This document shows positions 1 through 64,000 of a stretch of 64,000 nucleotides of DNA, piece by piece. The stretch is from contig NZ_QUOK01000005.1 of assembly GCF_003390325.1 (NCBI RefSeq), positions 62,001-126,000 of the forward strand. The letters are read 5' to 3'. Under the pieces are notes generated by a model that was not told the origin of the DNA, did not search any database, and saw only the letters and a list, made by a program, of their open reading frames with translations. Every line of letters begins with the position of its first letter. Position 1 is the first letter of the stretch. Made by a program: the position numbers and the translations under genes. The stretch is from Rhodohalobacter sp. SW132. Lineage in GTDB: Bacteria; Bacteroidota; Rhodothermia; Balneolales; Balneolaceae.

Positions 1-360
1 TTTTCCCATATCTTACCCGGATATGGATCCCAGCAGTATTACGAGCTGATATCAAAATATTACCAATACCAGGCAGGGTGGGCAGATTATTACGGGTATC
101 ACAGTGCCAATAATTCAAATCCGTACCGCATTTCGCGTGATGGAGATAAAGCGAGCCCTCTTTTTTCAGAAGGAATTTCGCTGGCAGAACAGTTCAATGA
201 AGATTTCAGAACATCCAAAAACTTCAAAATGCTATTGATCGCAAACCATGTTATTTCCGCTTTCGATAGTTTCTTTACCTTTCAGCTGAAACAAAACCGG
301 CTGCAGGCAGCTACAAGTATGTCTCCCGCGAGCTATATTCAGCTCACCTATAACTTTTAA
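1..360 (+). CDS. C-terminal part of a DUF5683-like membrane/secreted protein (5' end outside window)
   Basis: An open frame runs from the first base to TAA at 358-360 and gives 119 residues. It contains LPGYGSQQYYELISKYYQYQ, then a polar stretch, a probable hydrophobic helix (KMLLIANHVISAFDSFFTFQ), and a C-terminus ending in YIQLTYNF. The order of an LPGYG-type segment, tyrosine-rich linker and NHxxSAxD helix resembles the DUF5683 proteins of Bacteroidota, which are of unknown function; I recognise this only by general pattern. The ending aromatic residue would also suit an outer-membrane protein. The PASTA gene starts 28 bp downstream on the same strand, so the two may be co-transcribed. Confidence 0.6.
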   Translation, partial: FSHILPGYGSQQYYELISKYYQYQAGWADYYGYHSANNSNPYRISRDGDKASPLFSEGISLAEQFNEDFRTSKNFKMLLIANHVISAFDSFFTFQLKQNRLQAATSMSPASYIQLTYNF

Positions 361-388
361 TGACTCCCGAAAATCCGCAGTTAATCAT

Positions 389-1219
389 ATGGACTTGCTA
401 AAAAGAATATTTACAAACAAATACCTGTATATTTTTACAGGCGGTTTGATTGCATTTGCGGCAGTAGCAGCACTATTACTGAATTTTGTGATCATGCCGA
501 ACTATACAAATTATAATGAAGGGGTTACGGTCCCAGATATCACAAAAATATCTTTGTTAGAAGCTGAACAATTACTCGAAGAGTATGGATTGCGTCACGA
601 AGTACTCGACCGAAGAGCCAATGCAGCATATCCTGCAAATTATATTATCGATCAATCTCCTTCTCCCCGTCAGTTGGTTAAACCGAACCGCAAAGTGTAT
701 CTTACTGTGAACACCGAGGTCCGGCCCACGGCTGTGGTTCCTGATCTTGTTGATTTGTCGCTCAGAAATGCACGAATCCAAATCGAGAACTATGGTTTCA
801 CGATGGGAACAACAAGCTACGAATCTTCCCGATTTAGGAATACGATAATGAGGCAGTCGCTTACTCCCGGCGATACAGTAAACCGGGGCGCAGTGATTAA
901 TCTTGTGGTGAGCGACGGACTGGGTGACCGCATTGTAACCGTTCCCGAGATTACCGGTTTGAGCTTATCACAAGCGCAGCAAAATATTCGGCAGGCCGGG
1001 TTACGGGTTGGCGAAATCCGGTTTGAATCGAGCCGTGAAGAACCGAATACCGTACTTTCAGTATCCCCTGAAGCTCAGGAACTAACCGAAGGCGAAACAC
1101 TCACACTTGTTGTTGCCGAACGGTTTGATGCCCGGGAGGAAGCCGAAACCGGTGCTGTAGATACCGACACCACCATCCAGGCACCCCCAGATACCACACG
1201 AATTGATGATAACGAATAG
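389..1219 (+). CDS. PASTA domain-containing membrane-anchored protein
   Basis: This 276-residue protein has a short cytoplasmic N-terminus, one membrane helix (about residues 13-34, YIFTGGLIAFAAVAALLLNF), and three tandem PASTA repeats at about 43-110, 113-180 and 182-248. Each repeat shows the family pattern of V-P-D/E-hydrophobic, an A-xx-x-G-L/F core, and a closing V-xx-G-xx-hydrophobic-x-V strand. The C-terminal tail is acidic and Thr-rich. PASTA domains bind peptidoglycan or muropeptides and are best known as extracellular parts of Ser/Thr kinases and PBPs. No kinase or transpeptidase domain is present, so this is a stand-alone periplasmic PASTA protein as seen in many Bacteroidota. It lies 12 bp before rpe. 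Confidence 0.85.
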   Translation: MDLLKRIFTNKYLYIFTGGLIAFAAVAALLLNFVIMPNYTNYNEGVTVPDITKISLLEAEQLLEEYGLRHEVLDRRANAAYPANYIIDQSPSPRQLVKPNRKVYLTVNTEVRPTAVVPDLVDLSLRNARIQIENYGFTMGTTSYESSRFRNTIMRQSLTPGDTVNRGAVINLVVSDGLGDRIVTVPEITGLSLSQAQQNIRQAGLRVGEIRFESSREEPNTVLSVSPEAQELTEGETLTLVVAERFDAREEAETGAVDTDTTIQAPPDTTRIDDNE

Positions 1220-1231
1220 CCAGATACCGAT

Positions 1232-1921
1232 ATGACATTTGACTCTCCCATTCTTGCCCCTTCGCTTCTGGCAGCTGACTTCACCAAACTGGGTGACGAA
1301 ATTCAAGCCTGCCTGGACTCAGAAATTAGGTGGCTGCACTGCGACATCATGGATGGGAAATTTGTACCCAACATAAGTTACGGACCGTTTGTGGTGGAAG
1401 CGATCCGCCGTGCAGCGCCGGAAACTTTTCTGGATGTGCATTTGATGATTGAAAACCCCGATGCATTTGTTGAACCCTTCGCTGATGCGGGGGCCAACCT
1501 TATATCCGTACACCAGGAGACCTGTCCGCACCTGCACCGCACCATTCAGCATATTAAAAACCAGGGATGTTTAAGCGGTGTGGTCATCAACCCGGCAACT
1601 CCGGTAGATACGCTCTACCCGATTTTTGAAGATGTAGACCTTGTGCTCGTGATGAGCGTTAATCCGGGTTTTGGAGGTCAGTCGTTCATCGAATCTAGTC
1701 TGAAGAAAATTTATAAACTCAATGAGATCAGAAAACAAACACAAATGGAATTTCTGATTCAGGTTGATGGTGGCGTAAACCGGGAGAACTGCACCCAGCT
1801 GGTTAGAAAAGGGGCAGATGTGCTCGTTGCCGGCAGCAGTGTTTTTAAACAAGAGAGCATTTCAGAGGCAATTCAGGGCCTGAGATCTAAAATGAATGCG
1901 GGCCGCGCTGATTTGGTTTAA
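1232..1921 (+). CDS. rpe: ribulose-phosphate 3-epimerase
   Basis: The protein interconverts D-ribulose 5-phosphate and D-xylulose 5-phosphate in the pentose phosphate pathway. At 229 residues it has normal family length and is a complete TIM barrel. Visible motifs are APSLLAADF near the N-terminus, LHCDIMDGKFVPN with metal/catalytic residues H36 and D38, DVHLMIENP with H70, the phosphate/loop motif MSVNPGFGGQ (141-150), and QVDGGVN with the second catalytic D179. The start lies 12 bp after the PASTA gene stop, which suggests co-transcription. Nothing is missing or unusual. Confidence 0.97.
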   Translation: MTFDSPILAPSLLAADFTKLGDEIQACLDSEIRWLHCDIMDGKFVPNISYGPFVVEAIRRAAPETFLDVHLMIENPDAFVEPFADAGANLISVHQETCPHLHRTIQHIKNQGCLSGVVINPATPVDTLYPIFEDVDLVLVMSVNPGFGGQSFIESSLKKIYKLNEIRKQTQMEFLIQVDGGVNRENCTQLVRKGADVLVAGSSVFKQESISEAIQGLRSKMNAGRADLV

Positions 1922-2073
1922 ATAAAGCTGAATTCTGACTATTTTATAGGATTGTTTTCCTATCATTCAAAAAATTAATAATACATATCGAAACCAAAGA
2001 ACATATTACAGAAAAAACGGTACTCATCGAAGATGCAGATCCTGTTGTTGTTTTAGGATTTGACGACAGAAAT

Positions 2074-2982
2074 TTGTCGCAGCTTGAACAAGCATTTCCC
2101 AATACTACTCTTACCGCCAGGGGAAGCAAAATCAAACTGAAGGGCCCCGGTGGCGAGGTGGAAACTCTCTCTGATATCCTGGATGATATGATCTCGATGG
2201 TACGCCGCGGTGGCGAGATTACAAAGAGCGATGTATCTACCCTTCTTGCACTGGCAAACAAAGTAGAGGGAAAATCCAGGCCGGAAAAAACTCCATTTAA
2301 GCAAGATACCGGAGATATCATTCTTCACACCCATACAGGGGAATCTGTTGCCGCAAAAACTGAAGGACAGCTTAATATCATCCGGCAATCTGAAAATAAT
2401 GACATCCTGTTTGCGATCGGTCCGGCCGGTACCGGGAAAACCTACACATCGGTAGCACTTGCAGTTCGTGCTCTCAAACAGCGCAAAGTGAAACGAATTA
2501 TCCTGGCGAGACCCGCCGTGGAAGCCGGTGAAAACCTTGGGTTCCTGCCGGGAGATCTCAAAGAAAAAATCGATCCGTACCTGCGTCCGCTCTATGATGC
2601 ACTGGAAGAGATGATTGAATTTGATAAGCTTGAATTTCAGCTGCAAAAAAACATCATCGAAATTGCACCGCTTGCCTACATGCGCGGCCGCACACTCAAC
2701 AACGCATTTGTGATACTTGATGAGGCGCAGAATGCCACAAACACACAAATGAAGATGTTTTTAACACGAATTGGCTTCAACAGCCGCGCGATCATTACCG
2801 GTGATATCACACAAACCGACCTTCCCCGAAAACAGGAATCCGGATTAATCACCATACAGAAAATCCTGAAAAACATCGACGGAATAGCCTTTGCTTACCT
2901 TAATCAGGATGATGTCGTTCGCCATAAACTCGTGCGTGATATCATTGATGCATACGATAAATATGAAAGTAAAAAGAGATAA
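2074..2982 (+). CDS. phoH: PhoH family ATPase (start uncertain, probably upstream)
   Basis: PhoH-like cytoplasmic ATPases are linked to RNA metabolism and ribosome maturation. From the TTG at 2074 the protein has 302 residues, with Walker A GPAGTGKT at about 116-123, the NLGFLPGDLKEKIDPYLRP segment, YMRGRTLNNAFVILDEAQN (Walker B) and the GDITQTDLP sensor region. The usual PhoH N-terminus (acidic, then DP-hydrophobic-LG-xx-D-x-NL) is encoded in the same frame upstream: codons at about 2008-2073 read TEKTVLIEDADPVVVLGFDD. No ATG, GTG or TTG exists in that frame between the stop at 1936-1938 and 2074. True initiation may use a rare codon (ATT at 2005 would give a natural start; ATA at 1978 or 1981 are others), or a base is wrong. 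I keep 2074 as the first conventional start. Confidence 0.9.
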   Translation: MSQLEQAFPNTTLTARGSKIKLKGPGGEVETLSDILDDMISMVRRGGEITKSDVSTLLALANKVEGKSRPEKTPFKQDTGDIILHTHTGESVAAKTEGQLNIIRQSENNDILFAIGPAGTGKTYTSVALAVRALKQRKVKRIILARPAVEAGENLGFLPGDLKEKIDPYLRPLYDALEEMIEFDKLEFQLQKNIIEIAPLAYMRGRTLNNAFVILDEAQNATNTQMKMFLTRIGFNSRAIITGDITQTDLPRKQESGLITIQKILKNIDGIAFAYLNQDDVVRHKLVRDIIDAYDKYESKKR

Positions 2983-3013
2983 ATAATCGTATCTGAAGAG
3001 ATTCAAAAAAATT

Positions 3014-3805
3014 ATGGCTACCGTAACACCCCTCTACGAAGGCACCTTTTCTGTTGGCCTCGATAAAGAATTTAACCGAATTGACCGAAACGACCCTCCC
3101 AAAAAAGGAGCCCTTAAACTTTCAATCAACCCGTTTCTGATCCAGGATAACGACCGGAATATTCTGTTTGATGCAGGAATTGGTGATTTGCTTGGCAACG
3201 ATACTACCATCGACACCATTCTCGAAAACCTGGACAACCATTCTGTTCAGGATTACGAAATTACCGATATCTTTTTAAGTCATCTCCATTTTGATCATAT
3301 CGCGGGAATCGCCAATCAAAAAAATGGATACTGGGAACTTACATTCCCCGACGCAGCTATTTGGGTTTCAAAAGCGGAATGGGAAAAACTGCGATCTATC
3401 ATAGATGAACAGGACGACAGTAAGCGCGATTTTTTCTACTTTGTCGACAGCCATGCCGACCTTCATTTTTTTGAAAGTGATGTTGAAGAGCCGATTCCCA
3501 ATGTCCGGGTTGAACGAATTGGCGGACATACCGAATATCACAACGCACTGTTTTATGAAAACGGAGATTCCAAATTTGTGATGGCCGGCGATGTGATCGG
3601 CACCCGGGGAGCTGTAAACCGTACCTACGCGGCCAAGTATGATTTTGATCCGAAGCAAAGCATGGAACAGCGTAAGAGAATTCAGGAACTTGCCTACAAG
3701 AAAAACCACGCTATCCTGGCCTATCATGAGACGGACCATCCCGTTTTCAAACTGACTGATTACAGCGAAAACAAAGGGTATAACATTGAAAATCAGACTG
3801 AATGA
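3014..3805 (+). CDS. MBL-fold metallo-hydrolase
   Basis: This 263-residue member of the metallo-beta-lactamase superfamily carries the zinc-binding HxHxDH motif in SHLHFDHIAG (H90, H92, D94, H95). A further metal His is likely in GGHTEYH, an Asp in MAGDVIG, and a C-terminal His in ILAYHETDHP. These indicate an active binuclear metal hydrolase in the quorum-quenching lactonase / AttM-like branch, but the substrate cannot be named from sequence. It has no signal peptide, so it is cytoplasmic. Its TGA overlaps the next ATG (ATGA), which shows tight translational coupling with the purine nucleoside phosphorylase. Confidence 0.88.
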   Translation: MATVTPLYEGTFSVGLDKEFNRIDRNDPPKKGALKLSINPFLIQDNDRNILFDAGIGDLLGNDTTIDTILENLDNHSVQDYEITDIFLSHLHFDHIAGIANQKNGYWELTFPDAAIWVSKAEWEKLRSIIDEQDDSKRDFFYFVDSHADLHFFESDVEEPIPNVRVERIGGHTEYHNALFYENGDSKFVMAGDVIGTRGAVNRTYAAKYDFDPKQSMEQRKRIQELAYKKNHAILAYHETDHPVFKLTDYSENKGYNIENQTE

Positions 3806-4593
3806 GCTATCCCGCTACTATCGAACCGATCAAACAGTACCTGCTCCAAAATGGAGTTTCAGAATCTCCGGAAGCGGCTGTAATTCTCGGATCCGGCCTG
3901 GGCGGGTTTTCATCATCAATCAAAAATTATACGGCTATTCCCTACAATTCTATTCCCGGCTTTCCCGAAACGTCTGTACAGGGACACTCCGGTGAGTTGA
4001 TTTTTGGTGAAGTGGCCGACAAACCGATTCTCGCGTTTTCGGGCAGATTTCACCATTACGAAGGGCATCCGTTTGAGCGCACCGTACTGCCGGTTCACCT
4101 CGCAAAAGCGTTTGATGTTGAAAAACTGATTATTTCAAATGCCGCCGGAGCAATCAATACGCGGTTTAAAGTAGGCGATTTGATGGTGATTGATGATGTG
4201 TTCAGGCCGTTTTATTCTGTCGCCTCAACATCTTCTCCCCGATTCAAATACAATCTGTATAAAATCGCCGACGATGTACGAAAAATCGGGGCATCTATCG
4301 GGCTTGACCTCCAGAGGGGCACATATCTCTTTGCAAACGGACCGAATTACGAAACGAAAGCCGAAATACGCGCCTTCAGAGTGCTCGGCGCCGACGTGGT
4401 GGGCATGAGTACTGCACCGGAACTGATCGAGGCGTCTCGGCTGAATCTGAAAGCTGCGGCTATCTCTATGGTTACCAACATGGCCGCCGGCGTGGTGAAA
4501 GGAAAACTCGATCACTCCGAGGTAAAAATAGCAGCCGAAACCCGAAAAGAAGATTTTGCCCGGTTAGTGACGGAATTGGTAAAAAAATTGTAA
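3802..4593 (+). CDS. punA: purine-nucleoside phosphorylase (trimeric PNP type)
   Basis: The enzyme cleaves purine (deoxy)nucleosides with phosphate to free base and (deoxy)ribose 1-phosphate in purine salvage. It has 263 residues. Signatures of the trimeric PNP/MTAP family are VILGSGLGGF (phosphate loop, 28-36), GHSG with H62, FSGRFHHYEGH (80-89), SNAAGAIN (112-119), GPNYETKAEIRAF, GMSTAPE and VTNMAAG with the purine-contact Asn. The start overlaps the MBL hydrolase stop by four bases. The 3' end faces the DUF3307 gene across only 19 bp, with no obvious terminator hairpin. Confidence 0.95.
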   Translation: MSYPATIEPIKQYLLQNGVSESPEAAVILGSGLGGFSSSIKNYTAIPYNSIPGFPETSVQGHSGELIFGEVADKPILAFSGRFHHYEGHPFERTVLPVHLAKAFDVEKLIISNAAGAINTRFKVGDLMVIDDVFRPFYSVASTSSPRFKYNLYKIADDVRKIGASIGLDLQRGTYLFANGPNYETKAEIRAFRVLGADVVGMSTAPELIEASRLNLKAAAISMVTNMAAGVVKGKLDHSEVKIAAETRKEDFARLVTELVKKL

Positions 4594-4612
4594 CTGCTGC
4601 GACCTGGTGTGA

Positions 4613-5320
4613 TCATTGGATAAGTCTAAGTCCCCAAATCATTGCCAAGCCGGTGAGTATCGCTATAAAAAAACTGAGAAGCGTACCGATCAAAATGTAC
4701 TCTGTCAGTTTTCGGTCCTCAGATCGGCTCAAGTCACCGAACCTGAATACGCTTTTGGCGGCAAGCAGGAATCCAATCACCGACAGGTTTGATGTAAGCA
4801 TTGCGATAATAATAAAGAGCCGCTCAAGAATACCAATATATGTTCCCGCTCCCCTTAGAGTCCCGTCATCATTTGATTCAAACTGTTGACTCCACCCCTG
4901 CATGAACCGCTGTATGATGATAGCTGCTGGATAGGTGACAAACAAAACGCCGGTTAAGACAACCCAAATTGTATTCACCGGTACATCAACCATTGAAAAT
5001 TCCCAGTAGAAACTCCAGACCAATAATAAAATAGTCAGATGAGCAAGTTGGTCGATCGTAAACCACCGCAACTGGGTTTCTTCGCGCTGGAATGTAAGTT
5101 TTATGCCATCAATTACAAGATGAGTTCCGGCGATGAAAAGCGCAACAGACCAAACCGACCAATTCCAAAGCACCCCCATTATTAACAAAAAATGAATGAG
5201 CGAGTGTACCCAAAGCCAGGGTGATCTCCATTTTCTCTCATTTTTGTCTTTAATCCAGCTTTTTGGCTGGAGGATAAAATCCCCTACAAGGTGCGCTAAA
5301 AGTAATTTTACAAGTATCAT
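4613..5320 (-). CDS. DUF3307 multi-pass membrane protein
   Basis: The family's opening motif is plain: LLLAHLVGDFILQPKSWI, followed by HSLIHF and the THLVIDGIKL helix with conserved His and Asp. The 235-residue protein has five or more hydrophobic segments, spread from the N-terminus to ILIGTLLSFFIAILTGLAMI at the C-terminus. The biochemical function of DUF3307 is unknown. The gene starts 13 bp after satD on the same strand, and the two families often occur as a pair. It therefore probably belongs to the SatD regulon and is controlled by the palindromes upstream of satD. The conserved His/Asp in membrane segments could bind metal or form a catalytic site; that is inference. Confidence 0.85.
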   Translation of the reverse strand: MILVKLLLAHLVGDFILQPKSWIKDKNERKWRSPWLWVHSLIHFLLIMGVLWNWSVWSVALFIAGTHLVIDGIKLTFQREETQLRWFTIDQLAHLTILLLVWSFYWEFSMVDVPVNTIWVVLTGVLFVTYPAAIIIQRFMQGWSQQFESNDDGTLRGAGTYIGILERLFIIIAMLTSNLSVIGFLLAAKSVFRFGDLSRSEDRKLTEYILIGTLLSFFIAILTGLAMIWGLRLIQ

Positions 5321-5333
5321 CCCTACGAGACTT

Positions 5334-5954
5334 TCAATTATATTCGTTATTTAACTTATCCCTGAAATACTGCTCTAACTCAATAATCTCATGAACGGAA
5401 CCTCGCTTAATCCTTTCATTTACAGTTGATTGAGCAATTCCCAGTTTATCCGCAATATCTGTTTGAGTAATCCCGGGTTCGCTAAACAGTAATTCAGATA
5501 CTTCGGCCGTTTTACTCGTCCATGAATTCATAATCACCAGGGCGAGCTTAAACATCAAATTTAGTTCTTTATTTATACTTTCACTGGGTGTTCGGATGCC
5601 CAGATGGACATTTTCTTGTTTCAATTCATCCAGAAGCGTACCCGAGTACACAAAGGCATCTCCACTCGATTCGCTTATGTACCCCTCCCTGTACCCTCGT
5701 TCTCCTACACCTATCGAAAGTCTTACATCAAGTTTTTTGTGGTTTAACTTTTTGATGATTGATTTAATGACAATCGCCACACGCAGTGCATCTTCAGAAT
5801 TTGCTTCAAGCTGGAAACTATCACCCCGGTATATTTGCCAATCTGTTGGAGTTTCTCCCAGGCTTTGAAACCATTTTTTTAGCGGATCCATCCAGATTGA
5901 TGGATTACTAACGGTTTGTGATTGAACTATATCTCCTGTTATGGTGGCGATCAT
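5334..5954 (-). CDS. satD: SatD family protein: cyclase-like domain plus C-terminal HTH
   Basis: This 206-residue protein matches the SatD family. Its N-terminal part (1-120) has TGDIVQS at residues 6-12 (Asp8), IYRGDSFQL at 41-49 (Asp45), an amphipathic helix, DVRLSIGVG at 76-84, and a SSGDAFVYSG segment at 96-105. That order resembles class III nucleotide cyclase or GGDEF palm domains, with both metal Asp positions kept but the usual transition-state Asn and Arg of cyclases absent. Residues about 158-183 (PGITQTDIADKLGIAQSTVNERIKRG) form a clear helix-turn-helix. It starts at the ATG at 5954, directly behind three palindromes that are probably its own operators. DUF3307 follows 13 bp downstream. 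The cyclase comparison is my own reading and no activity is claimed. Confidence 0.82.
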   Translation of the reverse strand: MIATITGDIVQSQTVSNPSIWMDPLKKWFQSLGETPTDWQIYRGDSFQLEANSEDALRVAIVIKSIIKKLNHKKLDVRLSIGVGERGYREGYISESSGDAFVYSGTLLDELKQENVHLGIRTPSESINKELNLMFKLALVIMNSWTSKTAEVSELLFSEPGITQTDIADKLGIAQSTVNERIKRGSVHEIIELEQYFRDKLNNEYN

Positions 5955-5960
5955 ATCTCA

Positions 5961-6041
5961 ATATCGTCTTTTTAAACGATATTTTCAAATTATCGTCTAA
6001 TTTAACGATAATTATCTATTATCGTGTAATAGGACGATAAT
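5961..6041 (-). promoter_or_regulatory. three phased palindromic operators upstream of satD
   Basis: Three copies of ATCGT-N8-ACGAT lie upstream of the satD start: 5962-5981 (TATCGT/ACGATA), 5991-6010 (TATCGT/ACGATA), and 6018-6041 (ATTATCGT/ACGATAAT). Their centres are 5971.5, 6000.5 and 6029.5, so the spacing is exactly 29 bp both times. The spacers differ in sequence, so the conserved part is the half-sites rather than a simple tandem copy. Dimeric HTH binding and autoregulation by the SatD protein are inferred. The promoter itself is not clearly visible inside the AT-rich stretch. Confidence 0.75.
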
Positions 6042-6085
6042 ATATACCCGTAATGATCGGCCGCGTAAGAAGTGAGATAACTGTG

Positions 6086-7564
6086 CTATAACAGTGTTTT
6101 TTGATTCCCATATGTATCTAAGTACTGTTTCAGTTTCACTTTTTTACGCGTACTATTGCTGGTCATATAGCGCAGCTTCCCAAAGATCGGCCGCTCCTGC
6201 CAGGCGCGGTCAAACCGCCCGAAACACCAGAAAATTCCCGAGTAACTATTCGGATCGCGTCCATCAATAGCGTATGTGTTATTGAGATCAATAAGATATT
6301 GAAGGGCTGTTCTGTGGTCAGGTGTCCACTCAATTACTTTCTTTCCCCAAAGCATCCGCAGGTAGTTATGGATGATACCATCCTTGCGCAGCTGAGTTTG
6401 TGCAGCATTCCAGATATCATCACCTGTCTGCGCATTTTCCAGCTCTTCGTATGAGTAGATATGTTCCCGAGGATCATCTTTATGCTCTTCCATCGTTTTA
6501 AGAGCCCAATCTGGCAGGCTTTCATACGCATCATAATCCTTGCGATGGTGAGCAAAATGAAACCCGACCTCGCGCCAGGTGATCACCTCATCCAAAAAAC
6601 CATCGATATTCGGATCGCCATTAAAAAAACCGCCAGTGGATCCTTTATTGAACGAAATTTTATCCAGGTCCCACCCTTCTGGCTGATGCTGAAGAACCGC
6701 ACGAACAATTTCGTACTCAGAAATTTTTCCAAAGTGGAGCCAGGGACTCAGTCCGCTTGTTATATTTTCATCGGGATGATTCCGCTTCTCGTCGTATACA
6801 TGCAATCCGTTCCGTATAAAACTGCCCAGTTTTCCGGTGGCTGCAGACCGTGCCCCATTCATTTCCACCGGATGCACATCATGATTGATTTCGAGTCCGG
6901 AAATAAAATCGGGAATGGAATTCAGGGCATCTTCAGCATCCGGCAGATTGCTGAAGGTGGATCCATCAAGTTCAATCGATTCCCTGTTTTCAAGATCATC
7001 CAGGGGATTTTGCCGAGGCGGATTTGTATACGCTTCGATAAAATTCTTCTGCATGATCTTGCGGAAAAAGTAGGCGCTGTAGGGATCTTTATCGGTGAGA
7101 CCGAGCGGTATCAAACCGTTACTGTCAACCGTGTAGTATGGAATTTTCAGCTCATCCGGGTACGTTTCATTTCGTTTCCGCATGATAAATACGGGGTATT
7201 CATCGGTTACCAAAACTGAAGCTTTCGAAGAGAGTTTCCGAAGAAGATTGTCGTACTGACCCGGTTCTGCCTCAACAAAGGAGACGTAATTGAGATCCTG
7301 TTCCCGGGCATAATTGAGATGTTCTTTCATCCCCTGCATCATAAAGGTGTGGGAACGGTCTGTAGCCCAGGGATAATCACACGAGAAAGCTTCGAGTATG
7401 AGAAGCGGCTTGTTCAATTTATTTGCCCAGCCTACTGCATATTCGAGGGCAAAATTGTAGTGAAACCTTCTGTTAATCTGCATCCAGTAGAGTACGTACT
7501 CTCCCTCTGCGTTTGGTTCGGTTTGATTACGTGGAAAGACCCGATCGCTATTGAAATTTTTCAT
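6086..7564 (-). CDS. phr: class II CPD photolyase (deoxyribodipyrimidine photo-lyase)
   Basis: This flavoenzyme uses blue light to split cyclobutane pyrimidine dimers. The 492 residues match class II photolyases: an N-terminal Rossmann-like antenna domain (VLYWMQINRRFHYNFAL, then PLLILEAF), the SPWLHFGKIS helix, and a C-terminal FAD domain with DEVITWREVGFHF, WNAAQTQLRKDGIIHNYLRM, WGKKVIEW and the DGRDPNSYSGIFWCFGRFDR segment. The HNYLRMLWGKK motif separates class II from class I enzymes. It lies 41 bp downstream of the AI-2E permease gene on the same strand, and satD follows after a 131-bp gap holding the three operators. Confidence 0.95.
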   Translation of the reverse strand: MKNFNSDRVFPRNQTEPNAEGEYVLYWMQINRRFHYNFALEYAVGWANKLNKPLLILEAFSCDYPWATDRSHTFMMQGMKEHLNYAREQDLNYVSFVEAEPGQYDNLLRKLSSKASVLVTDEYPVFIMRKRNETYPDELKIPYYTVDSNGLIPLGLTDKDPYSAYFFRKIMQKNFIEAYTNPPRQNPLDDLENRESIELDGSTFSNLPDAEDALNSIPDFISGLEINHDVHPVEMNGARSAATGKLGSFIRNGLHVYDEKRNHPDENITSGLSPWLHFGKISEYEIVRAVLQHQPEGWDLDKISFNKGSTGGFFNGDPNIDGFLDEVITWREVGFHFAHHRKDYDAYESLPDWALKTMEEHKDDPREHIYSYEELENAQTGDDIWNAAQTQLRKDGIIHNYLRMLWGKKVIEWTPDHRTALQYLIDLNNTYAIDGRDPNSYSGIFWCFGRFDRAWQERPIFGKLRYMTSNSTRKKVKLKQYLDTYGNQKTLL

Positions 7565-7605
7565 GATGTCAAAAACAATCTGCTCCGGGAATCAATTCCC
7601 GACAA

Positions 7606-8697
7606 TCAGGAATGGCTTTCACTGGAACTAAACCACTTTTTCACCCCATTTAATGAAGGCATAAACTCTTCCGTGCCATTACTGCTGAGCAGAAACCCAA
7701 CCGGTTTGAGCGAATCCACATTATCACATATAATTTTTAGCATGGCGAGATAAGGAATGACCAGAAGCATGCCTGCAAGTTCCCACAACATCGCACCTGC
7801 GAGCAGTGACAGAATAATAATCAGTGGATTCATCCGAACATATGATCCCGTGATGTTGGGGGTAAGAATGTTGTTTTCAAAAAACTGGACCGGAAAAAAA
7901 GCAACCACTACCCAAAATGCCAGAGAAGGATCCTGAGTTGCAAGCACAAGTATGAGCACAGAAGCATATCCCAAAATAGTGCCCAGATAGGGTATCAGGT
8001 TAAAAAGAGCCGCAATCACACCCAGCAATATGGGATAGTCCAGCCCGATCAGCCAGAATACTCCGCTATTAATAAACATCAGAAGAATTACCACCACAAT
8101 CAGCCCTTTCAAATAGCGGGGTACAATTTCGGCGATTTCACGGATGATTGTTTGAACCGTTCTCCGGTTCTTGTCTGAAGATATATCAAGAAGTATAGTC
8201 TGAAATTTATTTCTATAAAGAAGCAGTAGAAAAGTGTAAACCGGCATCAACCCGAAGGCAACAATCGTATTAGTTGTGGCAGTGAAAAATTCGAGAACAT
8301 ACTCAGCAAGACCGTCAATATTCTCAACAGCATCTTGCATCTGATCTTCACTAACGCCAAAAAAGTTACCTACAGAACCTATAAAAAATGCTGCGTTTTC
8401 TTCAATTTGCTCTTTTACATCTGAGAAGTCCTCAGTAAAATTAGCAATCAGGAATCCAAGAAGGGAGAAAATGCCTGCAATGAGAAGAAGCGCACCGATG
8501 ATGAGTGACAAGTTGGTTAATATCCTGGGGATGCCTGCATTTTCCATACGTCTTGCTCCCGGGTACAGGAGATAAGCAAATAGAATGGAGAATAACAGGG
8601 GCACGAGCAGATGTTGCAGAACATTCAGTAAAAACACAATTGCAATAGCCAATAAAAGCCATATCAAGTACTTTGCTGAAGCTGGAATATCACTCAT
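7606..8697 (-). CDS. AI-2E family transporter (PerM/YdiK-type permease)
   Basis: The 363-residue integral membrane protein has an N-terminal helix pair (LIWLLLAIAIVFLLNVLQHLL and LLFSILFAYLLYPGARRME), a long soluble middle region (about 90-150), and a cluster of C-terminal helices. The family-typical LIPYLGTILGYASVL and NNILTPNITGSYVRMNPLIII segments are present. Members are proposed exporters of AI-2-like molecules, or Na+/H+ antiporters in some cases; the substrate here is unknown. It precedes the photolyase on the same strand, and the pairing gives no further functional hint. Confidence 0.9.
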   Translation of the reverse strand: MSDIPASAKYLIWLLLAIAIVFLLNVLQHLLVPLLFSILFAYLLYPGARRMENAGIPRILTNLSLIIGALLLIAGIFSLLGFLIANFTEDFSDVKEQIEENAAFFIGSVGNFFGVSEDQMQDAVENIDGLAEYVLEFFTATTNTIVAFGLMPVYTFLLLLYRNKFQTILLDISSDKNRRTVQTIIREIAEIVPRYLKGLIVVVILLMFINSGVFWLIGLDYPILLGVIAALFNLIPYLGTILGYASVLILVLATQDPSLAFWVVVAFFPVQFFENNILTPNITGSYVRMNPLIIILSLLAGAMLWELAGMLLVIPYLAMLKIICDNVDSLKPVGFLLSSNGTEEFMPSLNGVKKWFSSSESHS

Positions 8698-9096
8698 AAT
8701 TTTAAAAAAGAAAGACTCTCATTGCACGGTAATATAAACTTCCTCAATCCGTACAAATCGATATTTTAGTTTGGATAGTATGCATTTCTAAAAAAAACTG
8801 CACCAATTAAATCTTTGCAGATTTTCACTCAAATCCAACTGAAGTAATGAAATAGAGTTCCGGTTTCTATCAGGAGATCTGCATTAATTCGTGCGACTTT
8901 TCCCTTGTTTAGATTCTACTTCATTTTTTTTGTGTATACGCTTGATCCTGGCCCTGTTGGCACCTTTAATTAATTTCTATAAAACTATCTGGCACTTTAT
9001 CCTGTTAATTATAGAAACAATTCCCATTACAAACTATATAAAAGATAACAGTACTAATAGTGATCCTCAGATTTTTAAAAAAATAATCAACCTGTT
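8698..9096. other. 399-bp AT-rich intergenic region
   Basis: The stretch lies between the divergent AI-2E permease and the Rho_N-like small gene and must hold both promoters. It is AT-rich with several homopolymer runs and no convincing hairpin. A GTG-started frame at 8891-9151 encodes two hydrophobic stretches but overlaps the next gene out of frame and lacks coding character. I see no RNA gene or repeat in it. Confidence 0.5.
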
Positions 9097-9324
9097 ATGT
9101 CAGATAAAAAGAAAAAAGAAATACTCAAGGAACCTCAGGAAGAATTTATAGATGAGGGAATCGCTGAAAAAAAGGAGCCGGGATCTTCTGATGCGGGGAA
9201 ACCATTATATGAGAATATGAAGCTGGAAGAACTCCACAGGCAAGCCCGATTGGAAGGTCTGAAAAACTACATTGAATTAGATAGAGATGAACTTATAAAT
9301 AAGCTGAAAGCTCAAAAATCATAG
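9097..9324 (+). CDS. small protein with C-terminal Rho_N/SAP-like domain
   Basis: This 75-residue protein has a charged, Lys/Glu-rich N-terminal half that is probably disordered (residues 1-40). A compact C-terminal motif follows at about 41-72 (LYENMKLEELHRQARLEGLK, then LDRDELINKLK), matching the pattern of Rho termination factor N-terminal (Rho_N) or SAP-like helical domains, which bind nucleic acid. Such short Rho_N proteins are common next to stress genes, and here DUF2267 and ChaB genes follow. A role in nucleic-acid binding under stress is inference. The start ATG is the only one that keeps the full charged segment. Confidence 0.72.
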   Translation: MSDKKKKEILKEPQEEFIDEGIAEKKEPGSSDAGKPLYENMKLEELHRQARLEGLKNYIELDRDELINKLKAQKS

Positions 9325-9457
9325 GCTGAATAAACCACCATTTTATTCTCAGATTCATTTTTTATTGATCTCTACCATGGAAATTTATGAGGAAATCTTA
9401 CAGTAATCATTCCGTTTAGGAATTCAGAGAGAAACCGAATCAAAAAATCAGGATATT

Positions 9458-9901
9458 ATGGAATCTTCAAATATAGAGTTAGAAAAATTCGTACATGAAA
9501 CTCATGAATATATTAATCAGTTAGCAAGTGATCTCGGACACCCGGAAGAAAAACAAAGGGTGATGATTATCTGGCGTGCTGTAATGCATACGATCCGCGA
9601 TCGCATTCAGATCTCAGAGTCACTGGACCTGCTCTCTTCGCTGCCATTGATTCTTAAAGGGATGTTTACTCTCGGATGGAAATACAGCGAATCACCGCCC
9701 TATACATATGAGACTATCGAGCAGATGAAAACCCGGGTTAAACATCTACAAAATGAATATGGCGAACAGGATTTCCCATGGGGCAAGTCCACCGAGGAAA
9801 TTATCTCCATAGTACTTGACTCACTGGAAAAATATTGTTCGGAAGAGCAAATAGACCATATCAGGGGGCAGTTGCCACAAAAAGTAAAGCAGGTCGTATA
9901 A
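9458..9901 (+). CDS. DUF2267 domain-containing protein
   Basis: The 147-residue cytoplasmic protein consists of one DUF2267 domain. The order is an N-terminal helix (FVHETHEYINQLASDL), RVMIIWRAVMHTIRDRI, LDLLSSLPLILKGMFTLGW, a YTYETIEQM segment, and a final EEIISIVLDSLEKY helix. The family's function is unknown; members are often found among general stress or desiccation genes. Its 3' end converges with chaB, and a 9-bp hairpin covers the junction. Confidence 0.88.
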   Translation: MESSNIELEKFVHETHEYINQLASDLGHPEEKQRVMIIWRAVMHTIRDRIQISESLDLLSSLPLILKGMFTLGWKYSESPPYTYETIEQMKTRVKHLQNEYGEQDFPWGKSTEEIISIVLDSLEKYCSEEQIDHIRGQLPQKVKQVV

Positions 9902-9921
9902 AAGTTAGCTTAAGGTGGCAG

Positions 9922-9947
9922 AAGAGTGATTTAAAAGTATCACTCTT
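9922..9947. terminator. hairpin at the convergent DUF2267/chaB junction
   Basis: AAGAGTGAT (9922-9930) and ATCACTCTT (9939-9947) form a perfect 9-bp stem with an 8-nt loop. The right arm overlaps the chaB stop codon. T-runs are short on both strands, so this is a plausible but weak bidirectional terminator. Confidence 0.5.
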
Positions 9948-10167
9948 TCTTCACCCACCTGTCGTTTTCTTTTTTGTATTTCTGTTTTACTGCAGCCCAG
10001 GCTACACGATGGGCCGTTTCTTCGCGGGAAGCATCACCTTGCCTGTCCGCGGGATCTTTATATTCCTCCCAGGCACTGTTATAGGCTTCCTTATAGATCT
10101 CCCGCGCATGTTTGGGCAGATTATCTTTTACAGAATCCGGAAGGTCGGATAATCGGTCGTACGGCAT
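9940..10167 (-). CDS. chaB: ChaB family protein
   Basis: The 75-residue protein matches ChaB: MPYDRLSDLPDSVKDNLP at the start, then an HAREIYKEAYNSAWEEYKD helix, and AHRVAWAAVKQKYKK near the end. ChaB was first named as a putative regulator of the cation antiporter ChaA, but that role is poorly supported. The fold is a small helical bundle and no chaA gene lies nearby. It is divergent from the PfpI-family gene and sits among stress-type genes, which agrees with its common genomic company. Confidence 0.92.
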   Translation of the reverse strand: MPYDRLSDLPDSVKDNLPKHAREIYKEAYNSAWEEYKDPADRQGDASREETAHRVAWAAVKQKYKKENDRWVKKE

Positions 10168-10346
10168 GTTTTCTCCATTTTATATTAACAATTAAGTATA
10201 GACATGTACCACAAATTATTGGAAATGTTCTGATGAATTAATTGGTACATCTATCAGAATGGAGTTTACAGGGAACACCTCACAGAGAAAATCATTAAAA
10301 CGTTATAAGAGCTTCTAAATTAATCAAGAAACCAAATATCAGGATT

Positions 10347-10904
10347 ATGAAACCTAAAAATAAGTTATCCATAGCAATTCTTGCTACAGATGGATTTGAA
10401 GAGTCAGAATTAAGTGAACCTCGCAATGCTTTGAAAGATGCCGGGATGATTGCGCATATTGTATCTCCAAAGCAGGATCAGATTCGTGCCTGGAAGCATA
10501 CAGAGTGGAGCAGTGAGTATAAAGTGGACGTACCTCTTGATGAAGCAGATACCGAAAATTACGATGCATTGTTGCTTCCCGGCGGTGTTCTGAATCCCGA
10601 CCAGTTACGAACTGAGGAGAAGGCCATTCAATTTATCAGGGATTTTATCGAATCAGATAAACCGGTTGCTGCAATCTGTCACGGTCCCCAGCTTTTAATT
10701 GAAGCAGATGTAGTAGATGGCCTGAAAATGACATCTTATCACGCCATAAAAACGGATCTTAAAAACGCAGGCGCAAACTGGGTTGATGAGGAAGTTGTGA
10801 TAGACCGAAATATCATAACCAGCCGTAACCCCGATGATATTCCAGCTTTTAACAAAGCCATGATTCATGAATTTCAAAAAACGAAACCCAAAGAGACTGC
10901 ATAA
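10347..10904 (+). CDS. PfpI/DJ-1 family type 1 glutamine amidotransferase-like protein
   Basis: This 185-residue flavodoxin-like protein has the family's catalytic elements: Glu in the ATDGFEESE segment (E18/E19), the nucleophile elbow AAICHGPQLL with C111 and adjacent H112, and a DALLLPGG strand. The closest character is the PfpI/YhbO branch, which has been linked to general stress and deglycase or chaperone activity. There is no signal peptide, so it acts in the cytoplasm. A compound palindrome and then a strong terminator follow its stop codon. Confidence 0.9.
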   Translation: MKPKNKLSIAILATDGFEESELSEPRNALKDAGMIAHIVSPKQDQIRAWKHTEWSSEYKVDVPLDEADTENYDALLLPGGVLNPDQLRTEEKAIQFIRDFIESDKPVAAICHGPQLLIEADVVDGLKMTSYHAIKTDLKNAGANWVDEEVVIDRNIITSRNPDDIPAFNKAMIHEFQKTKPKETA

Positions 10905-10944
10905 TTTTGCATCTCTATCATCTCACCCTCGCTAAGAATTTGCA

Positions 10945-11084
10945 GAGGGCTTAGCAAAACCGTGCTTTCGCCAGATTTCGGCGTTATTGTGGAATCGAAT
11001 TCCTCACGTATTGTACATACGCTCCGGTTCCGATTCCACTCTGGTCTTGAACTATGACAAAATCCCTGGTTTTGTAAAGCCCTC
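10945..11084. repeat. 140-bp compound imperfect palindrome (repeat-like element)
   Basis: The outer arms GAGGGCTT (10945-10952) and their complement at 11077-11084, then CAAAACC blocks, GTGGAATCG with CGATTCCAC, and a GTAT/ATAC core all pair about one centre near 11014. The left arm also holds its own hairpin, CGCC (10969-10972) with GGCG (10980-10983). No reading frame with coding character crosses it. It occupies most of the 348-bp gap between the PfpI gene and the sugar dehydrogenase; the terminator takes the rest and nothing else is seen. The form suggests a REP-like or non-autonomous hairpin element. Copy number in the genome is unknown and only one copy is in this window. Confidence 0.65.
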
Positions 11085-11188
11085 ATGTAGTGAGGTTTAA
11101 TTATTTTTCTGAGTTCGATTCTAAAATTAAACAAGACATAATTATTCGAACTTCCAGGTATGAAATGTGAATGAGTTCATATAAAGTG

Positions 11189-11235
11189 AAACGGGCTCAA
11201 ACCGGCAGATCCATTTGGTTAAGCCCGTTTTTTTT
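11189..11235 (+). terminator. rho-independent terminator after the PfpI-family gene
   Basis: AAACGGGCT (11189-11197) pairs with AGCCCGTTT (11222-11230), followed by a run of T to 11235. The 24-nt loop can extend the stem further through AACC and GGTT. The T-run lies on the + strand, so it ends transcripts coming from the PfpI side, downstream of the palindromic element. Confidence 0.85.
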
Positions 11236-11252
11236 CATGATATCATCAAAAC

Positions 11253-12479
11253 TCATTGCGCTTCAATCCTGTACACTCCGCCATCACTTTCATCTGTAAC
11301 CAGGTAAAGGTTTCCATCAGGGCCCATTCTAACATCGCGGATTCTGCCAATAACTTCTGTTATCAGAACCTCATCATGCACAACTTCTTCCCCATCGATC
11401 TCAAGCCTGTGCAGCTGTTCTTTTAAGAGTGATCCGGCAAAAAGGCTGCCATTCCATTCTTCAATTTCACCTTGGTGGTAGAAAGCCAGTCCGGATGGTG
11501 CCATGGATTCTTCCCAAATGTGTTTGGGTTCCTCCACACCGGGAGCTGATTTTCCTATGCCGATCATAGCTTTGGTATCATACTCAACGCCCTGTGTTAC
11601 CTGTGGCCAGCCGTAGTTTCTGCCTTCAACGACAATATGCACAAGATCGCCGCCATACGGGCCGTGTTCTGTTGTCCAGATATTCCCATTATCCGGATCA
11701 ATTGCAAGCCCCTGGTTGTTCCTGTGCCCAAACGAGTAGATTTCCGGGCGAAGGTTACCGGGTTCCATTTCAACAAATGGGTTATCATCCGCCGCACCGC
11801 CATCTTCATTCAAACGGATCATTGCGCCACCCGGATCAGTAAGATCCTGAGATGGATAGCGAATTCCCCTGTCTCCTATTGAAAAAATTACCGTTCCATC
11901 TCCCGGAAATACAATCCTGGAGCCATAGTGCCTGCCGGGTTCAGTTCGAGGCACCTGTGTATAGAGTTCTTCTAAATCTTCAAGAGCGGTTCCATCGCTG
12001 TTAATTTTTGCCCGTGCCAGTGCGGTACCTGTGGCGTAATCTTCATCACCAAAATTTGAGTCGTCATCACCAGGGCTTGAGTAAGTAAAATAGACCCACC
12101 CGTTTTCCGCATGCTCAGGGTGCGGAACCACATCAAGTAAACCACCCTGGTTTCCACCCTCAGGCGCTGTTTTTTGATCCTCATCGGTATCAATTTCGGG
12201 CAGTCCCGTGAGAGGAGTAATTGAATTCCCATCAACTATTAGCAGTCTTCCGGGGCGCTCTGTGATGATCATCCTTCCATCAGACAGCCAGTTCACTGCC
12301 CACGGATGCTCCAGGCCCTCAACTACTTTTACTATCCTGAAATCAGTTTTTTCGCTGCTCACCGATTCCTCAATAACTTCCTCTACTACCAGTTGTGCCT
12401 CACTCAAAGTTATTGCACTTAAAACAATGATGACGCTGCCTACAAATGTTCTTAGTATTTTTCTCATGATTTTAATCAT
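11253..12479 (-). CDS. PQQ-dependent sugar dehydrogenase (soluble aldose dehydrogenase type), secreted
   Basis: This 408-residue six-bladed beta-propeller belongs to the glucose/sorbosone dehydrogenase (YliI/Asd) family, which oxidises aldose sugars in the periplasm with pyrroloquinoline quinone. Visible are a signal peptide (about 1-28, with VGSVIIVLSAITLSEA), EGLEHPWAVNWL with ITERPGRLL (blade 1), PGRHYGSRIVF, FSIGDRG, FGHRNNQGLAIDP, TEHGPYGGD and RIRDVRMGPDGNLYLVTDE. These are hallmarks of the family and include catalytic His and PQQ-contact residues. No PQQ biosynthesis genes are in the window, so cofactor supply is unproved. The gene is divergent from the aldo/keto reductase across 227 bp. 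Confidence 0.9.
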   Translation of the reverse strand: MIKIMRKILRTFVGSVIIVLSAITLSEAQLVVEEVIEESVSSEKTDFRIVKVVEGLEHPWAVNWLSDGRMIITERPGRLLIVDGNSITPLTGLPEIDTDEDQKTAPEGGNQGGLLDVVPHPEHAENGWVYFTYSSPGDDDSNFGDEDYATGTALARAKINSDGTALEDLEELYTQVPRTEPGRHYGSRIVFPGDGTVIFSIGDRGIRYPSQDLTDPGGAMIRLNEDGGAADDNPFVEMEPGNLRPEIYSFGHRNNQGLAIDPDNGNIWTTEHGPYGGDLVHIVVEGRNYGWPQVTQGVEYDTKAMIGIGKSAPGVEEPKHIWEESMAPSGLAFYHQGEIEEWNGSLFAGSLLKEQLHRLEIDGEEVVHDEVLITEVIGRIRDVRMGPDGNLYLVTDESDGGVYRIEAQ

Positions 12480-12706
12480 TTTAAGGTTTATTATTACTCG
12501 TAAAAGAGCAGTTTAAATACTCTATAACCGATTTTTAACACATTCTGTTACACATTGTTCCGAAAGGCTTTATTTTAATCGGATATTAACTATAAATGTA
12601 TAAAATCTTTAAATCTGAATGAATATTTCGATATAGTTTATTATCGTCTGTATATTAATTCATTATTAAAATGACAATTTAGTTAAATAAAAAAGGAGAA
12701 CAAGAG

Positions 12707-13615
12707 ATGAGTGAACTGCTCGAAAAGATCCACCCTGACGGGCCGGAAGTTTCCAGAGTATCAGTAGGAATGCTTCGGTTACCGGAATGGGATTATTCAA
12801 AAAAAGAACTCGCAGAGTATATTGAAGCCTGTATTGAACTTGGCGTCACCACCATCGATAATGCCGATATTTATGGTGAATATGAAAGTCAGCCAATTTT
12901 AGGTGAAATGCTAAAAGATAATCCCGGCATTCGCAAAAAAATTCAACTAACCAGCAAATGCGGGAATGTACTAACATCAGAAAACAAGCCCAGCCATGAG
13001 GTAAATCACTATAATCTCACGAAAGAACATATTCGTGATTCTGTTGAAACCACTTTAAAGGATCTTCATACAGACTATCTCGACCTGCTGATGCTGCACC
13101 GTCCAAGTCCGCTGATGGTGATTGAAGATGTTGCAGAAGTACTAACCAAACTGGTGGATGAGGGAAAGACGAAACATGTGGGGGTTTCTAATTTCACGCC
13201 ACGCCAGTTCGACTGGCTGCAGTCGTACCTCGATATACCTTTGGTAACCAACCAGGTACAGGCCTCACTCCTTCACACTGAACCGTTATTTAACGGAGTG
13301 TTTGACCATTTGCAAGAGAATGGGATCAAGCCGATGATTTGGTCACCCCTGAATGGAGGGGAATTGTTCGAGGGCAAGGAGGATAAATCCGTTCGGGTAC
13401 GGATTGAACTTATAAAACTGGCGGAGAAGTATGAGTGCACATTTGATGTAATTGCGCTTGGATGGCTGTTTCAGCTTCCGGTTCAGCCCTTCCCTGTTGT
13501 AGGAACAAGCCAGATTCTGCACATCGAAAAAGCGGTTAAAGCCAGTAAAATGGACCTTGATCGCCAGGATTGGTTCAAATTACTTGAAGCATCACTGGGC
13601 GAACCGGTGCCGTAG
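12707..13615 (+). CDS. aldo/keto reductase (YdhF-like)
   Basis: The NAD(P)H-dependent oxidoreductase has 302 residues. It keeps the AKR tetrad: D51 and Y56 in TTIDNADIYGEYES, K84 in LTSKCG, and H131 in LLMLHRPSP. KTKHVGVSNF and a C-terminal PFPVVGTS motif form the cofactor site. The overall pattern is like E. coli YdhF and its natural substrate is unknown. The start is supported by an AAGGAG sequence at 12693-12698. A strong palindromic terminator follows at 13651. Confidence 0.93.
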   Translation: MSELLEKIHPDGPEVSRVSVGMLRLPEWDYSKKELAEYIEACIELGVTTIDNADIYGEYESQPILGEMLKDNPGIRKKIQLTSKCGNVLTSENKPSHEVNHYNLTKEHIRDSVETTLKDLHTDYLDLLMLHRPSPLMVIEDVAEVLTKLVDEGKTKHVGVSNFTPRQFDWLQSYLDIPLVTNQVQASLLHTEPLFNGVFDHLQENGIKPMIWSPLNGGELFEGKEDKSVRVRIELIKLAEKYECTFDVIALGWLFQLPVQPFPVVGTSQILHIEKAVKASKMDLDRQDWFKLLEASLGEPVP

Positions 13616-13650
13616 GGATTACAAATACTTTGCCATTCAATTTTACTATA

Positions 13651-13679
13651 AACTGCCTCATAATTTTGAGGCAGTTTTT
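13651..13679. terminator. terminator between aldo/keto reductase and typA (convergent)
   Basis: AACTGCCTC (13651-13659) and GAGGCAGTT (13668-13676) form a 9-bp perfect stem with an 8-nt loop. T residues follow on the + strand. It sits at a convergent junction and may serve both genes. Confidence 0.85.
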
Positions 13680-13744
13680 CCTTCTCATTTGAAGAAATAG
13701 AGTTGCAGCTTACATCAAAATATACACTTCGAATTGCGGAGCTG

Positions 13745-15565
13745 TTAAACCGTCTCCTTCTTTTTCTCAGCTCTTTTTCTTTCGTTGTGATCCAGGTGCG
13801 TTTTCCGGATTCTCAGGCTTTTAGGGGTTACTTCAAGCAATTCATCGTTGTCGATAAATTCGATGCACTGTTCGAGACTCATCTTTCGTGCCTGTGAAAT
13901 TTTAACCGAATCGGAGGTTTGCGTGGCACGATGGTTTGTGAGGTTTTTCTTCTTCACCACGTTAATTACCAGATCATCCGCACGGTTATTCACTCCCACA
14001 ACCTGACCCGTGTAGACCGGATCGCCTGGTTCTACGATGAAGTTGCCGCGATCCTGAAGTCCCTCAAGAGCGTAGGGTGTTACGTCGCCTTTCTCCAGTG
14101 AGATTAGCGCGCCGCGTGTGCGTCCGGGAATCTCACCTGCGTACGGTCCGTATTCTAAAAACTGTTGATGCATAATTCCGGTGCCGCGTGTTTCGGTGAG
14201 CATCTCACCACGAAACCCAATAAGTCCGCGAGCGGGAACTTTGAACTCAATGCGATTATTCTCACCTTCCTGGACCATTGAGGTCATAATCCCTTTCCGC
14301 TTCTGAAGATTGTCAATCACCCTGTTGCTGTAATCAGAATGAACATCGATCACAACTTCTTCAAACGGCTCATGCAGATCGCCGTCCACTTCTCTGTAAA
14401 GAACTTCGGGACGGGATACAGAAAATTCAAACCCTTCACGGCGCATCGTTTCAATCAAAATTGAAAGCTGAAGCTCTCCCCTTCCCGCAACGCGAAAAAT
14501 ATCGGGGTTGTCTGTCTGTTCCACATGGATTGAAACGTTGGTACGAATCTCCTTATTCAGACGATCTTTAATCTGGTTTGATGTAACATAATCGCCTTCC
14601 AGACCCGCAAACGGCGAGTTATTGACCCGAAAATACATGGCCATTGTCGGCTGATCGATATCAAAATATTCGATCGGAGTCGGGTCAGAAATATGGGTCA
14701 GTGTATCACCGATTTCCACATCCTCATATCCGGCAAGTGCAAAAATATCACCTGCTACTGCTTCTTCTACCGGTTCACGGTTCAAACCGTTAAATGTAAA
14801 CAGTTTTGTTGCCTTGGCTTTCTGCTTGTGAGTACCCTTGCGGTCCATCAGAACAATCTCCTGGTTGGTTTTGATGGTCCCCTGCTCCACACGGCCAATC
14901 GCAATCCGTCCCACGTAATCGTTCCAGTCAACGCTGCTGACCAGCATTTTAAACGGAGCATCCATCACCTGTTTTGGCGGGGGGATGTGCTCTACAATTT
15001 TATCAAACAGCGGAGCCATATCCACATCATCATCTTCCAGCTCTTCTTTGGCATAGCCATCGATAGCGGCAGCATAAAGAACCGGGAAATCGAGCTGTTC
15101 ATCCGTTGCATCAAGCTGCACAAACAGATCAAAAACCATGTCCAGCACGGCATCCGGACGTGCATCCTGCCGGTCGATCTTGTTGATCAGAACAATTGGC
15201 TGATACCCAAGATCGAGTGATTTACGAAGCACAAATTTTGTTTGCGGCAGAGGTCCTTCCGCAGCATCCACCAGCAGAATCACACCATTTACCATTTTGA
15301 GGATACGCTCTACTTCACCGCCAAAATCGGCGTGACCGGGGGTATCCACGATATTGATTTTAGTACCATTCCACACAATCGTTGTATTTTTTGAGCTGAT
15401 GGTAATGCCCTTCTCCTTTTCCAGATCTCCGGAGTCCATGACCCTCTCTGCAACCTGTTCGTTCTCTCTGAAAGTTCCGCTCTGCCGCAGCATCTGATCC
15501 ACCAGTGTGGTTTTTCCGTGATCTACGTGAGCAATAATGGCGATATTTCGAATGTCCTGTATCAT
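13745..15565 (-). CDS. typA: translational GTPase TypA/BipA
   Basis: This ribosome-associated GTPase of the EF-G/LepA class acts in ribosome assembly and stress adaptation. From the ATG at 15565 it gives 606 residues (MIQDIRNIAIIAHVDHGKTT), the usual length. The frame stays open further upstream to 15649, but the extra 28 residues have no family counterpart. G motifs are AHVDHGKTTL (G1), KGITI (G2), DTPGHADFGGE (G3) and INKIDR (G4). Domain V carries AGRGELQLSILIETMRREG, and RGLIGFRGEMLTETRGTG opens the TypA-specific C-terminal domain. A 430-bp gap lies upstream, so it is probably transcribed from its own promoter. Confidence 0.96.
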   Translation of the reverse strand: MIQDIRNIAIIAHVDHGKTTLVDQMLRQSGTFRENEQVAERVMDSGDLEKEKGITISSKNTTIVWNGTKINIVDTPGHADFGGEVERILKMVNGVILLVDAAEGPLPQTKFVLRKSLDLGYQPIVLINKIDRQDARPDAVLDMVFDLFVQLDATDEQLDFPVLYAAAIDGYAKEELEDDDVDMAPLFDKIVEHIPPPKQVMDAPFKMLVSSVDWNDYVGRIAIGRVEQGTIKTNQEIVLMDRKGTHKQKAKATKLFTFNGLNREPVEEAVAGDIFALAGYEDVEIGDTLTHISDPTPIEYFDIDQPTMAMYFRVNNSPFAGLEGDYVTSNQIKDRLNKEIRTNVSIHVEQTDNPDIFRVAGRGELQLSILIETMRREGFEFSVSRPEVLYREVDGDLHEPFEEVVIDVHSDYSNRVIDNLQKRKGIMTSMVQEGENNRIEFKVPARGLIGFRGEMLTETRGTGIMHQQFLEYGPYAGEIPGRTRGALISLEKGDVTPYALEGLQDRGNFIVEPGDPVYTGQVVGVNNRADDLVINVVKKKNLTNHRATQTSDSVKISQARKMSLEQCIEFIDNDELLEVTPKSLRIRKTHLDHNERKRAEKKKETV

Positions 15566-15995
15566 AAAAGTGTGTGATGTGTCCGCGCGTACTGCCCGGG
15601 AAAATGTATAATTATGGTGATTTTCGATCTCTCCGACTATGGGCTGCAAACCGAAAACTTGATAGCCTTAAATATACGGTCTTTTTTCGTGAGTTCTGAT
15701 TATTTCTGTAAATAGAGTAAAACTGCGTTTAGAAATGACTTTACTGGACTGGTTTAATCGGAATCGTGTTCATGAATTCTGTTCATCATGATAAATCCGA
15801 ATGCGTCTGAACCCTCAATTTATGCTGTCTCTTGAGCGGAATAAGACATGCGGCAATTCGCGCCAAAAATAATCCGTTCTGATTTCTATCATCTCCTGTT
15901 GATTCAAATAGACACAACCGGCAAGCAGGATGGCTAAACAAAAGCCGTGAAAGCAGATCGCTTTCATGCATATTAGAGGGGTCTGACGAAAATCA
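15566..15995. other. 430-bp intergenic region upstream of typA
   Basis: The gap lies between the serpin stop codon and the typA start, both on the minus strand. It should carry the typA promoter and the serpin transcript end, but I cannot point to a clear terminator hairpin or a confident promoter. Two short minus-strand frames (15786-15971, 15815-16075) lack coding character, and the second runs into the serpin gene. Nothing else is seen. Confidence 0.45.
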
Positions 15996-17249
15996 TTACC
16001 TCCCGCTAAAAACCCCCATAAACAATATGGTATTCGAACTGTTTTCGCGGATAAAAAAGACAAATGGCCGGTCAAGACGAATGGTTTTATACGATTGGCC
16101 TCCGCCTGCTGATGTTGTATAAAATCCGATTACAGTAACAGCTGCCGCCTCGCTGCCTTCTTCGTCAAGTTTAATGACTGCCCGGTGCATTACATCCGAA
16201 ATGTATAGATATTCATCTTTGTTTATTCTCGAAAAATCGGTTTCTGGTTCACCAAATGGCAGCGTCAGTCCCATTTCTTTTAGCATCTCGGGAAAGCCTT
16301 CAATTTCATAATCCAGCTCAAATTTTGGCACAAAAACATTGAGGGTATCCTGTTCGAGCTGACGTGTGATGGATGAAAACCTGCTTTCTGTTAGTTCAGG
16401 CAGCTGTTCTTCCAGCACTTTGTTATCTGTGGGAATCAGGGCTGTAAATGAAAATCCGTCGTTTCCGTACCACATATCCAGAGCTGTCCATTCTGAGTCT
16501 TCGTAATAGCGAAATTCCTGGCGGGCCTGCATCATAGGCACTTCGGTTTGGGTACCGTCTGCCAGGTAAAAGGGTGCGTCGCGGGTCTCTTCGGGATCGA
16601 ACTGAACCGTCCAGTCACCATTAAAATAGATGGCATTGATCAGGTACATCACTACCAGCGGGTCAATTTCTTCTATCATTTCTTCAATCAATCCGTTGGT
16701 TTTTTCGTCAATCCAACCGTTGATGATATCCGGCGCCTGAGGCGAACTGAAATCGAGTTCGCTTATCTCCGCATTGAAATATTCACTGTTGCTGTTCAGA
16801 AAATCATCCAGAACCGGAAACCCCTCCCTGATCCAAATGGAGTTGGCAATATTCATCACCACCTGTGCATCGAGGGTAGTAAGCAGCTCGATCAAATCTT
16901 TGTATGCCTGGTTGATTTCGTTGTTGGTCATTCCCGTATAACCAAAGAAATCCCGCATCTGATCATAGGTTTCTCCTTCCGCCCCATTCAGGGCCATCGC
17001 AAACGCAGTGGAGATGCTAAGCGGTGAGGCGAAAAACGATTGACCTCCCTCTTTTTCCATCAATGTTTGCAGAAGGCGAAAACTAAAATCATTTGATGCT
17101 TCAGAGATCATCAGCTCATGAACAGACAGTTCGCGGGGCAATTCCCGGCGCGGTTCATCTGTATCATCCGCCGAATTAAAAAGATCACAACCTGGTAACA
17201 TTACCATTGCAAAAAAAATGATGGATAGGAAAATTATTCGATTAAGCAT
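15996..17249 (-). CDS. serpin family protease inhibitor, lipoprotein
   Basis: The 417-residue serpin has a lipoprotein signal peptide ending in the lipobox LPGC (Cys21), so it should be anchored on the outside of a membrane. Serpin core segments are visible: FFASPLSISTAFAMALNGA, NIANSIWIREGF, IINGWIDEKTNGLIEEM, YLINAIYFNGDW, and the C-terminal DRPFVFFIREN. The reactive-centre hinge EEGSEAAAVT (363-372) has Gly at P15, small residues at P12-P10 and Thr at P8, which is typical of inhibitory serpins. Counting from P15 puts the scissile bond near Thr379-Ser380. The target protease is unknown. Confidence 0.95.
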   Translation of the reverse strand: MLNRIIFLSIIFFAMVMLPGCDLFNSADDTDEPRRELPRELSVHELMISEASNDFSFRLLQTLMEKEGGQSFFASPLSISTAFAMALNGAEGETYDQMRDFFGYTGMTNNEINQAYKDLIELLTTLDAQVVMNIANSIWIREGFPVLDDFLNSNSEYFNAEISELDFSSPQAPDIINGWIDEKTNGLIEEMIEEIDPLVVMYLINAIYFNGDWTVQFDPEETRDAPFYLADGTQTEVPMMQARQEFRYYEDSEWTALDMWYGNDGFSFTALIPTDNKVLEEQLPELTESRFSSITRQLEQDTLNVFVPKFELDYEIEGFPEMLKEMGLTLPFGEPETDFSRINKDEYLYISDVMHRAVIKLDEEGSEAAAVTVIGFYTTSAGGGQSYKTIRLDRPFVFFIRENSSNTILFMGVFSGR

Positions 17250-17348
17250 AGGCTGGAATTGATTGGGATATCATTACACTTTTATTACACCTCAAAAACC
17301 GGCAATACCTAATTAAAAAAATTTTCATCACCCAGAGCCGGCTTCTTC

Positions 17349-18512
17349 CTAATCAAGTGTACTAACCGAGCAAAATTTCTTCGCAGTTGATAACAGAAGT
17401 TCTGCCAGCTGATGTATAGAATCCAGCTCAACCCACTCAACCTCCTCGTGGATACCGCCGCCTTTTGGGCCGATAATGATCGTTTCAATTCCCGCTTCAC
17501 CAAAAATGGCTGAGTCTTCCCACCAGGTGTGTCCCGTCCTTTTTAGTTTTTTCCCAAATACCCCTTCGGCTGCAGTATCTGCCGCAGCAACAATTCCAAT
17601 TCCTTCTTCCGCCTCGTATGGGCTTCTCCACATCATCAACTCAAGAGAGGCGCTAATTTCGGGATCCTTATCCTGTATTTTTCTGATAATCTGTTTCAGT
17701 TCCTGTTCAACTCCGGAAGGTGTTTCTCCGGGAATTGTTCGCCGCTCCACGTGAATGGTGCAGCTGTTTGAATAGATAAAGAGGCTTCGTCCTCCCGAAA
17801 TCATAGGCACATGCATGGATGCCTCCCCGCAAAGCGGATGCTTTCGCTCCTTCTGAAGATGATTTGCCAGTTTATTCAGTTCCACGAGCAGCGCTCCCAT
17901 TTTCAGGTTGGCGTCAACTCCCTCATTATGGCAGCCTCCATGGGCTGTTTTTCCTTCCGTTGTAATTTTGAAGACGCAAAATCCTCTGTGAGCCATGCAT
18001 AGTTCCAGGTTGGTTGGCTCAGTGACGATTGCGGCATCAGCGCTGATTTTCTGTATCAGTGCATTCGCACCAATACTCTCAAATTCTTCATCCGCCACAA
18101 ATGAAAGTATCAGATCTCCTTTCAGCTTCACCCGATGATCCTTTACAGCCTTTGCCACCCCGACAATTGCCGAAATACTCCCTTTCATATCGTAAGCTCC
18201 TCTTCCGTAGAGTTTGTCACCCTCGATTTTCCCGGAAAACGGATCGCTCATCCCCTCCACTCCAACCGTATCCATGTGAGCATTAAGAACCAGGGATTTG
18301 CCACCTCCGGTACCTTCTATGATTCCCGTAATGTTCACACGGTCTGGCCCCAGCTCGTCAATCTCATACGGAATTTTCAAATCGTCCAGGATTTTGCTGA
18401 TATATCGGGCAACCCCGGCTTCGCCCTTTCCGTCTTCTTCAAGACCGGGATTTACGGAGTTGATCTGAACCAGGTCCTGAACTGTTTTTAAGATGAATTT
18501 GCGGTCAACCAT
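17349..18512 (-). CDS. M20 family metallopeptidase (ArgE/DapE-like)
   Basis: The 387-residue zinc hydrolase of the acetylornithine deacetylase / succinyl-diaminopimelate desuccinylase family keeps its metal and catalytic residues: H79 and D81 in NAHMDTVG, D108 in GRGAYDMKG, the E142/E143 pair in FVADEEFES, and E165 in VTEPTN. A dimerisation lid with CMAHRGFCVFKITTEGKTAHGG and a late His (GGGIHEEVEWV) complete the fold. An ArgE or DapE role is possible, since a dap operon lies at 48-51.7 kb, but the exact substrate cannot be assigned. It is followed by the serpin at 17249 and preceded by the Cys/Met PLP enzyme with a 24-bp gap. Confidence 0.9.
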   Translation of the reverse strand: MVDRKFILKTVQDLVQINSVNPGLEEDGKGEAGVARYISKILDDLKIPYEIDELGPDRVNITGIIEGTGGGKSLVLNAHMDTVGVEGMSDPFSGKIEGDKLYGRGAYDMKGSISAIVGVAKAVKDHRVKLKGDLILSFVADEEFESIGANALIQKISADAAIVTEPTNLELCMAHRGFCVFKITTEGKTAHGGCHNEGVDANLKMGALLVELNKLANHLQKERKHPLCGEASMHVPMISGGRSLFIYSNSCTIHVERRTIPGETPSGVEQELKQIIRKIQDKDPEISASLELMMWRSPYEAEEGIGIVAAADTAAEGVFGKKLKRTGHTWWEDSAIFGEAGIETIIIGPKGGGIHEEVEWVELDSIHQLAELLLSTAKKFCSVSTLD

Positions 18513-18536
18513 GAGCTTGCCTGAATGACTTCTGAA

Positions 18537-19718
18537 TCAAATTTTTTCAAGCGCCTGTTTCAGATCATCAATCAGATCCTCGCTGTTTTCGATACCGGTC
18601 GAATAGCGAATCAAGCTCTCTGAAATACCAAGTTTTTTACGCTGCTGCTCCGAGAGTTCAACATGGCTCGTGACACTTGGAGGTCCCGCAAGCGTACTCA
18701 CTGATCCCAGACTTGCCGCAAGGTGAACAAACTTAAGATGATGCAGAAACGTCTTCACGGATTCATAATCGCCATCAAGTTCAAAACTCAGCACACCTCC
18801 AAAACCTTTCATCTGCCGTTTGGCAATGTCATGACCCCGGTGCGTATCGAGCCCGGGATAAAATACCCTGGAAATTTTGGGGTGATCATAGAGAAACCGG
18901 GAAATCTTCAACGCATTTTCGTTTTGTCGATTTACGCGAAGTTCAAGGGTTTTCATTCCCCGTATCACGTTGTACGCCGTTTCCGGATGCAGGGTAGCCC
19001 CGGTTATTTCCCTGTATTGAAAGATTTTATGGACCAGCGATTTTTCACCACAAACCAGCCCGCAGAGTGTATCAGAATGCCCTCCAAGAAATTTCGTAGC
19101 ACTGTGGATTACAAGATCAACGCCCAGCTCCAGCGGGTTCTGGTTGATCGGTGTGCCGAAGGTATTGTCCGCAACAACCAAAGCCCCGGCTTTCTTTGAT
19201 GCAGCAGCAATTCGCTTAAGATCTATGATTTTCAGCGTGGGATTTGTGGGCGACTCCAGGTAAACCAGCGTACAGCCTTTGGCAATCTCCTTTTCAAGCT
19301 GTTCGTGGTCTTCCGTCTCACAGAGCTGAACTTCTATATTTAGTTTCGGCAGAAATTCCAGGAATAACTTGCTTGTACCGCCATACGAATCTTTTATAGA
19401 AACAACCCGATCACCCGGTTTAAGAAGCGCAAACAGAGTGTTACTGATGGCTGCCATTCCTGTAGAGAATGACGTAGCCGCCTCTGCATTTTCAAGCAAC
19501 CTGATTTTCTCTTCCAGCACGGCTACGGTTGGATTGGTATTTCGGCTATAGATAAAGCCCGGCTTTTTGCCCAACGCCACATCAACCCATTCATCAAGAT
19601 TTTTGTAAGCGTATGTAACGGTATTCACAATAGGTACTGTTGAACTGCCGTCCTGAAACAGTTCTTCTTCACCCGCCCATACCGATGCTGTGCCCCGTTT
19701 ACTTTTTTTCAAATCCAT
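18537..19718 (-). CDS. PLP-dependent trans-sulfuration enzyme (Cys/Met metabolism family)
   Basis: The 393-residue fold-type I PLP enzyme belongs to the cystathionine gamma-synthase / gamma-lyase / O-acylhomoserine sulfhydrylase family. K209 in SATKFLGGHSD is the Schiff-base lysine, D184 in VVADNTFGTP contacts the pyridine nitrogen, Y57 and R59 in YSRNTNPT bind phosphate from the partner subunit, and Y112 in KDSYGGT stacks on the ring. The sequence alone does not separate synthase from lyase. It lies 24 bp upstream of the M20 peptidase gene on the same strand. Confidence 0.92.
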   Translation of the reverse strand: MDLKKSKRGTASVWAGEEELFQDGSSTVPIVNTVTYAYKNLDEWVDVALGKKPGFIYSRNTNPTVAVLEEKIRLLENAEAATSFSTGMAAISNTLFALLKPGDRVVSIKDSYGGTSKLFLEFLPKLNIEVQLCETEDHEQLEKEIAKGCTLVYLESPTNPTLKIIDLKRIAAASKKAGALVVADNTFGTPINQNPLELGVDLVIHSATKFLGGHSDTLCGLVCGEKSLVHKIFQYREITGATLHPETAYNVIRGMKTLELRVNRQNENALKISRFLYDHPKISRVFYPGLDTHRGHDIAKRQMKGFGGVLSFELDGDYESVKTFLHHLKFVHLAASLGSVSTLAGPPSVTSHVELSEQQRKKLGISESLIRYSTGIENSEDLIDDLKQALEKI

Positions 19719-19915
19719 CTTGTCTGTTTCGATTAATTAAGAGTTCAAAAATCTGAGTCGCTCGAATAGTTTTCTTTATTTGCGACCACAAATATTACGT
19801 CCGGTTTTCCGGAATGAGCGGGAGTTTAATCATCTTTCAGCTGTTCAGCAAACCTGCAGAAAAGGGTGTATCAGATATCGCGCCGTTTGTTTGCGCATTT
19901 GATTTCACTCCAAAA

Positions 19916-21007
19916 TCAAACCTCGCCTGTACTGTTAAGCAATTTTATCAGCTTTTTTATCCCGAGGAAAATCACGATTAAAAGAAATAGGCTGATCAAT
20001 ACCACTTCATGAAGTGTGGGTTCGGTTGTGCTAATCAGCAATCCCCGGTCGCTGACCCATCGGAGCACAAAGAAAAAGAGAAAGAGTGCGCCGCCGAAAT
20101 AAAGCGCCATCCGGGCTGAATTCTGTTTTGTTTTTGTGGATAGGCTCTGATTTTTCAGCTTATCAGCCAGATCATCCCATTTGAAAAAAGCCGCATAAGC
20201 GAGGAAGTTGGGCAGAAACGCGATGTTCAAGGTCATCATCGTTGAAAAGTGAAACATCACGGCAAAGCAGCAGAACAGTCGAAACCATCCGGCTTTTAAA
20301 ACCGCAACCAGAAATCCGACTTCAAAAAGAATGGTAGCCCAGTCGAGGAATTCCCAGATCCAGGCTGAATCGATCTGAACAGCTGCATCAGCGAGAAGGT
20401 CCTGCCGGCCTCTCATAAAATACTGGTTTAACAGGTGGCCTTTTGTAGCTTGTGTGGTTGGATCAAGCCAGCCGCCCAGGATTTTTGGAAAACCGGCAGT
20501 AAACATCATAAAGCCAATAAACAGGGCCAGCAGAACCAGCGGCCACCCTTCCGTTTTTTCAGATACCCTTCTTTTCGCTGAATCGAAGGAGAAGGCTGCA
20601 CCCCAGTTGCTAAACGCCATAATAATTGGCGTAACAGAAAGCAGAAGTTCGTGATTGATCTTACCGAGACTGAACATAAATCCCTGGAGAATCAGCATGG
20701 AGATGCCGGCAGTGACGGATGAGATTTTCGTATAGATACCCAGAAGTACCCCAATCCAGCTCAGAATTAACAGAATGTGCACGGCCTGAAGAAAGATCTC
20801 GGGAGGAAAATCATCAAACAGCATCATAGGACCGGGCGGAGGCGTGAAAAAATCAGTCGGATAACTTGTGAGAACAGAATAGAGACCAAAATCCGGCAGA
20901 AGGAAAAACAGGAACAACAGCGATGCAAATATGCGGTAGATGGCAAGACCTTCTGCACCCGGTGAGTAGCTCTCGAAGATCCATTGCTCAAATTTATTTT
21001 TCTGCAT
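19916..21007 (-). CDS. HTTM-like multi-pass membrane protein
   Basis: The 363-residue protein has about eight hydrophobic segments. Its N-terminal region (SPGAEGLAIYRIFASLLFLFF) matches the start of HTTM (horizontally transferred transmembrane, vitamin K-dependent carboxylase-like) and related DoxX-like proteins, in which a conserved Arg lies in the first helix. The C-terminal epoxidase/carboxylase domain of true carboxylases is absent. Function is unknown. It starts 3 bp after the end of the 163-residue membrane-anchored gene upstream, so the two form a transcriptional pair. Confidence 0.65.
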   Translation of the reverse strand: MQKNKFEQWIFESYSPGAEGLAIYRIFASLLFLFFLLPDFGLYSVLTSYPTDFFTPPPGPMMLFDDFPPEIFLQAVHILLILSWIGVLLGIYTKISSVTAGISMLILQGFMFSLGKINHELLLSVTPIIMAFSNWGAAFSFDSAKRRVSEKTEGWPLVLLALFIGFMMFTAGFPKILGGWLDPTTQATKGHLLNQYFMRGRQDLLADAAVQIDSAWIWEFLDWATILFEVGFLVAVLKAGWFRLFCCFAVMFHFSTMMTLNIAFLPNFLAYAAFFKWDDLADKLKNQSLSTKTKQNSARMALYFGGALFLFFFVLRWVSDRGLLISTTEPTLHEVVLISLFLLIVIFLGIKKLIKLLNSTGEV

Positions 21008-21010
21008 CAG

Positions 21011-21502
21011 CTACTCCCCTCTCAAAATCTGCACGCGCTGAATCACCTGTACCGAATCCTGCTCAAGTCCGTCTGCCGTTCGCTGCATGAAGCTTCTTTC
21101 ATGAAGCATCTGAATTTCGTTCGTTTCCCTTCCGGTTTTCTCACTTGCGCGTTGATTAAACCAATCCAGCGTTTCATCAGAAAACGTATTGACATACTCC
21201 TGGTCCGACAGGTTGCTGCGCATGAAAGCGGGAATCATAGAGAGCGGCATATCATCAAAAAAAGTTTGCAGCGTAAGGCGGGTGGGTTCAATTTGATCGG
21301 GGTGAGATACCTCAATAAAAAATTGATTTACCGCATAATGTCCGTCGTATACATAAACATTTTTAAACCCGGGAAACACAAATGCCGGCCAGGGTTCGGC
21401 TTGATAGTAGCCAATAACTCCAACCAGACCGTATTGGATCGGCAGATAACAGAGAAAAAAAATAAAAATTCGTTTAACTGTTTTTCTTTGAGTAGACTTC
21501 AT
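21011..21502 (-). CDS. conserved-looking membrane-anchored protein paired with HTTM-like gene
   Basis: I do not recognise this 163-residue protein. It has one N-terminal membrane helix (about 12-31, IFIFFLCYLPIQYGLVGVIG) after a basic stretch, so the rest should be periplasmic. That part contains aromatic segments such as EPWPAFVFPGFKNVYVYDG and DDMPLSMIPAFMRSNL. There is no lipobox and no catalytic motif. The stop codon lies 3 bp before the HTTM-like start, and partner genes of this kind commonly travel with HTTM proteins. A shared membrane complex is inference. Confidence 0.7.
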   Translation of the reverse strand: MKSTQRKTVKRIFIFFLCYLPIQYGLVGVIGYYQAEPWPAFVFPGFKNVYVYDGHYAVNQFFIEVSHPDQIEPTRLTLQTFFDDMPLSMIPAFMRSNLSDQEYVNTFSDETLDWFNQRASEKTGRETNEIQMLHERSFMQRTADGLEQDSVQVIQRVQILRGE

Positions 21503-21672
21503 ATCAGCAGGATAAATTTCTCCAATATTATTCTATCACTCCAACTATAATTTTTTATGTTCTTTCTGATAGAACGACTCTATAAATTACTGAAAACTTA
21601 ATTATTTATGGAACTGAACCCTCTTCGATCTGATAATAGGAACTCTACCCCGTGCAGATTAACGTTTAATTT

Positions 21673-22767
21673 ATGAAAGTACTCCATTTTAAAACGACGT
21701 ACCTGAACGAATCTGAAACATTCATCGATCGCCTGGTACGAAATCATCAGGAGTTTTCTCCCGTTATTGCAACATGCAATAAACTAGCGTTTACGGAAGG
21801 TTTAAACATTCATGAGATGCCAAAATCTGGCTTTGCGGGATTGGTAAACACCATTCAGCTCAAGCTCAATAGCAGTCCTAAATTTCTGTATAAGGTTTTT
21901 AAACAGGAGAAGCCGGATGTGGTGCACGGTCATTTTGGACTCGACTCTTATCGGTTGATCCCGGTCATAAAAAAATTTGGAACACCATTTATTGTTAATT
22001 TTTACGGTCATGATGTTATCCGGCTCCCGCAAGAATTTGGATGGACGGCAAGGTACAACCGGCTGAAAAAGCATCTCGATTTCGCCATTGCAGGTTCTGA
22101 TGATATGAAGAGCAACCTGATTGACCTGGGATTTAATCCGGAGCGGATTCAGACCATCAAACTCGCCGTGGACCTGGAAAAGATTCAGTTTCAGCAGCGT
22201 GATTCTGCCGGATTGAACATTATGATGGTTGGGCGCCTGGTTGAGAAAAAAGGATTTATTTTCGCAATTCGAGCATTAAGTATGCTCCGCGAAAAGTACC
22301 CCGAAGCACAAATGAATATTTTCGGAGACGGTGAACTTCTTGAAGTTTTAAAACTGGAAGTTGCTGCACTGGATCTTGAAAACCGTGTCCACTTTAAGGG
22401 TTTCACAAATAATGATGAGATTATCCGTCAGCTATATCATCACGATATGCTTCTTGTGCCAAGTGTACAGGCCAAAGATGGCGACAGAGAAGGCATCCCG
22501 CAGACTACCGTTGAAGGGATGGCGACGGGAATACCGGTCATTGCCACAGACCACGCTGGGCTTCCGGAATTAATCGATGATGGGAAAACCGGTCTTCAGG
22601 TTCCGGAACGTGATCCGGAAGCGTTGTATCTTGCGATGCATAAGCTGATTCAATCACCTGAAATCGTAAAACAAGTGAGTCATGGGGGGAGGAAAAAGGT
22701 GATGGAGGAGCATAATATTGATATTCAAGTCACCAAAACTGAAAAACTTTACAAAAGTTTATTGTAA
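21673..22767 (+). CDS. family 4 glycosyltransferase
   Basis: The 364-residue GT-B retaining glycosyltransferase has an N-terminal acceptor domain with HGHFGLDSYR and VNFYGHDV, as in WcaL/AmsK-type enzymes. The C-terminal donor domain shows MMVGRLVEKKGF, VHFKGFTNNDEI, LVPSVQAKDGDREGIPQTTV and EGMATGIPVIATDHAGLPEL, the last two with the conserved E-x7-E pair. A sugar-nucleotide donor and lipid-linked or polysaccharide acceptor are likely, but the sugar is unknown. It stands alone on the + strand, facing the FkbM gene, within a region of surface glycan genes. Confidence 0.93.
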   Translation: MKVLHFKTTYLNESETFIDRLVRNHQEFSPVIATCNKLAFTEGLNIHEMPKSGFAGLVNTIQLKLNSSPKFLYKVFKQEKPDVVHGHFGLDSYRLIPVIKKFGTPFIVNFYGHDVIRLPQEFGWTARYNRLKKHLDFAIAGSDDMKSNLIDLGFNPERIQTIKLAVDLEKIQFQQRDSAGLNIMMVGRLVEKKGFIFAIRALSMLREKYPEAQMNIFGDGELLEVLKLEVAALDLENRVHFKGFTNNDEIIRQLYHHDMLLVPSVQAKDGDREGIPQTTVEGMATGIPVIATDHAGLPELIDDGKTGLQVPERDPEALYLAMHKLIQSPEIVKQVSHGGRKKVMEEHNIDIQVTKTEKLYKSLL

Positions 22768-22783
22768 ATAGGTATCGGAAATT

Positions 22784-23596
22784 TTAGTTCACTTTAGTTA
22801 ATGAGATGATAAAATTTATGTTTCTCTGATACTCATCATCTTTTTCATACTCTGTAATTTTTAGAAAATCTTCGATCGTTGTGATTTTGGTGTTAACCCT
22901 ATTTTTTTTGTCTAACAGTGTTACGGTATACAGAGAGAGTATTTCATTGAATTTTTCTTTTGATATCTCATCCTTATTGTGAAGAATTTTCCTGTGATAT
23001 TCTATCAGAATATTGTTTACAGCCCCTGATGAAAGTATTTTTTCCATACCGCGAAGAACGTTTAGTTCAGCACCCTCAACATCAATTTTGATGAGTTTAA
23101 TTTTTGATTTTGAAAGATACTTTTCCCAAAAATCATCTAATGTGATTGTCGGTACTGTAAAACGTTTCCCATCAAGATTTCTACTCGATTGGTGCATACT
23201 ATGCGAAGAAGGATGCCTGCTTTGATATAATTTTACGATTTCACATTTATCAGAAGCAGCAAAATTCATCGCAACTACATTATCTAACAATTGAGTATTT
23301 TTATACAAAGCATAAAAATTATTGGTTTCTGCTTCGAATGCATAAACTGCTCCATCGCTTCCAACTTTATCAGAAGCAATCCTTGAATAATAGCCTACAT
23401 TGGCTCCTACATCGATAAACAGATCTCCCTCGCTCAAATAATTTTCGACATTTTTTGTCATCATAGGCTCATAATCACCCTTCGCTATATCCCCCCCGGT
23501 TAAGTGTGATGTACCCTCAGGAAACATCCAATCATTTTTAACTCTGTAATAATGAAATTTTACAGATCTTTTTATTTTCGTTAATGGGTTCTTCAT
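22784..23596 (-). CDS. FkbM family SAM-dependent methyltransferase
   Basis: The 270-residue protein has the Rossmann methyltransferase core: DLFIDVGANVGYYSRIAS (SAM loop, motif I), AVYAFEAETNNF (acidic loop), and IKLIKIDVEGAELNVLRGM (the FkbM signature). FkbM enzymes O-methylate sugars or polyketides, and next to flippase and glycosyltransferase genes a glycan methylation role is likely. Base composition is visibly AT-richer than its neighbours: the line 22861-22920 has 19 GC of 60 against 33 of 60 for 24001-24060. Its A/T-rich codons and long Lys/Asn runs fit recent acquisition. Confidence 0.9.
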   Translation of the reverse strand: MKNPLTKIKRSVKFHYYRVKNDWMFPEGTSHLTGGDIAKGDYEPMMTKNVENYLSEGDLFIDVGANVGYYSRIASDKVGSDGAVYAFEAETNNFYALYKNTQLLDNVVAMNFAASDKCEIVKLYQSRHPSSHSMHQSSRNLDGKRFTVPTITLDDFWEKYLSKSKIKLIKIDVEGAELNVLRGMEKILSSGAVNNILIEYHRKILHNKDEISKEKFNEILSLYTVTLLDKKNRVNTKITTIEDFLKITEYEKDDEYQRNINFIISLTKVN

Positions 23597-23826
23597 GTTA
23601 CCTCAATCATAAAACAGGATTTGTCTCATATATACTTTCTTAGCCTGTAACGCTCTCTAAGCCCTATTTCAGTTATCCACGCAGAAGCCACGCAGATTTT
23701 AAGAAACACAATTACAAAAGTCCTAAAATTTATAATTAGTTATCCTAAAACATCATTTACAGAGCTAAAATCAGAAATGTGAATTTAATAACGCATTTAT
23801 AAACAAGTAATCCAATTTCCGAAAAA

Positions 23827-25359
23827 TCACTCTTCTTTTTTAGAACTCAAAAACTTCAGCATAATCCAGTTCTTAAACTTGCTCCAGTCGTCAGGAGTAA
23901 TCACTCTGAAAAGGGTTCCGGCTATAGCGAACATCAGCAGGTATGAGACGATGCTGAATCCAAGTCCGCGGATAATCATATCGGGGTCAAAAAGTGTAAA
24001 GCGGGCAAACCAGGCAGGAATTGCCACCAGAACGGACGTTCCGAGCACTTTGAAGTAGAATGGAAACGGCAGCACTTTGTGAACAGGCAGATTCATATGC
24101 CCGCCAATTCTTCGCAGCACCACGAACCAGTTATAGAAATTGGCAATGAGTGTTGAGGTGGCTGTTCCGTTGATGCCCCAGATCATTGTAAATGGAATAC
24201 TCAGGATGATGTTTGCCGCCACAAGATTAAGGCTCACATAAAACACACCTTTCGTATCACCAAACGCCTGCAAAATACTGCCGTAGTGCGTAACCCGCAT
24301 TAACACAATGAGGTTATATATTTGAAACGGCAGAACAGCATTTGAGTAATCAGTCCCTTCTGATTCTGCGATAAGTGACACCAAATCAGGGGCAATGACA
24401 ATCGAAAGAATCGTGAGAGGTATCACCAGCAGACTCACTTTTTCCACGCCTTTGTACCAAAGCTCGAGAAGCTCCTCTTTCTTTTCATCGAGCTGCAGGC
24501 TCACGTAGCGGCTGATCAGAACCGAACCCACCGCAAACGGAATCACACGAATTATCGGCACCTCCTGCGCTCCGATGGTATACTCGGCATACGCAGCGGC
24601 CGGCAGCAAAATCGATACCACAAATTTATCCACGTACCGGTTGATCTTATTTGTGAGTGAGGAAAACCCGAGCGGAAGCGAAAAATCAGCCTGCTCTTTA
24701 ATGGTTACTTCTGATTCGCTCAGTTTGCCATCCGGCAGGGCATAATGGATCCAGATAAATGAACCGAAAAAGCGGATCACACCGTAGATTACCAACCCGT
24801 AAACCGCAATTTCAAGCGGATATCCAAGCGCAAGCGGCACCACAAGGCAGCCAAAAGAGAGGAGGCTGGTTAGCATTTCGTACCAGGCAGACTGCCGCTG
24901 CTTATCGATTGCAAGCAAAACATTTGTAACCGGCCAGGTCGGAATTTCGAGTACGGCCAGAAGCCCCATCCAGGGAAGCAGATCCTGCACGCGATTTACG
25001 CTAAGCGGATCCCATTCCGTGAGCATATTCGGCGCGAAGTAAGCGACAATCAAAACAAAAGCACCCGCTATGAGGCCGGTACAAAGCAGAATAGCTGTAG
25101 TCTGGGCAAAAAATCCGCGCTTTGCACTCCCGCTGATCCGCTCGAAATAGTAAAATATGCTCTCTGGAAAACCAAGCGTAGCGAGATTCCGCGCAACCTC
25201 GTGTATCATCAGCAGGTACCCGATGATCGCAAAATCGGTTTTGGAGAGAATCTGAATTGTCGCGATTACAATTGCCAGGTCAATCACCGTGGTAATGATC
25301 CGGGCAAATACCACAACTCCCGCTTTTTCGGTCAGATTATCTTTCTTCTTTTCACCCAT
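23827..25359 (-). CDS. polysaccharide flippase (Wzx-like, MATE/MVF superfamily)
   Basis: The 510-residue protein has about 12-14 membrane helices. Near the start is the typical KAGVVVFARIITTVIDLAIV helix, followed by DFAIIGYLLMIHEVARNLATLGF. Later come FSLPLGFSSLTNKINRYVDK, which is conserved in oligosaccharide flippases, and a loosely kept C-terminal bundle. It should move undecaprenyl-linked glycans across the inner membrane. Its start overlaps the upstream glycosyltransferase stop by 8 bp, so they are translationally coupled. Confidence 0.9.
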   Translation of the reverse strand: MGEKKKDNLTEKAGVVVFARIITTVIDLAIVIATIQILSKTDFAIIGYLLMIHEVARNLATLGFPESIFYYFERISGSAKRGFFAQTTAILLCTGLIAGAFVLIVAYFAPNMLTEWDPLSVNRVQDLLPWMGLLAVLEIPTWPVTNVLLAIDKQRQSAWYEMLTSLLSFGCLVVPLALGYPLEIAVYGLVIYGVIRFFGSFIWIHYALPDGKLSESEVTIKEQADFSLPLGFSSLTNKINRYVDKFVVSILLPAAAYAEYTIGAQEVPIIRVIPFAVGSVLISRYVSLQLDEKKEELLELWYKGVEKVSLLVIPLTILSIVIAPDLVSLIAESEGTDYSNAVLPFQIYNLIVLMRVTHYGSILQAFGDTKGVFYVSLNLVAANIILSIPFTMIWGINGTATSTLIANFYNWFVVLRRIGGHMNLPVHKVLPFPFYFKVLGTSVLVAIPAWFARFTLFDPDMIIRGLGFSIVSYLLMFAIAGTLFRVITPDDWSKFKNWIMLKFLSSKKEE

Positions 25360-26638
25360 CTGTGGTCAGTTCCTCCATGATGCCGGCAAGTTGACGGGTC
25401 GTATATTCAGGTGAAAATTCCAGGTCCGTTTTCGGTTTTCGGGTAATCTCCACCGGTTTTTCACCTTTCTCTTTTTTCTGAACTGCAGCTGAAAGAAACC
25501 GGGCAATGGCATCACTATCCTGATTTTCAAAATGGACCCCGGCACCCGCCCGGGCCAGAATCTCCCCGATCTCCGGGTTTGGAGCGATTGACAGAATTGG
25601 CTTGTCGCTGTTCAGATATTCCCAGAGTTTCGCGGGAATAATATGTTTTCGCTCTCTGCTGGTGCTCAATAAGAGAAGATCCGCCTTTTTGAAAACCGAG
25701 GGAGCCATGGTGGGCAGAACTTTTTCGTGTGTTATGAATTGATGCTTCAACCTCATTTTTTCGAGATATTCTGTATCGCTCTCTTCAAGATTTCCGAAGG
25801 AGTGAATACGAATCTTTTCTCTCTCTTCCGGCGTTAGTTTGCCGACAGCATTTGCCACCGGTGCCGCCGGACTCAGACGACGAAATGACCCAAAAAAAAG
25901 AAGGTTCACCCTGGATGAATCTATCTCGGCATCCCATTCTCCATCGCTGGATTCTTGATCAACAGGATGATAGGAGTTATAAATCGTTGCTGTTTTTTCT
26001 TCGTCAAGTCTGTAATGCTGCTGGTAGGCCCGTTCTGTCGCCTTTGAAGTAAATACAACACGATCAGCCGCTGAAATAAATTTCTTTTCAAGCTTACGAT
26101 CTCTCCAATCTGAAAAGCGGGAACGCCTTCGCAGGTTCAGGTTAGTTTGGGTCCAGGGATCACGAAAATCAGCAATCCACGGCTTGTTCAGATCCCGTGA
26201 AAGTTTATGCCCAACCCAGTGCCCCGACCATGGATCTCCGGTACTCCAGATGATGTCGGGATTTTCGGCCCTCGCTTTCTCCAGTATTTTGCCGTAGGAG
26301 CTTCTGAAAAGAAAAATCCAGGTATCCATCGGTACCTGACTATCAAACCATTCAGCGAGCGCATCAGCCGCCTTAGAGGAAAGAGTGCGCTTTTTCTTCA
26401 TACCGGACGATGCCGGCGGCCCGCCTGTTCTGTCAAAGGGCGGCTTGAGCTCCAGAATTTCAACATTTTTGAGAGCTTGTATTTCGGCATCGGTTTTTTC
26501 CTGTGATTGATCCTGGATGGTACATACAACCGGTTTCCATCCAAACGACTGCAAATGAATTACAAATCTGTATGGACGCAGTGAACCCACGCGCCTGCGG
26601 GGTACGAAATAGGGTGCTATCATGAAAACCGTTTTCAT
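25352..26638 (-). CDS. glycosyltransferase (GT-B, GT4-like)
   Basis: The 428-residue protein opens with VFMIAPYFVPRRRVGSLRPY, the form seen in bacterial GT4-like enzymes that act on whole-cell glycans. NIIWSTGDPWSGHWVGHKLS and WIADFRDPW follow in the N-terminal domain. The C-terminal donor domain has VNLLFFGSFRRLSP and ADLLLLSTSRERKHIIPAKL with WEYLNSDKPILSIAP. It resembles the glycosyltransferase at 36833-38134 in domain order and several motifs, so the two may be distant paralogues. The flippase follows with an 8-bp overlap. Confidence 0.87.
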   Translation of the reverse strand: MKTVFMIAPYFVPRRRVGSLRPYRFVIHLQSFGWKPVVCTIQDQSQEKTDAEIQALKNVEILELKPPFDRTGGPPASSGMKKKRTLSSKAADALAEWFDSQVPMDTWIFLFRSSYGKILEKARAENPDIIWSTGDPWSGHWVGHKLSRDLNKPWIADFRDPWTQTNLNLRRRSRFSDWRDRKLEKKFISAADRVVFTSKATERAYQQHYRLDEEKTATIYNSYHPVDQESSDGEWDAEIDSSRVNLLFFGSFRRLSPAAPVANAVGKLTPEEREKIRIHSFGNLEESDTEYLEKMRLKHQFITHEKVLPTMAPSVFKKADLLLLSTSRERKHIIPAKLWEYLNSDKPILSIAPNPEIGEILARAGAGVHFENQDSDAIARFLSAAVQKKEKGEKPVEITRKPKTDLEFSPEYTTRQLAGIMEELTTDG

Positions 26639-26686
26639 TGCAGGAAGGTAGGCATCATCAGGTAGAGATAAAACGTCCGAATCGAA

Positions 26687-27685
26687 TCAGCTTTCGCTCG
26701 CAACTGGTCCGCCGTTTTGATGAAGATCGTTCCAGATTTGATCAGCCAGCTGAAAGAAAGGTTTTTTTTGATGATACCATCCGAAATGAAGAAAATAGGG
26801 AGTAACATAGTGATAATCGCCCGATCCGGGAAGGATAGTAAACATTTGTATCAGCAGTTTTTGCAGCCAGCGGACCGGGAAACCACGAAAATTATACACG
26901 AATTTTTTTTTGTAATAGAGACAGGAAACCGATTTGAATTCAGAATCATACACGGTGAAATCATCAATGAAATCGAGCTGCACACTTTCATAACTGTTAA
27001 ACCAGGGGTGTATCTGCAGTTCCAGGTCTGCCATTGCCATCGCCAGGCTCCACTCGCACGATTCTTCACTCCTTCCCGCCTCTTCTGTCCGGCTTCGAAA
27101 ATGCGTTTCCGCCTTTCGGTACAGCATTTCTTTTGCTTTATCACTAACGGCTTTTGCGGTATTGTAATCCGCAGCATACATCACACCTGACTGAATTCTG
27201 GGAAGGTAGGTCAAACCAAATCGTTTCAGGGTACGGTTTCGCCTGCCAAGCAGCATATCTTTGATGATCCCGACTCCTTTCGGGCCTCCAAAAAAATTAT
27301 CGGCGGAGTGGTTGCCGGTTGCGGTGAATGGGTAAGATGAAAACGTCTGCCACAGACGGTCGGGATCTCTGCATACGACAATATCACCATCCAGGTAGAT
27401 ATTCCGCTCATACGGCATAAAATCACAAATATTATGCTTGAACCCTGTGATAGACCGATTTTGTTCAGGCAGGATAAAGATGTGCTGAAAAACGGATTTC
27501 AGGTGAGGCTGATCGAGAATTTTACGATGTTCTTCAGTACAAAAAATCGCTGCCGGCCGGGACGCATCATACCTTCGAAGCGTCTGTACGCTCGTAACAG
27601 CATATTTCAAATACTTTTCGTTACCATAACTATTGTAAACGTACCCTTCAGCCCCAAGTTTTTTTTCCGCAAATTTGTCTGCCAT
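26687..27685 (-). CDS. GT8-like / nucleotide-diphospho-sugar glycosyltransferase
   Basis: The 332-residue GT-A-type protein has an N-terminal AVTSVQTLRRYDASRPAAIF, FKHNICDFMPYERNIYLDGD and DGDIVVCRD, the last giving the DxD metal motif. GVMYAADYNTAK and the C-terminal HFGWYHQKKPF segment (late His) also suit family 8-like glycosyltransferases. The donor sugar is unknown. It starts 14 bp after mlaC and precedes the GT4-like gene by 48 bp, all on the minus strand. Confidence 0.75.
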   Translation of the reverse strand: MADKFAEKKLGAEGYVYNSYGNEKYLKYAVTSVQTLRRYDASRPAAIFCTEEHRKILDQPHLKSVFQHIFILPEQNRSITGFKHNICDFMPYERNIYLDGDIVVCRDPDRLWQTFSSYPFTATGNHSADNFFGGPKGVGIIKDMLLGRRNRTLKRFGLTYLPRIQSGVMYAADYNTAKAVSDKAKEMLYRKAETHFRSRTEEAGRSEESCEWSLAMAMADLELQIHPWFNSYESVQLDFIDDFTVYDSEFKSVSCLYYKKKFVYNFRGFPVRWLQKLLIQMFTILPGSGDYHYVTPYFLHFGWYHQKKPFFQLADQIWNDLHQNGGPVASES

Positions 27686-27699
27686 TCCGCAATGTTAAA

Positions 27700-28293
27700 T
27701 CAGGTAGATGAGCGAGATGCACGTCGCTCCAGACTGTCCATCAGAGCATCAAAACCACGCTGACGAATAATATTTTGAAACTGCCTGTGATACGATTGGG
27801 CGGTGGATACATCATCAATCTCCATGTCGATGATCATCCATTCTCCATCCTGCCGTTCCATATCGTAATTTACAGGTGTTCTAACGTTTTCGAGCTGGGC
27901 GATGGTTTCTACACGTGCTGTGCTGCCGTCAACAGAAATATTTTCATATGTAACCTCAGCCCTGTAAATATCGAGACGGTTCAGTGACTGATCGCGTACA
28001 ATCGTTGAAAAGAGTGATACAAAACGCTCTCGCTGATCACTGCTGATTTCATTGAACGTATCATCGAGTGCATAAGCTGCCATCGATCTGAAATCAATGA
28101 CACCGTTTATGATTTCTTTAAGCTCATCACGCTGCTCCTGGGTGTAGGTGCTTCCCTTTGGGCCCAAAAGCTCTTTGATCTCCTCATCTCTGTCATCAAG
28201 CATCTGTCGTATTTCATCAGCACCATTTTGAGCGATTAAACTGGATGCCAACAGTAGTGAAATAAATACAGCTAAAATATTTTTTAAATGCAT
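27700..28293 (-). CDS. mlaC: MlaC/Ttg2D family phospholipid-binding protein
   Basis: The 197-residue protein has a signal peptide (about 1-21, ILAVFISLLLASSLIAQ). The mature MlaC fold shows DFRSMAAYALDDTFNEIS, RFVSLFSTIVRDQSL, VNYDMERQDGEWMIIDMEID and a final helix QSYHRQFQNIIRQRGFDAL. MlaC carries phospholipids through the periplasm between an ABC importer/exporter (MlaFEDB) and the outer membrane. The ABC components are not in this window. It follows tolC by 10 bp, so the pair forms an envelope module. Confidence 0.9.
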   Translation of the reverse strand: MHLKNILAVFISLLLASSLIAQNGADEIRQMLDDRDEEIKELLGPKGSTYTQEQRDELKEIINGVIDFRSMAAYALDDTFNEISSDQRERFVSLFSTIVRDQSLNRLDIYRAEVTYENISVDGSTARVETIAQLENVRTPVNYDMERQDGEWMIIDMEIDDVSTAQSYHRQFQNIIRQRGFDALMDSLERRASRSST

Positions 28294-28303
28294 AGTCGTA
28301 ATA

Positions 28304-29692
28304 TTAATTAATGCCGAGCTGTGAGATTGGAATCCCGGCAGCCTTGTATAGCGTTGCTACTCTTTTATTCAATTCGAAGACATTTTGTTTCAATTCAACA
28401 CGAGTTTCGAGTTCATTCTGTACAGATTCAATTAAATCATCTACTTCGCCAAAACCAAAATCGTAGTCCAGCTGTTCTTGACGAACCCAGTTCCGGGATA
28501 TGGTAAGCTTTTCCTCAAGTTGTGTAACCCGTGTTTGTGCCACCAATGCTTCGCGGTACCGTTCGTTCAATTCAAGAATAATGCCGTCTGTTAATGCATC
28601 TTTGAGATTCTGTACGCGTCGGTTTTCAATTCGGGCCCTTTCAACACTGTTTCGATTTGATCTGAAGTTCAGATTCTGGCGAATGCTGAGTCCCACTGCC
28701 GCAGATGCGTAATTTGTGCTATTGATAATAAACGGATTGGTTTGGCGGGGACGATTGGGTGTATTTGCATAACTTCCGGTGATCCCCAGGAAAAGTGCCG
28801 GGTAATTTTGTGCTTTTGTGGCATCAATCGATCGCTGTGTTGCTGCAATTCCGGCATCCGCGCCTTTTAATTCAGCCCTGCTTTCCATTGCAAAAGTTTC
28901 ATAATAATCGTACGGTTCAAGTTCAAAAGGTACGGCTTCAATAAAATTCTGTTCAGGTATATAAACAACGGTTGCATCACCGCCCATTGCATAATTCCAG
29001 ATTCTTCTTATCGATTGGAGGCTTTGCTCTACTTCAACACGCTGAACTACAAATTCAGCTTGAAACAGCTCAAATTTAAAAATATCGGATTGTTTCAGGT
29101 CGGGATCACCCTCTTCTTCCATCTCCCGCAGCTGCCGTTCAACCTGGCGCATCTGGCTTTCTGCGTCTCCCAGAATTCTATTCATCTCTTCAGCCAGCTG
29201 ATAGCTGTAATAGAGCTCATACAGCTGAATTTCAATCTCTTTACGTTCGGCTTCAAACCGAAACTCAGCAGCCTGTGCACCGAGAGTAGCCGCTTCAATT
29301 GCGTTATCAATAGCTCCCCATGTATAAATTGGTTGTACAGCACTCAGCTCTGCCCGTGTAAAGATGGCCCAGTCTTCCCAGTCGTTTGATAAGTTTGGGT
29401 CGAGATAGTACTGTCCAGGGCTCAAATCTTCCTGACTCACAACGCCGGGTATTACACCGTGCTGTGTACTCAGTTCAATTCGGGGCAAAAATCGTTGATT
29501 TCTGGCCTGTTCAACCCGGTTGTTTGCAAGGTCTACCTCATTATAAAGGTAATCCGTTTGACCCGATCGGTCCAGCCCGCGTTCGATAAACTCCGGGAGA
29601 GACACCCTTACCGTATCCTGAGCAACCGCATGTGTGATTGTAGATAATAAAAAGAATATTGAAAAAAGTGTGGCGAGAAAAGTAGTCTTCAT
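28304..29692 (-). CDS. TolC family outer-membrane efflux protein
   Basis: The 462-residue protein has a signal peptide (1-24) and the two-fold repeat of long coiled-coil helices typical of TolC, for example GAIDNAIEAATLGAQAAEF and a second ARIENRRVQNLKDALTDGI. Segments such as SRAELKGADAGIAATQRSID and YPALFLGITGSYANTP mark the strand/helix transitions. It should form the outer-membrane duct of an efflux or secretion system. No inner-membrane pump or adaptor lies adjacent. It is the first gene of a directon running into mlaC and the glycan genes, just past the tRNA-Ser terminator. Confidence 0.93.
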   Translation of the reverse strand: MKTTFLATLFSIFFLLSTITHAVAQDTVRVSLPEFIERGLDRSGQTDYLYNEVDLANNRVEQARNQRFLPRIELSTQHGVIPGVVSQEDLSPGQYYLDPNLSNDWEDWAIFTRAELSAVQPIYTWGAIDNAIEAATLGAQAAEFRFEAERKEIEIQLYELYYSYQLAEEMNRILGDAESQMRQVERQLREMEEEGDPDLKQSDIFKFELFQAEFVVQRVEVEQSLQSIRRIWNYAMGGDATVVYIPEQNFIEAVPFELEPYDYYETFAMESRAELKGADAGIAATQRSIDATKAQNYPALFLGITGSYANTPNRPRQTNPFIINSTNYASAAVGLSIRQNLNFRSNRNSVERARIENRRVQNLKDALTDGIILELNERYREALVAQTRVTQLEEKLTISRNWVRQEQLDYDFGFGEVDDLIESVQNELETRVELKQNVFELNKRVATLYKAAGIPISQLGIN

Positions 29693-29756
29693 TTACGGTT
29701 CTATTTCAATTCATGAATAAGGTTGCATCGCACAAACGAAGAAAGAGGTGAAATAT

Positions 29757-29790
29757 TAAAAAAAAAGCTCCAGTTTTTAATTGGAGCTTT
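29757..29790 (-). terminator. terminator downstream of tRNA-Ser
   Basis: On the minus strand AAAGCTCCA pairs with TGGAGCTTT (+ strand positions 29782-29790 and 29764-29772), and a run of T follows (+ strand A-run 29757-29763). It ends the tRNA transcript and possibly read-through from atpG, since I see no terminator between atpG and the tRNA. Confidence 0.85.
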
Positions 29791-29810
29791 AAAATATAAA
29801 AAATAATAAG

Positions 29811-29895
29811 CGGAGGGAGAGGGATTCGAACCCCCGGAGACTTGCGCCTCAACGGTTTTCAAGACCGCCGCATTCGACCACTCTGCCATCCCTCC
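29811..29895 (-). tRNA. tRNA-Ser (anticodon TGA)
   Basis: The reverse strand reads GGAGGGATGGCAGAGTGGTC from 29895, with acceptor GGAGGGA paired to TCCCTCC at the 3' end and G as discriminator at 29811. The anticodon stem-loop GCGGTCTTGAAAACCGT gives TGA. A long variable arm (GAGGCGCAAGTCTC) marks a class II tRNA, and GGGGGTTCGAATCCC is the T arm. CCA is not encoded. The length is 85 nt. It lies 52 bp downstream of atpG on the same strand. Confidence 0.97.
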
Positions 29896-29947
29896 GGTCG
29901 TAGTAAGATATGAATTGAATCACACCCTAATTTCAGTAAATCAATAT

Positions 29948-30844
29948 CTAAGACTCTTCAAGTGCCTGGGCACCGGAAACAATTTCTGATATCTCGGTTG
30001 TAATTGCGCTCTGGCGTGCCTGATTATATTTAAGGGTTAACTCTTCTTCGAGTTCCTTAGCATTCTCAGTCGCGTTATCCATCGCGGCCATTCGGGCACC
30101 TTGCTCGGAAGCATTCGATTCGAGGACTGCTTTCCATAGCTGCATTATCAAATGCACCGGCAGAATTTCATCCAGAATCGCATCCGAATCAGGCTCGTAA
30201 ATATAATCTGTTGTGGACAAAGAATCATCCTTATTCTCATCTTTTTTCAAAGATTCGGTATCTACCGGCAGAACCTGGTTGATGATACGATTCTGTGCAA
30301 TTACGGTTTTAAACTCATTGTAACCGATAATAATTTTATCATACGTTTCGCTGGTAAAACCATCGAGTGCATCTTCCATGATTGCAGCAGTATCGTCGTA
30401 ATTCAGATTATCAAAAAATCCAGGAAATGATTTTACAACCTTGTAATTACGCTTCTTAAAGTAAGCTGTTGGCTTTTTTCCTAAAGTTATCAAATCCAGC
30501 TTCCCGCTGTCGCGCAAATCAGAGAGATGCTTGGTGATGTATATTTCGACGACTTTAAACAGATTGTTATTAAAACCACCACACAATCCTTTATCTGACC
30601 CCACAACAATCATCAGCACACGATCGGTTGTCTCGGGTTTCCTCAGGAGTTTGTTCGATGAATCGGATGATGAAACGAGTCTCGAAACAACCTCTTTCAT
30701 CTTATTGGCGAAAGGGCGCATGGAAGTCATCCTGTTCTGCGCTTTACGCAGTTTGGCAGCAGCAACCATTTTCATGGCTTTGGTAATTTGCTGGGTATTA
30801 TTTACCGATGAAATCCGGTTACGTATGTCCCGAAGATTTACCAT
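29948..30844 (-). CDS. atpG: ATP synthase F1 subunit gamma
   Basis: This rotor-shaft subunit of F1 is 298 residues long. The N-terminal helix [20 protein letters not shown] with [13 protein letters not shown] and the C-terminal helix [20 protein letters not shown] with [20 protein letters not shown] are the classic gamma signatures forming the coiled coil, with [13 protein letters not shown] in the middle domain. The start overlaps the atpA stop by one base (TAATG), and an SD-like GAAGGAG lies just upstream. It is the last ATP synthase gene of this cluster; no atpD or atpC follows. Confidence 0.97.
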
Positions 30845-32463
30845 TAATTCACTCCTTCTGCTGCCAGTAGTTGATCAATAACGCTGTTGGCCGTTTCAAT
30901 GATTTCTTCGCCAAATGAATCATTAAGTATTCCTGAAACCGACAGATCACTCATCTTCTTGCTATACTTAGCACCCAGTGTTTCGAGAAACATTGTCTCA
31001 AATTCACTGATTTTTGTTACCGGCAATTTATCCAGTAAGCCTGCATTATTCACTTTTAAAAGAGCAATTTGCTGCTCAACCGGAAGCGGCTGATATTCAC
31101 CCTGCTTCATCAATTCAACGGTCCGTTCTCCACGTTTGAGCTGACGCTGTGTTGTTGCATCCAGATCAGAACCAAATTTTGCAAAAGCTTCCAGTTCGCG
31201 ATACTGGGCCAGATCAAGTTTCAGGGTACCTGAAAGTTTCTTCATCGATTTAACCTGCGCTGATCCACCTACACGAGACACAGAAATACCAACATCAATT
31301 GCCGGGCGAATACCGGAGTTAAACAGATCCGTATCCAGGAAGATCTGACCATCGGTAATTGAAATTACGTTTGTTGGAATATACGCAGAAACATCACCCG
31401 CTTGTGTTTCAATAACAGGAAGCGCCGTTAGAGATCCCCCGCCTTTAACCATAGGCTTAAGCTCTTCAGGGATGTTGTTCATCATTCTTGCTACATCATC
31501 ATTATCGATGATTTTTGCAGCCCTTTCGAGCAGACGACTATGCAGATAAAATACATCACCGGGATATGCTTCACGGCCCGGAGGACGTTTCAGCAAGAGT
31601 GAAAGTTCACGATATGCAACAGCCTGTTTTGAAAGATCATCATAAATCACAAGCGCATGCCGGCCGGTGTCGCGGAAATATTCGCCAATTGCAGCGCCGG
31701 CAAACGGAGCAACATATCGCATGGGGGCAGATGCACTGGCCGGAGCAGAAACAACTACTGTGTAATCGATCGCCTCATTTTCCTGAAGGGTTTTTACAAT
31801 ATTCGCTACGGTAGAACCTTTCTGTCCAACAGCAACATAAATACAAACAACCGGTTTATCGGAATCTTGTGTGTATTTTTGATTGATGATCGTATCCACT
31901 GCAACAGCGGTTTTCCCAGTCTGACGGTCACCAATTATAAGCTCACGCTGACCACGGCCGATTGGAATCAGGGAATCAATAGCTTTGATACCGGTTTGCA
32001 GCGGTTCATCCACCGGCTGCCGATAAATCACACCGGGTGCTTTTCGTTCAAGTGGTACGTTAATTTTGTCGCCTGTAATCGCACCTTTTCCGTCAATGGG
32101 CCTCCCGAGAGGATCTATAACCCGTCCAAGAATACTATCTCCCACAGGGAGTGATGCGATGGATTTTGTTCGTTTAACGGTATGCCCTTCCTCAACAGTA
32201 GTAGAATTACCAAAAAGCACAACCCCGGCATTGTCCTCTTCGAGGTTCAAAACCATTCCGCGAATAGGATTTCCGTCCCGATCCAGTGAATCAGGCAGTT
32301 CGACAAGCTCACCTGCCTGGACTTTGGAGAGTCCATAAACCCGGGCAATACCATCACCCACTTCAAGAACGGTCCCCATATCGTATGATTCAGCATCATT
32401 ATCGAAACCGGAGAGTTGTTTTCTTAAAATATCTGAAACTTCGTCAGGTCGTACTTGACTCAT
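30844..32463 (-). CDS. atpA: ATP synthase F1 subunit alpha
   Basis: The 539-residue non-catalytic nucleotide-binding subunit has Walker A GDRQTGKT (178-185), [20 protein letters not shown] with the Walker B Asp, [20 protein letters not shown], and [17 protein letters not shown] with the arginine finger. A C-terminal helical domain carries [17 protein letters not shown]. Length is slightly above the usual 500-515, with extra residues in the C-terminal third. It lies 17 bp after atpH and couples to atpG by a one-base overlap. Confidence 0.98.
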
Positions 32464-32480
32464 ATTCGTACCTTAATTTT

Positions 32481-33029
32481 TTAAACTGCAGTTCCTACTG
32501 CAAACTGTTTTTTAAGCTTATTGATTTTATATTTTACCGAGCCATCGATGACAGTATCACCAATTTTGACCACAAGTCCGCCAATCAGGTCCTTGTTTTC
32601 ACTAACATTCATCTTCACCTTTTTACCTGTCTTATCAGTAAGTTCTTTGTGAAGCGCCTGTTTCTGGGTGTCCTTCAGCTCATACGCAGTTTCAACATCA
32701 ACCCGGATAATACCTTGGTGTTCGTTGTACAACTTTATAAAGCCGGAACAGATATCAGCCAGCAGATCTTCTCTTCTTTTTTCAGACAATAACCGAAACA
32801 GACTTTTTAATTCATCTGTTACGTGTGATCCAAAAATAGCAAGTAGACCTTCAAGCTTATCTTCGCTTTTGATGACCGGGCTTCTCAAAAAGACTTTAAG
32901 TTCCCTTGAGTCATCAATTGTACTTTGAATAAACCGGACATCCTTTTCAACTTCGGCAAGTTTATCCTGCTCCAGAGCGGATTGCAGAAGTGCCTTGGCA
33001 TATCTTCTGGCTGCTTTTGAAACCATCAT
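32481..33029 (-). CDS. atpH: ATP synthase F1 subunit delta (OSCP)
   Basis: The 182-residue delta subunit joins the b-subunit stalk to the top of F1. The N-terminal helical domain starts with AARRYAKALLQSALEQDKL, and the C-terminal part has the family pattern NKDLIGGLVVKIGDTVIDGS with VKYKINKLKKQF. Length is normal. It lies 6 bp after atpF and 17 bp before atpA. Confidence 0.95.
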   Translation of the reverse strand: MMVSKAARRYAKALLQSALEQDKLAEVEKDVRFIQSTIDDSRELKVFLRSPVIKSEDKLEGLLAIFGSHVTDELKSLFRLLSEKRREDLLADICSGFIKLYNEHQGIIRVDVETAYELKDTQKQALHKELTDKTGKKVKMNVSENKDLIGGLVVKIGDTVIDGSVKYKINKLKKQFAVGTAV

Positions 33030-33035
33030 TGTATG

Positions 33036-33548
33036 TTAGTTTTTAGAAAGATCACCAATAAAAGAATCGACAAGCTTTTTGTTTTTTGACTGATCCAGTT
33101 CTGCGTCTATGATTTTTGATGCAGCCTGCACAGCAAGCTCTGCAACCTCATTTCTGAGTTCAGTTAAAGCCTGCTTTTTCTCCTGATCGATCGTGCGCTT
33201 TGCATCCTCAACGATCTTCACAGCTTCTTTTCTGGCTTTATCAATCCTTTCAGAGCGGAGAAGTTCGGCCTCTTCGAGAGCCTGCTTTCGGATTTGCTGA
33301 GCTTTTACTTCAGCCTCCTTCAGCGCTTTCTGATTGTCTTTAGAGATCTGCTCCGCCTTTGCAAGAGCCTGCTCGGCAGATGCCAGCGAATCTTTGATCC
33401 GCCTTTCCCTTTCATCGAGCGCCTTCATAATAGGAGGTACCGCATATTTCCCCATAATAATCAGAAATACAACCATGGATATAAGAACCCATATTGCAAA
33501 GCCCGTATTAAAGGAAAGGATACCTCCTCCGCTTGCTATAAAGAACAT
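33036..33548 (-). CDS. atpF: ATP synthase F0 subunit b
   Basis: The 170-residue peripheral stalk subunit has one N-terminal membrane helix (about 15-33, FAIWVLISMVVFLIIMGKYA), then PPIMKALDERERRIKDSL and a long charged coiled coil rich in Ala, Glu, Lys and Gln. It ends with VAELAVQAASKIIDAELD. Only one b gene is present (no b'), so a homodimer is expected. It is spaced 11 bp after atpE. Confidence 0.96.
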   Translation of the reverse strand: MFFIASGGGILSFNTGFAIWVLISMVVFLIIMGKYAVPPIMKALDERERRIKDSLASAEQALAKAEQISKDNQKALKEAEVKAQQIRKQALEEAELLRSERIDKARKEAVKIVEDAKRTIDQEKKQALTELRNEVAELAVQAASKIIDAELDQSKNKKLVDSFIGDLSKN

Positions 33549-33559
33549 AGTGAAATGGT

Positions 33560-33820
<261 letters not shown>

Positions 33821-34876
33821 TTATGTTTTTACTTCTGTTGCCGTTGCAACAGAAGTATCATGCTCTTCGTGGTGATGTTCTTCTGCGGCCATCCCAATGA
33901 ATACCGCAGACAGAAGCGTAAAAATATATGCCTGTAACAGCGCAATAAACGCCTTCAGAATATAAAGCGCGGCAGTTAATGCCACCCACACCACACTGGA
34001 GCCGACTCCAATCATCGGCCCGAAAATATCTGTAAAAATAAATATCAATCCCAGAATACAAACGATCAGTATTTTACCGGATAGCATGTTTGCAAACAGA
34101 CGTATCGCAAGGGCAAATGGTTTTGTAAAAAGTCCGAGAATTTCAACCGGGGTCAGAATGATACGAATCAGCGGGTGAACACCGGGAAAGAGAAATACAT
34201 GCCGCCAATGGTCTTTACTGCCGCTGAACTGAGTAATAAAAAATGTGATACCCGCAAGGGTTGCCGTTACGGTCAAATCTGCTGTGGCAGAAACTCCCCA
34301 AGGGAAAAGACCAAACAAATTCATGAAAGAGATCGCCATAAATACTGAAAACAGATATGGCACATAGCGTTTATACTTGTCCGGTGAGATATATTCTTTA
34401 GCGATATCATCCCGAATAAAAACAAAAAAGACTTCAAATATATTGTGAGCAGCCCCTTTTGGCTCAGAGGATTCACCAATCCCCCTTCGATATCTTCTGG
34501 CAGCCCAAATTGTGCAGAATAGAGTTAAAATAATCCCAAACCATACATACATCAGATGTGAGGTGATGGACATGTCGAGCGTGACAGGCGCGCCATCGCT
34601 CCGTACAATAGCGCCTTCCACACGCTGGAAATCACCGGATTCAATAGCACTTTGTGTGTTGGAATAGAAGTACCAGCTGCCGTCTACAAGAAGAATTTTT
34701 GGAAGATAAATTTTCGCTCCCAAAACTTCGAGGTAGTCATGATCAACAACCTTACCCATCACATCGATAACCGGTTCATCCCCGGTATCAGCATCACTCT
34801 GATTTGCGTGAGCAGCAGGATTTAGCACCAAAATAAGTAGAGAAAAGATCAGTAAATGGCGCAAAGCTTGTCGCAT
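33821..34876 (-). CDS. atpB: ATP synthase F0 subunit a (with N-terminal signal-like extension)
   Basis: The stator channel subunit is 351 residues long, above the usual 230-270. The extra N-terminal part has a signal-like segment (about 1-24, LLIFSLLILVLNPAAHA) and a periplasmic-type region, as seen in Bacteroidota a-subunits. The core contains SFMNLFGLFPWG, and FALAIRLFANMLSGK with the essential Arg. LLQAYIFTLLSAVFIGMA forms the final helix, followed by a His/Glu-rich tail. Confidence 0.96.
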   Translation of the reverse strand: MRQALRHLLIFSLLILVLNPAAHANQSDADTGDEPVIDVMGKVVDHDYLEVLGAKIYLPKILLVDGSWYFYSNTQSAIESGDFQRVEGAIVRSDGAPVTLDMSITSHLMYVWFGIILTLFCTIWAARRYRRGIGESSEPKGAAHNIFEVFFVFIRDDIAKEYISPDKYKRYVPYLFSVFMAISFMNLFGLFPWGVSATADLTVTATLAGITFFITQFSGSKDHWRHVFLFPGVHPLIRIILTPVEILGLFTKPFALAIRLFANMLSGKILIVCILGLIFIFTDIFGPMIGVGSSVVWVALTAALYILKAFIALLQAYIFTLLSAVFIGMAAEEHHHEEHDTSVATATEVKT

Positions 34877-34887
34877 TTTTATTTACT

Positions 34888-35265
34888 TCAACCCGATCGG
34901 TTTGTTAGTTCTTTATTCAGTAGAATAATATTGATTACAGAATGACAAATATAAGAAATTAAAAAACTAACAGTAAAACTAAATTGATCGAATTTTTCCC
35001 AAACCAAAAGACCGATAAAGATTGCCAGAACAATGATAAGGCGCACAAAAATAGCCGGTGTATAGACGACAAAAAACAGTTCATCATTCCAACGTTTTGA
35101 GAATAATGAAGTTACATAATGCAGTATTATTGCAAGCAGTCCTACACCGTACCCTGCAAACCATCCGGTTCTTGAATCACCGGACATTAGAAAACCTGAG
35201 ATTAAAAAAAAAAGAGCTAAACCTGCGAGTATTAATTTGGGCAGATTTGTACCGGCTTTTATCAT
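34888..35265 (-). CDS. AtpI-like small membrane protein of the ATP synthase operon
   Basis: The 125-residue protein has four hydrophobic segments (about 9-27, 35-52, 66-87 and 95-115). Position in the operon, size and topology match the ATP synthase I / AtpI-type proteins that help c-ring or complex assembly, but the sequence shows no strong signature. Its start overlaps the stop of the AtpZ-like gene by 4 bp, and atpB follows 11 bp downstream. Confidence 0.7.
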   Translation of the reverse strand: MIKAGTNLPKLILAGLALFFLISGFLMSGDSRTGWFAGYGVGLLAIILHYVTSLFSKRWNDELFFVVYTPAIFVRLIIVLAIFIGLLVWEKFDQFSFTVSFLISYICHSVINIILLNKELTNRSG

Positions 35266-35495
35266 GATTGATTTTTATCATTCCCTTTATCGCCCGAAAC
35301 ATCGCGGGCTACACGAATCATAATGACCAGCATTGTTGCTACTCCTATAAGAATCCCCAGAAATGTAAGCCAAGGCAGTGTATCCCAGGTACGGTCAGCC
35401 CAGTAACCCGCCAATATAGGTATACTTAAACCCGCGGCTATTTCAACCCCGAGTGATAAATATTGCAGGTATGTTTTATCCCGGGGTGTTTCCAA
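35262..35495 (-). CDS. AtpZ/AtpI family protein
   Basis: The 77-residue protein has two membrane helices. LSLGVEIAAGLSIPILAGYWADRTW and LGILIGVATMLVIMIRVARD are the GYxxD-type pair typical of AtpZ/AtpI. These proteins are thought to help magnesium/calcium transport or assembly of the F0 ring. It lies 5 bp after bactofilin and overlaps the next small gene. Confidence 0.88.
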   Translation of the reverse strand: METPRDKTYLQYLSLGVEIAAGLSIPILAGYWADRTWDTLPWLTFLGILIGVATMLVIMIRVARDVSGDKGNDKNQS

Positions 35496-35500
35496 ATCCG

Positions 35501-35953
35501 TTATTTTGTTCCTGAGCTATCTCTGAGAGTCGCTGCACCTGTTTTCCCTGATGCCGAAACGGCGGCTTGCGATTTCTTCTCGTCAGCCTGTTTACCCATT
35601 CTGCATTCGCCATTCATTTCAGCACCTTCCTCAACAATCAGAGTTTTCGTGTAGATATCGCCGTTTATCACAGCAGATTGCCGAAGCGTAAGTTTATTAC
35701 TGACCCTTATTTCACCTTCTACTTTTCCTGCAATATCCGCATCCTGTGCCTGGAAACCGCCTTTAACGACGCCGCTTGAGGTAACGATTAATTTACCTTT
35801 TGAGTCGATTTCGCCATCTGCTTTTCCGGCAATTCGGATATCGTTTTCGGTTGTAATTTTTCCTGTGAGTGTGGTCCCTTCACTGATCATATTCAGCGTA
35901 GGTGATTGATTTTTTGATCCGGTCACTGTTCTTTTATCCTCTTTTTTAAACAT
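35501..35953 (-). CDS. bactofilin (polymer-forming cytoskeletal protein)
   Basis: From the ATG at 35953 the protein is 150 residues. The frame is open further to 36013 but that would overlap the M23 gene and add non-family residues. The central part (about 25-115) is the right-handed beta-helix of bactofilins, with repeating G-x-hydrophobic turns such as EGTTLTGKITTENDIRIAGK, DGEIDSKGKLIVTSSGVVKG and GEIRVSNKLTLRQSAVINGD. Both termini are polar and disordered. Bactofilins polymerise without nucleotide and often scaffold peptidoglycan hydrolases, which fits the M23 gene 11 bp upstream. Confidence 0.93.
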   Translation of the reverse strand: MFKKEDKRTVTGSKNQSPTLNMISEGTTLTGKITTENDIRIAGKADGEIDSKGKLIVTSSGVVKGGFQAQDADIAGKVEGEIRVSNKLTLRQSAVINGDIYTKTLIVEEGAEMNGECRMGKQADEKKSQAAVSASGKTGAATLRDSSGTK

Positions 35954-35964
35954 GGATGGTTTGA

Positions 35965-36810
35965 TTAGTTCATTAAATACATAACTGGATTCTGGGGGAT
36001 TCCATTTTTCCAAATTTCAAGATGCAGGTGTGATCCGCTGCTCAATACGCCGGTATCGGACACTGTGCCCAATATGTCGCCTTTTAGTACAAAATCGCCC
36101 TGTTGTTTCAATATTTTTGACGCGTGTTTATACACGCTTACAATTCCTTCGCTATGCTGTAAATACAGAACATATCCGTAATTTATAGTCCACTCTGTAT
36201 GGATTACAACACCATCGGCAAGTGCTGTAAAATTAGAATTCGTTCGGGCAGCAATGTCGATACCAAAATGTCCGCGGTCAGGTTCGAAATTCTGGCTTAA
36301 TGAACCGTTCACCGGAAATGCAGCCGGAAACTCGGGTGCCCTTTCGAAGGAGCCTGAAAAGATAATTTCACTTTGTGAAAGCATGTCATAAGCATTGATA
36401 AATGGAGTTTCTGTAAATCCATCGCCTGACTGCGTTTGCTGCACACGGTTCGATGTCGAAACTTCAAAGGTTGTATCCGGAACTGTTTGCAAAACATTTT
36501 TCATATCGGTCAGCTGCCGGTCTCTCGCTTGAAGAGAGTCCTGCAAAGAAACGAGCCGTTCAGTTATTGCGATCGCCTCAGTCCTAAGCGATTCATCCTG
36601 CTGGCGCTGATAGAGTGAACCAAGCGGAGTCGCAAAAAAAATAATGGTTGTAAACAGCACGGATACGATAACCACAAACAGTGTTATTTTCACTATATCC
36701 TGCGCTGCAAGTTTGAACGAACTGGAACCGTCGGGATTCTGATCATCAAGAACCACTACCGTCACATCTCCTTCACGCTCTGAAAATATTTTCTTTAGAA
36801 AATCCCACAT
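35965..36810 (-). CDS. M23 family metallopeptidase (LytM-type peptidoglycan hydrolase)
   Basis: The 281-residue protein has one membrane helix (about 40-62), a periplasmic coiled coil (SLRTEAIAITERLVSLQDSL), and a C-terminal LytM domain. That domain has the zinc ligands in RGHFGIDIAA (HxxxD) and SGSHLHLEIW (HxH), plus VSVYKHASKIL. All metal residues are present, so an active endopeptidase that cleaves peptidoglycan cross-links is expected. Bactofilin is encoded 11 bp downstream, a pairing known to localise such enzymes in cell-shape control. Confidence 0.94.
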   Translation of the reverse strand: MWDFLKKIFSEREGDVTVVVLDDQNPDGSSSFKLAAQDIVKITLFVVIVSVLFTTIIFFATPLGSLYQRQQDESLRTEAIAITERLVSLQDSLQARDRQLTDMKNVLQTVPDTTFEVSTSNRVQQTQSGDGFTETPFINAYDMLSQSEIIFSGSFERAPEFPAAFPVNGSLSQNFEPDRGHFGIDIAARTNSNFTALADGVVIHTEWTINYGYVLYLQHSEGIVSVYKHASKILKQQGDFVLKGDILGTVSDTGVLSSGSHLHLEIWKNGIPQNPVMYLMN

Positions 36811-36832
36811 ATATTAATGTATCAGGCAGTCG

Positions 36833-38134
36833 TCAATTATAAAAATTCGATTTTGCTGTATCTTTCATACCTACGTTATCGCATATTTCTGATAATTGTT
36901 TAGCAGTAAATTCGCGTTCAAACTGCAAAGTGTAATTAATGTCGCCGGAAGGGAGTTTTCCGGCTTTCCACTGCAAAAAGTATTTTTGAATAGCGTCTGC
37001 CCCCATATCTACACTCTCTATTCCAACTACTGTTGCTGCCCCGTAATTTTCGAGCAGCTTTTTGGTAATTCCATCCGGAACGTAGGCAAGGATCGGTTTC
37101 AGACTCCCCATGTATTCAAACACTTTCCCCGGAGTAACAGCATCAATACCGGGTATTTTACCGAGTGTGAGAAAGAGCAGATCGGCATTGACCAGATTTT
37201 GAACGGCATCCTGATGATTCAAATATCCAAAATCGGTGACATATTTTGTCAGGCCCAATTGATTGATCATTTTCCAGTGTGTTTGTCTGAGTCCTCCCTG
37301 AAACTGCAGATCAACATGTTTCCTGAACTCATCATCACGAACCATCAGTTTTTTTATCGATTTCAAAAACGAGTCTGGTTTTATTCGATCATAAAAAAGG
37401 CCACTGTGAAGTATTGTGAACGATTCACGATCACGGGCAGGAATCGCCTTTCTGAAGTTCTCCTTGTCGTATCCATTTGGAATGGTTTGGATTGGCGGCG
37501 AATTTTCACCAAGTCTCTTTTTAATTTTCTTATTGTAGGTATCATTCACCACAGTGATTGCATCCGCGGCTGAGAGTGTCTGTTTCTCAATGTTTTTCAT
37601 TTTCCGGTAGTGCCACCTTGTGGGATAGCTGATCCAGTGGCTGCCGAGCCAGTCATCTCTCAAATCCATCACAACCGGCAGTCCGGTCTTATTTTTCAGC
37701 TGATGAGCAATTATCAGGTTGCTATAAGGTGGCGCGGTTGAAAATATGGCGTGGATAGTCTCTTTGTTGATGATTTCAAGTCCGCGTTCAACGGCAGGTT
37801 CAATCCAGCCTTTCTTATTGTCCGGCAGAAAAAACCAGGAAGTGATCCACTTTATAAAGAATGAAAGCAGGCGCCCTTTGGGTTTCGCTGATCGCTTCTT
37901 CTTGCCGGGCTGGAATATGGCGCTATTTTCCACTCTTTCAATCCGAATGGAAGCTTGTGCTGCTTCCTGCAGAAGTGAATCATCAAAGGTGTGATACATT
38001 CCGGGTTCCGGGGCAAGAACGATCGGTTCCCAGCCAAATTTTTTCAGGTATTTCGCAAATTTAAGTGGCCGCTGCACGCCGCTCCCCCCCATTGGGGGAA
38101 AGTAGTACGCGATCATTAATACCTTTTTTTTCAA
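36833..38134 (-). CDS. glycosyltransferase (GT-B, GT4-like)
   Basis: The 433-residue protein starts with MKKKVLMIAYYFPPMGGSGV and RPLKFAKYLKKFGWEP, the donor/acceptor entry of GT4-type enzymes. AIFSTAPPYSNLIIAHQLK and VVMDLRDDWLGS follow, and the C-terminal domain has FTILHSGLFYDR and VFEYMGSLKPILAYVPDG. It shares its layout with the enzyme at 25352-26638. The gene sits between guaB (2 bp away) and the M23 peptidase (22 bp), so it probably glycosylates an envelope component, though no acceptor is evident. Confidence 0.88.
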   Translation of the reverse strand: MKKKVLMIAYYFPPMGGSGVQRPLKFAKYLKKFGWEPIVLAPEPGMYHTFDDSLLQEAAQASIRIERVENSAIFQPGKKKRSAKPKGRLLSFFIKWITSWFFLPDNKKGWIEPAVERGLEIINKETIHAIFSTAPPYSNLIIAHQLKNKTGLPVVMDLRDDWLGSHWISYPTRWHYRKMKNIEKQTLSAADAITVVNDTYNKKIKKRLGENSPPIQTIPNGYDKENFRKAIPARDRESFTILHSGLFYDRIKPDSFLKSIKKLMVRDDEFRKHVDLQFQGGLRQTHWKMINQLGLTKYVTDFGYLNHQDAVQNLVNADLLFLTLGKIPGIDAVTPGKVFEYMGSLKPILAYVPDGITKKLLENYGAATVVGIESVDMGADAIQKYFLQWKAGKLPSGDINYTLQFEREFTAKQLSEICDNVGMKDTAKSNFYN

Positions 38135-38136
38135 TG

Positions 38137-39615
38137 TTACGACACTGAGTAGTTCGGAGCTTCTTTTGTTATTTGAACGGAATGCGGATGACTTTCCCTG
38201 TAACTGGCGGCCGAAATCTGTACAAACTCTGCGTTTTGCAGCTCCTCAATTGTAGGAGCGCCAACATATCCCATTGCGGCTCGAATGCCGCCATTCATTT
38301 GATGAACAACCTCACCAAGATATCCTTTATAAGGAACACGTCCTTCAATTCCTTCCGGCACTAGTTTTCTCAGGTCGTCTTCAACGTCCTGGAAGTATCG
38401 ATCTTTTGAACCTTTATCCATGGCCCCGAGGCTTCCCATGCCGCGGTATGATTTATATTTTCTGGATTCATAAATAATCGTCTCGCCGGGACTTTCATCC
38501 ACTCCGGCAAACATCGATCCCATCATCACGGCATGTGCTCCGCCCGCAATCGCTTTGGGAATGTCGCCGGTTTGTTTGATTCCGCCATCAGCAATCAAGC
38601 CGATATCGTGTTTCTGAGTATATTCGGCAATCTCCATCACCGCAGAAAGCTGAGGCACCCCAACCCCGGTCACCACACGTGTTGTGCAGATTGAGCCGGG
38701 TCCAACCCCTACTTTTACCACATCTGCACCTGCGTCAACAAGTGCCTCTGCCGCCGCACGGGTTGCGATATTTCCGCCAACGACGTTCAGATCTTTATAG
38801 ACAGATTTAATTTTGGAAATCATTTTCAATACGCCATCCGAATGGCCATGTGCAGTGTCTACAGTGATAATATCCACACCGGAATCAACAAGTGCTGTCA
38901 CGCGGTCCATCGTGTCGGGTGTTACCCCAACTGCAGCCCCCACACGAAGTCTTCCCATGCTATCTTTACAGGCGTTAGGGAAATTCATCTTTTTCTCTAT
39001 ATCCTTGAATGTGATCAGCCCCACGAGAGTATCACCGGAATCTACAATCGGCAGTTTCTCTACTTTATATTCCTGCAGAATTTTTTCAGCCTGTTTTAGA
39101 TCCGTTCCCTGCTTAGCAGTGATAAGGTTATCTTTTGTCATGATCTCACTGAGCTGTTTATCAACGTAATGCTCAAAACGCAGATCACGGTTTGTAACGA
39201 TACCGATTAGTTTATTACCATTTTCAACAATTGGGATTCCGCCAATTTTATGCATTCTCATCAGTGCTCTGGCATCCTTTACCGTTGCATCGGGCGGCAG
39301 AGTTACCGGGTCTACGATCATGCCGCTTTCACTCCGTTTCACAAGGCGAACATGCTCAGCCTGATCCTCAATCGACATATTTTTGTGCAGCATAGCAATA
39401 CCGCCTTCCCGGGCCAGGGCAATTGCAAGCCGGTATTCAGAAACTGTGTCCATCGCCGCACTGATGATGGGAGTTTTCAACTCAAGGGAAGGGGTGAGTT
39501 TAACGGACAGATCAACATCACGAGGCAGTACTTTGGAGTGGCTGGGCACCAGGAGCACATCGTCGTAGGTTAGACCCTGCCGTGTAATTTTTTTAAAGGG
39601 GGAGTGATTATTCAT
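38137..39615 (-). CDS. guaB: inosine-5'-monophosphate dehydrogenase
   Basis: The NAD-dependent enzyme converts IMP to XMP, the first step of GMP synthesis. At 492 residues it has the standard IMPDH layout: N-terminal TIM-barrel part ([18 protein letters not shown]), a tandem CBS module (about 95-215), and the catalytic loop [18 protein letters not shown] with the active-site Cys. The mobile flap and [17 protein letters not shown] then follow. It is the first gene of a directon with very small gaps that reaches the ATP synthase genes. Confidence 0.98.
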
Positions 39616-39694
39616 GTCGGGAGAATCGTTTCATTTACATTTTAGTAAAGATACGAAAACCGAATCAACTTCTTTAACCGAAACTCCCCTGTTT

Positions 39695-40021
39695 TTAATG
39701 GAGACGGGTAGTTTTCAATGCCCCTACAGCTGTATCCAAAGTACAGGTACCGTCTTGAAAACTTCTGACCCAGAAATCCACACTTTCCCGTCGTTTTTGG
39801 ACCAGCGGACAGTTTGTCGAGAAATTCCCGTTCAGTTCATCAATATACCCTTTCACATCTTCTTTGATGGTATACTTTAACTCCTCAGGCAGTTCTCCCC
39901 ATCCGAGAAGATTAAACATTTCAAGGATTTGTCTGTGCTCGAGTTCAGCTTCCCTGAAAATTGATCGGAGAACAGGTTCAGGGCGAAAGAGTCGGGGTGT
40001 TTTTAAAGCTGCATTCATCAT
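39695..40021 (-). CDS. small hypothetical protein
   Basis: I do not recognise this 108-residue protein. It has charged helices (VLRSIFREAELEHRQILEMF, then ELPEELKYTIKEDVKGYIDE) and two Cys (NCPLVQKRR and DGTCTL), and no signal peptide or membrane helix. Composition looks coding and the frame fits the gap upstream of guaB, while the opposite-strand frame there is less convincing. Function is not inferable. Confidence 0.55.
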   Translation of the reverse strand: MMNAALKTPRLFRPEPVLRSIFREAELEHRQILEMFNLLGWGELPEELKYTIKEDVKGYIDELNGNFSTNCPLVQKRRESVDFWVRSFQDGTCTLDTAVGALKTTRLH

Positions 40022-40128
40022 AATTGAGTGGTTTGATTGATGTTCACCCGTATGATAAAACAGCGGAGTGACAACTTAATGTCACCCCTTCTTTAAATAT
40101 TTTAAAAATAGTTTCTGGGGTATGAATT

Positions 40129-40163
40129 TAACCCTCCATGGGTTTCAAACCCTTGGAGGGTTT
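40129..40163. repeat. nearly perfect intergenic palindrome
   Basis: AACCCTCCA (40130-40138) pairs with TGGAGGGTT (40154-40162), and inside it GGGTTT (40140-40145) pairs with AAACCC (40147-40152) around one base. The hairpin lies 14 bp past the purB stop. A T-run is weak on either strand, so it could be a purB terminator or a REP-like unit of the kind scattered in bacteroidete genomes. The rest of the 155-bp gap shows nothing. Confidence 0.65.
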
Positions 40164-40176
40164 AGGGTTTTTCGAT

Positions 40177-41472
40177 TCACGAAAGCCCTACCCTTTCAAA
40201 AATTTCATCCACACGCTGCGTATGGTGCGTGAGATCGAATGCGCTTTCGATTTCTTTTTCGGAAAGATGCTCCTGAATCGTTGGGTCGGCTTCCACCAGC
40301 GGGCGAAATGCCGTATGCTCTTCCCACGCTTTCATCGCCAGCGGCTGGACCGTATCGTACGCTATTTCCCGGCTGATCCCTTTGTCAATCAGCATCAGCA
40401 GCAGACGTTGTGAAAATACAAGCCCGTGGGTTTTATCCATATTCAGCTTCATATTCTCCGGGTAGACCATCAGCTTTTCGATCACACCCGAAAATCGGTT
40501 CAGCATGTAATCGAGCAGAATTGTGGCATCCGGAAGAATGATCCGTTCGACGGAAGAGTGTGAAATGTCGCGCTCGTGCCAGAGCGGCATATTTTCGTAT
40601 GCTGAGACCATGTAACCGCGAAGAACTCTGGCGCAACCGGTGATATTCTCAGAGCTGACCGGGTTACGCTTATGCGGCATAGCCGAGGATCCTTTCTGAC
40701 CTTTTCGGAAAAACTCCTCTGCCTCGCGCAGTTCAGTTCGCTGAAGATGGCGAATTTCCACCGCAATTTTTTCAAGTGTACCGCCGATCACAGCCAGTGC
40801 TGCCATATAATAAGCATGGCGATCTCGCTGAAGAGTCTGTGTGGAGATAGGCGCCGGATGAATTCCCAGTTTCTCACAGGTATATTTTTCAACCTCGGTA
40901 GGGATATTGGCAAACGTACCAACTGCGCCGGAGAGCTTTCCAAACTCCACATCCCGCGCTGCGGAGTCAAATCTGACGATATTCCGTTCCATTTCTGCGT
41001 ACCAAAGAGCACATTTCAGCCCGAAAGTTGTCGGCTCGGCGTGCACGCCGTGGGTTCGCCCCATCATCACGGTCAGCTTATGTTCTTTCGCTTTGGCGGC
41101 AAGTGCTTCAACCATTCGGTTTAGTCCTTCGCGCAGCAGTTCATTAGCTTGCTTGAGCCTGTAGCCGTTAGCGGTGTCAACCACATCGGTAGATGTGAGA
41201 CCGTAATGAACCCATTTTTTTTCATCACCCAGAGATTCGGAAACAGAGCGGGTGAACGCCACAACATCGTGCCGGGTCTTTTTTTCTATTTCATGGATTC
41301 GGTCAACATCAAACCGGGCATTTTTGTACAGTTTATCTACATCTTCAGAAGGGATTTTGCCCAGCTTGCTCCACGCCCAGCAGGCGGCAAGTTCAACATC
41401 AAGCCACGCCTGGAATTGATTTTGTTCAGACCATATTTCTGACATTTCGGGGCGTGCATATCGTTCAATCAT
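40177..41472 (-). CDS. purB: adenylosuccinate lyase
   Basis: The 431-residue fumarase/aspartase-superfamily enzyme cleaves SAICAR to AICAR and adenylosuccinate to AMP in purine synthesis. Hallmarks are [11 protein letters not shown] with a conserved His, [28 protein letters not shown] with the catalytic His, and the signature loop [15 protein letters not shown]. Length and start are standard. With guaB nearby, two purine enzymes lie close together. Confidence 0.98.
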
Positions 41473-41486
41473 AAATTATTTTAAAA

Positions 41487-42977
41487 TTATTGGGATGGAA
41501 TTTTTAGTGTGGTACCCGCCTCGATCGTATCATCAAGGTGAACCTGGTTAATGATCGCCAACCGTTCGGGGGTAAGATTCATGGGCAGTTCATCGGGTAA
41601 AAAACTGCGAAAGGTGTCGGAGCGATCCGTCGTAACGAGCTGAATTCGTGCCGGCTGTATATTTAAGAGCTCCTGATCCGTCAAGCGGTCAAATTGCCCT
41701 GGAACACCTGTGAGCGCTGATTCGTACGCTGAAAACCGATTAGGTGAAGTATAGTTGACAAATCTGTAGACTCTGCCATCAAACTCAACAGAGTAAATAA
41801 TTGCGCGCAGATCTCCTTCCTGCTGTGACACCGTAATATCGGCATAGTATGCAGTGTATTCATCGCTGCTCGTAGCTGCATTCTGGCTGTTAACTGAGAT
41901 GCCATCCTGCTGAATAAAACTGCGAACAGACTGTTCAGCGGATTCGGATTCTCCGTCAATTCTAAAAATAATTACACCGTCTCCTTCGTCGCTGACAAGT
42001 ACCACCTGCTGAGGCTGGTTGATGAGCTGCCAGTTACCCGGGATCGGAAACTGAAATTCGAGTTCGGGATGCACAAACTGATCCTCATTTTGAAATCCCT
42101 GCCGCGGATCTTCTCCAAAAACCATCCCTTCCAGTAAACTCAGGTACTCCTCCTGGTTTCGAATATTTTGTTCATAACCCCGTTCTCGCCACTGTTCTGC
42201 AAGTCTGGGAATGTTCTGCTCCCTTTCACCGGGATCCGGGTGAGAGGATAACATAGTGGGAATTGCCTGACCCGATTCTTCAGAAATTCGTTTGAGACTT
42301 GTAAAAAAAGCAGCGCCTTCTTCAGCTGCGTACCCGGCCATTGCAGTGTACTCAACGCCCAATCGGTCTGATTCCCGTTCTGCATCCCGGCTATAACTTA
42401 GAAATATGAGCTGGGCTGCCTGACTGCTGAGGTTCAGAATACTTTCACCCGGCAGACCCAGGAATTCCTGTCCAAGAATCGCCCCTCCGAGAATTGCAAT
42501 CTGCCCGAACTGTTGCCTTAACGCTCTCTGTGATGCATGCCGGGCGGCCACATGTCCGATTTCGTGCCCGACAACCACGGCCAGCTGCGCCTCGTTATTC
42601 ATATGAGCCATAAGTCCCCTGGTGAAATAAACATATCCTCCCGGCAGTGCGAAAGCATTGACAACAGGGCTGTCGAGTACGCGAAAATAGAACTCCGTTT
42701 CGCGAAACTGCTGGTCGGTGCTTTCTCTGCGCATGTGGCTTTCAGCAAGTATTTTTTCACCAAGCTCGGTGATGTAATTTGCAACAGTTTCATCATCGTA
42801 CAGGCCAAATTCAGCGACCATCTCGCGGTCAACTTCCTGGCCGATCTGCACTTCCTGGCTCCAGGAGTACGCCATAAGGCGCTGATTTCCGGAAACCGGA
42901 TTTTTTTGCACAGAACATGCACTGGCAAAAAGGATTACTGATAAAAAGAGAACGGAGTGTCGTATAATCTGTCTCAT
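41487..42977 (-). CDS. M48 family zinc metalloprotease, lipoprotein
   Basis: The 496-residue protein has a lipoprotein signal with lipobox ASAC (Cys21). The M48 catalytic motif is VVVGHEIGHVAARH with H138, E139 and H142, and a third ligand Glu lies in RDAERESDRLG. NAFALPGGYVYFTRGL is typical of BepA/Oma1-like proteases, which work in outer-membrane protein quality control. The C-terminal part (about 300-496) ends in a LysM-like segment with LAIINQVHLDDTIEAGTTLK. An SD-like AAGGAAGG precedes the start. Confidence 0.93.
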   Translation of the reverse strand: MRQIIRHSVLFLSVILFASACSVQKNPVSGNQRLMAYSWSQEVQIGQEVDREMVAEFGLYDDETVANYITELGEKILAESHMRRESTDQQFRETEFYFRVLDSPVVNAFALPGGYVYFTRGLMAHMNNEAQLAVVVGHEIGHVAARHASQRALRQQFGQIAILGGAILGQEFLGLPGESILNLSSQAAQLIFLSYSRDAERESDRLGVEYTAMAGYAAEEGAAFFTSLKRISEESGQAIPTMLSSHPDPGEREQNIPRLAEQWRERGYEQNIRNQEEYLSLLEGMVFGEDPRQGFQNEDQFVHPELEFQFPIPGNWQLINQPQQVVLVSDEGDGVIIFRIDGESESAEQSVRSFIQQDGISVNSQNAATSSDEYTAYYADITVSQQEGDLRAIIYSVEFDGRVYRFVNYTSPNRFSAYESALTGVPGQFDRLTDQELLNIQPARIQLVTTDRSDTFRSFLPDELPMNLTPERLAIINQVHLDDTIEAGTTLKIPSQ

Positions 42978-43041
42978 GGCAACCTTCCTTTTTTGTGGAT
43001 TAGTAAAAGGTACAACATCAAATAGATATTCACATCTTCAA

Positions 43042-44922
43042 TTACCCTTCAATTACGATATCACCTTCTCCCCCGTTCATTTCTGCAAGGTGAACCAGAT
43101 GATCAAAAATAAGATATAATGCAAGTGTATCCATCGAACAGTACCGTTTCATAAGTGTGGGCACCAGCTCTTTCTGCTCCTTGTTCAGGGCACCCGCTTT
43201 CATACAAATATACGCGTGCATCGCAGTAATTCCATCCCTGATCTGGCACCTTTCGTCTGATATCTGCTCGTACGGATCAATTAAATTTCCATTCTCACAG
43301 GTTTTCAACAGGTTGATATCAGTATCGCTAACTGTCATCACGGGGTTTTGAAACCTTTTGAGGATCAATTCAACTCTCAATACAGAATAGAGAATCTCTT
43401 TCAAACTCAATCCACCATTCATAAATCGATTGTAGTACCCATCGCGGAGAATTTTGCTCATGTCAATGAATCTTCCCCCGTGATATGCAGATCGGGTCTG
43501 CAATATATTTTCAAGGATGCGAACCTCTTTACGATTAGCGACCGGATCGGTTTTGAATTCGCGGTATAATTTGTTTAAAGCTTGTTTCTCAAACGGCGAG
43601 TACTGGATAATTGTTCCTTTCTCATATTCCGGAATCTCAGAAAGTTTATTCAACAGCTCCCGGTGCACATCGGAGTGCCTGTCAACATCCAGCCATTGGG
43701 TGTGTGTGAGCTCTCCGCTGTCCGAAAGTGTGTGGCATGAAAACTGGAAGATCAGCGGCTCGTACGGTCTTTTACCTGCTTGAAACGGAATGGGGTTTGT
43801 GGCAGCCTCAAAGTCAAGAAAGTGGACCGGAAAGCGGATTGATTTCAGAAACCGTGAAAAGGGTTTAGCAAAAATAAGAGGCAGCGATTGATCTTTCGCA
43901 TGTAAGATTTGCATAGCTTTTCGGTGAGAAAGCCCTATGGTTTCATCAGTATGGCTTATGATGTTTTGAGAGGAGTTTAATCCGGGAAGATGGCTCAGTT
44001 TCTCCTGGTACAATGCGGATTTTTCCTCATCCATATTCACACTGTGACCAATTAGTTCGTATTGATGCAGATCACTATTCAGCAGGTTCGACTCCTGGAA
44101 ATGTATATCCCAGCACCCTTTCACGCCGCTTTCTGGTCTTCTGCGGTGTGAACAATGCTTACAGGCTGAATGAACGGTTTTCACAAACTGTTTTCCACCC
44201 AGCCGGTAAATTTCGTCTATTTGCTGAAGTGCCTCTTCCACAGACATACCGTTAAAGGTATGATGTGATACATCAGTCGGAATACTTTCTGCTGTATTTT
44301 GAACTTCCCGGGTTCCATCAATTTCGGCAAAAAGCCGGGCAATCTCATCAAGTCTCTCTTTTTTGATATTTCGCTCTCCCGTGGTTTGATGAAAAAGACG
44401 GTCTGAATTTGCTGTAAATTTTTTCTTTGGAAAAAGAAACCTGCACTCAATTATGTGATCCGGATACTGCAATTTCAAGAGGTGTCTCCGGTACGCTGCC
44501 ATAAGAAGGTAGCGGTTCAGCGAACGGCTTTGCGGAATTCGTTTGAACAGATTTTCAGAATCTGTTTTTAAAGCTTTCCCATGAACCTGCACTATCGTCA
44601 GCTTATTTCCCTTTTTGACAAGAATAGGAATACGCGTTTGATACGTTCCTGAAACGATTACAGCCCCGCAGATTACCGTTTCATCTGATTGCAGCCACAC
44701 CTCAGTCTCTTTATCAGCAGCTGCTGTGGAGTTGGATGTGTATTGAACAGTTCCGTAAAGTTGTGCTGCAGCTTCTCTCAGCAGTCGTTTCGATTTTCTT
44801 CTGAAGAGATCACTCCGGCCTTCGTTATAGGACTCCTGTCGGATAAATGAGAGCTTCAGCGGACAAGAGATCGCTTCTCTGAATGTATAATCTCTGATAT
44901 GTTCTTTTTGGGATGTTTTCAA
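43042..44922 (-). CDS. DUF2779 protein: Cas4-like Fe-S cysteines, degenerate nuclease site, RNase H-like domain
   Basis: The 626-residue protein combines an N-terminal Cas4/AddB-like region with a C-terminal DUF2779 domain. Cys20 (EAISCPLKL) and CKHCSHRRRPESGVKGC (C254, C257, C270) match the split four-Cys iron-sulfur pattern of Cas4-like nucleases. The expected PD-(D/E)XK residues look lost: the strand that normally reads D-I-L is PIL at 99-101, and the normal E-V-K is Q112-V-H114. The DUF2779 part has HFLDFEAATNPIP (D370, E372) and PYEPLIFQFSCH, like a DEDD exonuclease entry. Its stop overlaps the murB frame end region by 4 bp. Function is unknown; nucleic acid processing is likely. Confidence 0.82.
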   Translation of the reverse strand: MKTSQKEHIRDYTFREAISCPLKLSFIRQESYNEGRSDLFRRKSKRLLREAAAQLYGTVQYTSNSTAAADKETEVWLQSDETVICGAVIVSGTYQTRIPILVKKGNKLTIVQVHGKALKTDSENLFKRIPQSRSLNRYLLMAAYRRHLLKLQYPDHIIECRFLFPKKKFTANSDRLFHQTTGERNIKKERLDEIARLFAEIDGTREVQNTAESIPTDVSHHTFNGMSVEEALQQIDEIYRLGGKQFVKTVHSACKHCSHRRRPESGVKGCWDIHFQESNLLNSDLHQYELIGHSVNMDEEKSALYQEKLSHLPGLNSSQNIISHTDETIGLSHRKAMQILHAKDQSLPLIFAKPFSRFLKSIRFPVHFLDFEAATNPIPFQAGKRPYEPLIFQFSCHTLSDSGELTHTQWLDVDRHSDVHRELLNKLSEIPEYEKGTIIQYSPFEKQALNKLYREFKTDPVANRKEVRILENILQTRSAYHGGRFIDMSKILRDGYYNRFMNGGLSLKEILYSVLRVELILKRFQNPVMTVSDTDINLLKTCENGNLIDPYEQISDERCQIRDGITAMHAYICMKAGALNKEQKELVPTLMKRYCSMDTLALYLIFDHLVHLAEMNGGEGDIVIEG

Positions 44923-45989
44923 ACAGATTGACCAATAATATTGACTTCGGGCTGCAGATCAACACCAAATGCTGATTTAACGGAGTCGCGAATTCTCATC
45001 GCATGATCATAAATTTCCCTGCCGGTGGCTCCACCCATATTCACCAGAACGAGTGCCTGGTTTTTGAAAGTCCCAACGTTTCCAACCTGTTTCCCTTTCC
45101 AGCCTGCCTGGTCAATGAGCCATGCCGCCGGTATTTTTCGTTCACCTCCGCCCATCTCATATGATGGAATTCCGGGGTTTTCTTTCAATAGCCGGGTATA
45201 AGTTTCAGAATCAACGATCGGATTTTTAAAAAAACTTCCGGCATTTCCAATGTCTTTTGGATCAGGCAATTTTGATTGTCTGATAGATACCACGGCATCA
45301 AAGATATCACGGGTAGCGGGCTTTTTGATCCCTTTTTCTTCCAGATAATTACTCAGTGCACTGTAGCCGGTTTCAAGACGGTGAGCAGAGGTTGTGAGCC
45401 TCAGCTTAATCTCGGTGATAATCCGTTTCCCTTTCAATTCGCGCTTAAAAACACTATCCCGATACGCAAACTTACAATCATCTTTTTCAAAAATCTCGAA
45501 CTCTCCGGTTTCGGTGTTTAAAGCTGTCAGAGATACGAAAACTTCTTCTAATTCCACGCCATACGCGCCGATGTTTTGAATCGGAGCAGCACCAGCCGTA
45601 CCGGGAATTAACGCAAGATTTTCGATGCCTCCGTATCCTAATTCAACTGCTGAATGAACCAGCTGATGCCAGTTTTCCCCTGCGCCGGCACGCATCAAAA
45701 CCGTATCTGAACTGTCTGGTTCCTTATCAAAATGAACACCTGGAATGGAAATTTTTATGACCGGTTGAAGGGGATTATCGATCAGCAACATGTTGCTGCC
45801 ACCACCAAGAACCAGCGGGGAATACCGGCTAAAAAAGTGATTTTCATATAACGCGGCCAGCTCCCGATGATCTCTGATTTCGATAAATTCACCTGCTACA
45901 GCCTCCACCCCCATAGAATTAAGGCTGGCAAGATTTACATTTTTCTGGATTTCCGGCTTCTTCATCAACGACTCTGAACGACTGCTCAT
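44919..45989 (-). CDS. murB: UDP-N-acetylmuramate dehydrogenase
   Basis: The flavoprotein reduces UDP-GlcNAc-enolpyruvate to UDP-MurNAc in peptidoglycan synthesis. At 356 residues it resembles the E. coli-type (type I) enzymes. The FAD-binding domain has PLVLGGGSNMLLID, IENLALIPGTAGAAPIQNIG, and CKFAYRDSVFKREL. In the C-terminal domain come DIGNAGSFFKNPIV with the active-site Ser, and PAAWLIDQAGWKGKQVG. Initiation could be at 45989 or at a second ATG at 45965. It is closely packed between gldE and the DUF2779 gene. Confidence 0.97.
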   Translation of the reverse strand: MSSRSESLMKKPEIQKNVNLASLNSMGVEAVAGEFIEIRDHRELAALYENHFFSRYSPLVLGGGSNMLLIDNPLQPVIKISIPGVHFDKEPDSSDTVLMRAGAGENWHQLVHSAVELGYGGIENLALIPGTAGAAPIQNIGAYGVELEEVFVSLTALNTETGEFEIFEKDDCKFAYRDSVFKRELKGKRIITEIKLRLTTSAHRLETGYSALSNYLEEKGIKKPATRDIFDAVVSIRQSKLPDPKDIGNAGSFFKNPIVDSETYTRLLKENPGIPSYEMGGGERKIPAAWLIDQAGWKGKQVGNVGTFKNQALVLVNMGGATGREIYDHAMRIRDSVKSAFGVDLQPEVNIIGQSV

Positions 45990-47377
45990 TATTTAATGGA
46001 ATCTTTTTCTACTTCTGAGCGGCTTCTCAATTTCACGCGAACTTTTTTTACCCGGTTATTTTCCAGTGAGTGTACTGTAAGCTCAAGATTTTTGTAGACC
46101 ATCCTCTCTCCCACATTCGGTATTCGTTCCGTCAGGTGATAGACCAATCCCCCTAACGTTTCAAATTCATCTTCGGGAGATGAGATATTCACATCCAGGA
46201 TATCATCCAGATCATCCAGGTCTATCTTAGCATCAAAAACATACACGCCGCTTTTAAATTTCGTGAAGAGTTTCTCTTCAGTATCTCCATATTCATCCAC
46301 AATATCCCCAACTATCTCTTCAAGAATATCGTCGAGGGTAACAATTCCCTCGGTGCCACCATATTCATCAACAACCGTTGCAATGTGTGTTTTTTCGTGC
46401 TGAAAATCGCGCAGCAGATCATCCAGCTTTTTCGTGGCCGGTATAAACAGAGCTTTTCTCGCGATGGTTTTCCAGTTGATGATGGTATCCTGCATTTCAG
46501 TATTAATGTAAGGAAGAACATCTTTTGCATAAATAACCCCGATAATAGAATCCAGGTCGCTGTCGTACAGCGGCATTCTCGAAAGACCTTTTTCTTTAAT
46601 CAATTCAATCACATCGGGGAGAGTAGCATCCACGGGAACAGCAACAATATTCACTCTCGATGTCATAATTTCCCGAACTGCAATATTCCCGAATTCAATT
46701 ACATTTTCGATAATTTCCCGCTCATCACCATGTATGGATCCCTCTTTTTCGCCAACCTCGGCCATGGTTTTAATATCCTCTGTCGTCATTTTATTCGACG
46801 GTTTTGGAAGGGCCCGTTCGAGCGTCATTGTGCTCTCGGCGATCATTTTGGATACCGGGGTGAGAAGAACAAAATTGGCATAAATAAATGTATTCATCAG
46901 CCGGGATACTTTCAGCGGATTATTGATTGCGATCACTTTTGGAGTAATCTCACTGAGAATCAGAATCATGAATGTCAGCACTATAATCTCCACTGCATAA
47001 ACGAAAGTCGAGGGCAGACCATAGGCAGCTACTATTTTTCCGGTTATAACCGCTGCGAGAACTGAGCTAACGATATTGGCAAATGTATTCCCAATCAGAA
47101 TAGTGGCAAGCAGTCGCCTGGGTTTTTCCAGCATTTTTGTGATCCGGGAATCTGCGCCGGAGTGATCGGGATCCCGGTTCAGCTGATCAAGTTGATTTAC
47201 GAGAGAAAAGAACGCAACTTCTGATCCGGAGTAGAGAGCACTGATCAGTAAACCCAGAACCATTATCGCGGCTTCTATAGAAATCACGCCCCAGCTTAAT
47301 GCCTCACCAAATTCAGCAGAAGCAAACATCACATGCCGGAAAATATAAATAAGAGGGTCTCCTGGAGGTTCGTCCAA
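45989..47377 (-). CDS. gldE: GldE/CorC-HlyC family membrane protein (CNNM + CBS pair)
   Basis: The protein has an N-terminal CNNM membrane domain (VLGLLISALYSGSEVAFFSL, then LLATILIGNTFANIVSSVLA and ILSEITPKVIAINNPLK), a CBS pair in the middle (EIMTSRVNIVAV, EKGLSRMPLYDSDLDSIIGV), and a CorC_HlyC domain at the C-terminus. The order with ssb directly upstream matches the bacteroidete ssb-gldE arrangement. The frame is open to a TTG at 47443, but that lies inside the ssb terminator. TTG at 47377 gives MDEPPGDPL, which fits family starts; an ATG at 47329 is another option. Transport of divalent cations is likely. Confidence 0.85.
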   Translation of the reverse strand: MDEPPGDPLIYIFRHVMFASAEFGEALSWGVISIEAAIMVLGLLISALYSGSEVAFFSLVNQLDQLNRDPDHSGADSRITKMLEKPRRLLATILIGNTFANIVSSVLAAVITGKIVAAYGLPSTFVYAVEIIVLTFMILILSEITPKVIAINNPLKVSRLMNTFIYANFVLLTPVSKMIAESTMTLERALPKPSNKMTTEDIKTMAEVGEKEGSIHGDEREIIENVIEFGNIAVREIMTSRVNIVAVPVDATLPDVIELIKEKGLSRMPLYDSDLDSIIGVIYAKDVLPYINTEMQDTIINWKTIARKALFIPATKKLDDLLRDFQHEKTHIATVVDEYGGTEGIVTLDDILEEIVGDIVDEYGDTEEKLFTKFKSGVYVFDAKIDLDDLDDILDVNISSPEDEFETLGGLVYHLTERIPNVGERMVYKNLELTVHSLENNRVKKVRVKLRSRSEVEKDSIK

Positions 47378-47424
47378 TGTATCCAAAAAGCTGTTTTGAG
47401 TGTAATTCTTTAATAAAGTTGAAT

Positions 47425-47457
47425 AAAAAAAGGTGACAGTCAAATGGAACTGCCACC
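47425..47457 (-). terminator. terminator after ssb
   Basis: On the minus strand GGTGGCAGT pairs with ACTGTCACC (+ positions 47449-47457 and 47432-47440) with an 8-nt loop, followed by seven T (+ A-run 47425-47431). There is one G-T mismatch. It separates ssb from gldE and overlaps the longest possible gldE frame start. Confidence 0.8.
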
Positions 47458-47497
47458 CAATTTATCAATTATATCGCATTATTTCGGATAATTTACC

Positions 47498-47950
47498 TTA
47501 GAACGGCAAATCATCGTCCATATCGTCGAAATTGTTATCGATCGTGGCACTGCTTCCCTGGGGTGAATTACCCGCTGAAGCTGCAGCCGGAGCACCGGTA
47601 CCACCACCGGTGTTACTGCCACGGCTGTCTAACATTTGCATGTTCAATGCTTTGATTTCCGTGGTATATTTTTTCTGCCCATCTTTATCTTCCCACTGAC
47701 GGGTTTGAATCGGGCCTTCAAAATAGGCAAGAGAGCCTTTTTTCAGATATTCCTGGCAAATTTCAGCAAGACGGCCCCATGCTACAATCCGATGCCATTC
47801 TGTACTCTCCTGCTGTTCACCATTTCTGTCTTTGTACCGCTCCGTTGTTGCCACACTTAACGTTGCAACTGCTGTATTCGATTGCGTATACCGAACTTCC
47901 GGATCAGCACCAAGTCTCCCGATTATCATTGCTTTATTTAATGAACTCAT
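47498..47950 (-). CDS. ssb: single-stranded DNA-binding protein
   Basis: The 150-residue SSB has the OB fold at the N-terminus ([20 protein letters not shown], then [54 protein letters not shown]). A Gly/Ala/Ser-rich linker (about 113-138) follows, and the acidic tip DDMDDDLPF binds partner proteins. All parts are intact. A GAGGAG SD-like sequence precedes the ATG, and a terminator follows. Confidence 0.97.
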
Positions 47951-48025
47951 GATTTACTCCTCGTTTTATTAAAAGTTAAATACTGTATATATGGTTGAAA
48001 AATTGGGAATCCCTTACACTTTTTT

Positions 48026-48772
48026 TTAACGAAGTGCTTCTTCCAGTTCCAGAGAGGCATTGCTTCCTTCATCTCTGTACTTAATAATAATCGGGCAGGA
48101 GATACTCAAACCCTGCGATTTTCCCCATTCGTTCGAGACCGGTCTTGATCCCGGAACAACCACTGCCCGTTCAGGTATTGGTGCTCCTTTACCTAAGAGT
48201 TTTTCATGTACGCAGTCGTAGACCGGAACAGATTTTGAGAGCGTAACTCCGGGTGCGATTACTGCGCCTCGTTTTACAAGGATGCCTTCAACAATTACAG
48301 ATCCGGCACCGACAAAACAATCATCTTCCACTACTACCGGGCTCAGCCCAACAGGTTCCAGCACTCCGCCAATTTGAACTCCAGCAGACAGGTGTACGTT
48401 TCTACCAATTTGAGCACAGGATCCCACCAGTGCATGGCTGTCTACCATAGAACCTTCATCTATATAGGCACCAATATTAACATACGCAGGCGGCATCAGA
48501 ATCACACCTTCAGCAACATATGCGCCGCGACGAATTGAGGATCCTCCCGGCACAAGACGTACACCTTCATCGGGGTGCATGATTCTGGGCGGCAGATTAT
48601 CTTTATCTACAAAACCTTCATAAATACCGCCATAACTAACATTTTTACCCGCTTTAAATGCATCCAGGATTGCCTCTTTTACCTTAACATTGGCAATCCA
48701 CGTATCACCGTCTCTGTCAGCAGCTCTTATGGTTCCGGCTTCAAGTTGATCTAAAATTTTATTCCAGCTCAT
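48026..48772 (-). CDS. dapD: 2,3,4,5-tetrahydropyridine-2,6-dicarboxylate N-succinyltransferase
   Basis: This step of lysine/diaminopimelate synthesis uses succinyl-CoA. The 248 residues form a left-handed beta-helix with hexapeptide repeats, for example VRLVPGGSSIRRGAYVAEGV, YVNIGAYIDEGSMVDSHALV and VGAGSVIVEGILVKRGAVIA. The DapD signatures GGVLEPVGLSPVVVEDD and the C-terminal GKSQGLSISCPIIIKYRDE are clear. The N-terminal domain is shorter than in E. coli DapD (274 residues). Its start overlaps the dapA stop by 4 bp. The succinylase route implies DapC and DapE elsewhere. Confidence 0.96.
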   Translation of the reverse strand: MSWNKILDQLEAGTIRAADRDGDTWIANVKVKEAILDAFKAGKNVSYGGIYEGFVDKDNLPPRIMHPDEGVRLVPGGSSIRRGAYVAEGVILMPPAYVNIGAYIDEGSMVDSHALVGSCAQIGRNVHLSAGVQIGGVLEPVGLSPVVVEDDCFVGAGSVIVEGILVKRGAVIAPGVTLSKSVPVYDCVHEKLLGKGAPIPERAVVVPGSRPVSNEWGKSQGLSISCPIIIKYRDEGSNASLELEEALR

Positions 48773-49656
48773 TGTTCGTAGTTTTCTTTGTACCAGTTAT
48801 TGATTTCATTGTCAATCGTTTCCAATTCGGTCAGATCAGTCAGCTCATCTTCTGTTAATGGAAGACGAAGAGTCGCCGAAGATATTTCACCGCGGCTGTG
48901 AAGTAATTTTTTTACAGGAATAGGGTTTGATGCCGAAAAAAGCGCCTTAACTGCCCGGTTCCATAGTGGAAAAAGAGATTCCGTTTTTCCACTCAAACAT
49001 AAATTAGTGTACAATTTTGTAGCTTCAGGCCACGCATTCGACGCAACCGAGACCGATCCGCTGCAACCATAAGGCCTGAATATTGAAACGAGTGCATCAT
49101 CACCGCTGTAAAGAGGTATACCCGGCACTCGTTCCCGAAACTCACGAAAGACCGCCAGACTGCCACTGGCCTCTTTAATTGACCACATATTTCGGTGTTC
49201 TGCAAGTTTTTCGGCTACCACAAACGGCAGATCGATCCCGGTTCTGGACGGGATATTGTATAACATACAAGGTTTTTCAGATCTGTCCAGCAGCGCTTTA
49301 AACCATTGGTACTGCCCTTCCGGCCCGGGTTTTGAATAGAGCGGAGTTACCATCAGGAATGCATCAATATTCAACGTATTGCAATACTCAACCCATTCGG
49401 TTTGTACAGAGAGGTTCATACCTCCCACTCCAACCATCAGCGGAACATCCGGGTTTATACCGGATACAAAATCTACAACTTCCTTTTTCTCACTGTCGCT
49501 CAGGGCGAGTCCTTCTCCGGTGCTGCCAATCAGTAAAATGCCATTTTCGGCAGCCTCCTGGCGCTCCACCATCCGCCGTAAGCTTTCAAAATGAATGCTC
49601 CCATCGTTCTCCATAGGAGTAATCAGTGCTGTCCATTGTTTTAGATCGGTCATCAT
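48769..49656 (-). CDS. dapA: 4-hydroxy-tetrahydrodipicolinate synthase
   Basis: The 295-residue TIM-barrel enzyme condenses pyruvate and aspartate semialdehyde. K161 in WSIKEASGS is the Schiff-base lysine, Y133 in MLYNIPSRTG is the catalytic Tyr, T46 in IGSTGEG and Y107 in TPLYSKP are further active-site residues. Overlaps of 4 bp with dapD and dapB show translational coupling. The protein starts at one of two adjacent Met codons. Confidence 0.97.
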   Translation of the reverse strand: MMTDLKQWTALITPMENDGSIHFESLRRMVERQEAAENGILLIGSTGEGLALSDSEKKEVVDFVSGINPDVPLMVGVGGMNLSVQTEWVEYCNTLNIDAFLMVTPLYSKPGPEGQYQWFKALLDRSEKPCMLYNIPSRTGIDLPFVVAEKLAEHRNMWSIKEASGSLAVFREFRERVPGIPLYSGDDALVSIFRPYGCSGSVSVASNAWPEATKLYTNLCLSGKTESLFPLWNRAVKALFSASNPIPVKKLLHSRGEISSATLRLPLTEDELTDLTELETIDNEINNWYKENYEQ

Positions 49657-50324
49657 TGCAGAGCAAATTCCTTATCAAAAAGTTCTGAAAACGGGTAAAG
49701 TCCGGGCATGATTGTAGAGTCATTGATCAGCTGTTTCGCCGCCCAGATCGCACCTTCAGCGAACAGTTTTCGGTCGTGTGCCTCATGTTTGAGGTAAATC
49801 GATTCATTTTGAGTTTTAATGTGCAATTCGTGCACACCTTTCACATCGCCTACCCGGTTTGACGAAATGGATGCATCACGGTTCAGCCATTCCCTCCATG
49901 AAAGTGCGGTACCACTCGGTTGATCCACTTTATTGGTGTGATGTATCTCGTGAATATGAAACTCAGGGGAATCAAGCATTTCACTTCCGCTGCCAAATAT
50001 GTGAAGAGCCTTCCGGACCAGGTTCATGCCAAGGCTGAAATTAGATCCAATAATCCAACGGCTGCCGGCCAGTTTCACCCTTTTTGGCAGGTTTTCCGGC
50101 CATTGATACCCTGTGGTTCCCCAGACGGCAGGAATGTCGGTTTGAAGAAGCAACTCTAAAATCTCTTCAGCCGCATCACCCGGCACAAATACAATCGCTG
50201 CGTCTGTTTCTTTTAGTTTTTCAACCGTTGGTTTATTTAATTCATTAAAAGGTACTGCTGAATCACCCAACAGATCAACAATTGCACCCCCTGTTTTGCC
50301 GGTACCGATAACAGATATTTTCAT
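49653..50324 (-). CDS. dapB: 4-hydroxy-tetrahydrodipicolinate reductase (short form)
   Basis: The NAD(P)H-dependent reductase has 223 residues, shorter than the usual 240-270. It has the Rossmann start ISVIGTGKTGGAIVDLL, VWGTTGYQW (GTTG motif), SNFSLGMNL, and the catalytic HEIHHTNKVDQPSGTAL with His and Lys. The N-terminal nucleotide domain is compact, as seen in Bacteroidota. It lies between lysC (18 bp upstream) and dapA (4-bp overlap). Confidence 0.95.
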   Translation of the reverse strand: MKISVIGTGKTGGAIVDLLGDSAVPFNELNKPTVEKLKETDAAIVFVPGDAAEEILELLLQTDIPAVWGTTGYQWPENLPKRVKLAGSRWIIGSNFSLGMNLVRKALHIFGSGSEMLDSPEFHIHEIHHTNKVDQPSGTALSWREWLNRDASISSNRVGDVKGVHELHIKTQNESIYLKHEAHDRKLFAEGAIWAAKQLINDSTIMPGLYPFSELFDKEFALQ

Positions 50325-50342
50325 GTTCAGTAAAAGATCAGA

Positions 50343-51689
50343 TTATTTGTTAATAAATGTTTGATGAAGTGTGCGAACTGCATCTTCCGCTTTCGTTTCA
50401 TCCACAAGAAAACAGAGGTTATGCGAACTTGCACCATGACAAATCAGACGGATATTCGTCTCTTGCAATGCCCCAAAAACCGGCCCGCTTAACCCTGCTG
50501 TAGCATGCAAATTATTCCCCACTAAAGCTACCAGGGCGAGATTTTTTTCGATATTTACATCACAAAATGACCGGAGCTCATTCAGCACCTTTTCAGAAAG
50601 ATGATTTCGTTCGGCAGATTGCACATCCGTATCGAGCGTCATAGAAACACTCACCTCACTTGTGGTAACCAAATCCACACTGATTTTATATTTTGATAAC
50701 ACCTCAAACAGGCGTGCGAGATAACCGTGACGATGAAGCATATCCAGGCTGTGAACCGTTAAAAGAGTCTGGTTACGCCGCAAACTTATGGCCCGGATCA
50801 CCGGTTTTTCCGATGTCTCCTTCACAATCCATGTTCCGGGCTGATCGGGATGAAAACTCGACCCAACATACACTTTGATCGACTTTCGAATGGCCGGCTT
50901 GAGGGTTGCAGGATGGAGCACTTTCGCGCCAAATACTGAAAGCTCAGCGGCTTCATCAAAACTAATTTCAGTAATTGGCTTCGCATTCGGTTCTATACGA
51001 GGGTCAGTGGTGTATATGGCTGTAACATCCGTCCAAATCTCAAGCACATCAGCGTTCAAAGCTTCTGCAAAAAGTGCGGCAGAATAATCACTGCCACCCC
51101 TTCCCAGTGTTGTGGTTTCACCTTCCGGTGTTGAACCTACAAACCCCTGGGTGATTACGCGTTTTTCCTTCACCAGATTCCGGAGCTTTACTGCCGACCG
51201 GTTTTCAATTTCTTTAATATCGGGTTCGGCATTTCCGTGTGCATCGTCTGTTATGATCACATCCCGGGCATCAAACCAGGTAGCACCGGATTCTGCCTCA
51301 TTCACAATTTCTGTAAAAAGCAGGGAAGAAAGCCTCTCACCGCAAGACAAAATCGCATCTTTCTCCCGGGCTCCAATCACCTGAATTTTGGTGTATTTCC
51401 GGAGTTCATTCAGGACATCATCAAGCTTCTTACGTACGTTTTCAGGATGCTGAAGCTCGTTACAAATATCTGTATGTTTTTTCTGAATCGTCCGGAATAG
51501 TTCCTCTTTTTCCGGAATAGTAACCGATTCACAAAAAGAGGTCAGATGATTCGTGGTTCCTGAAGTTGCACTAACAACAATCAGTCGTTTATCGGGGTCG
51601 TTGGCAACAATTTGGGCACTTCGCCTCATCGCTTCAGCATCGGCCATACTTGTGCCGCCAAACTTAGCTACTTTTATCAGATCCGGCAT
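50343..51689 (-). CDS. lysC: aspartate kinase (monofunctional)
   Basis: The 448-residue enzyme phosphorylates aspartate to open the lysine, methionine and threonine branch. The kinase domain shows VAKFGGTSMADAEAMRRSA, ITQGFVGSTPEGETTTLGRG with GSDYSAALFAEAL, and VTAIYTTDPRIEP. Two ACT domains occupy about 300-448 (NQTLLTVHSLDMLHRHGYLA, then ALVALVGNNLHATAGL), so feedback by lysine or threonine is likely. There is no homoserine dehydrogenase fusion. It is the first gene of the lysC-dapB-dapA-dapD operon. Confidence 0.96.
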   Translation of the reverse strand: MPDLIKVAKFGGTSMADAEAMRRSAQIVANDPDKRLIVVSATSGTTNHLTSFCESVTIPEKEELFRTIQKKHTDICNELQHPENVRKKLDDVLNELRKYTKIQVIGAREKDAILSCGERLSSLLFTEIVNEAESGATWFDARDVIITDDAHGNAEPDIKEIENRSAVKLRNLVKEKRVITQGFVGSTPEGETTTLGRGGSDYSAALFAEALNADVLEIWTDVTAIYTTDPRIEPNAKPITEISFDEAAELSVFGAKVLHPATLKPAIRKSIKVYVGSSFHPDQPGTWIVKETSEKPVIRAISLRRNQTLLTVHSLDMLHRHGYLARLFEVLSKYKISVDLVTTSEVSVSMTLDTDVQSAERNHLSEKVLNELRSFCDVNIEKNLALVALVGNNLHATAGLSGPVFGALQETNIRLICHGASSHNLCFLVDETKAEDAVRTLHQTFINK

Positions 51690-52122
51690 TTTTATTTATT
51701 CTTGAGATTCAGAGCTTCACAATATACAGATTTAGCACCTTCTTATCAGATCAGATTCGCGCATAATTTTATTTGGATCTACAGGAAATCGGCAAAAGCA
51801 CCTTTTTTCCGTTTTAGTGAATTATGGCGGGTTCTGGCCTGTTGATACATACAAGCTCATTCCTTTCCTCGGTTGAGTGCCACAGTTAATCCGTTGATGT
51901 ATACTCACGGCGTTCTGTGTACCTGTTAAAACACGATAAAAAAATGCCTTGCGAGGAATACTTTCGGAACGAGAATAATACACTAATTCACTTTTATCGA
52001 AACGTTCTGGGCAGGTGTGAGGAGAAGAAGGAAACCCGATTATTGAGTTATGTACTTTTTTTGTATTTTGCTCAACTGTTCAGATAAACCAATTTCAATT
52101 TAATTCTACAGGGTGATTATTT
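51690..52122. other. 433-bp intergenic region between divergent lysC and the ribosomal mini-protein gene
   Basis: The region should hold both promoters and the leaders of both transcripts. Two AGCACCTT sites on the + strand (51734 and 51798) form a direct repeat 64 bp apart in the lysC leader. No lysine riboswitch consensus or clear attenuator is visible. Weak short frames in it have no coding character. I see no RNA gene. Confidence 0.45.
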
Positions 52123-52215
52123 ATGCCAAGCGGAAAGAAAAGAAAGCGCGCAAAGATTGCTAAGCACAAACGGAAAAAGCGTCTTAGAAAAAACCGACAC
52201 AAGAAGAAAAAGTAA
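52123..52215 (+). CDS. AURKAIP1/COX24-type ribosomal mini-protein
   Basis: The 30-residue protein MPSGKKRKRAKIAKHKRKKR, ending with LRKNRHKKKK, is almost wholly Lys and Arg. It matches the AURKAIP1/COX24 domain proteins of Bacteroidota, homologues of the mitochondrial ribosomal protein mS38, and should bind rRNA in the small subunit. The gene has an ATG start, a TAA stop and its own terminator 28 bp later, which indicates a real, strongly expressed unit. It is easily missed because of its length. Confidence 0.88.
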   Translation: MPSGKKRKRAKIAKHKRKKRLRKNRHKKKK

Positions 52216-52243
52216 CGATTTCGTTTAAACATCCTATCAACTT

Positions 52244-52270
52244 AAAGGTGCGCATTGCGCACCTTTTTTT
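52244..52270 (+). terminator. terminator after the ribosomal mini-protein gene
   Basis: AAAGGTGCGC (52244-52253) pairs with GCGCACCTTT (52257-52266) around a 3-nt loop, and the T-run continues to 52270. A very strong rho-independent terminator; the opposite strand ends the convergent hypothetical gene just 4 bp away. Confidence 0.92.
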
Positions 52271-52273
52271 GTA

Positions 52274-52924
52274 TCAGGCTGCGTGTTCATGTACAGTATC
52301 ATCCACGATCGTAACTACACGTTTTGCCCTGAAAAGTATGTGGATGAGTTTTCGCTCAACGAATTTTTGAACATCGCTCAGGCTGCTTAGTCCCTGAAAT
52401 GAGTATTGGAAATAGGAAATCAGGTTGATCGCGTTCAGATATTTACCATGCTGGTCACCATCAATCTCAAGGTGCCAACGGGTAATGATATCATCGGTGA
52501 GCAGCAGTTCATTGACTTCTCTGCTGGCATGATCCATCCACTCACTTGCTTTCTGAATCCGGTAATTTGCATCGCCATTGGTTTGTTGCGGCTGGCAGCG
52601 GTCTTCCCGAAAATGCCATGTAACTTCGATATCAATCACCGGGTCTACTTTTGTTTCGGCAAACGTTTCTGATTGCAGCACCGGGTGATTACCCGTACCA
52701 TTTAGCTGGCGAGCGAGAGACGCTTCCCGAAACCGGTCCCAATCGAAATTAATAGAAAGCGATTCCAGGTGATTCGTAGAGTTGCTCAGGTCAATGAAAA
52801 TTTCAAGACCTGTGGCGTTTATTTTCGATTCCTCCCATGTTTTAAATGTCGTTACGTTTATATTTCTCTTGTTTAACGAACTATCAATTGTGTTAACAAT
52901 CGATTGAAAAATAGGATATTCCAT
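52274..52924 (-). CDS. hypothetical protein, unknown function
   Basis: I do not recognise this 216-residue protein. It has no signal peptide or membrane helix. It shows an acidic N-terminal half (ATGLEIFIDLSNSTNHLESL), several Trp positions (FKTWEES, FDWDRF, VTWHFR, ASEWMDHA, TRWHLE), and a C-terminal helix pair rich in Leu and Lys (VQKFVERKLIHILFRAKRVV). It has its own promoter region shared with the divergent NFACT gene. It looks like a coding gene by composition. Confidence 0.75.
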   Translation of the reverse strand: MEYPIFQSIVNTIDSSLNKRNINVTTFKTWEESKINATGLEIFIDLSNSTNHLESLSINFDWDRFREASLARQLNGTGNHPVLQSETFAETKVDPVIDIEVTWHFREDRCQPQQTNGDANYRIQKASEWMDHASREVNELLLTDDIITRWHLEIDGDQHGKYLNAINLISYFQYSFQGLSSLSDVQKFVERKLIHILFRAKRVVTIVDDTVHEHAA

Positions 52925-52967
52925 ATTAAAACAATTAATCTATTAATTAGTTGCTATAGATCCCGTA

Positions 52968-54554
52968 ATGAATAACTTTTATGTATTAATATACCTAACT
53001 GAGTACCTAAAACTCAAATGCTCAGGGAGCAGTTTAACTTACAGTTATTCACCCCACAAAAATGTATGGGAAGGCTTTTTCTCCACAAAAAAAGAAACTT
53101 TTCGTTTGATTTTCAGTGCCCACAGTAATGAGACCGCACTTTTCGCTGACTCCTTCAGAAATCCAAAAAAATCGAACGTAACTGAATTTTTCGAAATTCT
53201 TAAAGAAAATTTAATTATTGACGTAAGTCTGGCAGACCGGGATCGCTGGATTACGTTGACGTTTGATAATGGTTACGAATTACTACTCAAACTATTTGGT
53301 AATGATCCCAATATTCTACTGGTTGAAAATGAAACGGTAAAAGAATCATTCAAATCTCCTGATACCTGGAAAGGTCGAGAAAAACCAAAACCCAGGAAGC
53401 CATCCCCTATGGCCGAAATCCAGCCTGAATGGAACACCCGAACGGTTATTACCAAAACCGACCCAACATTTCCCCGTCACCTGATAAACCCGCTGATAGA
53501 GCATAACAACCTGAATGAGCAAGCGCCTGAAAAAGTGAGGGAGTTTATACAAAAAGTCTCCCGGCAGATGAAGAATGAGCCGGAATTCCGTGTTCTTAAC
53601 GATGGCAATATCTGCCTGATCAACCAGACATATCTGCCATTGGAGGATCTGAAAACATTTGAAAATTGTAATGATGCTATTCGTTACACCTACTACAAAA
53701 CATCTCGTGAACGCAGACTGAGCAAACGTATTCAAAGTCTTGAACCCCGGATCGAAGATGCTATCAAAAAAAATCGCCGTTCTATTCAACAGCTCGAAAA
53801 AGCTGATAAAGCGCTCGAGAGGGCCGACCGATATGAGCAGTTCGGTCATATTCTGATGGCGCATGCACACGAATCGATCGGGCATGATACAGAATCCATG
53901 ACGGTTTCAAATTTTTATGAGGACAACAACCCTGTGGAAATTCCGGTAAAGCCGGATCTTTCCGTTGCCGAAAATGCCCAGAAATATTACGAACGATCCA
54001 CAAAAGCAAAAACCCGGGTGGAGGAATCGAAACGCAGACTCCGGGAAATGAAATCCGAACTCGAAGAGCTGGAGACGATTTATGACTCTTTCGGAGGTAT
54101 TGATAAAATTTATGAATTTGATGACTGGCTTGATGACCATCGGCAGCAACTGAACAGGCTTGGAGTCCTTTCCCAAAATCAAAAAACGGAATCCCTCCCC
54201 TTTCGAAAATCCATTGTTCAAAATTATGAAATCTGGATTGGAAAAAGTGCGAAAAGCAATGATGAGGTCACAACCCGGGCACACAAAGAAGACATCTGGC
54301 TGCACGCCCGCGGAGTTGGAGGATCGCACGTTGTCATCCGGATGAACAACAACAAAGAATACCCTCCCCACAATGTATTGATGAAAGCTGCTGCAGCGGC
54401 GGCATACAATTCAAAAGCGCGGGGAAGCTCACTCGCACCGGTCATTTATACGAAGCGAAAATATGTTTCAAAACCGAAAGGAGCCCCTGCCGGAACCGTT
54501 CGTGTTCACCGCGAAGAAGTAGAAATGGTTCAACCCAGAAAACTAAATACATGA
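52968..54554 (+). CDS. rqcH: NFACT family ribosome quality-control protein (RqcH-like)
   Basis: The 528-residue protein has an N-terminal NFACT-N domain (about 1-150), a long central coiled-coil part (about 240-390), and a C-terminal NFACT-R domain (about 415-510) with EIWIGKSAKSNDEVTTRAHK, DIWLHARGVGGSHVVI and AYNSKARGSS. RqcH binds stalled 50S subunits and adds C-terminal alanine tails to nascent chains. The DR motif needed for tailing appears kept as D92-R93 in ADRDRWITLTF, like D97-R98 of the B. subtilis enzyme. It is the bacteroidete form. Its stop overlaps aroK by 4 bp. Confidence 0.9.
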   Translation: MNNFYVLIYLTEYLKLKCSGSSLTYSYSPHKNVWEGFFSTKKETFRLIFSAHSNETALFADSFRNPKKSNVTEFFEILKENLIIDVSLADRDRWITLTFDNGYELLLKLFGNDPNILLVENETVKESFKSPDTWKGREKPKPRKPSPMAEIQPEWNTRTVITKTDPTFPRHLINPLIEHNNLNEQAPEKVREFIQKVSRQMKNEPEFRVLNDGNICLINQTYLPLEDLKTFENCNDAIRYTYYKTSRERRLSKRIQSLEPRIEDAIKKNRRSIQQLEKADKALERADRYEQFGHILMAHAHESIGHDTESMTVSNFYEDNNPVEIPVKPDLSVAENAQKYYERSTKAKTRVEESKRRLREMKSELEELETIYDSFGGIDKIYEFDDWLDDHRQQLNRLGVLSQNQKTESLPFRKSIVQNYEIWIGKSAKSNDEVTTRAHKEDIWLHARGVGGSHVVIRMNNNKEYPPHNVLMKAAAAAAYNSKARGSSLAPVIYTKRKYVSKPKGAPAGTVRVHREEVEMVQPRKLNT

Positions 54555-55114
54555 AAAACTCACAGCTTAAACAGCCGCTGTTTTTGTGTGGTATGATGGG
54601 ATCCGGAAAATCAACTGCGGGCCGGAAACTGGCCGATCGACTTGATGCACCATTTCTCGATCTCGACGCACAAATCGTCCGCGAAGCCGGCATGGAGATT
54701 CCGCAAATCTTTGAAGAAAAAGGCGAAGAGTGGTTCCGAAACCTTGAACGAACACTGCTCATTCGTGAATCACAGCAGTTTAACGGTGTGATGGCACTTG
54801 GCGGCGGATCTCTGCAAAATCAAAGAGTTGTCGATCACCTGAAAGTTTATGGGTGGCTTGTTTTTCTAAATGTGCCTAAATCCGTAATTTTAGAGCGGCT
54901 ATTAGGTTCTAAAAATCGTCCGAAGCTGAAAAGCAATCAACCGGGTTCAGAAACAGATCAGCTGGATCGGACGATCACACAACTATTGGAACAAAGACTT
55001 CCATTCTACAAACAGGCTCAAATCACCATTGATACCGGTAGTGCAACTCCGCCGGAAATTGCCGAAATGATTATTAAAAAAATAAAGATATATGACGGAT
55101 ACAATCGACATTAG
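54551..55114 (+). CDS. aroK: shikimate kinase
   Basis: The 187-residue P-loop kinase phosphorylates shikimate at O3. Walker A is LCGMMGSGKST (12-22). FLDLDAQIV has the substrate-binding Asp pair, MALGGGSLQNQ is the Gly-rich shikimate loop, and the lid has SKNRPKL with a conserved Arg. It overlaps the NFACT stop by 4 bp and aroB by 23 bp. Confidence 0.96.
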   Translation: MKNSQLKQPLFLCGMMGSGKSTAGRKLADRLDAPFLDLDAQIVREAGMEIPQIFEEKGEEWFRNLERTLLIRESQQFNGVMALGGGSLQNQRVVDHLKVYGWLVFLNVPKSVILERLLGSKNRPKLKSNQPGSETDQLDRTITQLLEQRLPFYKQAQITIDTGSATPPEIAEMIIKKIKIYDGYNRH

Positions 55115-56192
55115 CTCGTCGGCCGGCTCCTACAATTTCACTGTCGGGCGCTCCATTTTTGAGAAACACCTGACCGCTCTGAAAAAGAAAAACCAGTTTT
55201 CCGACTGCTTTATTTTTGCTGATGAAAATGTCTGGAAAAATCACAATAACCGAATCCAAACGGCGTTTGAATCTGCCGGATTATCTTTTAAAAAGGAAAT
55301 CATTCCGTCTGGTGAAAAAAGTAAATCCATTAAACAATGGGAACGGTTAACAGGCGTTTTACTGCAATCCGGTGTGCGGAGAAACACTCCGCTGTTTGCA
55401 ATTGGCGGAGGCGTAACGGGTGATCTTTCCGGTTTCGTTGCATCTGCAACCATGCGGGGAATTCCGCTTATTCACGTTCCAACTACCCTGCTTGCCATGG
55501 TCGACAGTTCAATTGGCGGCAAAACAGGTGTGAACCACGAAACCGGCAAAAATCTGGTTGGTGCATTTTATCAGCCGGTGGAAGTAATCGCGGATACCAC
55601 CTTTCTGGATACACTACCGGATCGTGAATGGAACAACGGCTTGAGTGAAATCCTGAAATACGGCGCAATACGTGACCGTTCAATATTTGATCGGTCAGAA
55701 TTTTTCCTCGAAAGAAGTTCAGCATCAAACAAAAAAGAGAACAGTTCCCTCGAAAACCTGATTTTGGACTGCGCCGGAATTAAAGCCGACATTGTGCAGG
55801 AGGATGAATTTGAAAGCGGAAAACGAGCATACCTGAACTTCGGTCACACCTTTGCCCATGCGATGGAGAAGGTTGCCGATTACGGAACCCTGAGCCACGG
55901 CGAAGCCGTCTACCTCGGGATGCTTGCCGCGACAAACCTGTCGAACTCTCTCGGAGCTGACCTGAATGATGAAATTTTGCGAAAATTCAGACCTCTTTAT
56001 TCATTTGATATCTCACCGGAAATGCTGCCCGTGGATTCAATGTTTAAAACCATGAAACTTGATAAAAAGAATGTTGATGAAAATTTCCGGTTTGTTTTGC
56101 TAAAAAACTGGCAACAACCCGTCGTTGAAACAGTTAACAACGAGGAGCTCATCAGGAAAGCCTGGCTCACCGTTTTTAACGAACTCGATTAA
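55092..56192 (+). CDS. aroB: 3-dehydroquinate synthase
   Basis: The NAD- and metal-dependent enzyme closes DAHP to 3-dehydroquinate, the second step of the shikimate pathway. At 366 residues it shows EIIPSGEKSKSIKQWERL, FAIGGGVTGDLSGFVASATM, HVPTTLLAMVDSSIGGKTGV (NAD-binding and catalytic), LSEILKYGAI, and the metal His pair in LNFGHTFAHAMEK and LSHGEAVYLGM. aroK and aroB are thus joined in one operon. Confidence 0.97.
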   Translation: MTDTIDISSSAGSYNFTVGRSIFEKHLTALKKKNQFSDCFIFADENVWKNHNNRIQTAFESAGLSFKKEIIPSGEKSKSIKQWERLTGVLLQSGVRRNTPLFAIGGGVTGDLSGFVASATMRGIPLIHVPTTLLAMVDSSIGGKTGVNHETGKNLVGAFYQPVEVIADTTFLDTLPDREWNNGLSEILKYGAIRDRSIFDRSEFFLERSSASNKKENSSLENLILDCAGIKADIVQEDEFESGKRAYLNFGHTFAHAMEKVADYGTLSHGEAVYLGMLAATNLSNSLGADLNDEILRKFRPLYSFDISPEMLPVDSMFKTMKLDKKNVDENFRFVLLKNWQQPVVETVNNEELIRKAWLTVFNELD

Positions 56193-56204
56193 CCGAACAC
56201 TCAC

Positions 56205-59200
56205 TTGATATTACGCTGGATCTATATTTTATGGAATTTTTTGCTGAAAACAGCCGGGTATCTCCTCCTGTTTCTGGTAATTCTTGCGGGCTTTTTATTG
56301 GCTGCAATTCAGCTTCCTGTTAGTAAAGATCATCTGCGCGTTCAGCTTGAAGATGCTTTTAACCAGCAGTTTGACGGCACCGCGGAGGTAGAGTCTATCC
56401 GCGGTTTTATACCATTTCGTACACAGTTTAACAATGTTGTTTTCTATTCTCCGGAATACCCTTATGATCAGCAGTTCAGCGCAGATGAGATGTACGTATC
56501 AGTTGATCTTTGGGAGCTGATCAGGGGAAATATTGAAATCACATCACTCCAGTTAGATTCACCCAACGCTCTTTTTAGTATGGGAGACGATGGATTGCAG
56601 CTCGCTTCCATATTTTCAACAGGTCCGCCGGATTCCGGCGAAAGTGAGAGGAGCAGCCGCAGAGAAGCCAGCCAGTTCTTCAATCAATTTTCAATTTATG
56701 CTCCCGAGATCACTATTTCAAATGGCGTGATTACAGCAGACGAGTCGATTCAGTTTCCTGATCGCACAGGATTTTCTACTCCGTTTGTATTATCTGAATT
56801 GAATGCTCAGTTTTTCCTCGATTCTGATGATCAGCAGCAGTTCCTGGATATCACTTCCATGAGCGCATCAACAAATGATCCTGATTTCCCGAAATTTTCT
56901 CTCAACGGCCAGCTTTTCAATGATTCGCACTATCTTGAGCTGAACGGGTTTGAATTCAATTCTGAAAACATAAACATTTCTCTTTCAGCCGAAGGTTCTC
57001 CCCTTCATCTTTTTTCAGAACATTTCCGCGAACAACTTGCATCGGCAGAATATCTTCTCGATATCCAGAATTTTTATGTCGAGCCCGTACTGCTGCACCG
57101 GTTTAATCCGGCTCTTTCTGAAATCCGGCAGCCTGTTGAATTTGTGGGTTCAGCAGAGGGCAATCTCGAAACTCTTTACCTTGACAATCTCCAGGTTACA
57201 ATTGGTGAATCATCACTGCTGGCTGATGGCAGGCTGCGAAATCTTATGGAATCGGACCTTGATTCCGATTTGGCCATCAGTAATCTCGTTCTATCGGGAA
57301 ATGAGCTCCAGCCGTTTCTGGCGGAGGCCGGCCTGGATGATGTAGACCTGACTCCCTACGGATATCCTACTCTCAGAGGCAGCCTGTCCGGAACGCTGAA
57401 CCAGGTGGAGGCTGATCTGACACTCGAAACCGATCTGGGTTCGGCGGAGCTTGAAGGGGATCTTCATTTCAGAGATATTTTAACCTATTCTTTGCAGCTT
57501 GGAGCCGACTCACTTGATATCTCTCCCTTTTTCAGAGATTCAGCAAATACCACCGTCCTTAATGGACGAATTACAGCAAACGGATCCGGCACCGATCGTT
57601 TTGCAACAGTTGAAGCCGAGGCGGATCTTTCCAACAGCCGCATCAAGAATCATCCCTTTGCACTTTTGACTGCAAATCTGAATATGGCTGATCAATCGGG
57701 ACGATACTCAATAGCTTTGCAAAATGACCGTACGGAAGGTTCCGCAAGTGGAAATTTTCAGCTGGGAGACTCACAGCAGCTCAACACCGAAGCAGTTGTC
57801 CAGCAGCTGGATATCACGCAATACATAACCGATCTGCCGTACGAATCAACCCTTTTCAGCGGACGAGTTTCCGCAAATGTAGAAGGCACCTCAATGGATG
57901 ACTTGTTTGGCAGAATCAGTGTGGAAGTCAGTGAATCCATCATCGACGGTGACACCCTGAGACCCCATCAGTTTTACGCTGATATCAACGAAGGTGACGG
58001 AGAAAGCCGCACATTACGGCTTACAAGCTCATTTTTTGATGCCGAACTCAGCGGCACGATATACCCGGGGTTAATTCGGGAGAACGCGTCTTACTGGCAA
58101 AACTACCTTACTGAACGTTTTCAGGACGAGCTCTTTTTTGATGATTTAATCCCCGAATTTCCTGCCGTAGCACCTGCAGAGCGTTCATTCGAACATACTG
58201 GTCCGATGGACCTCTCTCTTTCGGCATCACTAAAAGATCTTCAGCTTTTCCGCGCCTATTTTCCTGATCTCAGAGAGATTGAATCAACAGCCACGGTTAA
58301 CCTCAACATCAATTCCACCAATGATGCTTTATCGCTGAACGGCTCGGTGTTTGATGATAGTCTGAATGTTGGCAACTCTGTGTTTAATAATATCGGCGTA
58401 ACGTTTACTGCCATGGTGAATCACGGAGAGAGCCTGCGAAATAACACCGTATTCGATTTTCAATTTAACAGTCCTTCGATGCGCATTGACGACCGGTACA
58501 GTATCCGCGGTGCGTCACTAAACATGAGCTTACGGGACAGTATTCTCACCGTGCGTCAAGAAATTGAGAACGCCCTGGAAAACCTCACATATTATAGTGA
58601 AACGACAACAACATGGTATCCAAACCGCCTTGAAACTACTGTTGACACCCTCACTACGGGATCATCGGCTTATCAATGGCAAGCGCTTGGAACACCGGAA
58701 ATTATTTACAACCGGGACGGATCTCTGACTCTGAATGAATTCAACCTTGAGAGTGATGAAGATTATTTTGAGATAAACGGCACGTTCAGCGATGCGCCGG
58801 AGGATTCAGTAAATTACAACATTCGTAACTTCAGTCTGGGCCGGGTGTCGGATCTTATTGGCGGCCGAATCCAGTTTGAGGGTGTGGTTGATGGCGATTT
58901 CACGACACGGGCACTCACCCAGATTCCATCCATCCAGGGGGATATTACAGTTCTGGACGGAAAAATTAATGACCGTGTGATTGGTGATGTATCCCTGCGC
59001 AGCAGATTTAATTCTGAATCAAACCGATTCGATACAGAGCTACATCTCTATACAGATCCCGCCCGATACGCCGATTACCTCGAAGCAAATGACGGGATTG
59101 GTCATGATCTTTTCTTTGAGGGGTATTTCAGAGCACCTGATGAATCAGATGATGATACCGAAGATCTTTTTTATTTTGATGCCGATCTTCGGGAAATCGA

Positions 59201-60887
59201 CATGTGGATTGTTACCTTCATCGTTCCTAATGTGATTCTGGAAATGGAAGGCAGTGCCAGCGGAACCGGTTTTATAAGGGGAAATCGCGATGATTACGAT
59301 TTCGAAGCTTCTTTTGATGTTCAGGATGTTTATGGGCGACCGTTCTTTACAAATGTTCCTTACATGCTTGAAGGAAATCTTATTTTCAATCGCGCTGACG
59401 GGCTTCTCTTCGATGAAGTTTACATGGATGACATGGAAGGCGGTGAAGGTCTACTTACAGGTCAGATTGACCTCGATGATTTCAGCCCGATTACCATTTT
59501 CGACCTTCGGCTCGCACTGGATAACTTGCGGTTTATGAATAATGTGCAGGATCCGAATGTACCGTTTTATGCCAATCTATATGGGAGTGGCACGGCCGTT
59601 TTTGAAGGAACCAATGAATCACCATCCATTCGATCAACAACACCCATTCGGCTCAGTTCTAATTCCCAGATATCCATTCCGCTGCAGGAAGAAACCGAGC
59701 TGGAACAAGACCGGAGGTTTATCCAATTTGTGGAATCCTTCGAAGATTTAACTCCTCTGCAAAGAAGGAATGGCCGTGGTGATTCCGGCAGCGGAAGCGA
59801 GGAAGGAGAGATCGACCTTACCTTTGTAGAGCTGTTCAGCATGAATCTGCAGTTTATCGCTGACGATCCGGTTAATGTGCGGCTGATCTTTGACCCGGTA
59901 ACAAATGACATCCTCACGGCAACCGGAACCGGTCAGATTCGGGTGATTCTCGACGACCAGGATATGAGCATGTTCGGACGGTTTAATATTTCTGGCGGGG
60001 AGTACCAATTTGTGGGTGGAGATATTTTTACCCGCAGATTTACCATTCAGGACGGGGGCTCCATCAGCTGGCAGGGTGATCTTGTGGACGCCAATCTGAA
60101 CGTGACCGCATCCTACCGTGCCCGGCCCGACATCTCCACCCTGCTGCCAACCGGCACAAGTTTTCAGCGCGTTCCAATTGAATTGATTTTGCAGATTGGT
60201 GGTACCATCAGTGAGATCGAGAACGATTTTTACTTTCAGATTCCCACCGGAATTGAAGCCCCGCAGGATCCGACCATTGCAGCACAGATCAACCGGATTA
60301 ACCAGAATGAGGATGAAAAAGTGCTTCAGGCTTTTGGGATTTTGCTCACCGGCAATTTTGTACCGACCGATGAACTCGAAAATCCTGAATTTGGCCATGT
60401 TACCGGAACAAGTGCACTCGTAAACCCGTTAGTATCAAGTCAGATTATCAGTCCGCTTTTATCAAACCAGATTAATTCGCTTTTACGGAGTGATATTACG
60501 TTTGATGTGGATTTTAATCTCAACGCATTTAACGAGGTCGATCTCGGGGTTGCGTTGCGGTTGTTCAATGACAGAATTGTGCTTCGGCGCGAAGGTCAGA
60601 TCACCGGGGATACAGAGGTTGGAGATATTGGAGCGACGTATCGTATCAATCGAATCTTTTCGGTAACGGCGTTTCACCGGCAGGATCCAACACTTTCAAA
60701 CCGTGCTGAAACCGAAGCACGCCAGACACAGGAGATGAACGGAATGGGAGTTGAAGCACAATTTCAATTTAATACATGGCAAAGCCTGAGAAACAGAATT
60801 TCAAACTCTTTCAGAAATTTGTTTGGATTAAAAGAAAAAGAACCTGAGGTTGAGGAGAATGATTCTGATTCAATGGCACAAAACTAA
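56205..60887 (+). CDS. tamB: TamB-like translocation/assembly module protein (DUF490)
   Basis: At 1560 residues this is the largest gene in the window. One N-terminal membrane helix (about 13-33, LLKTAGYLLLFLVILAGFLL) anchors a long beta-rich periplasmic region made of AsmA/TamB-like repeats. The C-terminal DUF490 part has VNVRLIFDPVTNDILTATGT, MFGRFNISGGEYQFVGGDIF and LGVALRLFNDRIVLRREGQI. TamB-like proteins span the periplasm and are linked to outer-membrane protein insertion and phospholipid transfer. The only possible start near the signal helix is a TTG at 56205 (TAA in frame at 56190, no ATG soon after). It lies 12 bp after aroB. Confidence 0.92.
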   Translation: MILRWIYILWNFLLKTAGYLLLFLVILAGFLLAAIQLPVSKDHLRVQLEDAFNQQFDGTAEVESIRGFIPFRTQFNNVVFYSPEYPYDQQFSADEMYVSVDLWELIRGNIEITSLQLDSPNALFSMGDDGLQLASIFSTGPPDSGESERSSRREASQFFNQFSIYAPEITISNGVITADESIQFPDRTGFSTPFVLSELNAQFFLDSDDQQQFLDITSMSASTNDPDFPKFSLNGQLFNDSHYLELNGFEFNSENINISLSAEGSPLHLFSEHFREQLASAEYLLDIQNFYVEPVLLHRFNPALSEIRQPVEFVGSAEGNLETLYLDNLQVTIGESSLLADGRLRNLMESDLDSDLAISNLVLSGNELQPFLAEAGLDDVDLTPYGYPTLRGSLSGTLNQVEADLTLETDLGSAELEGDLHFRDILTYSLQLGADSLDISPFFRDSANTTVLNGRITANGSGTDRFATVEAEADLSNSRIKNHPFALLTANLNMADQSGRYSIALQNDRTEGSASGNFQLGDSQQLNTEAVVQQLDITQYITDLPYESTLFSGRVSANVEGTSMDDLFGRISVEVSESIIDGDTLRPHQFYADINEGDGESRTLRLTSSFFDAELSGTIYPGLIRENASYWQNYLTERFQDELFFDDLIPEFPAVAPAERSFEHTGPMDLSLSASLKDLQLFRAYFPDLREIESTATVNLNINSTNDALSLNGSVFDDSLNVGNSVFNNIGVTFTAMVNHGESLRNNTVFDFQFNSPSMRIDDRYSIRGASLNMSLRDSILTVRQEIENALENLTYYSETTTTWYPNRLETTVDTLTTGSSAYQWQALGTPEIIYNRDGSLTLNEFNLESDEDYFEINGTFSDAPEDSVNYNIRNFSLGRVSDLIGGRIQFEGVVDGDFTTRALTQIPSIQGDITVLDGKINDRVIGDVSLRSRFNSESNRFDTELHLYTDPARYADYLEANDGIGHDLFFEGYFRAPDESDDDTEDLFYFDADLREIDMWIVTFIVPNVILEMEGSASGTGFIRGNRDDYDFEASFDVQDVYGRPFFTNVPYMLEGNLIFNRADGLLFDEVYMDDMEGGEGLLTGQIDLDDFSPITIFDLRLALDNLRFMNNVQDPNVPFYANLYGSGTAVFEGTNESPSIRSTTPIRLSSNSQISIPLQEETELEQDRRFIQFVESFEDLTPLQRRNGRGDSGSGSEEGEIDLTFVELFSMNLQFIADDPVNVRLIFDPVTNDILTATGTGQIRVILDDQDMSMFGRFNISGGEYQFVGGDIFTRRFTIQDGGSISWQGDLVDANLNVTASYRARPDISTLLPTGTSFQRVPIELILQIGGTISEIENDFYFQIPTGIEAPQDPTIAAQINRINQNEDEKVLQAFGILLTGNFVPTDELENPEFGHVTGTSALVNPLVSSQIISPLLSNQINSLLRSDITFDVDFNLNAFNEVDLGVALRLFNDRIVLRREGQITGDTEVGDIGATYRINRIFSVTAFHRQDPTLSNRAETEARQTQEMNGMGVEAQFQFNTWQSLRNRISNSFRNLFGLKEKEPEVEENDSDSMAQN

Positions 60888-60908
60888 TTACAGAGAAATA
60901 AACAACGA

Positions 60909-63053
60909 ATGAGTAAAAACAACTTAAGTTCATTAGAAAAGCAAATTGTTAAAGTTTTAGAATCGTACCCGGATGCATCCATTCCTATTCCAATTCTTGT
61001 GGATGCACTGAGCCTCACCTCAAAAAAAGGAACTAAAAAATTAAAAACCGCCGTGAACCGGCTAAAGCAGCTCGATATCCTTCGTGTAAGCAAGGGAAAC
61101 CTGGTACGCTTGAATGAAGTGGTGGTCAAAGAAGACAATACCCTCACCGGGATTCTGGATGTAACCAGCCGTGGTGACGGATATGTGATGGTAGAGGGAA
61201 GGGATCAGGATATTAAAATCCCAAGCAGGCAAATGAGTACCGCTTTAGACGGAGATACCGTATCCGTAAAAATTACCGGCTACCATAAGAAAAGCAGCAA
61301 AGCGATCGGTAAGATTGAAGATATTGTAAAACGCGCCCGTACTACTTTTGTAGGAACCCTCACAGAAGAGGCAAAAAACACGTACATCATCAAGCCGGAT
61401 CAGCAATCTTCGAGAGTCGATTTTTTCGTAACTCCGGAAGATCTGAATGGTGCAAAACCCGGTCAAAAAGTTACGTTTTCCCTTGTAAACTGGGATGATG
61501 TGCGCGGATACCCGCAAGCAAGCATTAATCATGTTCTGGGTGATGCCGGGTCGAACGAAGCCAACATCTTATCCATTTTGGCCGAGAAACAGTTTGAAGC
61601 GGAATTTCCGGCCGAAGTGGAATCATTTGCAGACGATATACCCGATACAATTCCTGAAAAAGAGATTGCCCGCAGACGCGATATGCGCGAAGAAGTGGTC
61701 ATGACAATCGATCCGCCCGATGCCCAGGATTTTGACGACGGTCTGAGCATTGAAGTCCTCGATAATGGAAATTACTATCTTGGTGTGCATATTGCCGATG
61801 TAACGCATTATATGCCGCGAAACTCTGTACTCGACGAGGAAGCGTATCAACGCGGAACAAGTGTATATATGGTTGACCGGGTGATCCCCATGCTCCCGGA
61901 GCGTTTGAGTAACGGCGTGTGCAGTCTTCGTCCGAATGAGGATAAGCTCACCTACAGCTGTTTCATGGAGATTGCACCAAACGGAAAAGTTGTGGATCAC
62001 TCCGTTGAGGAGACTGTTATTCACTCCCGGCAGCGATTCACCTATTCTGAAGTGCAGGATATATTGGATGGTGACCGTTCACATCCATTCGAAAACCAAC
62101 TCAAAACCCTGCAGACACTGGCAAATATTCTCCTCGAAAAACGGTTTCGTGAAGGTTCCATAAAATTTGAAACACCCGAACCCCGTTTCGTTCTGGATGA
62201 TAACGGCAAGCCGATTGATGTAATCGTCAAAGAGCGTATTTTTGCTCACAAGCTTATTGAAGAGTGCATGCTGCTGGCAAATAAAACTGTAGCAAAACAT
62301 GTAGATCAGCTCAGAGGCGGAAACAAAGCAAAAAACAATCACCCGTTTCTCTATCGTGTGCACGGCGAACCGGACCTTGAAAAGCTTCAGAATATCAAAG
62401 AGACAGCCAAACCGCTTGGTATTGATCTGAACCTGAATGGAAAAGTAACTGCTTCGAAAATCAATGAACTTCTCTCAAAGGTTGAGGGAACATCTATTGA
62501 AAATATCATAAACGGGCTGATGCTTCGTTCTATGGCCAAAGCGGAATACAGTCCGAAAAACATCGGGCATTTCGGCCTCGGTTTTAAAGATTATGCACAC
62601 TTCACAAGCCCAATCCGCCGATATCCGGATGTAATTGTCCACCGGCTGCTGAAGCGGTACAATTCCGGCGGAACCGAATACACGTATGATCAATTAATCG
62701 AAGACGGTGAACACTGCAGTGAAAAAGAACGTTATGCCGTGGAAGCTGAGCGTGATTCTGTGAAATTGAAACAAGTTGAATATCTGTCTGACAGGCTCGG
62801 GGAATCGTTTAAGGGCACCATTAGTGGCGTTACCGAAAACGGACTTTACGTGGTTTTAGATGATATTTACTGTGAAGGAATGATTCGTGTAAGTGATCTT
62901 GGTGATGACTATTATGTTTTTAATCCACAATTACATTGCCTTACAGGCCGTTCTAAAGGAAAGAAGTATCGCCTGGGCGATTCAATAAACGCCAAGGTAA
63001 CGCGAACAGATCTCGGTAAACGCCAAATTGATCTCATACCTGCTGATTATTAA
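60909..63053 (+). CDS. rnr: ribonuclease R
   Basis: The 714-residue 3'-5' exoribonuclease of the RNB family can degrade structured RNA. The N-terminus is a winged-helix-like part (about 5-70), followed by a cold-shock domain with TGILDVTSRGDGYVMVEG, and a central RNB domain with IDPPDAQDFDDGLSIE containing the catalytic Asp cluster. HIADVTHYM, GVCSLRPNEDKLTYSCFM and DYAHFTSPIRRYPDVIVHRL follow. A C-terminal S1 domain (FKGTISGVTENGLYVVLDD) completes it. It lies 21 bp after the TamB-like gene. Confidence 0.97.
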   Translation: MSKNNLSSLEKQIVKVLESYPDASIPIPILVDALSLTSKKGTKKLKTAVNRLKQLDILRVSKGNLVRLNEVVVKEDNTLTGILDVTSRGDGYVMVEGRDQDIKIPSRQMSTALDGDTVSVKITGYHKKSSKAIGKIEDIVKRARTTFVGTLTEEAKNTYIIKPDQQSSRVDFFVTPEDLNGAKPGQKVTFSLVNWDDVRGYPQASINHVLGDAGSNEANILSILAEKQFEAEFPAEVESFADDIPDTIPEKEIARRRDMREEVVMTIDPPDAQDFDDGLSIEVLDNGNYYLGVHIADVTHYMPRNSVLDEEAYQRGTSVYMVDRVIPMLPERLSNGVCSLRPNEDKLTYSCFMEIAPNGKVVDHSVEETVIHSRQRFTYSEVQDILDGDRSHPFENQLKTLQTLANILLEKRFREGSIKFETPEPRFVLDDNGKPIDVIVKERIFAHKLIEECMLLANKTVAKHVDQLRGGNKAKNNHPFLYRVHGEPDLEKLQNIKETAKPLGIDLNLNGKVTASKINELLSKVEGTSIENIINGLMLRSMAKAEYSPKNIGHFGLGFKDYAHFTSPIRRYPDVIVHRLLKRYNSGGTEYTYDQLIEDGEHCSEKERYAVEAERDSVKLKQVEYLSDRLGESFKGTISGVTENGLYVVLDDIYCEGMIRVSDLGDDYYVFNPQLHCLTGRSKGKKYRLGDSINAKVTRTDLGKRQIDLIPADY

Positions 63054-63069
63054 ATAAACGCTACAAGAT

Positions 63070-64000
63070 ATGCCATCATTGAAAAAACTGATCCTCATTC
63101 CCCTGATGTCTCTGTTTCTGGGGAGCCTGCTCATCGAGACTTTATACGCACAGTATTTCTATTTCGGAAAAAATCGTGTGCAGTATGAACGATTCGACTG
63201 GCGCTTTATAGAGACGGAACATTTCGATATCTATTATTACGATTCGAAAAATTACCACCTTGCCCAGTTTACTGCCGAGGCGGTTGAATCATCCCTGATT
63301 CAATTGCAAAATGATTTTGGCGAACAGCTCACTGACCGGATTCCGGTTATTATTTACGATTCACACAGTGACTTTTCGCAGACCAATGTTGTGCAGCTGC
63401 CTACAGATGCACAGGGAATTGGCGGGGTTACCGACAAGTTCAAAAACCGGATGACCCAGCCATTTATGGGAGATTATGCCGATTTCAGGCGCACCATACA
63501 GCATGAGCTCCTGCACGCCTTTATTAACGATGTTTACTATGGCGGAAGCGTTCAGTCGATCATGCAAAATAATATTCAGCTCAGGTTCCCTCTCTGGTTT
63601 GAAGAGGGTCTGGCTGAGTACCTGGCTCTGGGATGGGATACACAAACCGATATGTTTATGCGGGATGCAATATTAAACAATTACCTCCCGCCAATCCCGC
63701 GGCTTCAGGGATTCTTTGCTTATCGGGGTGGCCAGTCGTTCTGGTATTATATTGAAAACCAGTATGGACGACCAAAAATCACTGAAATACTACAGCGAAT
63801 TAAGCTTACCCGAAATGTTCAGCAGGCGATTACACAATCCCTTGGCATCGGTATTGAGGAACTTTCCGACCGCTGGAAAGAGTTTTATCGGCAACGCTAT
63901 TTCCCTGAAGTAGCGGAGCGGCAATCGCTTCGTGCAGCTGCTACCCAGCTAACATCACGTAACCAGAGAAGAGCATACAACACAAGTCCCGCAATTTCCC
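63070..64000 (+). CDS. secreted zinc-metallopeptidase-like protein, N-terminal part (runs off the window)
   Basis: An ATG at 63070 opens a frame that continues through the window end for at least 310 residues. It begins with a signal peptide (about 1-26, LILIPLMSLFLGSLLIETLYA). A peptidase MA / gluzincin-like region has RRTIQHELLHAFINDVYYGG, in which HELLH is the HExxH zinc motif, and PLWFEEGLAEYLALG, with the likely third-ligand Glu. GFFAYRGGQSFWYYIENQYG follows. Related bacteroidete proteins carry WD40/TolB-like propeller repeats afterwards, but that part lies outside the window. It starts 16 bp after rnr. Confidence 0.82.
   Translation, partial: MPSLKKLILIPLMSLFLGSLLIETLYAQYFYFGKNRVQYERFDWRFIETEHFDIYYYDSKNYHLAQFTAEAVESSLIQLQNDFGEQLTDRIPVIIYDSHSDFSQTNVVQLPTDAQGIGGVTDKFKNRMTQPFMGDYADFRRTIQHELLHAFINDVYYGGSVQSIMQNNIQLRFPLWFEEGLAEYLALGWDTQTDMFMRDAILNNYLPPIPRLQGFFAYRGGQSFWYYIENQYGRPKITEILQRIKLTRNVQQAITQSLGIGIEELSDRWKEFYRQRYFPEVAERQSLRAAATQLTSRNQRRAYNTSPAIS

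Follow-up and report, generated by a model that had tools for sequence, protein, structure and literature searches.

The window, by which we mean the whole 64,000-nucleotide stretch of DNA analysed here, carries on its minus strand a satD gene (5334–5954) whose open reading frame runs from 5954 to 5334 and encodes a protein of 206 amino acids, the plus strand of the same interval being full of stops. The product was assigned to SatD by Pfam (PF16264, 33.0 bits against a curated cut-off of 29) and its predicted fold combines a cyclase-like palm with a helix-turn-helix (HTH). The palm domain occupies residues 1–124 (5583–5954, minus strand), as delimited by fold, profile match and conservation, and includes the two metal aspartates D8 (codon 5931–5933) and D45 (codon 5820–5822) as well as S12 (codon 5919–5921), all on the minus strand. 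The HTH spans residues 147–185 (5400–5516, minus strand) and was placed by Pfam and by covariation, the latter weaker in the window's own subfamily; the HTH_24 match itself covers residues 154–184 at 34.2 bits, above its cut-off, and bears out an HTH that an earlier note, made from the sequence alone, had put at residues 158–183. The motifs that the note had read in the palm, TGDIVQS (with D8), IYRGDSFQL (with D45), DVRLSIGVG (residues 76–84) and SSGDAFVYSG (residues 96–105), are all present at those residues. Residue 176 (codon 5427–5429, minus strand) corresponds in alignment to the residue that reads the operator base in the satE-type subfamily. A second SatD is encoded elsewhere in the same genome and the family is spread over Bacteria and Archaea; we know of no function for SatD or DUF3307 beyond the historical label 'secretion and acid tolerance'.

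Thirteen bp past satD lies, on the same strand, the gene for a membrane partner of 235 amino acids (4613–5320), recognised from its open reading frame, Pfam, a model and its pairing with satD. Residues 1–118 of the partner (4967–5320, minus strand) form a DUF3307 module according to Pfam (PF11750, 105 bits) and conservation, and residues 119–235 (4616–4966, minus strand) a constant C-terminal membrane domain marked by G163, E166-R167, K189, R193, Y208, G212 and S216. On the other side of satD, a predicted operator site of the form TATCG-N10-CGATA (5962–5981) is followed by a second (5991–6010) and a third (6020–6039), each 29 bp from the one before and none assigned to a strand, and all three lie in the stretch that separates satD from the upstream gene, whose end is at 6086. 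That upstream gene (6086–7564, minus strand) encodes a 492-amino-acid photolyase/cryptochrome-like protein which scored below both Pfam cut-offs.

Predicted fold and metal site of SatD

An AlphaFold2 model of SatD, based on an alignment of 39 relatives, reached a pLDDT of 96.9 and showed the element order E H E E H E E H E in the N-terminal half, followed by an all-helical HTH part. The earlier note had read the N-terminal half as a cyclase-like palm and had suggested structure prediction and a PDB search as a check; the fold recovered was not an unrelated one, the best Foldseek matches being palm/cyclase proteins led by Csm1/Cas10 (9g9g, E 1.3e-4), with GGDEF domains, a light-regulated adenylyl cyclase, PycC (7r65), Ma1120 and Rv1900c among the further top matches and Y-family polymerases and GTP cyclohydrolase III also represented. 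TM-scores were moderate (about 0.4 by query and up to 0.5 by target) and just one PDB match had E < 0.001; given these TM-scores SatD would be a divergent member of the palm/cyclase fold. A search against viral folds gave weak matches only (best E 0.046).

Comparison of profiles led to the same group of proteins. Using sequence only, the SatD profile matched the PDB chains Ma1120, 3mr7 and DosC over the N-terminal half (E 0.02–0.08), and in profile–profile comparison the palm reached 91% (E 1e-6) against class III cyclases from the window's bacterial family and 64% against GGDEF domains, where class III cyclases and GGDEF domains matched each other at 17% and none of 40 column-shuffled controls exceeded 3%. 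The GGDEF set was taken from the window's phylum because the genome itself encodes no GGDEF (PF00990) protein. In the profile alignments D8 and D45 were paired with the metal aspartates of the cyclases, and homology of the SatD palm to class III cyclases is supported by these sequence comparisons.

Conservation was assessed, with weighting, across 155 distinct SatD proteins from Bacteroidota, Gamma- and Alphaproteobacteria, Chloroflexi, Verrucomicrobia, Spirochaetes, haloarchaea and others. D8, G44 and D45 were each conserved at 100%, S12 at 99%, G98 at 98% and R78 at 95%, whilst F47, Q48, G84 and W145 each reached 92%; D8, S12 and D45 were also kept in all 19 proteins of an independent set and in four plasmid copies from enterobacteria and pseudomonads. 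The family alignment that the earlier note had proposed for D8 and D45 thus found both essentially invariant, as its claim that the two metal positions are retained would predict. The transition-state Asn and Arg of cyclases, which the note had reported as missing, are replaced by V102 and T106 in the window protein, and the corresponding positions are not conserved among the 155 proteins; a conserved A..R, shifted by one residue, occurs in the two other subfamilies and S-G in the window's own. No conserved Lys, as in the base-selecting Lys/Asp pair of cyclases, precedes the GD hairpin, in a region where the alignment is remote. The GG[DE][DE]F signature is absent from the window protein, which reads RGDSF, and Pfam gave no PF00990 match. 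Since the metal pair is invariant and the Asn/Arg positions are not, the alignment indicates that the metal site is under strong selection, and cyclase-type catalysis by SatD is not supported. Judged from its conserved residues, SatD is on balance expected to bind a nucleotide.

Operator arrays and the recognition helix

Palindromic sites like those of the window recur upstream of satD, with motifs that differ among the three subfamilies and a spacing of 28–29 bp in all three. AACC-N5-GGTT dyads were found upstream of 53 of the 87 satE-type satD genes (0.3 expected), TATC-N12-GATA dyads upstream of 16 of 42 DUF3307-type genes (0.2 expected) and TTCA-N7-TGAA dyads upstream of 11 of 26 short-type genes (0.4 expected). 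A test that assumes no motif gave the same periodicity, with exact 7-bp repeats at a lag of 28 or 29 in 109 of 155 satD upstream regions as against a mean of 5.8 and a maximum of 13 in dinucleotide shuffles and at most 11 at other pairs of lags. Repeats at these lags were retained in 50 of 78 representatives sharing <50% identity (at most 9 in shuffles), and the lag of 28 was seen in 13 of the 19 independent loci; in about 30% of satD loci no exact repeat was detectable at either lag, 28 or 29. Harmonics at 56–58 were present upstream, and the satD coding sequence had no such peak.

The only array in the 5.08-Mb genome of the window is the one at satD, alongside 15 single sites elsewhere, and paired sites of the window type occur in eight of 394 Bacteroidota genomes, all eight of which carry a SatD-DUF3307 pair. 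Across these 394 genomes 13 of 16 array matches lie at satD and a reversed control pattern gave none; the three window-type arrays located away from satD could point to a larger regulon. Two genomes of one related genus have such a second array (L334 1501–1549 and L335 1501–1549), in each case just 3' of genes for similar lipoproteins, and the third (L332 1501–1548) lies upstream of a short lipoprotein-like reading frame in a seemingly mobile region. Paired AACC-N5-GGTT sites, searched as a sign of further regulon members, were no more frequent than their control. One such pair, its sites 29 bp apart (L341 1501–1542), stands before a reading frame (1596–2204) for a metalloprotease-like membrane protein with a HEAGH motif, in a genome that also encodes a SatD of the satE type. 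Matches to sigma-70-like promoters over the window array were not above chance.

The recognition helix of the HTH covaries with the operator sites in the satE-type subfamily. In 82 satE-type loci, residue 175 (numbering of locus L003; 176 in the window) tracked the outer base of the half-site with a z of 17.9, the highest of 204 columns, the next column reaching 8.0. Arg was paired with G (0.87), Lys with C (0.89), Val with T (0.62, otherwise A) and Gln with A (0.57, otherwise C). The scan of contigs was run with the satE-type subset, the wide SatD alignment having proved too divergent. Arg–G was found in Ignavibacteria, Gammaproteobacteria and Verrucomicrobia, and recurrence of the same pairs in different phyla makes shared ancestry alone a poor explanation. 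Because a residue of the recognition helix covaries with the outer operator base in this sister subfamily, SatD almost certainly binds the palindromes upstream of its gene. A recognition code was not upheld for the window's own subfamily, where, in 32 loci, base 4 of the half-site shared most mutual information with residue 180; this covariation is only suggestive and was not cleanly separated from that of palm columns.

The membrane partner and its distribution

A partner gene lies directly downstream of satD on the same strand in 150 of 162 loci, most commonly with a 4 bp overlap (68 loci). Among the 12 loci where none was detected, four have 276 bases or fewer before the contig end and another four do have a partner, read from a longer start than was permitted in the search. 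The association also holds in the opposite direction, SatD lying upstream of 19 of 20 DUF3307 genes drawn from those not found via the Pfam SatD model; SatD proteins linked to DUF3307 often score below the cut-off of that model and many are missed by it. The one tested DUF3307 gene lacking a SatD (L327 2053–2751) has a degenerate C-terminal domain with altered K..R and EYxLIGTLLS motifs, in keeping with an association of SatD with the C-terminal domain in particular.

Three types of partner were distinguished, whose C-terminal halves are one homologous domain (hhalign 98.2–99.9%). Between the two long types the N-terminal halves show no clear relationship (23%), and the short type lacks this half altogether. 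Eight residues of the C-terminal domain (G163, E166, R167, K189, R193, Y208, G212 and S216) were invariant in 44 partners, and the domain lies outside every Pfam and NCBIfam model; a fold search of the PDB with the partner model gave no match. The DUF3307 half has a conserved set of H10, D14, Q18, H39, H67, D71, D90 and H94 which, from its composition, could form a metal site. A reading of DUF3307 as a YdjM-type membrane hydrolase (PF04307) was rejected (hhalign probability 0.3%). Along the SatD tree the partner type switches 8 times, as against a mean of 59 when shuffled, and distances between palms correlate with those between partner C-terminal domains (r 0.67 overall and 0.86 within the DUF3307 type); several genomes, that of the window included, encode two pairs of different types. 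The constant partner of SatD is thus the C-terminal membrane domain, and DUF3307 is one N-terminal variant. The earlier note had proposed that the HTH controls a DUF3307 membrane protein, of which the HTH as DNA-binding output and the control of a membrane gene are supported, and DUF3307 as such gives way to the C-terminal domain as the constant partner. The note makes no mention of the operator array, from which the action of the HTH can be read.

SatD is patchily distributed (78 of 394 genomes). The neighbours of 20 chromosomal pairs were mostly housekeeping genes, and strong PADLOC matches near these pairs were no commoner than at sites 100 kb away. With the PADLOC models themselves, Pycsar and CBASS included, SatD gave just weak HTH matches and the partner none. 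Plasmids with SatD are few; plasmid-borne pairs were seen in haloarchaea, Vibrio, Segatella, Sphingomonas (beside CBASS-type genes) and Enterobacter (beside Gabija), and the pair is the sole evident cargo of plasmids of 3.77–4.4 kb in E. coli (pEC34A) and Klebsiella. The 3770-bp pEC34A encodes a SatD and a DUF3307 protein (L224 1765–3481) and nothing else of evident cargo; Klebsiella plasmids carry SatD copies 93.6% similar to its own, and blastn found no relatives of its pair in E. coli genomes. None of the phage records searched for the pair carries SatD. Overall, satD and its partner fit a portable, self-contained module of regulator and membrane protein. For many satE-type hosts the name or the source points to a salt-loving organism (Halorientalis, Haloplanus, Fodinibius, Saccharospirillum, Halospina, Haliea and others), which may reflect sampling bias.

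Proposed mechanism and known systems

Computation having established the fold, the invariant aspartate pair, the near-obligate pairing, the operator arrays and the recognition covariation, we favour as probable a reading in which SatD is an autoregulator with a palm of the metal/nucleotide type and an HTH that acts on the operator array to control the membrane partner. The palm, class III cyclase-like and with its metal Asp pair kept, would probably bind a metal-nucleotide and serve as a sensor, an oligomerisation domain or both. The HTH would bind the palindromes spaced 28–29 bp apart in its own promoter and so set expression of the two-gene operon of satD and partner, presumably as a repressor rather than an activator. 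SatD dimers may fill the operator ladder side by side, the palm supplying both a response to ligand and the contacts that fix the spacing, and assembly along the array is quite likely to be cooperative. The constant C-terminal domain of the partner would be a likely site of docking or feedback, the chances of SatD docking on it directly being about even.

Several other readings share part of this evidence. With the regulator gene first and coupled to a second, an apparently autoregulatory operator array at its own promoter, insulated paralogous pairs within one genome and small plasmids that carry only the pair, the locus resembles a toxin–antitoxin module, in which SatD, as the antitoxin and a repressor of its own operon, would neutralise a membrane partner that is a toxin or growth regulator. 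We consider this unlikely, however, as a plain antitoxin would not be expected to keep an invariant metal site throughout Bacteria and Archaea, the chromosomal copies have stable positions amid housekeeping genes and the partner is a multi-helix protein of 230–250 amino acids with a conserved H/D/Q set. Patchy occurrence in 78 of 394 genomes and plasmid copies adjoining Gabija and CBASS-type genes would suit an anti-phage defence cassette on mobile elements, but the housekeeping neighbourhoods, defence matches no more frequent than 100 kb away, the few plasmids and the absence of the pair from the phage records make this quite improbable.

The nature of the palm separates the remaining readings. 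It might be an unrelated regulatory domain of ferredoxin-like type (ACT/RAM) with no more than a resemblance to cyclases, as the modest Foldseek scores (TM by query about 0.4, one match with E < 0.001) and the missing cyclase-specific catalytic residues could suggest; the profile matches (91% to class III and 64% to GGDEF, with 17% as yardstick and 3% as null), the invariance of the aligned Asp pair and top fold matches to palm/cyclase enzymes render this very improbable indeed. At the other extreme SatD could be an active cyclase or synthase and gate the membrane partner through its product in a Pycsar-like manner, the HTH adding transcriptional control. The cyclase fold with its invariant metal pair and a single constant partner domain with interchangeable N-terminal modules are compatible with such signalling, and the invariant E-R, K, R and Y of the partner could bind an anionic ligand, but the cyclase Asn/Arg positions are not conserved and neither protein matches Pycsar or CBASS models, so that we regard it as doubtful. 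A bolder version, to which we give similarly little credence, would have SatD make a new nucleotide product in register on the 28–29-bp ladder, with the product or the bound state read by the E-R/K/R/Y membrane site of the partner; a single small protein, conserved between E. coli plasmids and haloarchaea, would then combine a synthase, a switch of transcription and the control of a membrane effector.

Returning to the autoregulator reading, the SatD family gains from this analysis a predicted fold with an invariant metal site, probable DNA targets and a residue-to-base code, and its membrane partner a conserved domain yet unnamed in Pfam and NCBIfam. Since pEC34A is a natural 3.77-kb E. coli plasmid, the role of the module is testable in E. 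coli. Should nucleotide binding hold, an autoregulator would do its sensing directly through a class III cyclase-like domain, of which the literature searched gave no other instance. In that open literature mention of SatD was confined to an annotation (PMC10326533) and mention of DUF3307 to a table of phage genes (PMC8504454), and the SatD fold, metal site, operators and partner domain were not described in the papers found, which are those other than the original sat-operon report.

Among known systems, the sat operon of Streptococcus mutans (Kremer et al., 2001, as cited in PMC4275253) is connected by PF16264, Pfam placing the window SatD in the same family. DUF2652, whose function is not known and which remote homology has placed in the class III cyclase fold (PMC4886424), is a different family from SatD; its proteins are described there as single-domain with potential cyclase residues and, unlike SatD, with no HTH, operator array or membrane partner. 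Type II toxin–antitoxin operons are likewise autoregulated two-gene operons with the DNA-binding gene first (binding by SatD being predicted), whereas SatD has a cyclase-like palm and its partner is a large multi-helix membrane protein. Pycsar (PycC with PycTM) also pairs a cyclase-fold protein with a membrane protein, but SatD has in addition an HTH and operators, and neither of its two proteins matches the Pycsar models. The palms of GGDEF diguanylate cyclases and Cas10/Csm1 have the fold in common with SatD, and sister SatD subfamilies even have a GDEF-like hairpin, whilst the window SatD lacks the GG[DE]EF motif and has a weaker profile match to GGDEF (64%). Closest are the class III nucleotidyl cyclases (PF00211; Ma1120, Rv1900c and PycC), which share with SatD the palm fold, the DIxxS strand, the GD hairpin, the VRxGI strand and the metal aspartates, and from which SatD differs in dispensing with the transition-state Asn/Arg and in possessing an HTH, an operator array of its own and an obligate membrane partner.
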